Shown piece after piece: positions 1-27,669 of a stretch of DNA of 27,669 bases; position 1 is the stretch's first letter, and every line of letters begins with the position of its first letter. Source of the stretch: a virus. The notes below the pieces were generated by a model that worked only from the letters and a program-made list of their open reading frames with translations, ran no database searches and was not told the DNA's origin. The stretch spans positions 1-27,669 of the IMG/VR virus record IMGVR_UViG_3300003690_000075; one strand, written 5' to 3'. A program made the translations under genes and the position numbers.

Positions 1-2
1 TC

Positions 3-1199
3 GGCCTACGCCGGGTCAAGGCGTCGGACCTCAAGCCACACCCCTTGAATCCTAGAATTCATCCATCGTATCAACGATCGGCCATGCGCGGCGTCCTCGA
101 GCAGATCGGCTACACGGACGCCCTGGTGGTACGTGAGGTCGATGGCGGCCTCGAACTCATCGACGGCCACCTGCGTGCTGAGACGACGCCGGACCAGGAG
201 GTTCCGGTCCTCGTGGTGGACCTCAACGACGCCGAGGCAGAGTACGCCCTGGCCACCCACGACCCGCTCGGAGCCATGGCCCGTAACGACCAGGACGTCC
301 TCATGGAACTCCTGGGCCGTGTCGAGGCTGAGGACCAGGGCGTCAAGGACATGCTCGAGGCGTTGGCGAACAACTCGTATGAGTCGCTGGTGCCGATGCC
401 TGAACCGCGATTGGAGGGCGAGGACGACGTGGCCCCCGCCATTGACGAAGGCGAGCCCTTCACAAAGCGGGGTCAGGTGTGGGCGCTGGGGGACCACCGG
501 CTCATGTGTGGTGAGGCCCCCGACGATATCGAGGCCCTTCTTGGCGGTGTGGAGGTCGACCTCGTACTGACAGACCCGCCATACGGAATCGGGATTGTGA
601 AGCATGGCTCTGTATCATCACAGGGAAGCATGTCTGGAAGTGTTGCAAAGGGCAAGTTGCGTAAAGATGTGGCCCCGAATCGCCAATACATGCCCGTTCA
701 GGGAGATGATGTACCCTTCGATCCGACATGGCTCACTGAAACAGGCGCCAACCAGATCATATTCGGCGGGGGCTATTTCGCGGACAAGTTGCGTCCTGGC
801 GCCACCTGGCTGTGCTGGGACAAGGGTCTAGGTGAGGGCTGGTCGTTCTCGGGCTTCGAACTCGCATGGACATCGTTCACGGGACACTATCGGTTGTACC
901 GGCATATGTGGTCAGGGATGGTGCGCGCCGGCCCCCGCGCTGAAGAGATGACGGACCGTGTTCACCCCACCCAGAAGCCGGTCGGCCTGTTCGCTGCTAT
1001 TCTCTCGGACTTCACCAAGGACGGCGCCGTGGTCTGCGACCCATACCTCGGGTCCGGTACCACCCTCATCGCGGCCGAGAAGCTGGGCCGCCGCTGCTAC
1101 GCCATGGAGATCGAGCCCAGATACGTCGACGTTGCCATACGGCGTTGGGAAGCCTACACTGGCCGGAAGGCCGAACAACTGGTGGGAGGGGAAGGGTGA
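3..1199 (+). CDS. ParB-like domain fused to DNA methyltransferase (N6-adenine or N4-cytosine), 5' truncated
   Basis: The reading frame is open to the left window edge. The residues before the possible TTG at 45 (VKASDLKPHPLNPRIHP) look like the usual start of a ParB/sulfiredoxin-like domain, so the true start lies outside the window. The N-terminal part (to about nt 300) includes the ELIDGHLRAE stretch typical of phage ParB-methylase fusions. The methyltransferase half has catalytic motif IV DPPYG at nt 573-587, then HPTQKP, then the S-adenosylmethionine-binding motif DPYLGSGTT near nt 1038. The order IV before I suggests the beta-type permutation. DPPY indicates transfer of a methyl group to an exocyclic amino group; the sequence does not separate adenine from cytosine. 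It overlaps the next gene (TGATG) and sits directly upstream of the terminases, as in many environmental phages. Protection of phage DNA is inferred. Confidence 0.93.
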   Translation, partial: GLRRVKASDLKPHPLNPRIHPSYQRSAMRGVLEQIGYTDALVVREVDGGLELIDGHLRAETTPDQEVPVLVVDLNDAEAEYALATHDPLGAMARNDQDVLMELLGRVEAEDQGVKDMLEALANNSYESLVPMPEPRLEGEDDVAPAIDEGEPFTKRGQVWALGDHRLMCGEAPDDIEALLGGVEVDLVLTDPPYGIGIVKHGSVSSQGSMSGSVAKGKLRKDVAPNRQYMPVQGDDVPFDPTWLTETGANQIIFGGGYFADKLRPGATWLCWDKGLGEGWSFSGFELAWTSFTGHYRLYRHMWSGMVRAGPRAEEMTDRVHPTQKPVGLFAAILSDFTKDGAVVCDPYLGSGTTLIAAEKLGRRCYAMEIEPRYVDVAIRRWEAYTGRKAEQLVGGEG

Positions 1200-1459
1200 T
1201 GGCGAGCCCTGAAGAGCAAGCGGATGATGATGTCATCGCCCTGCTTTGGCTATGCGAGAGGGCCGATATTCGCGTAAGTATTGATCGCGGCAAGGTGCTA
1301 GTCAAAGGCGTCGCAGGGTCGCCACAATGGGCGATGCTCGGTCTTCTACGTCCTTACAAAGCGGCTTTCATACGGCATCTGAACGCAACGCAATTGAACA
1401 GCCGTGCGAGGACCGATATTGATGAAGCGTTCGGTAGTGAGGGCTTCGACAATGGCTAG
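1199..1459 (+). CDS. Small protein resembling the TubC N-terminal docking domain
   Basis: An 86-residue product whose ATG overlaps the stop of the methyltransferase gene (TGATG at 1197-1201), which suggests translational coupling. The pattern LLWLCERADIRVSIDRGKV, then VKG and a helix ending in KAAFIRHL, resembles the compact TubC_N docking domain: a helix, 'gi.l..dgg.L.v' strands, then a helix with a conserved lysine. That domain joins subunits of polyketide/peptide synthetases, and related small proteins occur in phages, often near terminase or replication genes. The assignment rests on pattern recall only, and the phage role is unknown. A protein-protein adaptor for its neighbours is a guess. 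The C-terminal tail of about 25 residues is polar. Confidence 0.7.
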   Translation: MASPEEQADDDVIALLWLCERADIRVSIDRGKVLVKGVAGSPQWAMLGLLRPYKAAFIRHLNATQLNSRARTDIDEAFGSEGFDNG

Positions 1460-1967
1460 CCCCAAGAATCCACGGGCTGAATCCCGCACGTCGCCACGTC
1501 GTATAGAGGCCACGGCCAAGCAGCGCGAGGCCCTGAAACTCCGCACGACCGGCATGTCCTTTTGGAACATTGCTCAACAGTTGGGGTGGAAGACGGCATA
1601 TGGAGCGCAGTGCGCGATCGAGGCTGCACTCCTAAAGACTATCCAGGCCCCGGCCGATGAGCAGCGCAAGTTAGACCTCGTGCGATTAGACGTGATGCTC
1701 ATGGCTGTCTGGGCGCGGGTCATGGGCGGTGAGCTGGACGCTGTCGCCACCGCCCTGAGCATCCTGACGCGCCGTGCAAAGCTCTTGGGGCTAGACATGC
1801 CGATTAAAATAGAGAACGAAGGCGACCCTCTCATCGACAACCGTTCGCTCAACATCACGATAGGTGGTGAGGATGCAAGAGACACGCTTCAACGTATCGT
1901 CGCTGGCATTGCTTCCCGAAACGGATCGCAGCAAGGCGATCTGGGGGCTCTCAGCGAAGGAAGCTAA
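1452..1967 (+). CDS. terS: Terminase small subunit (helix-turn-helix)
   Basis: A 171-residue product. ATG at 1452 is chosen because GTGAGGG (1437-1443) sits 8 nt upstream. It overlaps the preceding gene by 8 nt; in-frame GTG 1404 and ATG 1422 lack such a site. The N-terminus is basic and leads into a helix-turn-helix (roughly residues 20-50, including LRTTGMSFWNIAQQLGWKT), followed by a helical region with DLVRLDVMLMAVWARVMGG and ILTRRAKLLGLDMP. That layout is typical of phage small terminases, which bind the packaging site and recruit the large subunit. Position immediately upstream of the large terminase supports this. The last 45 residues or so are low complexity. Confidence 0.85.
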   Translation: MASPKNPRAESRTSPRRIEATAKQREALKLRTTGMSFWNIAQQLGWKTAYGAQCAIEAALLKTIQAPADEQRKLDLVRLDVMLMAVWARVMGGELDAVATALSILTRRAKLLGLDMPIKIENEGDPLIDNRSLNITIGGEDARDTLQRIVAGIASRNGSQQGDLGALSEGS

Positions 1968-3087
1968 AGACCTTCTATACAGTTGGAAGTTTCTGGCACG
2001 GGACAAGCAGCTCCCGCCTCCCGGCGACTGGCGCACCTGGATGATACGCGCCGGCCGCGGCTGGGGGAAGGACTGGACTGGCTCCAACTGGACCAACAGT
2101 CGAGCGGGCGCCGAACCCCGCTGGATAGCTCTCATAGCGAAGACGCCGGCCGAGGCCAGGGACTTCATGATCGAGGGCCCTGCGGGAATTCTCAAGCAGG
2201 CCCATCCGGACGCCCTGCCCAAGTACGAGCCCTCCAAGCGGCGTATCACCTGGTCCAATGGCACCACGGCGACGGTGTTCAGCAGCGAGGACCCGGACCA
2301 ACTCAGGGGCTTTTCCGGTGACACCGCGTGGATTGATGAGTTGAGCAAGTTCAAGAACCCGAAGGAGGTGTGGGACAACCTTCAGTTCGGGATGCGGGAG
2401 GCGAGCAGCGACATCCCCCGGACCTGCATCACCATGACGCCGAAGCCGCTCCAGATCATCAAGGACATCGAGTCACTGTCCTCCACCGTGGTGACCGTGG
2501 GGAGCAGCTACGAGAACCGGGCTAACTTGGCACCGAGTTGGTTTGACGAGGTGTTGGCAGGGTATGAGGGTACAGAGACCGGCCGTCAGGAGATTTACGC
2601 CGACCTGCTAGAAGAGGCCGAGGGCGCATTGTGGAAGCGGGCATGGATCGACGGCGTCCGGATCCAGAAGGCCCCCGAGCTAGTCCGTGTGGTCGTCGCC
2701 ATCGATCCGGCTGTCACCTCGACGGAGAACGGCTGGGCCAAGCGGGCCATCGGCCTGCTGGCGTCAGTCGAAGGGGACCGGATCATCGGTGAGGTCAACA
2801 ACGGCGGCGACATGATCGAGTCCACGCTCCGGACGCAGGAGCAGCATGTGCCGTACAAGGCCGTGAACGCCAGCCGTGGCAAGCGGACCCGGGCCGAGCC
2901 GATCGCGGCGATGTACCAGCAGGGCAGGATCCACCACGTCGGTATACACCCAGAGCTGGAGGACCAGATGTGTTCGTGGGAGCCGGCCGAGGGCCAGAAG
3001 AGCCCGGATCGGATGGACGCCGTGGTGTGGGCGCTGACGGAGCTGTTCCCGATGAAGGGCTCGTCCAGCGTGAGGTGGCTGTCGTGA
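1873..3087 (+). CDS. terL: Terminase large subunit with an unusually short nuclease domain
   Basis: A 404-residue DNA-packaging motor ATPase/nuclease. ATG 1873 is preferred over GTG 1864 because AGGTGG (1862-1867) is well spaced for it. The ATPase domain has a Walker A-like GRGWGKDWTG (lysine 66; the usual Thr/Ser after it is Asp 67), Walker B AWIDEL (Asp155-Glu156) and a coupling motif TMTPKP. The nuclease domain keeps three candidate acids: Asp278 in AIDPAV, Glu307 in GEVNNGG and Asp382 in SPDRMDAVVW. Only 29 residues separate Asp278 and Glu307, and the text jumps from DPAVTSTE to NGWAKRAIGLL. Relatives, as I remember them, carry about 30 more residues there (second strand and hairpin of the RNase H fold). 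Cleavage may be impaired, or the fold may be a minimal version. Confidence 0.95.
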   Translation: MQETRFNVSSLALLPETDRSKAIWGLSAKEAKDLLYSWKFLARDKQLPPPGDWRTWMIRAGRGWGKDWTGSNWTNSRAGAEPRWIALIAKTPAEARDFMIEGPAGILKQAHPDALPKYEPSKRRITWSNGTTATVFSSEDPDQLRGFSGDTAWIDELSKFKNPKEVWDNLQFGMREASSDIPRTCITMTPKPLQIIKDIESLSSTVVTVGSSYENRANLAPSWFDEVLAGYEGTETGRQEIYADLLEEAEGALWKRAWIDGVRIQKAPELVRVVVAIDPAVTSTENGWAKRAIGLLASVEGDRIIGEVNNGGDMIESTLRTQEQHVPYKAVNASRGKRTRAEPIAAMYQQGRIHHVGIHPELEDQMCSWEPAEGQKSPDRMDAVVWALTELFPMKGSSSVRWLS

Positions 3088-3281
3088 CGATACCCGATGA
3101 CCGTCTCAGCCACTTCCAGCAAAACGATGTTGTGTCCCATCACATAGATGGTGTATTCGAATACGAGAAGACGTGCGCTTGTGGGGATTCATTTGTAGCT
3201 GGCAGCGAGCCACAGACGCGGCGGTTTCTGCTAGAACATATACTGGATGAGGCGGCGAGCATCGAGGAGGACAACGCATGA
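3084..3281 (+). CDS. Small hypothetical protein with a CxCG motif
   Basis: A 65-residue product. GTG 3084 overlaps the terminase stop (GTGA) and is preceded by AGGTGG at 3073-3078. In-frame GTG 3075 is the alternative. The sequence has HHIDGVFEYEKTCACGDSF and later a helix RRFLLEHILDEA. The CACG and nearby histidines might bind a metal, but no complete zinc ribbon is present. I do not recognise the family. It is first in a run of five short, overlapping genes between terminase and portal. Confidence 0.75.
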   Translation: MTIPDDRLSHFQQNDVVSHHIDGVFEYEKTCACGDSFVAGSEPQTRRFLLEHILDEAASIEEDNA

Positions 3282-3682
3282 GCAAGAACGGACACGAGCC
3301 AACCAGGGCCATGAAGCACCGGGCAGAGCGCGTCCTTGCGAAGATGTCGCCCACACTGCTCGAGATAGGCGCCTGCGGGGATCCGCCGGCGGCCATGCCG
3401 GGGGGGCCGCTCGTCTGGCGCTTCCCCTGCGGTCTGATGATCAGCCAGCATTTCCTCGACGTGTCCGACAAGACGATGAGGGCGATGGTGAAGGAGGTTC
3501 ACCAGGGCCACCATGCCGCGAACCACACCCGGCCTGACGGCGGCAATTGGGCCATCGCCAGCAAGACGCCTCATCCTGGGGCGCGGGTGTACGGCTGTGT
3601 TGGATGCACGGTCCCGCCCAAGATCATTCTGCCGGGGACTCCTGAGGGGAACAAGCTGTTGTCGTCCACTGACCGAGCATGA
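3278..3682 (+). CDS. Hypothetical protein
   Basis: A 134-residue product whose ATG overlaps the preceding stop (ATGA at 3278-3281). It has a basic, probably helical N-terminus (MKHRAERVLAKMSPTLLEIG), a central WRFPCGLMISQHFL segment, then histidine-rich and glycine-rich stretches (HQGHHAANHTRPDGGNW) and a CVGC pair near the C-terminus. No family is recognised. The tight overlap with its neighbour supports it as a real gene. Confidence 0.7.
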   Translation: MSKNGHEPTRAMKHRAERVLAKMSPTLLEIGACGDPPAAMPGGPLVWRFPCGLMISQHFLDVSDKTMRAMVKEVHQGHHAANHTRPDGGNWAIASKTPHPGARVYGCVGCTVPPKIILPGTPEGNKLLSSTDRA

Positions 3683-3691
3683 GGGAGACGG

Positions 3692-3982
3692 ATGCTCTGC
3701 CCACGCTGTAACCACGCACTAGACGACCATACGTGGGGTTCTGGAGACGAAGCGGCCTCGCGGCCATGTAGCATATGCGAGGCGACGAAGGGGCCGTGCC
3801 GCGACGGGCAGGTGGTGGCGTACGTCGCCGTGGGCACTCCCGTGACTGACGAGCAGATATGGATGCTCCACGAAGCCGTTCTGCGGGGCTTTGACTTCAA
3901 TATGGCCCTGAGCGCGCCGGAGTTTAACCGGGCCATTGATTGGCTCTGCGAGACATATCCGAAGGAGTTCGTGGCAGAATGA
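3692..3982 (+). CDS. Small zinc-ribbon-like protein
   Basis: A 96-residue product starting at ATG 3692 after a GGGAGACGG ribosome binding site. The N-terminus carries CPRC at residues 3-6 and a second cluster CSIC followed by a further Cys (CSICEATKGPC), consistent with a small zinc knuckle. The C-terminal half is helical (MLHEAVLRGFDFNMAL, FNRAIDWLCETYPKEF). Its function is unknown. It overlaps the next gene by ATGA. Confidence 0.75.
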   Translation: MLCPRCNHALDDHTWGSGDEAASRPCSICEATKGPCRDGQVVAYVAVGTPVTDEQIWMLHEAVLRGFDFNMALSAPEFNRAIDWLCETYPKEFVAE

Positions 3983-4134
3983 GCAAGCGCCGCGTCAGCT
4001 TCGCCCTTGAGTCCGTCGGCCTGGTGGCTGTGGCCGCGGGCATGTACCTGATATGGCCGCCGCTCGGGATCATATTCGCCGGGCTCGCGGCCATCTTCAT
4101 ATCAATCTGGCTGACGATAGGGAGGGCATCATGA
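3979..4134 (+). CDS. Small membrane protein, two predicted transmembrane segments
   Basis: A 51-residue product. ATG 3979 overlaps the previous stop (ATGA), so the short form is preferred over an upstream in-frame start. A basic N-terminus (MSKRR) is followed by two hydrophobic stretches, about residues 12-27 (VGLVAVAAGMYLIWPP) and 28-46 (LGIIFAGLAAIFISIWLTI). A prolyl turn between them suggests a hairpin in the inner membrane. A position between terminase and portal is unusual for a lysis gene, and its role is unknown. Confidence 0.7.
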   Translation: MSKRRVSFALESVGLVAVAAGMYLIWPPLGIIFAGLAAIFISIWLTIGRAS

Positions 4135-4340
4135 ATCGAGGGGGAGGTGGACAAAGACCGTTAGGAGACAAGAGGGCTCGCATATTGCCGCCACCACCAC
4201 CGCCACCGCCGCCCGAGTTGGAGCCTTTTTATTATCGCGGGCCCGATTACCACAGTCTCGACGTTTTTCTCGGCATCGTGCTGATATTACTGGCATGTGC
4301 AATCATCGCAATAATGGTCGTCCTAGAGGTTACCCAATGA
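4131..4340 (+). CDS. Small membrane protein with a nine-proline run
   Basis: A 69-residue product overlapping both neighbours by ATGA (4131-4134 and 4337-4340). The N-terminus is glycine-rich and basic, followed by nine consecutive prolines (nt about 4189-4215), then an acidic-aromatic linker and one strong C-terminal transmembrane segment (VFLGIVLILLACAIIAIMVV). Such a proline run normally needs elongation factor P for smooth translation. A cytoplasmic proline-rich arm on a membrane anchor is inferred. No family is recognised. Confidence 0.7.
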   Translation: MNRGGGGQRPLGDKRARILPPPPPPPPPELEPFYYRGPDYHSLDVFLGIVLILLACAIIAIMVVLEVTQ

Positions 4341-6625
4341 GCATATTCATCGACACCATCAACGCCTTCACGAAGGGCCAGTCGGAGCGCCTGCCGACCA
4401 CGGGCATGGCGACCCTCAGCCAGATGACCGGTACCACGCCGGCGACGCCGGTCCAGCACATGGAGGCGTATGGGAGTATCGGATGGCTCTTTGCCACCGT
4501 GGAGCGTATCGCGCAGGCAGTGGCGACGGTCGAGTGGCATCTTTATCAGAGGATGCCCAACGGGGACCGCCGCGAGGTAGACGAGGGACATCCGCTGGCG
4601 CAGCTATGGGAGAGGGTCAGCCCGCACTACACCAGCGAGGACTTCCGAGAGACCGGCCAGCAGCACATGGAGCTGTCGGGCGAGCAGTGGTGGATCCTCA
4701 TCACCGACAGCCGCGGTATGCCGGTGGAGCTTCAGATCGTCCGACCGGACCGGATGAGGCCCATACCCGACCCGGTCAACTACATCTCGCACTATGACTA
4801 TGTCATCGGAACCAAGAAGATCAGGCTTGAGCGCGAGGACGTGATCTTCATCCGGCGCCCCTCGCCGATGAACCCGCACCGCGGTATAGGGCCCGTGCAA
4901 TCGCTCATGTACGACCTCGGGTCTGAGAAGCTGGCCGCCCAATGGACGCAGACGTTTTTCCGCAACTCGGCCGAGCCAGGGGGAGTGATCGAGGTGCCGG
5001 CCACGATGGACGACACGGAGTACGAGAACATGCGGGTACGGTGGGCTGAACAGCACCGAGGTGTCGCCAACGCTCACCGGGTGGCCATCATCGAGAACGG
5101 CAAATGGGTCGAGCGTAAGTACACTCAGCGGGACATGCAGTTCGAGCAGCTACGCAAGCTCAACCGGGACATCATCGTCGGCGCCTTCGGGCTGCCCCAG
5201 GCGATGCTCGGGGTGAGCGAGAACGTCAACCGGGCCAACGCTGAGGCGGCCGAGGTCATGTTCGGTAGGTGGGTCATCCGGCCTCGGGTGGTGCGCGTGA
5301 GGGGAGCCCTGAACACCAGGCTGTGCCCGCTGTTTGGCAACGACCTATTCTTCGACTTCGTGGACCCGACGCCCAAGGATAAAGAGCATCGTTTGACCGA
5401 ATCCACCACGGGATACGCCGCCGGGATCCTGACGCTGAACGAGGCCAGGGAATTGCTGGACAAGGGCGAGGTCCCCGAGGGCGACGAGTTCTACGCCCCG
5501 CCAGCAGCGGGCGGGTTCATGCTGAGTGCGCCTGACATGAAAAAGGTTCTCGCCTTTGGACATTCAGCGTCAGATGTCCGCCAGAACACGTCAGATCAGC
5601 GCCAAAAGCTATCCGTCAGCGAGAAGGTCGAGCGGACCATGCTCAAGCAGTGGGTCCGGCGGCTGCGTGAGGAACGGGACGGGCTGGTCGAGTTCATTGA
5701 AACTACGGGAGCGTCAGTGGCAATGCAGGGTAGCCAACTACTTTCGATATCCCCCCGCACCAAACTGGAGTTGTCCGACCTCGAGGGCTACGATTGGGAC
5801 TGGTGGACCAAGTACAGCGACGAGGTCATCGCCGAGCTAGCAGAGGCCGCCGAGCTGGCCATCCTGGACACCTTCCCCGAGATGGGGTCCGAGGCGACCA
5901 GGGTCGCAGCCGAGTACGCCCGTACCCGTGGTGCCGCCCTCCTGCAACTGACCGGCGACATTAACATGGTCGCTCTGACGCGTCGGCGCGTGAACGAGAT
6001 CGTGGCGCAGGCCATCGAGCAGGGCGACTCTCTGGGCACCATCACCAAGTCCCTACGGGAAGACTTCGCCTTCAGCAAGGAGCGGGCCTCGGTGGTGGCC
6101 CGGACCGAGACCTCGACCGCGCAGGGTCAGGGGGCCCAGCGGGCCGCGATGAGCCAAGGGCTGACGGAGAAGTCCTGGATCACGCAGGGGGACGCTCTGG
6201 TCGAGGCCGAGTGCGAGATGAACGAAAACGTCGGATGGATCCAGCTCTCGGCCATCTTCCCATCGGGCAAGGACACGATCCCGCAGCACCCCAACTGCCG
6301 CTGCACGGTCCTGTACCGCGGGGAGCCGGTGAGCGACATCGACCCCGGCGAGGGCCTGGAGGACGAGGTCGGCGAGGCGATTGAGGGGTCGCGGAGCGCG
6401 TTGGCTTTAGCGGTTCAGGGTTGGGGGGTCAGGCCAGGCAGTCGAGAGTTGGCGGCTGATGTGATCGTTGAGCCCGTCGAAAGACTCATTGATGCGGTCT
6501 GCCCACGGTGTTCGAAACTGGTACAGAGGGGCGTCCCTCATGGCCTCTCCGTGCATTGTCCCAGGTGCAAGATGCTGTTCACGGCGCACGGCGCACGGTA
6601 TCAGGGCGACATACACCCTCATTGA
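4337..6625 (+). CDS. Portal protein fused to MuF-type head morphogenesis domain and C-terminal zinc ribbon
   Basis: A 762-residue product; ATG 4337 overlaps the preceding stop. Residues 30 to about 390 are an HK97-type portal (GWLFATVERIAQAVATVEW, YVIGTKKIRLEREDVIFIR, LNRDIIVGAFGLPQAMLGV and a C-terminal DPTPKDKEHR segment). It forms the ring at the DNA-entry vertex. Residues about 430-660 are a MuF-like minor head region with VVARTETSTAQGQGAQRAA and the terminal QHPNCRC signature. Residues about 722-750 add CPRC, 15 residues, then CPRC, a zinc ribbon I do not normally expect on a portal. MuF domains are often separate genes and are usually ejected or internal head proteins. The fusion appears natural because the frame is continuous over 2.3 kb. 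Confidence 0.93.
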   Translation: MSIFIDTINAFTKGQSERLPTTGMATLSQMTGTTPATPVQHMEAYGSIGWLFATVERIAQAVATVEWHLYQRMPNGDRREVDEGHPLAQLWERVSPHYTSEDFRETGQQHMELSGEQWWILITDSRGMPVELQIVRPDRMRPIPDPVNYISHYDYVIGTKKIRLEREDVIFIRRPSPMNPHRGIGPVQSLMYDLGSEKLAAQWTQTFFRNSAEPGGVIEVPATMDDTEYENMRVRWAEQHRGVANAHRVAIIENGKWVERKYTQRDMQFEQLRKLNRDIIVGAFGLPQAMLGVSENVNRANAEAAEVMFGRWVIRPRVVRVRGALNTRLCPLFGNDLFFDFVDPTPKDKEHRLTESTTGYAAGILTLNEARELLDKGEVPEGDEFYAPPAAGGFMLSAPDMKKVLAFGHSASDVRQNTSDQRQKLSVSEKVERTMLKQWVRRLREERDGLVEFIETTGASVAMQGSQLLSISPRTKLELSDLEGYDWDWWTKYSDEVIAELAEAAELAILDTFPEMGSEATRVAAEYARTRGAALLQLTGDINMVALTRRRVNEIVAQAIEQGDSLGTITKSLREDFAFSKERASVVARTETSTAQGQGAQRAAMSQGLTEKSWITQGDALVEAECEMNENVGWIQLSAIFPSGKDTIPQHPNCRCTVLYRGEPVSDIDPGEGLEDEVGEAIEGSRSALALAVQGWGVRPGSRELAADVIVEPVERLIDAVCPRCSKLVQRGVPHGLSVHCPRCKMLFTAHGARYQGDIHPH

Positions 6626-6634
6626 CGGATAACC

Positions 6635-6657
6635 CGCCTCGTGATATAGAAGAGGCG
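6635..6657 (+). other. Small RNA hairpin after the portal gene
   Basis: CGCCTC (6635-6640) is complementary to GAGGCG (6652-6657), with an 11-nt loop. It lies about 10 nt after the portal stop and upstream of the strong terminator. No T-run follows, so on its own it is not a terminator. Confidence 0.35.
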
Positions 6658-6697
6658 TGACCCACCGTGGAGGAAGCGGTAGGACACCCTCCTTGAG

Positions 6698-6731
6698 AAA
6701 ACCCCCGGGCTGGGCCTCGCCGGGGGTTTTC
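6698..6731 (+). terminator. Rho-independent terminator after the portal gene
   Basis: AAAACCCCCGG (6698-6708) pairs perfectly with CCGGGGGTTTT (6720-6730): 11 bp, with an 11-nt loop. The A-tract and T-tract flank the GC core, so it could work in both directions. It lies about 70 nt downstream of the portal stop. Confidence 0.85.
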
Positions 6732-6743
6732 GTATTGCCGGGG

Positions 6744-6772
6744 TTGACAGGATTCAGTACACCATGTATATA
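6744..6772 (+). promoter_or_regulatory. Near-consensus sigma70-type promoter upstream of the tRNA
   Basis: TTGACA (6744-6749), a 17-nt spacer, then TATATA (6767-6772). The predicted start is near 6779, about ten bases before the tRNA gene. It sits immediately after the portal terminator. This is the clearest promoter in the window. Confidence 0.75.
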
Positions 6773-6787
6773 CTGGTGACTCACGTC

Positions 6788-6861
6788 AGCGGGTGAGCGA
6801 GACAGTAACGCGCTGGGCTCATAATCCTGAGAACTGGGTGCAACTCCCAGGCCCGCGACCA
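6788..6861 (+). tRNA. tRNA with CAU anticodon (Met or initiator-like), slightly degenerate
   Basis: A 74-nt cloverleaf with encoded CCA (6859-6861). The acceptor stem is 6788-6794 with 6851-6857: five Watson-Crick pairs plus a G-U, with the first pair A-G unpaired. The D-stem has three pairs. The anticodon stem is 6813-6817 with 6825-6829 (one U-U mismatch) and the loop is CTCATAA with CAT at 6820-6822. The T-stem is perfect (CTGGG with CCCAG) and the T-loop is TGCAACT, where the usual second T is G. The GGG/UCC anticodon stem and an unpaired 1:72 position resemble initiator tRNAs, but tRNA-Ile with a modified CAU anticodon is also possible. It sits about ten bases downstream of the promoter at 6744. 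Confidence 0.65.
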
Positions 6862-6876
6862 AGAAAATTCAATAGC

Positions 6877-6940
6877 CCTCACCAAGTGCGCGAGTCCTAG
6901 AGACCGAAACGACTGGTCCACCGCAGCCAGTTCCGTGAGG
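6877..6940 (+). other. Structured segment between tRNA and terminator, no gene seen
   Basis: CCTCAC (6877-6882) pairs with GTGAGG (6935-6940), enclosing a hairpin ACTGG...CCAGT. No open frame with a ribosome binding site is present. It may be part of a processed tRNA transcript or a leader RNA. Confidence 0.35.
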
Positions 6941-6949
6941 CCACCAGAG

Positions 6950-6996
6950 CCCGACCTCGTAGGTACACCGGAGCCTACCAAGGGGTCGGGTTTTTT
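6950..6996 (+). terminator. Rho-independent terminator or attenuator upstream of the protease gene
   Basis: CCCGACC (6950-6956) pairs with GGTCGGG (6984-6990), followed by TTTTTT. Inside, GTAGG pairs with CCTAC. It ends only 18 nt before the protease start, so head gene expression must come from read-through, antitermination or an unseen start site. Confidence 0.75.
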
Positions 6997-7014
6997 GTTG
7001 GGAGCAAAAGTGGG

Positions 7015-7764
7015 ATGAACCGATACGAGCGAGACGGCAGGTTCCACAAGCTGATCAGGGCCGAGGTCAAGGCCGTCGACACTGAGAAGTTCACGGTTGA
7101 GGCTGTCGTCTCCACCGAGGCCGTAGACCGCGACGGAGACATCATCCGTGCCGCCGGCTGGGACCTCAGCGAATTCAATACACATTCCCCACTGCTCGCG
7201 TCGCACGATTACGGGAACCTCACATCTCAGATCGGTGTCTGGGACAAGATGACCGTCGTTAAATCCCGCAAGACCCTGGAAGGCACAGCCCGCTATTTCG
7301 TGGGTGACGGCAACGAGCAGGCTGACTGGGGCTTCAAGCTGGCCGAGAAGGGCGTAGCGGCCTTCAGTGTCGGTTTCCAACCTGACATGGCGAAGGCCAC
7401 CGAGTTGGACGGCGACGGGTGGTTCCCTTCCTTCGAGTTCAACGGGCAGAAACTCTGGGAGGTATCCCAGGTCACGATGCCCGCCAACCCCGAAGCTCTC
7501 CAGCTCTCCAAGGGGCTGATATCGTCTAGCGTACTTCAGGACGTGATACGGGACTGGAGCGATATTCAGGACCTCGATGACGTCGACGGCGACGACCTGG
7601 AGTCAATCCTCCGTGCAGCGATGGGCGAGATAAAAAGTGCGCGGAAGAGCAGAGACGATATCAACACACAACTCCTAATCATTGTCGACCACTTGCTTAG
7701 GCAAGCCCACGGCGCGAACGGCAAGAACCCCAGCCTGAAGGAGCTAGTACAGACATGGCACTGA
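7015..7764 (+). CDS. HK97-family prohead protease (peptidase S78)
   Basis: A 249-residue head maturation protease that would cleave the capsid scaffold domain during head assembly. The family triad is visible: His64 in ASHDYG, Ser118 in AAFSVGF and an acidic residue around Glu149 in LWEVSQVTMPANP. The first 170 residues are the catalytic domain. The remaining 80 or so are acidic and helical and may act as a scaffold-binding tail. GGGAG lies upstream of ATG 7015. The stop overlaps the start of the capsid gene by 10 nt. The gene begins 18 nt after a strong terminator. Confidence 0.93.
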   Translation: MNRYERDGRFHKLIRAEVKAVDTEKFTVEAVVSTEAVDRDGDIIRAAGWDLSEFNTHSPLLASHDYGNLTSQIGVWDKMTVVKSRKTLEGTARYFVGDGNEQADWGFKLAEKGVAAFSVGFQPDMAKATELDGDGWFPSFEFNGQKLWEVSQVTMPANPEALQLSKGLISSSVLQDVIRDWSDIQDLDDVDGDDLESILRAAMGEIKSARKSRDDINTQLLIIVDHLLRQAHGANGKNPSLKELVQTWH

Positions 7765-9164
7765 AACACGCGATTCCCACCACTCCAGACGACCTCCGCG
7801 ACTTCCTGGACGACCCCGAGAAGATCGGTATGGTCTTCCACGACAAGGAGACCGCCGCCGAGTTCATCGAGTCCTACCGGGTAGGAGCCAACGCGGCCGA
7901 CCCCGACCTTCAGGACGGGTTCACGGAGCAGCAACAGAAGGGGCTGAAGGGCTTCCTGGAGGACAACGGGTACACCCGGCAGTCTACCAACGGCCGGCAC
8001 ACCCGGGTCCCCGACGACGATGGGGGCGCTACCGCTGGGCCACACCTCAGAGGTCGGAAGGCCATCTATGCTGACTCGGGCATGACCCGGAAGCAGATGG
8101 GCCAGGTGGCCGCCTCCGGGTACGGTCCCGGCGTGGATCTAGCCGAGAAGTGGGAGGAAGGCGTCGGGGAGTTCGCCCAGGCGGCACTCAAGCAGCTATT
8201 CAAGATAGAGAACGACTCTCGCCTCAAGGACCTCTCGGAGACCATCCCCGGCGACGGTGGCGTACTGGTTCCGGAGGAATTCCGCGCCGACCTGCTGTTC
8301 CTGGCACTTGAGGGTATGGTCGTGCGGCCTCGGGCCCGGGTCATCCCCATGGGTTCGGCCACCCTTCGCTACCCTGCCATCAAGGACACGTCCCACGCCA
8401 GCAACGTCTTCGGTGGCGTGGTCGGTACGTGGGTCGCAGAGGCGGGGACCGTCTCCAGCTCCACCAACCAGCCGACGTTCAGCGCGGTCCGCCTGATGGC
8501 GAACAAGCTGACCGGGTCGTCCCAGATCAGCAACGAGCTTTTGATGGACTCAGCGGTTGCCATAGAGGGCCTGATCAACACCCTGTACCCCCAGGCGATT
8601 GCCTACTTTGAGGACGACGCCTTCATCGCCGGGGTCGGCGCCGGGCAGCCATTGGGCTTCAAGAACGCTGACGCCCTGATCTCAGTCGCCAAAGAGACCG
8701 GGCAGCCGGCCGCAACCGTCGTGTGGGAAAACATCCTGAACCTCTACTCCCGGATGCTTCCACAGGCGCTCAACAACGCGGTCTGGATCGCCCACAACGA
8801 CACCTTCCCGCAGCTAGCCTCTATGAGCCTGGCGGTGGGCACCGGTGGATCGGCAGTGTGGCTGGCCAACGGTGTGTCGGGGCCTCCCATGACCATCTTG
8901 GGCCGCCCGGTGATATTCACCGAGAAGGCCGAGACCGTGGGAACAGCGGGGGACCTTTCCTTCGTAGCCCTGGACCACTACCTGCTCGGGGACCGTCAAG
9001 CGATGACCATGGCAGTCAGCGAGCATTCCCTGTTCGCCACCGACCAGAGAGAGTACCGGTTCATTGAGCGGGTGGACGGCCGCCCCTGGGTGAGTTCGGC
9101 CCTCACGCCTCGAAACGGCTCCAACACGGTCTCGCCGTACCTCAACATCGCGACGCGGGCATAG
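7755..9164 (+). CDS. Major capsid protein, HK97 fold with N-terminal delta domain
   Basis: A 469-residue shell protein. The first 165 residues or so are charged, glutamine-rich and helical, as expected for the scaffold (delta) domain removed by the protease. The mature domain begins around GDGGVLVPEEFRADLL (residue 166 onward), with the family features GVVGTWVAEAG, ISNELLMDSA, NAVWIAHNDTFPQLASM and, near the end, LFATDQREYRFIERVDG. The overlap with the protease gene suggests coupled translation. Cleavage near residue 160 is inferred from the domain boundary, not from a site seen. Confidence 0.95.
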   Translation: MALKHAIPTTPDDLRDFLDDPEKIGMVFHDKETAAEFIESYRVGANAADPDLQDGFTEQQQKGLKGFLEDNGYTRQSTNGRHTRVPDDDGGATAGPHLRGRKAIYADSGMTRKQMGQVAASGYGPGVDLAEKWEEGVGEFAQAALKQLFKIENDSRLKDLSETIPGDGGVLVPEEFRADLLFLALEGMVVRPRARVIPMGSATLRYPAIKDTSHASNVFGGVVGTWVAEAGTVSSSTNQPTFSAVRLMANKLTGSSQISNELLMDSAVAIEGLINTLYPQAIAYFEDDAFIAGVGAGQPLGFKNADALISVAKETGQPAATVVWENILNLYSRMLPQALNNAVWIAHNDTFPQLASMSLAVGTGGSAVWLANGVSGPPMTILGRPVIFTEKAETVGTAGDLSFVALDHYLLGDRQAMTMAVSEHSLFATDQREYRFIERVDGRPWVSSALTPRNGSNTVSPYLNIATRA

Positions 9165-9203
9165 GCCACGCGATAGCAACAGACTCGATAAGGAGTAACG
9201 ACA

Positions 9204-9737
9204 ATGGCAAGTCCGCTACTACTCGGCAACCTGATCGACATCATCGAGGGGTTCCCCACCGTGGACCTCCAGACGGGTGCGAATACCGGCGATTACATCT
9301 CGCTGAGGAACGCCTCGTGCGTCATAATCCTGTTCACCTCTGGGGTGGGCACAGCAGGTGACGACCCCACGGTGACGGTCCAGCAGGCGACATCGGCGGC
9401 AGGCGGGAGCGTCAAGGCCCTGAACATCGTGACGTCGCCCGTACAGGTCTGGAAGAAGCAGGCGACGACCGATCAGTCATCCACGGCGGTCTGGGAAGAT
9501 GCGTCAGGCGACGCCTCCACCAACACCTGGACCCACGCCGACTCTGCGGAGCAGTCGACGATGGTGGCCATCGAATTCAAGACCGAGGATCTGGACGTCG
9601 ACAATGCCTTCGTCTACATCAGGGCGACCATTGCAGATATCGGTGGGAACGCCCAGCCAGGCGATCTGAAGTATATCGTCTGCCCGATGTACCCGAGCAA
9701 CCCCGACGACGCCCTGACGTACTTGGCGGACCGGTAA
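9204..9737 (+). CDS. Putative head-associated or decoration protein
   Basis: A 177-residue product with an excellent ribosome binding site (AAGGAG before ATG 9204). The sequence is beta-rich, with alternating polar and hydrophobic residues, low in lysine and rich in Thr/Ser/Ala (ASCVIILFTSGVGTAGDDP, DDPTVTVQQATSAAGG, FVYIRATIADIGG). It follows the capsid gene directly, the usual place for decoration or head-stabilising proteins. No named family is recognised, so the role is inferred from position. Confidence 0.75.
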   Translation: MASPLLLGNLIDIIEGFPTVDLQTGANTGDYISLRNASCVIILFTSGVGTAGDDPTVTVQQATSAAGGSVKALNIVTSPVQVWKKQATTDQSSTAVWEDASGDASTNTWTHADSAEQSTMVAIEFKTEDLDVDNAFVYIRATIADIGGNAQPGDLKYIVCPMYPSNPDDALTYLADR

Positions 9738-9756
9738 ACGAGAGAATAACCACGTA

Positions 9757-9780
9757 GGGGTGGGGGTGCGCCTCCACCCC
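9757..9780 (+). other. RNA hairpin between head genes
   Basis: GGGGTGG (9757-9763) pairs with CCACCCC (9774-9780). No T-run follows. It may protect the capsid mRNA end or reduce downstream transcription. Confidence 0.45.
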
Positions 9781-9805
9781 GCAACCTTCCCCAAGGAGAA
9801 CAAGC

Positions 9806-10051
9806 ATGTTGAGAACCGTAGAACTGCCGGGTGGGATTGGACTCGGGTCCGTCTGCCCGCACTGCTCAAAGGTCTACGCGCACTACGACATCGAGAAGGA
9901 CGAGGCGCTTGAGGCCCCCGATACCTGCAAGCGTTGCGGGTCTCCGATGGACATGAAGGAGGAGGTGGCCTTTGGCAACAAACGAGCCATCGCCGAGCAA
10001 CAGAACTGGCCCCACCGCAGAGCAGTTGAAGCCGAAGCGGTGCCAGTCTAA
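9806..10051 (+). CDS. Small zinc-ribbon protein
   Basis: An 81-residue product behind AAGGAGAA. CPHC (about residues 17-20) and CKRC (about residues 41-44) form a four-cysteine ribbon with a 20-residue spacing. The C-terminus is charged (NWPHRRAVEAEAV). Similar small ribbon proteins sit among head genes of many environmental phages, and their role is not known to me. Confidence 0.8.
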   Translation: MLRTVELPGGIGLGSVCPHCSKVYAHYDIEKDEALEAPDTCKRCGSPMDMKEEVAFGNKRAIAEQQNWPHRRAVEAEAVPV

Positions 10052-10130
10052 GGGCGAGCGTCGCCCGCCGGCAGATAAGCAAGTCAAAAGCCCACGCTGG
10101 ACCAAGTAGCCAGAGTCGCCCGTAAGGGCG
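10052..10130 (+). other. Two hairpins in the gap before the 10150 gene
   Basis: GGGCG (10052-10056) pairs with CGCCC (10062-10066). CGCCC (10117-10121) pairs with GGGCG (10126-10130) across a GTAA loop of the GNRA type. No T-run and no open frame. They probably shape mRNA stability or translation of the next gene. Confidence 0.4.
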
Positions 10131-10149
10131 CTCCAGAATAGGAGCGACA

Positions 10150-10866
10150 ATGGCAGACCAGTTGCACTCACGATACATACGAGGCGCGTTGGCGTTCTAC
10201 GAAGGACATCGGATGCGCCTTGTCGACGCTACCGGCTCGGAAGTATTCAAGTACGAGTTGCTTCCTGACATCCTCGAGCCCGACGGCACCGATCCGCGGG
10301 GCTGGACCACCACGGTGGTTGAGGCGGGCGGTGGCGGGGACACGAATTTCTCCGAGAACGACACCGCTGGCCGCGTTGGGACCATTACCACCGACAACGC
10401 CGAAAACGACGGTGGCTCTTACCAGCTTCAGGGGGCGATCTTCGAGCTGACCTCTGACCAGGATGTCTACGTCGGCTGTGAACTCCAGATCAACGACGTA
10501 GACCAGACTGACCTCTTCTTTGGTCTTGCGGTCACCGACACGGCCCTCCTAGGTGGCGTGGCCGATGGGGTCTACTTCGAGTCCGTGGACGGCAGCGCCG
10601 CGATATCGACCGTCACCGAGAAGAGTGCCAGCGAGACGCAGAACGACAGCCAGGGCACGTTGGTAGACGCCACCGACATTATCCTGGAATTTTACTTTGA
10701 TGGCACGTCGGTGTACTTCTTCATCGATGGCGTCGAGGTCGAGATTCACACGCTCACCATCCCCGACGATGTCAGCTTGCGGCTGTCCATTGAGTTCCTG
10801 ACCGGGGAGGCCATCGCCAACACTTGCAACATCAAGTGGATGAGGGCGATCCAGATCGGGAGGTAA
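10150..10866 (+). CDS. Beta-sandwich (LamG/lectin-like) virion protein candidate
   Basis: A 238-residue product behind AGGAGCGACA. After a 50-residue N-terminal segment the sequence reads as a jelly-roll: FSENDTAGRVGTITTDN, ELTSDQDVYVGCELQI, LFFGLAVTD, DIILEFYFDGTSVYFFIDG, VSLRLSIEFLTG and NIKWMRAIQIGR. The pair 'FYFDGTSVYFFIDGVEV' is typical of concanavalin/LamG-like folds. Presence in the head module suggests an outer capsid protein that could contact carbohydrate. This is inferred from fold pattern only. Confidence 0.75.
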   Translation: MADQLHSRYIRGALAFYEGHRMRLVDATGSEVFKYELLPDILEPDGTDPRGWTTTVVEAGGGGDTNFSENDTAGRVGTITTDNAENDGGSYQLQGAIFELTSDQDVYVGCELQINDVDQTDLFFGLAVTDTALLGGVADGVYFESVDGSAAISTVTEKSASETQNDSQGTLVDATDIILEFYFDGTSVYFFIDGVEVEIHTLTIPDDVSLRLSIEFLTGEAIANTCNIKWMRAIQIGR

Positions 10867-10873
10867 GAGCAGG

Positions 10874-11065
10874 ATGGCTAACGGACCCGTCAATGTGAAG
10901 GCCGACCCAAGCAATCCAAGGACCATTGTCTTGGACCGGTGGCCGACTCAGAGGGAGAAGACGAAGCTCCTGGCAAAAGAGATAGCCGAGGCTAGGGTAG
11001 GCGGGCCACCCACGGAACCGGTGGATGTCCCCATCGAGCCTCCTGAGCCTACCGATGGGGAGTAA
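10874..11065 (+). CDS. Small hypothetical protein
   Basis: A 63-residue product starting 8 nt after the preceding gene behind a weak AGAGCAGG site. It is lysine- and proline-rich, with a short helix (REKTKLLAKEIAEARVGG) and a Pro-Glu tail (PIEPPEPTDGE). No family recognised. It overlaps the next gene by 11 nt. Confidence 0.6.
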   Translation: MANGPVNVKADPSNPRTIVLDRWPTQREKTKLLAKEIAEARVGGPPTEPVDVPIEPPEPTDGE

Positions 11066-11333
11066 CGGCACCAGTCGTCTCAAGGTCCCCGGCCTCAACG
11101 AGTCAGCCCCTAAGCTGGTCGACTCCAAGCGGTTTGAGGGGAGGGTACGACGGGCCAAGAAGATGACAGTGCTAAAGGTGGCGTCCGGCAGTGACCACAC
11201 CGTCATGGTGTTGTTCGAGGATCTTGGATGCGCCTACCCGATCAAGACCATCAGCGAGCTACAGCGGCTCTATGACAGCATCGGGTTCATGATCGAGCAG
11301 GCCCGGATGCACGAACTGAACCTCAAGGTGTAA
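11055..11333 (+). CDS. Small hypothetical head-region protein
   Basis: A 92-residue product. ATG 11055 is chosen over an upstream in-frame start because it gives a short overlap; the ribosome binding site is weak. The core VLKVASGSDHTVMVLFEDLG, then ISELQRLYDSIGFMIEQARM, suggests a small alpha/beta protein. No family recognised. Confidence 0.6.
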   Translation: MGSNGTSRLKVPGLNESAPKLVDSKRFEGRVRRAKKMTVLKVASGSDHTVMVLFEDLGCAYPIKTISELQRLYDSIGFMIEQARMHELNLKV

Positions 11334-11337
11334 GCCC

Positions 11338-11859
11338 GTGACAATGAAGAACAAGAACATCATCGGTCAGCACGTCGTGGTCACCGTGCAGAAGACACGG
11401 CCGGCGGATACGACCGCGTACTCGGCCGGGGATGTTGTATCTGAAAGCACCTCGGCCGGCACCACCTGGACGTTCCCAGCGGTGGTCCATACCAACGGCG
11501 GCGGCGGCAGAATCACCAGGGCGGCTGTGGTAGACGACGACACCGGCCACAGCAACCAACTATCCCTGCTCCTGTTCACGGTCACCCCCACCAGCGCCTT
11601 AGACGACAACGGTGCCAACACCGGACCCCTAGACGCTGACAGCGATAACTTCATCGGGTCCATCGACTTCGATGCCATGAAGGACTTCGGGACCGGCCAA
11701 TCCTTCGCGACGGCCAGCGTAGGCAATAGCAAGCTCCCCCTCGCGTTCAAGTGCGAGGAAGGCGACAAGGCCATCTATGGCATCCTTATCGCCGTCGACG
11801 CGCTCACCCCGACCAGTGCCGAGAAGTTCCGGGTCATCCTGCATATTGAGCAAGACTGA
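11338..11859 (+). CDS. Putative structural protein of the head region
   Basis: A 173-residue beta-rich product. GTG 11338 has AGGTG seven bases upstream; ATG 11344 is the alternative. Features are PADTTAYSAGDVVSES, a strand-rich region with ITRAAVVDDDTGHSNQLSLL, LFTVTPTS, then DDNGANTGPLDAD and IYGILIAVDALTPTS. I recall proteins of this pattern ('Tay..GDvv', 'LflF...Pt...DN') after capsid genes in many environmental phages, always without an assigned function. A virion role is inferred from location. Confidence 0.75.
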   Translation: MTMKNKNIIGQHVVVTVQKTRPADTTAYSAGDVVSESTSAGTTWTFPAVVHTNGGGGRITRAAVVDDDTGHSNQLSLLLFTVTPTSALDDNGANTGPLDADSDNFIGSIDFDAMKDFGTGQSFATASVGNSKLPLAFKCEEGDKAIYGILIAVDALTPTSAEKFRVILHIEQD

Positions 11860-12050
11860 TGTCCTGGGAACAGCTCGGAGCTATTACGAGAGAACAACGG
11901 GCTGAGGCCGAACGCGAACGGTCTCAGCCCCCGGTGGCCTGCCCCATCGATGGCGAGCCGCTTGATATCGGCAAGACCGGCAACCGCAACTGCCCCCTCG
12001 GCAACTTCCGCTGGGACGGAGGACTGGTAGTCTTACCCTCTCCAACCTAA
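11859..12050 (+). CDS. Small protein with a CPID/CPLG zinc-ribbon-like pattern
   Basis: A 63-residue product. ATG 11859 overlaps the preceding stop (TGATG). A glutamate-rich helix (AITREQRAEAERERSQ) leads to ACPIDGEPL and NCPLGNFRWDG. Only two cysteines are present, so this is a degenerate ribbon. Comparable short proteins precede head-tail connectors in many phages. Function unknown. Confidence 0.7.
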   Translation: MSWEQLGAITREQRAEAERERSQPPVACPIDGEPLDIGKTGNRNCPLGNFRWDGGLVVLPSPT

Positions 12051-12093
12051 TAGCGGCATAGCCCCTTCTGTAGAAAGCATCAGGAGTGCGACG

Positions 12094-13155
12094 GTGCCAA
12101 ACCTCTACACTGGCCGTGAGACGGTCAAGCAGTCTGCGTCTATCCATGGCGCCGACTTCGACGAAGAAATAGACCGGCTGATTGAATCGGCTTCCCGCCG
12201 GATTGATCGGCAGACCCGCCGCCTGTTCATCCCCAAGACTCAGACGCGGACCTATCGTTGGCCCCCGTCCCACCTCGGTAGCGCGACCATTCTCTGGCTC
12301 GACTACGACCTCATATCTGTAACGACGCTCAAGACGAAGGCGCAGGACTCGTCGCCCACCACGATCGCTGCGACCGACTTCTTCCTGGAGCCGAACAACT
12401 CCGGCCCGCCATATGACCGCATCGAGATAGACCTGTCCTCGTCGGCCGCCTTCGAGTCCGGGTCTACGCCGCAGCGCAGTATTGAGATCGCGGGCTCCTG
12501 GGGCTACTCCGACGACAAGCTCGACGTCGGGACCGTCACCAGCGGGCTCGACTCAGGCACTACCACGACGTCCTTCATCTGCTCTGATTCGTCCCAGGTC
12601 CAGGTGGGGAACACCCTGCTGATTGAATCCGAGCAGCTTTACGTCTCCGACAAGATCAACGCGGCCTTGGGATCCATCCTTCTCAATGACACGCTGACCG
12701 CTGATAAGTCTGACACTCTCGTCACCGTCGACGGTAGCCACGGCCTGGTCGCTGGCGAGGTCGTCCTTATCGACTCCGAGAAGATGTTCATCGACTCCGT
12801 CGCCACGAACGACCTCACCGTCATAAGGGCCTACGATGGCACCGTGCTGGCCGCACACGCCGATGACACGGCAATCCACGTATACCGCACCCTGACGGTC
12901 GAAAGGGGTGCTTGTGGGACTTCAGCGGCCACCCACGCCGACGCCACGAAGGTAGAGATATACGAGCCACCGTTCGACATCAGCCAGCTCTGCCTCGCTG
13001 AAGTGCTGACGCTGTTCCAGCAGAACCGGGCGAGCTGGGGCCGGTCCGTCGGTAGCGGCGAGACCGTGGTCGAGTTCTCCGGACGGGCCCTGGGGAATAT
13101 GTGGAAAGAAGTGGTGGCCAACTACAGGCGCCACCGGACGGCGTCGGTCGTCTGA
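12094..13155 (+). CDS. Head-tail connector (gp6-like) with an inserted beta-repeat domain
   Basis: A 353-residue product; GTG start at 12094 behind CAGGAGTGCGACG. Residues 1-140 match a connector/adaptor: FDEEIDRLIESASRRIDRQT, RRLFIPKTQTRTYRWP, then FFLEPNNSGPPYDRIEIDL and IEIAGSWGY. The C-terminal 70 residues resume this fold (PFDISQLCLAEVLTLFQQN, a helix ending at RRHRTASVV). Between them, residues about 150-285 hold related modules of the form 'VGNTLLIESEQLYVSD', 'AGEVVLIDSEKMFIDS', 'LTVIRAYDGTVLAAHADD' and 'LTVERGACGTSAATHAD'. It would bridge portal and tail. The insert probably projects from the neck. Confidence 0.82.
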   Translation: MPNLYTGRETVKQSASIHGADFDEEIDRLIESASRRIDRQTRRLFIPKTQTRTYRWPPSHLGSATILWLDYDLISVTTLKTKAQDSSPTTIAATDFFLEPNNSGPPYDRIEIDLSSSAAFESGSTPQRSIEIAGSWGYSDDKLDVGTVTSGLDSGTTTTSFICSDSSQVQVGNTLLIESEQLYVSDKINAALGSILLNDTLTADKSDTLVTVDGSHGLVAGEVVLIDSEKMFIDSVATNDLTVIRAYDGTVLAAHADDTAIHVYRTLTVERGACGTSAATHADATKVEIYEPPFDISQLCLAEVLTLFQQNRASWGRSVGSGETVVEFSGRALGNMWKEVVANYRRHRTASVV

Positions 13156-13577
13156 TGCCTGGTATCAGGATCGTCGCAAAGGGACCCATCCTGACCGGCC
13201 GCGCCGGGGGCGTCATCCAGAACGCAGCGCGCCAGTCGGTCAAAGAGGTGGCGTCTCTCGGGGAACAACGTCTGGCCATGATGATGAGGCCGCGGCCCGG
13301 TGGGGTCTACCTCTCGGCCGCTGAGGCCGGGAAAGGCAAGGCCAGTACCGGCGCTTACCGGAACAGCTTGCGGACGAGGGTTACAGGGATGACGGCGAGA
13401 ATCGATGACGGCGGCATGATATATGGACCTTGGCTCGAGGGCGTGGGATCCCGGAACACCACGACCCGGTTCAAGGGCTATTCGATGTTCCGGCGGACCC
13501 GACAGTGGTTGGTGAAGGTACAGCGGCAGGTCGTGACCGCCCACATGAAACGGGCTCTGGGGCAGTTGGGGAAGTAG
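13155..13577 (+). CDS. Neck/tail-completion protein (HK97 gp10-like)
   Basis: A 140-residue product; ATG 13155 overlaps the preceding stop (TGATG). It has a basic N-terminal helix (AARQSVKEVASLGEQRLAMM) and the signature GGMIYGPWLEGVGSRNTTTRF, followed by GYSMFRRTRQWLVKVQRQ. 'Y(G/A)P(W/F)(L/V)E.G.SR' is characteristic of head-closure and tail-completion proteins. It lies between connector and tail terminator candidates, the standard position. Confidence 0.8.
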   Translation: MPGIRIVAKGPILTGRAGGVIQNAARQSVKEVASLGEQRLAMMMRPRPGGVYLSAAEAGKGKASTGAYRNSLRTRVTGMTARIDDGGMIYGPWLEGVGSRNTTTRFKGYSMFRRTRQWLVKVQRQVVTAHMKRALGQLGK

Positions 13578-14039
13578 ATGGCCTTCTTAATCAAGGACAC
13601 GTTGATTAAGTTGCAGACGCACTTGGTGAAAGGTGGGTACGTCAAGCACTCCATGATAGGTGAGCCCAAGGCCATACCAGCGGCCTCGGACGATGTTGTG
13701 GCGGCCGTCTACATGCAGAGCGTCACGGTCGTCCGAATCATGGCGGATGGGGCCACTGTCGAAAGCCACGTCGTCACCATCCGGCTGTTCCGGGACATGC
13801 TCGGGGAGCCGAAGGAAGACACCGAGATACTGCTGGCGGAAGCGTCATCGAAGATCGCCGAGAACATCCTGGGAGAGTTTGACCTGGGTGGGACGATCCG
13901 GAACGTGGACGCGGCTGGCGCCAACGGTACGCCCTGGTCCATTCAGTGGGGTTACGTCGATCTCGGCGGCGTGATGTTCAGGGTCGCGGATATGACCGTG
14001 CCAATGGTCGTGGACGGCTCCGTGACGATGGCGGCGTAA
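13578..14039 (+). CDS. Putative tail terminator / minor tail protein
   Basis: A 153-residue product beginning the base after the preceding stop. An N-terminal helix (LIKDTLIKLQTHLV) is followed by beta strands (MQSVTVVRIMADGATVESH, VVTIRLFRDM), a helix (EILLAEASSKIAENIL) and a strand-rich end (VMFRVADMTVPMVVDGSV). This layout and its place between the neck protein and tail tube fit a tail terminator. The family match is by arrangement rather than a clear motif. Confidence 0.65.
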   Translation: MAFLIKDTLIKLQTHLVKGGYVKHSMIGEPKAIPAASDDVVAAVYMQSVTVVRIMADGATVESHVVTIRLFRDMLGEPKEDTEILLAEASSKIAENILGEFDLGGTIRNVDAAGANGTPWSIQWGYVDLGGVMFRVADMTVPMVVDGSVTMAA

Positions 14040-14040
14040 A

Positions 14041-14244
14041 ATGGCAAAGTCTATCAAGCTGGGAATGGACCTCTGCGAAGCTTTGGGACTTGAGGCCAAC
14101 AAGGTACTCAAGCTTGACCTCCGTATAAGGCTCGGCCACCTACCCGTAGTTGATGTTGAATTGGCCGTGGACACTGACGATGGAGTTGACCGGGTTCTCA
14201 TGAAGTACGAGCTAGTCGAGAAGGAGCCAGTTGATGCCGGATAA
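14041..14244 (+). CDS. Small hypothetical tail-region protein
   Basis: A 67-residue product starting just after a TAA. The text LGLEANKVLKLDLRIRLGHL then PVVDVELAVDTDDG reads as a short helix followed by two strands. It overlaps the next gene by 11 nt. Small proteins like this often sit between tail terminator and tail tube. No assigned role. Confidence 0.65.
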   Translation: MAKSIKLGMDLCEALGLEANKVLKLDLRIRLGHLPVVDVELAVDTDDGVDRVLMKYELVEKEPVDAG

Positions 14245-14422
14245 GACCTACGTCGTCCAAAACCCGCGGGGGATCCCGGTGGGCATTCCGATCCTGAGCT
14301 TTCGACCTCCCGATGCTCTGTCCCAGGACTGGTATGAAGGCGGGACGTTCGTTCGTCCGACGGATATGCCGCTGGCGGATGTCTCACAATGGGTCAAAAG
14401 CGGATTCCTGGAGGAGCAGTAG
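14234..14422 (+). CDS. Small hypothetical protein
   Basis: A 62-residue product. AAGGAG at 14221-14226 is well spaced for ATG 14234; the adjoining TTG 14231 is less likely. It is proline-rich (PRGIPVGIPILSFRPPDALS), then WYEGGTFVRPTDMP and a short helix. It resembles short phage proteins that bind or cap other subunits, but no family is recognised. Confidence 0.65.
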   Translation: MPDKTYVVQNPRGIPVGIPILSFRPPDALSQDWYEGGTFVRPTDMPLADVSQWVKSGFLEEQ

Positions 14423-14423
14423 C

Positions 14424-15167
14424 ATGGCGAAGAAGACCGGATTAGCTGAGAATTTCTACGCTCACGGATATGACATATCCGGTGACGTAGGCGCCCTGCA
14501 AGGTGTCTCGTCTCCCAGGAACACGCTGGAGGTCCCCGGCATCGATGCGTCCGCGATGGAGCGGTTGCTAGGGCTGGCCTCGGGGCTCATAGATTTCAAC
14601 TCCTGGTTCAACGACGCTGCACTCCGGGAACACGCGGCTTTGAAGGGCCTCCCGACCGGGGACCGGGTCATGGTCTGGGCCATGGGCACTACTCGGGGCG
14701 ACAGCGCGGCGTTCCTCATAGCGAAGCAGACGAACTACGATTGGGCCCGTGGGGAAGACGGAAGTCTCCAGGCGTCCATCAACGCCCAGAGTAGCAACGG
14801 CGTGCCCTTGATCTGGGGCAACATGCTGACCGCCGGCAAGATCACCGACTCCAGCGCGGCCAACGGGACCAGCATCGACGACTCCGCGTCGACCACCAAG
14901 GGCGTCCGGGCGGTCCTCCAGGTCTTCGACATTTCGAGCGGGACCCCTACCTTCGTCTTTCAGGATAGTGCCAACGACTCTACATGGTCTACCCTCATCA
15001 GCTTCGCTGCGGTGGCCAATGGCGACGAGCCCACCGCGGAGTATAAGACGGCCACAGGGACGGTGGACCGGTACGTCCGGGCCATCACCACCGGCACGTT
15101 CTCAAACGCACAGTACGCGATCGTATACCAGCGGGGGACGGCCGACGACGACGAGGACCTGAGCTAA
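14424..15167 (+). CDS. Major tail (tube) protein
   Basis: A 247-residue product; ATG 14424 has GAGGAG 7 nt upstream. The N-terminal half contains YDISGDVGALQGVSSPRNT, VPGIDASAMERLLGLAS and FNSWFNDAALREHAAL, the tail-tube pattern in siphoviruses. Residues about 160-247 form a separate beta domain (AVLQVFDISSGTPTFVFQDS, STWSTLISFAAVANG, YVRAITTGTFSNAQYAIVYQ), a likely surface-exposed appendage. A shorter relative lies at 15603-16010. Several hundred copies would polymerise around the tape measure. Confidence 0.85.
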   Translation: MAKKTGLAENFYAHGYDISGDVGALQGVSSPRNTLEVPGIDASAMERLLGLASGLIDFNSWFNDAALREHAALKGLPTGDRVMVWAMGTTRGDSAAFLIAKQTNYDWARGEDGSLQASINAQSSNGVPLIWGNMLTAGKITDSSAANGTSIDDSASTTKGVRAVLQVFDISSGTPTFVFQDSANDSTWSTLISFAAVANGDEPTAEYKTATGTVDRYVRAITTGTFSNAQYAIVYQRGTADDDEDLS

Positions 15168-15586
15168 TGAGGGTCACCAACGGTTCGGGGCCGAGACGGA
15201 CCCACGGGCTCTTCCAGATCGCACAGCCCGCGGCCACGCATTTCAGGCGGGTTACTTGCCGTCAGGCCGAGTGTCGCGCCTACTGCTTCGGCTTCACAAC
15301 CATCGTCCCCGTTGGGGGCCCACAGGATCGTTACATACGCCATCATTCGGGGAAGGCGTTCACAGACAAGGTCGATGGAGGCATGGTCGAATTCTTCATC
15401 AAGCCAGGGCAGGAGTTCTGGGACGGCTCACCAGCTCACCAGCACAAGATCCCAATAGGGCGTGACCCGCTGTTCATCCACCGACCATCGGTGGGCGTTG
15501 GGGCCCGGAGGCTGGGCTTCCCGGAGTTCGCTGACACGATGAACGAGCATATGTACGAGAGCAACCAACAGAGGCAGCGCGGATAG
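15167..15586 (+). CDS. Hypothetical protein between the two tail-tube genes
   Basis: A 139-residue product; ATG 15167 overlaps the preceding stop (TAATG). VTCRQAECRAYCFGF gives a Cys-rich turn, followed by IVPVGGPQDRYIRHHSGKAF, MVEFFIKPGQEFW and HKIPIGRDPLFIHRP, ending RLGFPEFADTMNEHMY. I recall proteins of this layout next to tail-tube genes in actinobacterial-type phages without known function. The Cys/His content suggests a metal site. Confidence 0.75.
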   Translation: MRVTNGSGPRRTHGLFQIAQPAATHFRRVTCRQAECRAYCFGFTTIVPVGGPQDRYIRHHSGKAFTDKVDGGMVEFFIKPGQEFWDGSPAHQHKIPIGRDPLFIHRPSVGVGARRLGFPEFADTMNEHMYESNQQRQRG

Positions 15587-15602
15587 CTAACGGAGGGAGA
15601 CA

Positions 15603-16010
15603 ATGGCGAAAGAAAGTGGGATTACCTTATCGGTGACCGTGGACGACTCGGGGGGGCCTACGGCCCGGAATATCTCGAATGACATGGGCAGCGTGGATTG
15701 GGGGACACCCCGGAACACCCAGGATGTGACCGGGCTGGATAAGTCGGCAATGGAGCGCCTGTTGCTCCTGGCGGACGCCACGGTCACCCTCAACGGGTAC
15801 TTCAACGACGCCGCCAACCTGTCCCACGCCGTGTTCAAGACCATCCCGAGTACATCAGTGCAAAGGACCGTAACCATTGCCGTCAGTGGCCAATCGCTCG
15901 GGGGCGAACACTGGCTCACGGACTATGCGCTGACGCGGACAGAGACCGGGGAGCTAACCTGGACGGTACCCGGCGTGCTGGCCAACGGCACTGTCCCCAC
16001 CTGGTCGTAG
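15603..16010 (+). CDS. Second tail-tube-like protein, paralogue of the 14424 gene
   Basis: A 135-residue product behind GGAGGGAGACA. The stretch WGTPRNTQDVTGLDKSAMER, then LLLLADATVTLNGYFNDAAN, aligns with SPRNTLEVPGIDASAMER and FNSWFNDAAL of the first tail-tube protein. It lacks the other protein's C-terminal beta domain. It ends with ETGELTWTVPGVLANGTVP, typical of the tube core. It may be the main tube subunit, with the longer one as a decorated or minor version, or vice versa. Confidence 0.8.
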   Translation: MAKESGITLSVTVDDSGGPTARNISNDMGSVDWGTPRNTQDVTGLDKSAMERLLLLADATVTLNGYFNDAANLSHAVFKTIPSTSVQRTVTIAVSGQSLGGEHWLTDYALTRTETGELTWTVPGVLANGTVPTWS

Positions 16011-16022
16011 ACCTGAAGTCCT

Positions 16023-16067
16023 GGCCCGCGGGGCGGCATTGCAAGGGACGCCCTTGGCAAGCGGGCC
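16023..16067 (+). other. Stem-loop 1 upstream of the tail chaperone gene
   Basis: GGCCCGC (16023-16029) pairs with GCGGGCC (16061-16067). Inside, CAAGGG (16042-16047) pairs with CCCTTG (16051-16056). No T-run follows. It is in the only sizeable gap of the tail module. Confidence 0.6.
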
Positions 16068-16070
16068 GGA

Positions 16071-16128
16071 GTGTGCTGGGCGGGTTTAGGTTCTCCTTGA
16101 GCAGAGATTTCTTGGCCGCCCGGCACAC
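16071..16128 (+). other. Stem-loop 2 with a 13-bp stem upstream of the tail chaperone gene
   Basis: GTGTGCTGGGCGG (16071-16083) pairs with CCGCCCGGCACAC (16116-16128), 13 pairs including one G-T. The 32-nt loop contains a small TCTC/GAGA pairing. It ends about 12 nt before the GGAGGT ribosome binding site of the next gene. The absence of a T-run argues against a simple terminator. Confidence 0.65.
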
Positions 16129-16152
16129 TTAAACCATATTGGAGGTCATATC

Positions 16153-16587
16153 ATGGGACAAGGATTCCGTCTACCCGAGTCGGATATAGCCGTCCTCACC
16201 TCTTTCCCCGAGCCCTACGCTGGCGCGGAGGTAAAGGTCAGGCTGGATGTGCCAATTGGCATCTACATCGCGATTGAGGACCTGCGTGATCAGCAGAAGT
16301 TCTGGGATGTCGTTGAGCTATTCACCAAAGAGGTCCTCTCTGAGTGGAACCTGGAGACGGCAAAGGGCGAGCCTCTGCCGACCACTTGGGCAGGCGTGAA
16401 GACCGTTCCTCAGCGGTTCGTCATGATGGTCATCAACAACTGGGTGGAGGCGGCCTCGAGTGTGCCAGACCCTTTAGAAGGGCCATCGAGCAATGGCGCT
16501 GGGTCGGTGGAGGAATCGACCCTCGCACAGATAAGCCAGTTGGCGAGCCCTGGGGACTCGTCCGAGCCCGATTCATCGACGGCCTAG
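16153..16587 (+). CDS. Tail assembly chaperone, short form (gpG-like)
   Basis: A 144-residue product behind GGAGGT. Residues 25-105 form the conserved core (EVKVRLDVPIGIYIAIEDLR, FWDVVELFTKEVLSEWNLE, VMMVINNWVEAASSVPDP). After the slippery site the zero frame gives a low-complexity Ser/Gly tail, as usual for the short chaperone form. It would bind the tape measure and guide tail-tube assembly. It lies directly upstream of the tape measure, as expected. Confidence 0.88.
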   Translation: MGQGFRLPESDIAVLTSFPEPYAGAEVKVRLDVPIGIYIAIEDLRDQQKFWDVVELFTKEVLSEWNLETAKGEPLPTTWAGVKTVPQRFVMMVINNWVEAASSVPDPLEGPSSNGAGSVEESTLAQISQLASPGDSSEPDSSTA

Positions 16588-16694
16588 CTCGGCGGTATAG
16601 TTGCACGCCGTCTCAGATACTACGGGAGCCCATGTGGGTGTTCCAGCTCGTCAACATCGTAAACGAGGGTAAACCAGAAGATGCCGGGGAATGA
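16153..16694 (+). CDS. Tail assembly chaperone, -1 frameshift fusion (gpGT-like)
   Basis: The ribosome reads the short-form frame to the CCCTTTA heptamer (16470-16476), slips back one base, and continues with AGA at 16476. The fusion is join(16153..16476, 16476..16694), 180 residues. The new frame reads PFRRAIEQWRW and later GEPWGLVRARFIDGLARRY, ending VNIVNEGKPEDAGE, a typical T-domain with no plausible start of its own. The fusion stop overlaps the tape measure start by 14 nt. The long form is normally a minority product that recruits tube subunits. Confidence 0.88.
16470..16497 (+). promoter_or_regulatory. Programmed -1 ribosomal frameshift signal
   Basis: C_CCT_TTA in the zero frame (16470-16476) is a perfect X_XXY_YYZ slippery heptamer. 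A 5-bp hairpin GCCAT/ATGGC (16482-16486 with 16493-16497) starts 5 nt downstream. A second hairpin, GGGTCG/CGACCC, lies at 16501-16522. Confidence 0.88.
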
Positions 16695-18477
16695 AGTCCT
16701 CATCGTCATCGACGTCGACGCGAAAGGCGTCAACAAGGGCTTGGCGTCCGCCGGCAAGGGGCTCGATAAGCTCAAGAAGCAAACGGTCGGTGCCGACCGG
16801 TCCGTCGTCGACATGCAACGCCGGTTTGACTCCATGGGCAACACCGCTCGCCAGATGCCCACCAAGACGAAGCCCATGGCGAAGGACATGCAGGCTATGG
16901 ACCTCCAGATGGGGGGTGTGGGCGCATCCGCTGCTGGAGCAGCCGGAGGGATGAACTTCCTGCTGGGTAAGCTCGGGAAGTTGAGCGTGGTTGGGCTATC
17001 GTCGGCCATCATTCTCCGTGGCGTTACAGGGGCCACAGACCAGCTCAGAGCATCCGTGGGCTTGACTAACCTGATCGTTGGTGGCCTGGGTGGAGCGGCG
17101 GCAAGAACCGTTGAGCAGATGCGTCCTGCACTGCGAGCCATCGCCATGGACTTCGGTTTCGTCCAGGCTGACGCTGAGAGCGCCGCTGGTGCAATCATCC
17201 GAGCGTCGCAGCGCGAGGTGATCACCCTCGACAATGTCCGGTTCGCATTGGCCCTGGCCCGTACCGCCGGCATGGACCTGGCCGCAGCCGGGGATATTGT
17301 CGGCAAGGCTCTGATGGGCGAGGTGGAGCCGTTGGCGGCGATCACAGGGCTGGTCCGTGACTTCGGCGACTCTCAGAGTCGGACTATCGCGGAGGGTCTG
17401 AAGGCCACAACACAGACGCAGAAGTGGCTTGCAGGGCTCAAAACGCTCGGCGAGTTTGCCGGGGAGGCCGCAGATTCGGTGTTCCGTCTTATCGACACAC
17501 TGACCTCCAACTCCATTGTACAGCTCATCATCCCAAACCTGGATAAGATCGCCGCCGCACTTGGATTCATCGTTAAAGCGGTGAAGGAGCCCATGAAATT
17601 CGTTCTCGGCTTTGAAATAACCGGTGTCCCGGTCTGGTGGGCGAAATTTATCAAGGACGCGAAGACTCTATGGAATCTCCTCATCACCGCCACCTGGGAA
17701 GGGTTAACCCTGCCCAAGTGGACCGCTCCCTTCTTCGAGGCTTTTGTAAATGGTCTTACTACGCTAGCGTGGGTCGTGACGGTCACGCCCCTTTGGAGAG
17801 CTTTCAAGCTGCCCGGGTGGACCAAAAAGTTCCTGAAGAACGCGATTCAATACTGGGGTGTGATGGTCACGCCCCTTTGGACGCCACTAGTGCTGCCCAA
17901 GTGGACCGCTCCCTTCTTCGAGGCTTGGGTAAAGGGTCTTACTGCGCTAGCGTGGGCCGTGTCGGTCACGCCCCTTTGGATAGCTTTCAAGCTGCCCGGG
18001 TGGACCAAAAAGTTCCTGAAGAACGCGATTCAATACTGGGGTGTGATGGTCACGCCCATTTGGACGCCACTCACACTTCCTGATTGGGTCAAGGGATTCA
18101 TTAAAAAGGCGAAACAGTCCTGGACCGCAGTGCTGTCCATAGAATTCCATATGCCCGGTCCCCTTCAAGCCCTCATTGATCTCCTGAAACGTGCCCCTGG
18201 CAACATTCTTGAGGGTCTTAACCTCACGGGTTCACAGGTAGGCGCGCCAGGCGTAAAGGGATACGCCCACGGTGGCATCGTCAATCGCCCCACGCTAGCG
18301 ATGGTGGGCGAGGCCGGCCCCGAGGCTATAGTCCCGCTGCGTGGTGGTGGTGGAGGGCTGGGAGTCAACCTGACCATCAACATAGAGAACCTGACCGTGG
18401 ACGACGAGCTGCGTGTGCGGCAGACGGCACGGGAGATCAGCGACCTCATCGACGAGAACCTGCGCCGCGGGGCATAA
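16681..18477 (+). CDS. Tape measure protein with tandem Trp-rich repeats
   Basis: A 598-residue protein that sets tail length and probably enters the host envelope with DNA. The N-terminus is a polar helix (KGLASAGKGLDKLKKQ). Residues about 85-320 are Ala/Gly-rich with hydrophobic helices. Residues 344-404 and 405-465 are near-identical 61-residue repeats (183 bp each, 17710-17892 and 17893-18075), each made of two half-units beginning LPKWTAPFF and LPGWTKKFL. Similar half-units flank them (VPVWWAKF before, LPDWVKGF after). The C-terminus has the common GGIVNRPTLAMVGEAGPEAI motif. At about 1.5 angstrom per residue the tail would be roughly 90 nm; that is an inference. Confidence 0.93.
   Translation: MPGNEVLIVIDVDAKGVNKGLASAGKGLDKLKKQTVGADRSVVDMQRRFDSMGNTARQMPTKTKPMAKDMQAMDLQMGGVGASAAGAAGGMNFLLGKLGKLSVVGLSSAIILRGVTGATDQLRASVGLTNLIVGGLGGAAARTVEQMRPALRAIAMDFGFVQADAESAAGAIIRASQREVITLDNVRFALALARTAGMDLAAAGDIVGKALMGEVEPLAAITGLVRDFGDSQSRTIAEGLKATTQTQKWLAGLKTLGEFAGEAADSVFRLIDTLTSNSIVQLIIPNLDKIAAALGFIVKAVKEPMKFVLGFEITGVPVWWAKFIKDAKTLWNLLITATWEGLTLPKWTAPFFEAFVNGLTTLAWVVTVTPLWRAFKLPGWTKKFLKNAIQYWGVMVTPLWTPLVLPKWTAPFFEAWVKGLTALAWAVSVTPLWIAFKLPGWTKKFLKNAIQYWGVMVTPIWTPLTLPDWVKGFIKKAKQSWTAVLSIEFHMPGPLQALIDLLKRAPGNILEGLNLTGSQVGAPGVKGYAHGGIVNRPTLAMVGEAGPEAIVPLRGGGGGLGVNLTINIENLTVDDELRVRQTAREISDLIDENLRRGA
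17710..18075 (+). repeat. Tandem 183-bp direct repeat (two copies) inside the tape measure gene
   Basis: Copy 1 is 17710-17892 and copy 2 is 17893-18075. Long blocks are identical (for example, the segment encoding LPGWTKKFLKNAIQYWGVMV). Differences are scattered base changes. The in-frame 61-codon period indicates a recent duplication. Confidence 0.88.
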
Positions 18478-18489
18478 GGCTAGATACGA

Positions 18490-20859
18490 ATGGCGACGCC
18501 GGCATATCGAATAAGGGTTGACTGGAACCAGGACGGCGACTTCTCTGACACCAACGAGGACGTGACGTCCGATATACGCACGGCAGGTGGTCAGTCGATG
18601 AAGTATCGGTCCGGGAAGGCTTTCCCGTCCCACCACGCCACTGCCGGTATGCTCGAACTCATGTTGAAGAACGACGACCACAAGTATTCGCCGTCGCTCC
18701 TGACCGGCGCCATCTACCCGTTGGTGCTGCCCGGGCCGGACATCTGGGTCGAGCTGGCGTACCCGATGGACAACTTCAACGCCTCCAACGGGACGACGCT
18801 CGCCAGTCGCAAGCCCCCATACGACAGTCTGTTCGCTGCCTGGGCTGGCGACGCCACCGACTTCGATATTCAATCGAACAAACTGGTCCAGAATGCCGAT
18901 GACAAAACAGCGACCCTTGATTTTGGAGAGTCGGATTGCTGGGTCGACATGGAGTTCACATACGGCGGGACACTAAAGAGTGGGACTGATCCGATCTCAT
19001 CCCATTCAGGCATGATTTTGAGGTGGACTGACAACTCGAACTTCTTGCAACTTCACTTCACATCTAAAGGAACGCCCCGTGAGGGATTCCTTTTTGTGTA
19101 CAAGGAGAATGCAGGGACGGGTTCATCCGTAACCTTCTTCAGGGTTGTAGATAAGGACGGCACCAAAATAGTGCCTGCTGACGGTGACGTTGTTCGTATT
19201 ACCGCGCACCTCCATGGCAACGACATAGAAGTATTCGTTGACGACGTTTACCAGGGCACGGCAACGGACTCCTTCAACAACACGGCCACGAAACACGGCA
19301 TCGGTGGTCAGTTCAGACATGCTGACGACCGGTTCGAGAACTTCGGCGGGTGGCGGACAGTCTTCTTTGGCCGGATCGACACCATCCAGCCCCGGCCCGA
19401 GAACAACCGGCAGTATTGCTACATCCGGGCCTTCAACGACATGGAACGCCTCAAGGTCCACCAGACCTACAAAACAGCCCCCACGGGCGGCTCAGTGACA
19501 GCCAAGGCCATTCTGGATGTCATCCACGATGCCGTCGATGTACCGAGCCAGCACCGGATCTTCGACACTGGCACGACGCTGACGGTTGACGACAAGCACG
19601 AGGCGTCGATCGGCCGCAACGGACTCACCGAAATCTATCAGGTCCAGGACGACGACGTGGGGTTCTATTACGTGGATGGACGGACGTACCGCTATGAGGC
19701 GTCGGACCACCGGGATTCGGCACCACACACTACCTTCTTGAAGACGTGGCGAGGGGACCGGGCCGCGGGCGATGAGACGGATATGTACTTCTCGCAGGAC
19801 CGGTTCGAGTGGAACGACGGCAAGGACGCTGTCGAGAACGAGGTCTATTACGTCTACAACCGGATCTCCCGGACCACGGCGACCCAGGTGTGGCGCCTCG
19901 AGACCGACGACCGGCCGGCCATCGCCGTAGCAGAGACGTTGCAGTTCTTGATAGTTGGCGACAACGATAATATAGCCAACCCGAGGACGCCGCTCCACAC
20001 GACCGATTTCACTGTGAACACGGCGAAGGACGGTACCGGCACAGACCTCCTGATAGCGGAAGATTCAGAGCAAGGAACCGTCTCGGCAACCGGCAGCTCT
20101 GCGTTCACAATTGACGACACAACCCAGGACTTCACCGACTGGAATAATGGCAAGCACGTCATAAGAATAACGGACAGCAGCGGGGACATCGTGCAGGCGT
20201 GGATCGGAACAGAAGACGCAGATGGCGACGGCACGAAGGCCACGCTGTATAAGACGTCTGCGCTGACCACCAAGGGCTACATAGTGGGCGGCGATTCAGG
20301 GTTCAGCGAGGCCGACACGCCGCTCACTTACAACGTGTACAACGTGACGGTCGAGATGGACTCGGGCTTCGATGGGAACTTCCGGTTGCTCAAGATCGTC
20401 AACAACTCCGGCTCCGCGGGTTTCGTCACATTCCTTCGACTCATCGCGGACAAGGGTACGGCGTCGAGCAAGACCGCAGGGAGGGCCGAAAACGCGCAAT
20501 CGCAGCTCGACGTGGGGCGCCGGCGGATCGAGCATACCACCGTACACATCGACAACCATGAGACCGCTGAGGGCAGAGCTATCGAGAGGGTTCGGTTGAG
20601 GCAATTGCGTAAGGAACGACTCACCTTGGCGATGCCGAATAAAACCCGGGCCAACATGATGCAAATCATCCACCGGTCCCTGTCGGACCGCATCAATATC
20701 AAGTACACGTCCATGGGAATCGACGACACCTACCACATCGAACATCAGCAGGTAACCATCGCTGAAGGTGGGCTCTGGGTGAATTGCGAATGGGTCATGC
20801 AGCAGAGCCCAAGCGGGAATTTGGATTACGTGCGGTGGAATCAGCTTCAGTGGGCCTAG
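18490..20859 (+). CDS. Distal tail / minor tail protein with an inserted lectin-like domain
   Basis: A 789-residue product. The N-terminus YRIRVDWNQDGDFSDTNEDV, then LELMLKNDDHKYSP, is the usual opening of phage minor tail proteins that form the tail tip ring. Residues about 110-290 form a LamG-like beta-sandwich (ATDFDIQSNKLVQNAD, MILRWTDNSNFLQLHFTSKG, VRITAHLHGNDIEVFVDDVY). After FFGRIDTIQP the tail fold resumes with ILDVIHDAVDVP, TEIYQVQDDDVGFYYVDGR and a C-terminal RRRIEHTTVHIDN region. It follows the tape measure as expected. The lectin-like insert could touch host glycans; this is inferred. Confidence 0.8.
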   Translation: MATPAYRIRVDWNQDGDFSDTNEDVTSDIRTAGGQSMKYRSGKAFPSHHATAGMLELMLKNDDHKYSPSLLTGAIYPLVLPGPDIWVELAYPMDNFNASNGTTLASRKPPYDSLFAAWAGDATDFDIQSNKLVQNADDKTATLDFGESDCWVDMEFTYGGTLKSGTDPISSHSGMILRWTDNSNFLQLHFTSKGTPREGFLFVYKENAGTGSSVTFFRVVDKDGTKIVPADGDVVRITAHLHGNDIEVFVDDVYQGTATDSFNNTATKHGIGGQFRHADDRFENFGGWRTVFFGRIDTIQPRPENNRQYCYIRAFNDMERLKVHQTYKTAPTGGSVTAKAILDVIHDAVDVPSQHRIFDTGTTLTVDDKHEASIGRNGLTEIYQVQDDDVGFYYVDGRTYRYEASDHRDSAPHTTFLKTWRGDRAAGDETDMYFSQDRFEWNDGKDAVENEVYYVYNRISRTTATQVWRLETDDRPAIAVAETLQFLIVGDNDNIANPRTPLHTTDFTVNTAKDGTGTDLLIAEDSEQGTVSATGSSAFTIDDTTQDFTDWNNGKHVIRITDSSGDIVQAWIGTEDADGDGTKATLYKTSALTTKGYIVGGDSGFSEADTPLTYNVYNVTVEMDSGFDGNFRLLKIVNNSGSAGFVTFLRLIADKGTASSKTAGRAENAQSQLDVGRRRIEHTTVHIDNHETAEGRAIERVRLRQLRKERLTLAMPNKTRANMMQIIHRSLSDRINIKYTSMGIDDTYHIEHQQVTIAEGGLWVNCEWVMQQSPSGNLDYVRWNQLQWA

Positions 20860-20870
20860 AGGAAACATAA

Positions 20871-22184
20871 ATGGCGCAATCATCGGCCGTAGCAAGCGGG
20901 GACCTCGCGACAGCGACGCAGTACAACAACCTGCGCGACGACTCCATTTCCACGACGTTGGGACACGTCCACGATGGTACCAACGGACGGGTGCATGGTG
21001 ACGCTGTGGACTTGGTGTTCGGCGCGGGGTCCGACGCCGTCATGCGGTGGTCCACGGGCGACGTCTCCAACCACGCCCTCGTCATCGGCCTGGGGGACAG
21101 CAACCAGGGCCTCCACATCACCGACAAGGCTGCCGTAGCCACCGATTGGAACGTATCGGCGGACACCCACCCAACCGTCTACATCCACAGCAACACCACG
21201 CCCGCCACCGATTACCTGCGGCTGGGCGGTCACGACGGGACCACGGCTGATGTAGATGTGGTTGGCGGAACGACGCTACGGTTGATGATCGCGGGTGCGG
21301 TTCAGGCGACAGTCACAGCCGCCATCCTGAACCTACCATCGGGCAACACGTATCAGATCAACGCCACTGATGTTCTGTCTGCCACCTCACTAGGGTCAGG
21401 CGTCACCGCTTCGTCCCTAACCTCCCTTGGTGACAAAGTCTTCATCAACGACACCGCCAACGCCGGCATGACGGTTGGGCTCACCATCAACCAGGGGGCG
21501 AACGACGACGAGATATTGGCCTTCAAGTCCAGCGACGTGGGCCACGGTCTTACCAGCCGGGCCGAAACAGACACCTACGCCTCCATGCGTAAGTACAACG
21601 GCGATCGTGGTGGTTTGATCCTACGCGTCATTATGGAGACTGGCGAAACTAACCCCTATGTAACCGAGGTTTACAGCGGCAACAACGCCCAGACCCAGAA
21701 GAGCGCGGCCAACGGGAGGTCCATTGAGGAACACCACATCTACCAGCACGACGGCTCCAACGGCCTCAATGACATCACGGCCAACGGAAACGTGTTCGGT
21801 ATAAGGGCATACAAGTCGGGCGCTATGTCCACCGTCTTCATGGTGGACGAGGACGGAGACCTGTTCGCTGGCAACGCCACCGTCACCGTCCTGACCGACG
21901 ACTACAACGACGCCCACCTGATGAGGGCGTTCGCCTATGAGTCCCAGCGTCTTGGTGGCCGGGGCCTCGTTCGCTCGAGGTGGGACAGCTTCGTTAAGTA
22001 CAACCGCGCTGATCTAGCCGAGGTGGGGATACTCGGGTGTGATGCAGACGACGCGCTGTTTAACGTCACGCAGACCCTTCGGGTGGTGGGCCTGGCGACG
22101 TGGCAAGCCTGGACGGAACGGCAGGAGATCAAGGAGCGCATCCACACCCTCGAAAGCAGACTTATGGCACTGGAGGCAGCATAG
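20871..22184 (+). CDS. Tail fibre / receptor-binding protein candidate
   Basis: A 437-residue product behind AGAGGAAAC. The N-terminal 30 residues (SGDLATATQYNNLRDDSIST) and GHVHDGTNGRVHG look like a trimeric fibre attachment segment. The middle is Thr/Asn/Gly-rich beta structure (ITDKAAVATDWNVSADTHPT, AAILNLPSGNTYQINATDV). The C-terminus contains DDYNDAHLMRAFAYESQRLG, LAEVGILGCDADDALFNVTQ and a coiled-coil end (RQEIKERIHTLESRLMALE) typical of fibres that trimerise. Last in the tail module. Receptor binding is inferred from position and composition. Confidence 0.78.
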   Translation: MAQSSAVASGDLATATQYNNLRDDSISTTLGHVHDGTNGRVHGDAVDLVFGAGSDAVMRWSTGDVSNHALVIGLGDSNQGLHITDKAAVATDWNVSADTHPTVYIHSNTTPATDYLRLGGHDGTTADVDVVGGTTLRLMIAGAVQATVTAAILNLPSGNTYQINATDVLSATSLGSGVTASSLTSLGDKVFINDTANAGMTVGLTINQGANDDEILAFKSSDVGHGLTSRAETDTYASMRKYNGDRGGLILRVIMETGETNPYVTEVYSGNNAQTQKSAANGRSIEEHHIYQHDGSNGLNDITANGNVFGIRAYKSGAMSTVFMVDEDGDLFAGNATVTVLTDDYNDAHLMRAFAYESQRLGGRGLVRSRWDSFVKYNRADLAEVGILGCDADDALFNVTQTLRVVGLATWQAWTERQEIKERIHTLESRLMALEAA

Positions 22185-22186
22185 AG

Positions 22187-22405
22187 ATGGCAAAACTCAC
22201 GGGCGCGAAGGACTATACGGCGGCTCAGGTGACCAAGGTATACGCAGCATTCTCATTCCTAAACGAGGATGGTTCTCCTGCCACGGACGCCCAGATGCAG
22301 GAATGGATAGACCGGCAGGTGGAATCTAAGGTATTGCAGCACTACAGCCGGATAGAGGGTGCCAAGGCGGACGTTGCTGCCGCCGATGCCGTAAGGAACC
22401 TATAA
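22187..22405 (+). CDS. Small hypothetical protein downstream of the tail fibre
   Basis: A 72-residue product; ATG 22187 lies two bases after the fibre stop. It is mostly helical (AAQVTKVYAAFSFLNEDG, DAQMQEWIDRQVESKVLQHY). Followed after 11 nt by the next gene with an AAGGAGGT site. Function unknown. Confidence 0.7.
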   Translation: MAKLTGAKDYTAAQVTKVYAAFSFLNEDGSPATDAQMQEWIDRQVESKVLQHYSRIEGAKADVAAADAVRNL

Positions 22406-22415
22406 GGAGGTCGAC

Positions 22416-22829
22416 ATGGCGAGGTCAGACGAGCGTAGGGAGAAAGTGGCCAAGAAAAAGGCTCAGACAGCGGCGAAGGTCTGGATTGAGATACCCGAGG
22501 AGTTCCTTGACGTCGTAGATGAGCCGTGGCAGTTCAACAACCGGGGCACCGTCGAGGAGTTGGACTTCGTCGAGGTTCTTCAGCACACCATCCGGTTCAC
22601 CCCGGTGAAGAACGGGGGCGATGCCGAGCGGACCCTGGACATTCTGACGACACTCAGGGAAGACCACAACGGGCATATTGAGATGCGGCAGTCGGACTAC
22701 GACTGGATGCTGGCCCACTTCAAGGAGTTGGCGTTCAATCTCTGGAAGGCCCCCGACTCCGCTTACCTGGTGCGGTACCTTGAGGCGGTCACCCGCAAGA
22801 CGGAGCCCAAGGAGGCCGTCGAGGCATAG
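22416..22829 (+). CDS. Hypothetical protein
   Basis: A 137-residue product behind AAGGAGGTCGAC. A lysine-rich N-terminus (MARSDERREKVAKKKAQTA) leads to VWIEIPEEFLDVVDEPWQF and a helical C-terminal half (YDWMLAHFKELAFNLWK, AYLVRYLEAVTRKTEP). Conserved-looking small proteins of this kind follow fibre genes, but no function is known to me. It is the last gene before a gap of about 220 bp. Confidence 0.75.
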   Translation: MARSDERREKVAKKKAQTAAKVWIEIPEEFLDVVDEPWQFNNRGTVEELDFVEVLQHTIRFTPVKNGGDAERTLDILTTLREDHNGHIEMRQSDYDWMLAHFKELAFNLWKAPDSAYLVRYLEAVTRKTEPKEAVEA

Positions 22830-22845
22830 CGCCCGCAATGGGGCT

Positions 22846-22884
22846 TAGGCCCGGCGTTGCCCAGCCTCGCACGGCTGGGGCCTA
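22846..22884 (+). terminator. Candidate hairpin at the end of the tail module
   Basis: TAGGCCC (22846-22852) pairs with GGGCCTA (22878-22884). Inside, CCAGCC pairs with GGCTGG. No T-run follows, so it may stabilise an mRNA end or act with Rho. Confidence 0.45.
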
Positions 22885-22963
22885 GTAGAACCACCAGGGG
22901 CGACCCAGACGTTTCACCAGTCAGGACTAGAGGAGTGTCCAGGGCGTACCTGGAGGAGGCACG

Positions 22964-23005
22964 ATGGGTGCGACCAGGGTTAGAACACACTGGCGGGGCT
23001 CGTAG
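22964..23005 (+). CDS. Possible 13-residue peptide with a strong ribosome binding site
   Basis: ATG 22964 follows GGAGGAGGCACG at ideal spacing, then reads MGATRVRTHWRGS and TAG. It lies in the gap before the promoter at 23031. It could be a leader peptide, a remnant, or chance. Confidence 0.25.
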   Translation: MGATRVRTHWRGS

Positions 23006-23030
23006 CTGAGAAATTGCTCAAATTGCCCTG

Positions 23031-23039
23031 TGCTATAAT
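23031..23039 (+). promoter_or_regulatory. Extended -10 promoter (TGCTATAAT) before the membrane protein cluster
   Basis: TG-C-TATAAT at 23031-23039 is a perfect extended -10. No good -35 lies at 16-18 nt; TTGCTC at 23014 is only 14 nt away. The predicted start, near 23046, is about 3 nt upstream of the GTG at 23049. Confidence 0.6.
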
Positions 23040-23048
23040 CTGGGCCAT

Positions 23049-23252
23049 GTGAGTGATCCCAGTTCATCAATAATGGAGAAAAAACGATACGAGCAATTAC
23101 ACGAGATCCTGGCGATCCGCATACTACCGGAGCTGCGAGAGATCAGGCGACGACAGGCCGTGTTAGTCGCGGTTGTTTGGATAGGCCAGGCCAGCCTGCT
23201 GGCTGGCATGGTGGTGATATTGGGACTCATAGGGGTGTTAATTGGCAGATAA
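23049..23252 (+). CDS. Small membrane protein (possible lysis-related)
   Basis: A 67-residue product. GTG 23049 is the track start; ATG 23073 is internal and neither has a clear ribosome binding site. The promoter at 23031 predicts a transcript starting about 3 nt before GTG, so leaderless translation is possible. Residues 9-37 are a charged helix (KKRYEQLHEILAIRIL), followed by one long or two short transmembrane segments (VAVVWIGQASLLAGMVVILG). It opens a cluster of small membrane proteins after the tail genes, where lysis genes usually lie. Confidence 0.65.
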   Translation: MSDPSSSIMEKKRYEQLHEILAIRILPELREIRRRQAVLVAVVWIGQASLLAGMVVILGLIGVLIGR

Positions 23253-23538
23253 TCTGAATCCTGAACAGGAGGTGCCAAACCACGGGAGTCGGAGAAACGG
23301 CAAAGAGTCAGTCACTTTGAGCGGACGTGAGTTGATTCAGCTAGTTATTTTCACTCCCGTGGTTTGACCTGCCTTCACATGGCTGTTCCTCGCTGCGCGG
23401 ATAATATGGTCTGCGTCCAGCAACCCCGAAACCCTGGATAATATTGAAGGACTCCTGACGGCACTCGCAGTGATAACTATACCTGTGAGCGCAGGTTTGG
23501 GTAAGATCTTTGAGAGCGTCAAGGGTGACAAGGAATGA
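23242..23538 (+). pseudogene. Holin-like small membrane protein interrupted by an in-frame TGA
   Basis: TTG 23242 overlaps the previous stop. The frame reads MADNLNPEQEVPNHGSRR, later GRELIQLVIFTPVV, then TGA (23365-23367), and goes on in the same frame PAFTWLFLAARIIWSASSN, ETLDNIEGLLTALAVITIPV, ending at TGA 23536-23538, which overlaps the next ATG (ATGA). The joined 98-residue protein has two transmembrane helices and the charged ends of a holin-like protein; the TGA falls inside the first helix. The second half has no usable start of its own. Possible causes are nonsense mutation, sequencing error or read-through (UGA followed by C is a leaky context). The 3' arm of a 14-bp inverted repeat ends in the TGA. 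Confidence 0.65.
23276..23366 (+). repeat. Perfect 14-bp inverted repeat around a 63-nt spacer
   Basis: CAAACCACGGGAGT (23276-23289) and ACTCCCGTGGTTTG (23353-23366) are exact reverse complements. The right arm ends two bases into the in-frame TGA. Both arms lie inside the holin-like frame. Confidence 0.85.
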
Positions 23539-24458
23539 AGAAAATTAAGGTCGTAATCAAAGAGCGAGAAATCAGATTCCCCAGGATACCGTTTCTCGGT
23601 ATCACGTTGCCGTTGAACCTGGCGTTCAGGCTGCCGACGCTTCAAGGTCTCAGCTTCGCGGGCAATACTAAGGCAATGATTGCCTTGACGATGCTCGTGT
23701 CTGTGGCAGTTATCTCAGGGGCAGTATATTTCGCCATCAAGGGCATATCTCCGGCTCCTATCTGGCCCCAGAGCGCCCGCTATGATGCAACGGTGGCCCA
23801 GAGCCTCGGCCAGGAACAGATAGGTGTCGGCACCGAAATACCGGACGATGTTCAGACGGCCACGATGACCCTGGAGCTAATGATAGGCTCGGCCCGTATC
23901 GAGAGTATTGAGTTTTCTGACATGTCCATCGGCAAGGCCAGTGGCCTGACGGACGCCATCAACATCAGTTCATCCAGCGGGAATATCCTCTGCGAGACCC
24001 TGCTGCTGGAGGACGTCGAGGCAACGGATTTCACCCTCGCAACAAGCACGGCCTATGCGCTGACAGTCTCCACAACCACAGCCGACGGCCTCTCCATCAA
24101 CCCCACTCTATCGAGTGACCCCGTACAGTATTCCTTCGGTGGCACTCGTGGCGCATTAAGTGTCCCGGCGGTAAGCGGTGGCACGTTTGACAGGATTTTG
24201 ATTTCATCAGCCGCAACGTCCACCGTCGGCCTTATCAGTTTCAAGCGGGTGAAGGCATATGGCAGCGGTATCACCATTTCAGGCATACAGTGCGGGGAGA
24301 TTATCATTCGGGGGACGGCTGTGGGTGAGAGCATCTACGGGGATGGGACGGGGATAAATTCTGCGAGCTTCAAGATTGGCGGCTCCGGTGTTGGGACAGT
24401 CAAGGTCCAGTCGAGTACGCTCATAGGGAACGTCGAGCGTCCTGTGAGCGTGAAGTAG
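23535..24458 (+). CDS. Membrane-anchored beta-rich protein of unknown function
   Basis: A 307-residue product; ATG 23535 overlaps the stop of the holin-like frame. A basic N-terminal 42 residues (MKKIKVVIKEREIRFPRIPF) precede one transmembrane helix at about 47-68 (AMIALTMLVSVAVISGAVYF). The remaining 230 residues are Ser/Thr/Ile/Gly-rich repeated strands (IESIEFSDMSIGKASG, ITISGIQCGEIIIRGTAVGE, SFKIGGSGVGTVKVQSST) that look like a beta-solenoid outside the membrane. I know no lysis protein like it. A surface protein made in the infected cell or a spanin-like envelope factor are guesses. Confidence 0.75.
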   Translation: MKKIKVVIKEREIRFPRIPFLGITLPLNLAFRLPTLQGLSFAGNTKAMIALTMLVSVAVISGAVYFAIKGISPAPIWPQSARYDATVAQSLGQEQIGVGTEIPDDVQTATMTLELMIGSARIESIEFSDMSIGKASGLTDAINISSSSGNILCETLLLEDVEATDFTLATSTAYALTVSTTTADGLSINPTLSSDPVQYSFGGTRGALSVPAVSGGTFDRILISSAATSTVGLISFKRVKAYGSGITISGIQCGEIIIRGTAVGESIYGDGTGINSASFKIGGSGVGTVKVQSSTLIGNVERPVSVK

Positions 24459-24468
24459 GGAGAGTGCT

Positions 24469-24582
24469 ATGACGACACGCAAGGTCTTGGTTGCGGCGGC
24501 CTCTACGGCCATCCTCGTCGCTCTGGGGGCTATTGCCAAACGGTATGTGGACGCGAGGTTTGATAGTGGGGAGTGGTCGTGA
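24469..24582 (+). CDS. Tiny membrane protein
   Basis: A 37-residue product with GGGAG a few bases before ATG 24469. MTTRKVLVAAASTAIL then VALGAIAKRYVDARFD gives a single transmembrane helix and a charged C-terminal tail. It overlaps the next gene (GTGA). It is too short for length-filtered gene lists. Role unknown; it could be an antiholin or envelope peptide. Confidence 0.6.
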   Translation: MTTRKVLVAAASTAILVALGAIAKRYVDARFDSGEWS

Positions 24583-24743
24583 AGGACTTATTCACTCGCG
24601 TTAGACCGCAAATTTTATTATTTGGTTTCTTGCTCGGCGCGATATCCCTGTATGGACTGCGACTTGGGGCCATTGAGGTCGTCACGGGGTGCATCGGGAT
24701 ATTGGGCGCGCTCGGAATGAAAATCCTAGAGGACAAGGACTAG
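24579..24743 (+). CDS. Small membrane protein, last rightward gene
   Basis: A 54-residue product. GTG 24579 overlaps the preceding stop TGA. The sequence KDLFTRVRPQILLFGFLLGA, then YGLRLGAIEVVTGCIGILGALG, predicts two transmembrane helices and a charged end (KILEDKD), a holin-like layout. It ends 4 nt before the stop codon of the opposing operon. Confidence 0.65.
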   Translation: MKDLFTRVRPQILLFGFLLGAISLYGLRLGAIEVVTGCIGILGALGMKILEDKD

Positions 24744-24747
24744 GTAC

Positions 24748-25110
24748 TCAACCACCCCTATCGCGTTCTTTTTGGACCGTCAACCTCGGGACCCCCTCCA
24801 TCCGCGCCGCGTCGATAACCTCCCGTATCTCTCGCCCCCGCCTGGCAAACGGATTGAGTTTGGTCACGTTCCACCGCGCCGGCACCGTCGTAGTCTCCTC
24901 GTGTTCTGGCGTAAAGGCCCCCGCCTTGACCAAGTCCTCCTCGGGCACCAGTTCCATGACCGCCTGGAGTCGCGTTTGGTCGTAGGAAACCGACGACTTG
25001 AGCGTGGCAGAGTGGCCGGCGGTCACCATCTCAGTGGCGCCGTCCTGCTGCATCCTGCGGGTCAGTTCGTACTCGATGCAGGCACAGCGGATGTGGATAT
25101 CATTGTCCAT
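24748..25110 (-). CDS. Hypothetical protein, last gene of the leftward operon
   Basis: A 120-residue product; ATG at 25110 behind GGAGGGC. It overlaps the upstream gene by 11 nt. ELVPEEDLVKAGAFTPEHEE, then VPARWNVTKLNPFARRG and IREVIDAARMEGVP give a helical, charged protein. The 'AGA.TPEHEE..VPA.W' pattern recurs in phage hypothetical proteins as I remember them. No function known. Confidence 0.75.
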   Translation of the reverse strand: MDNDIHIRCACIEYELTRRMQQDGATEMVTAGHSATLKSSVSYDQTRLQAVMELVPEEDLVKAGAFTPEHEETTTVPARWNVTKLNPFARRGREIREVIDAARMEGVPRLTVQKERDRGG

Positions 25111-25417
25111 CGGTGCCCTCCGTGGCCTTGGCGATGGCGGCTTCGGCTTGCTCTAAAATCTCGTCGCATCCCTCTAGGCCAGAGTTGACTGCCATGCTAA
25201 TCCACTGCTCCAGCGCCGCCCGCAGGTCCGGTGCGGCCGCTATGAGGCGGGCGTCGGCCTTCGTGTATGCTGCACATTCACCATCGCCGTGCCCGCCAGG
25301 GATTAGGAAAAAGGCCGTGTCCTCTCTCCCACAGTGTCGGCACGGTTCAACGGGCCACTTGCCGTCGGCACCGTAGCTGTCGAAGTATTCCCAAGGCCCC
25401 GGCGTGTGGCTACCCAT
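25100..25417 (-). CDS. Conserved phage protein of the HTPGPW...LIAAAPDL type
   Basis: A 105-residue product; ATG 25417 preceded by GGAGGA on the minus strand, preferred over a longer in-frame extension. It opens HTPGPWEYFDSYG, has a CRHC pair and then ADARLIAAAPDLRAALEQWI. This pattern is common in phage and prophage proteins of unknown role, usually near early genes. It overlaps the upstream gene by 8 nt. Confidence 0.82.
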   Translation of the reverse strand: MGSHTPGPWEYFDSYGADGKWPVEPCRHCGREDTAFFLIPGGHGDGECAAYTKADARLIAAAPDLRAALEQWISMAVNSGLEGCDEILEQAEAAIAKATEGTDGQ

Positions 25418-25649
25418 CGGCGTCCTCCGCCGAGATCCCGACGCCCTTGGCGACGAAATCACGGAGCTGGAGCTTGATATCCTCCAGGGCCGCAATCTCG
25501 GATGTTGCGCGGGCGATGACGGTATCCCGGTGCGAGTCCGCGCCTTTGGCCGGGAGCCCTCGTTTCCCCAGGGCGGCGACCCGGCTGGTCAACACGCCCC
25601 AGGTCTTCACTGCGGTGTAGTAGTCGAACTCGATGTTGATGGTGTCCAT
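25410..25649 (-). CDS. Small hypothetical protein
   Basis: A 79-residue product; its start overlaps the stop of the upstream gene (TAATG on the minus strand). It has YYTAVKTWGVLTSRVAALGK and a helical C-terminus (TVIARATSEIAALEDIKLQL). No family recognised. Confidence 0.7.
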   Translation of the reverse strand: MDTINIEFDYYTAVKTWGVLTSRVAALGKRGLPAKGADSHRDTVIARATSEIAALEDIKLQLRDFVAKGVGISAEDADG

Positions 25650-25840
25650 TAGTGTTTCGCCTCCCTAAATTGTTGGCTCAGTCTGTCGTCGCGCATCCCC
25701 CGCAGGCTCTCAGCGATGTCCACCAGCGCGTATGCGGTGGCCTCCAGGGACGCACGGTCAGAGATGTACCCGCTCTTTATCTGTTCCCTACCGTCTTCGG
25801 CTTTCGCTAGGACCTTGCGCGCCTTGTCCAACTCAGTCAT
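25649..25840 (-). CDS. Small hypothetical helical protein
   Basis: A 63-residue product; ATG at 25840 with AAAGGAGGTGCC immediately upstream decides this start over a longer frame. It is charged and helical (TELDKARKVLAKAEDGREQ, LEATAYALVDIAESLRGM). It follows a 113-bp gap containing inverted repeats. Function unknown. Confidence 0.72.
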   Translation of the reverse strand: MTELDKARKVLAKAEDGREQIKSGYISDRASLEATAYALVDIAESLRGMRDDRLSQQFREAKH

Positions 25841-25879
25841 GGCACCTCCTTTGATCTCTTGTCGCCGTCTCAACCCGTG

Positions 25880-25944
25880 CTGGAATTATTCCAGGAATAT
25901 TCTGGTGCGCGTTTTGCGACCTCATATGAGTCGACAAAACACGC
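25880..25944 (-). promoter_or_regulatory. Inverted-repeat cluster between leftward genes (operator or hairpin)
   Basis: CTGGAA-TTA-TTCCAG (25880-25894) and the overlapping CCAG...CTGG element (25891-25905) look like tandem operator half-sites. A longer imperfect palindrome is centred on CTCATATGAG (25921-25930), with GCGTTTTG and CAAAACACGC arms. No convincing -35/-10 pair is seen. Confidence 0.4.
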
Positions 25945-25953
25945 AATCGCTAG

Positions 25954-26172
25954 CTAACCTGCCTGTAGGAACTCCCCACAGACCCCACATTCCCAGCCGT
26001 GGCCGAGCGGTCCGTCGCCGATGTAGGGCACCGCGTTGGCCTCGCAATCGTGGGCGTCTGGCTCGCTGGCCTCGAGCGCCTTAACCCATGGGCAATCCTC
26101 GGCGTGGTATTGGGCCCCGTACACGACGCTGTAGGCCATCCCGCACTCGCTGCAATTCACCTTCGTGGTCAA
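25954..26172 (-). CDS. Small Cys-rich (zinc-binding) protein
   Basis: A 72-residue product with a TTG start at 26172, supported by AAAGGAGGATCAGA upstream. CSEC is at residues 7-10, then YHAEDC, HDC and a final CGVC at about residues 65-68, giving eight possible ligands. Likely a small zinc finger or DNA/RNA-binding adaptor in the early region; no family recognised. Confidence 0.75.
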   Translation of the reverse strand: MTTKVNCSECGMAYSVVYGAQYHAEDCPWVKALEASEPDAHDCEANAVPYIGDGPLGHGWECGVCGEFLQAG

Positions 26173-26205
26173 TCTGATCCTCCTTTCAGGTGCTTAGAAA
26201 CGCCG

Positions 26206-27312
26206 CTACGACCGCCGGCACGACCCCGTTGCCGGGATCCCGGCAGCCACCCTAGGGATCTCTGGCTCTTCGTCCCACCAGGACGACGTGGCGAGCTGGG
26301 CCCATGCGTCGTAATTCCCCTGAGGCAGCGGGTCGAGAGAGGTCCACCCTATCGGGACACCCATCAACCACTCGACCCAATCGGGATTTAGCTGTCCGCC
26401 GACCGCTGTCTGGATGTTCTGCCGACCCACTGCTGATGCTAGACCCATTCGGGCACCATCTCTTGTTCCCACGTTGGGGCTGTTGTCCACGTACATCCCA
26501 TCGGGACTGCTCTTGGGTGTGGGCCACATCTCCACCCGCTCATTCAGTGGCCGAGCGTTCTTGTTCATGGTGTCCTGGGACGCCTTACCGCTACGCCAGT
26601 CCCTTGCCGTTGGCGTCGGCCAGAACTGTGCCGCTTGCTGGAGCCCCCCTTCGTTCGGACGATCCTTCCCATTCGTCGTCCGTCCGCCCTCGGCGTCCGC
26701 CACGGTTGGCGTCGGCAGCATCTTCGCCGCCTCGCCGTACTTTGGCCGACGTGGATCGTTGCCCGCATACCTCGCTTGTTCCAGGTCGGCCGTCGTCATC
26801 ATTGACGAGGTCGGCGTCGGGATCTTTACCGCTCCGGACAGCGTCGGGCGCGCCTTGCTGTGATCCCCTCGATCGTAGGTGTAGTCCCCCCGAGCGACCT
26901 TCGGCGTCGGCCACAGGTTCTTCCGCGCCATCCCTTCGAGGCTGTGGCGCACCGGCCCCACTCTGCCCCTTGCTCCCCCCTGATTGCTCCCGTAGGTGGA
27001 CGCTGCGGGCGTCGGGAACATCCCGGTCTTTGCCATCTGCCCGAGGCTGTTCACGCCACCCCATCGCTTGGTGTTCGCGTTCGATTGCGGCGGACCGCCA
27101 CCGGGATCGGCGTCTGTCACCATGGGCGTCGGAAACCGTACTACCTGATCTGCTAGTCCCACCTGTGGGTCTTCCGGTGTTCGCCCCTCCAACTTCACCA
27201 CTGAGGACTTCGGGTCTATCATTGAGGCGTTAGGAGTGCGCCAAGCACCACCACCGCCAACGGAGGTGGGGCGCCCCAACGTGGGCAGCGGATAGCAGAC
27301 CCCACCCTGCAT
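26206..27312 (-). CDS. C-terminal part of a phage C5-cytosine methyltransferase, PTP-repeat region (separate or frameshifted)
   Basis: The frame is open from 27657, but the part overlapping the methyltransferase is a shadow; ATG 27312 is a plausible start (368 residues). The product has eight or so units of the form [F/W/L/I]xTP..A..D: WRTPNAS, FPTPMVTD, FPTPAAS, WPTPKVA, IPTPTSS, LPTPTVAD, WPTPTARD and WPTPKSS. It ends with LNPDWVEWLMGVPIGWTSLD, which in phage Dcm-type enzymes is the conserved C-terminal motif. Normally this is continuous with the catalytic half, here in another frame (27230-27669). It may be reached by +1 frameshifting, or the gene is split. Confidence 0.7.
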   Translation of the reverse strand: MQGGVCYPLPTLGRPTSVGGGGAWRTPNASMIDPKSSVVKLEGRTPEDPQVGLADQVVRFPTPMVTDADPGGGPPQSNANTKRWGGVNSLGQMAKTGMFPTPAASTYGSNQGGARGRVGPVRHSLEGMARKNLWPTPKVARGDYTYDRGDHSKARPTLSGAVKIPTPTSSMMTTADLEQARYAGNDPRRPKYGEAAKMLPTPTVADAEGGRTTNGKDRPNEGGLQQAAQFWPTPTARDWRSGKASQDTMNKNARPLNERVEMWPTPKSSPDGMYVDNSPNVGTRDGARMGLASAVGRQNIQTAVGGQLNPDWVEWLMGVPIGWTSLDPLPQGNYDAWAQLATSSWWDEEPEIPRVAAGIPATGSCRRS

Positions 27313-27669
27313 CGTACCCTGCCTCGGAAAGGCCCCCAACGACTTCCGCTGCGTAGGGGTTAACGCCGTCCGCCAGCCCTCGGACGTTCTCCAGGAGGAC
27401 GTACTCGGGCTCCACGTCCCGTATGACACGTAGGGTGTCCGGCCAGAGGTTTCGCTCGTCGGCTTTTCCTTTTCGCTTCCCTGCGTGGCTGTGGGGCTGG
27501 CAGGGGAATCCGCCCGTAACGATGTCCACCAGTCCTCGGCACTCCCTACCGTCGAAGGCACGTATATCGGGCCAGATGGGGGCGTCGTCGAGGAGCCCGT
27601 CTTTGATACGTGCTTGGATGATTTCCTGGCAGTACGGCTCGATTTCGATGTACCCAACCGTGATCACCT
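27230..27669 (-). CDS. C5-cytosine DNA methyltransferase, catalytic half, 5' truncated by window end
   Basis: The frame is open to the right edge. The first residues (VITVGYIEIEPYC) correspond to motif II, so motif I and the start lie outside the window. Motif IV is visible as TGGFPCQPHS, with Cys as the catalytic nucleophile, motif VI as LLENVRGL and motif VIII-like HVGAPHLRWRWWCLAHS before TAA at 27230-27232. It would methylate carbon 5 of cytosine. The target recognition part lies in the other frame (26206-27312), so this half alone would lack it. It probably protects phage DNA from restriction. Confidence 0.88.
   Translation of the reverse strand, partial: VITVGYIEIEPYCQEIIQARIKDGLLDDAPIWPDIRAFDGRECRGLVDIVTGGFPCQPHSHAGKRKGKADERNLWPDTLRVIRDVEPEYVLLENVRGLADGVNPYAAEVVGGLSEAGYDAGWGLLSAAHVGAPHLRWRWWCLAHS

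Follow-up and report, generated by a model that had tools for sequence, protein, structure and literature searches.

An insertion-borne in-frame UGA in a small membrane-protein gene of three viral contigs and its probable low-level read-through

To our knowledge, recoding in tailed phages mostly takes the form of frameshifting, next to a single case of bypassing and the reassignment of a stop codon across whole genomes. In the RNA phage Qbeta, a UGA ends a complete and functional coat protein. Leakage at this in-frame UGA yields both a short and an extended product of the same phage gene, and Qbeta is cited as the earliest example of in-frame stop read-through (PMC8310308). In the bypassing of T4 gene 60, an insertion in the gene, a stop right after the take-off codon and a 5' RNA stem-loop occur together, and in-frame stop-hopping has been shown in E. 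coli for synthetic constructs, while no case is known from nature (PMC5009743). Lastly, for the recoded stops of phage lytic genes, it has been proposed that an in-gene stop limits expression (Borges et al. 2022, as cited in PMC9523058).

The gene considered here lies in a viral stretch of 27,669 nt (IMG/VR record IMGVR_UViG_3300003690_000075, hereafter the window) and resembles each of these systems in part. Like the Qbeta coat gene, it holds an in-frame UGA that could give two products if leaky, but this UGA lies inside a transmembrane (TM) helix, was gained by insertion and is preceded by a 5' hairpin. As in T4 gene 60, the stop directly follows a would-be take-off codon and an insertion and a 5' stem-loop are present, whereas the gap would be 9 nt instead of 50 nt, the frame is kept, and a matched landing codon is missing in two of the three carriers of the insertion. 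In contrast to the recoding of lytic genes, as far as that work is described in the citing source, no suppressor tRNA was found, one gene is affected and UGA is otherwise a normal stop. The features are as follows:

23242-23538, + strand: two-TM small membrane-protein gene of 98 codons, with a TTG start assigned from the N-termini of relatives
23270-23371, + strand: long predicted RNA hairpin (window MFE), from an SD-like AGGAGGT to the inserted ACCT
23276-23289, + strand: left arm of a perfect inverted repeat and RNA stem, intact in L001 and with two G-U pairs in L002
23353-23366, + strand: right arm of the repeat, whose last two bases are the T and G of the TGA; all three carriers have ACTCCCGTGGTTTGACC unchanged
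23365-23367, + strand: in-frame UGA followed by CC, from sequence and translation
23365-23373, + strand: 9-nt insertion TGACCTGCC bearing the in-frame TGA (TGACCCGCC in L001, TGACCTGTC in L002), absent from all other relatives examined
23374-23535, + strand: downstream half, comprising the rest of TM1, the loop and TM2, under purifying selection in the TGA carriers
23536-23538, + strand: terminal UGA stop of the gene, overlapping the next ATG (ATGA at 23535-23538)
23535-24458, + strand: next gene, encoding a 307-aa membrane-anchored protein with relatives in 113 loci examined

An earlier note, made from this one sequence, had described a frame that is open on both sides of the TGA and overlaps the next gene by ATGA, and coordinates and translation agree with it on both points. 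The two TM segments that it assigned to the joined product were likewise found as hydrophobic segments, which AlphaFold models as two helices with modest confidence (pLDDT 75, pTM 0.37). Its statement that no start codon lies near the TGA also holds, as ATG, GTG and TTG are absent in frame for 34 codons downstream in the window, where CTG is the sole NTG type and first occurs at codon 6. This codon reads CTG/TTG/CTG across the three carriers and is the first in-frame NTG, weak as a start. The name holin and the timed lysis that went with it did not gain support, since family and fold searches (Pfam, PHROG, Foldseek) returned no match and no endolysin was recognised on inspection by eye of the neighbouring ORFs in five relatives; as such, "holin" is a guess from size and topology. 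The adjoining 307-aa protein is conserved, with no function assigned; in one relative (L031), an ORF of similar size sits before the two-TM gene, not after it.

The comparison with relatives indicates that the TGA arrived with a 9-nt insertion, a fact beyond the reach of the single sequence available before. The insertion has the consensus TGACC[T/C]G[C/T]C, stands between GTGGTT and TTCAC, and occurs in the window and in two further IMG/VR contigs, L001 (3300009602_000261) and L002 (3300025286_000049), hence in 3 of about 61 distinct site sequences compared. The remainder read ...TPVV-FTWLFLAAR... unbroken, or more generally ...P-x-x-(one residue)-[TV]-W-L..., with neither stop nor extra codons. 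Relatives of the read-through product were found at 42 IMG/VR loci and, with a profile searched against that collection, at a largely overlapping 80; pattern scans for further carriers returned L001 and L002 alone, and the 17-mer ACTCCCGTGGTTTGACC also occurs in L125, but by chance in an unrelated sequence. The alignment of related phages that the earlier note had proposed as a check confines the insertion to three carriers and leaves the gene uninterrupted in the other site sequences examined. Among the carriers, the insert has diverged at 2 of its 9 positions (one synonymous change, one Ala/Val), its TGA, frame and length are kept, and no other lesion is present in any of them. Since three separate contigs share the 9-nt insertion, the stop cannot be put down to a sequencing error or a simple nonsense mutation. 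With the downstream half strongly constrained in all three as well, the plain alternative raised before, a mutation or an assembly error, is largely removed. Beyond IMG/VR, the INPHARED phages gave no match to the gene and bacterial genome contigs gave one (L124), a contig of 18.7 kb from a Halobacteriovorax MAG, which says little about the host because it equals the viral contig IMGVR_UViG_2788500220_000003 in length and is probably identical to it.

Over the 47 codons after the insert, pairs of carriers differ by 19-24.5 synonymous and 3-8 nonsynonymous changes, corresponding to dS 0.94-1.72, dN 0.03-0.08 and dN/dS 0.03-0.05, and neutrality of the downstream half is rejected in the carrier comparisons with P of 6e-9 or less. 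This constraint equals that between the TGA-free relatives and begins directly after the insert, so that a retained stop is flanked on both sides by a constrained in-frame reading, in three carriers only. Given such a ratio at dS of about 1-1.7, the second half is, by this codon-level evidence, almost certainly still translated in frame.

The perfect 14-bp inverted repeat that had been seen to run into the TGA is also confirmed, with 14 of 14 positions complementary and both arms where they had been placed. No other perfect arm of at least 14 nt with a loop not exceeding 100 nt occurs in the window, where first-order Markov sequences give an expectation of 0.015. Beyond what the earlier note could see, the repeat closes an RNA hairpin of roughly 90 nt in which the two arms and all that lies between them form a single long fold, at a predicted folding energy of -53 kcal/mol for a 131-nt segment. 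Fold z values are -4.5 for the window, -6.3 for L001 and -3.7 for L002, against -3.3 and -2.2 for L003 and L004, the two nearest TGA-free relatives; under a synonymous-codon control (background z -0.05 +/- 1.18), they are -2.7, -4.1 and -1.9 against -1.0 and -0.7. Much of the stability of the hairpin therefore stems from the protein sequence, and in the three carriers, not in L003 or L004, the hairpin is more stable than expected from synonymous codon choice. Folded to a consensus, the three carriers have 31 lower-stem pairs in common and show two compensatory changes, with a weak covariation shuffle control (55/500), and mutation simulation from the window gives P values for hairpin conservation of 0.11 (L001) and 0.015 (L002). 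Tiny P values from pair-level resampling were discarded as circular, because the structure came from the same sequences; the MFE-based synonymous control and the mutation simulation are the fair controls. A near-perfect SD-like AAGGAGGTG (CAGGAGGTG in the window) lies within the coding region at 23266-23274, not suitably spaced from any start codon, and is present in L001, L002 and the TGA-free L003 and L004 alike.

Hairpins can arise, and also be preserved, through template switching (PMC8794818), and by our reading the insert looks like its left flank in reverse complement, with a small gap. Structure alone is consequently not proof of function, and the repeat may be a stimulator of recoding or the mere scar of a template-switch mutation. 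One such event could have perfected the repeat and added the bases at its foot, which would explain the origin of the arrangement but not the coding constraint kept beyond the stop.

Outside this site, UGA behaves as an ordinary stop, terminating 8 of the 27 window ORFs taken as genes and the two-TM gene itself. Among genes with aligned relatives, which many window genes lack, no other in-frame stop was found in the sense frame; many apparent stops in the survey came from antisense or wrong-frame queries, for example at L044 9047, where a 1099-aa ORF runs on the other strand. Rfam detected no suppressor tRNA in the three carrier records, which may be incomplete, and with neither such a tRNA nor other interrupted genes among those alignable, the pattern of a reassigned TGA is not present. 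No SECIS family matched in Rfam scans of the region and the whole window, giving no sign of Sec insertion. Rfam gave no tRNA for the other two carrier records, and the only one that it found in the window is a tRNA-like gene with anticodon CAU at 6788-6858 on the + strand (RF00005, 35.4 bits, gathering 29), located shortly after a 776-aa ORF and behind a terminator-like hairpin around 6700-6728; ARAGORN missed it, giving no tRNA for the window and none for L044 and L045.

Several other explanations of the TGA have to be weighed. The carriers are not cleanly grouped in trees, which require a minimum of 2-3 changes of state, and the downstream half of L001 together with its next gene is nearest to the TGA-free L003, as is the upstream half of L002. 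These trees and mosaics suggest, on sequence grounds, that alleles with and without the TGA have recombined, and some of the purifying selection could then date from the time that the downstream half spent in TGA-free genomes. One could hence imagine that the insert disables a dispensable gene and spreads by recombination. From our point of view this is unlikely, as the insert has diverged about as much as its flanks with frame and length kept, no carrier shows a further lesion, and the AU test does not reject a single clade of carriers (p 0.38 for the whole gene, 0.13 downstream, 0.12 upstream). As a separate observation, L002 has 200 nt ahead of the gene (upstream of 5001) that are wholly unlike those of the window, L001, L003 and L004, which suggests an exchange of modules around the gene pair. 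Phages with recoded stops do exist, TGA to Trp included (PMC9523058), and the two-TM gene might be the sole visible target of a suppressor tRNA or alternative code of virus or host; the ordinary use of TGA as a stop in the window, the lack of other interrupted genes among alignable ones and the detection, in records that may be incomplete, of no tRNA but the one with anticodon CAU make this very unlikely.

Two further possibilities concern the site itself, where -1 and +1 frameshifts, read from the sequence, run into early stops. Translation might end at the UGA with a short peptide and restart at the weak in-frame codon six positions on (CTG/TTG/CTG), perhaps with the strong SD-like AGGAGGTG at the hairpin base. 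We consider such a restart quite unlikely: CTG is a poor start with no adjacent SD and is simply the conserved Leu codon of the family, half of TM1 would be dropped, and the preceding FTW codons stay conserved. Because the predicted fold has the SD-like sequence base-paired, bridging across the hairpin to the restart codon was rejected. Alternatively, peptidyl-tRNA-Val could leave GTT, skip TGACCTGCC and land just before TTC, restoring the ancestral ...VVFTW..., assisted by a 5' hairpin refolding behind the ribosome in the manner of the T4 gene 60 stem-loop. The gap would equal exactly the inserted bases, the stop directly follows the take-off codon and the hairpin is immediately 5'. However, the landing codon in the window and L001 is GCC, with which tRNA-Val would not pair, and the right arm would lie within the ribosome while the UGA is in the A site; only L002 offers a Val codon, GTC, at the landing place to match GTT. 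A natural stop-hop would be new, and we regard it as highly improbable.

Low-level read-through of the UGA is, in our view, the best explanation of the shared insert and the constrained downstream half, with a probability of roughly 0.6. That part of the earlier proposal stands, whereas neither its timing nor a function for the short product is supported. A 9-nt insertion, possibly from template switching at a quasi-palindrome, would have put the in-frame UGA into the first TM helix. Most ribosomes would then halt there and release only the N-terminal part, a peptide of about 41 residues, and a minority would decode the UGA, with near-cognate tRNA-Trp probably inserting Trp, aided by the UGA-C context. 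The product would be a full-length protein whose TM1 is longer by three residues (X-Pro-Ala/Val), and the net effect an attenuated, presumably beneficial, low dose of the membrane protein. Known stimulators of read-through usually lie 3' of the stop, while the predicted hairpin lies 5'. That this hairpin, reforming behind the ribosome, drives the recoding, be it read-through or a natural in-frame stop-hop, and makes the insertion-acquired UGA a dosage valve is a doubtful proposition that we put forward tentatively. The rate of read-through would depend on the host: UGA read-through was about 12% in one E. coli reporter and 0.04-0.08% in two Pseudomonas species, about 150-270-fold apart (PMC9481147).

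Overall, the close relatives without the insert provide natural plus/minus pairs for reporter comparison, including the role of a 5' hairpin in stop recoding. If read-through holds true, a single conserved insertion-borne UGA with constrained codons beyond it would represent a simple throttle on a membrane protein.
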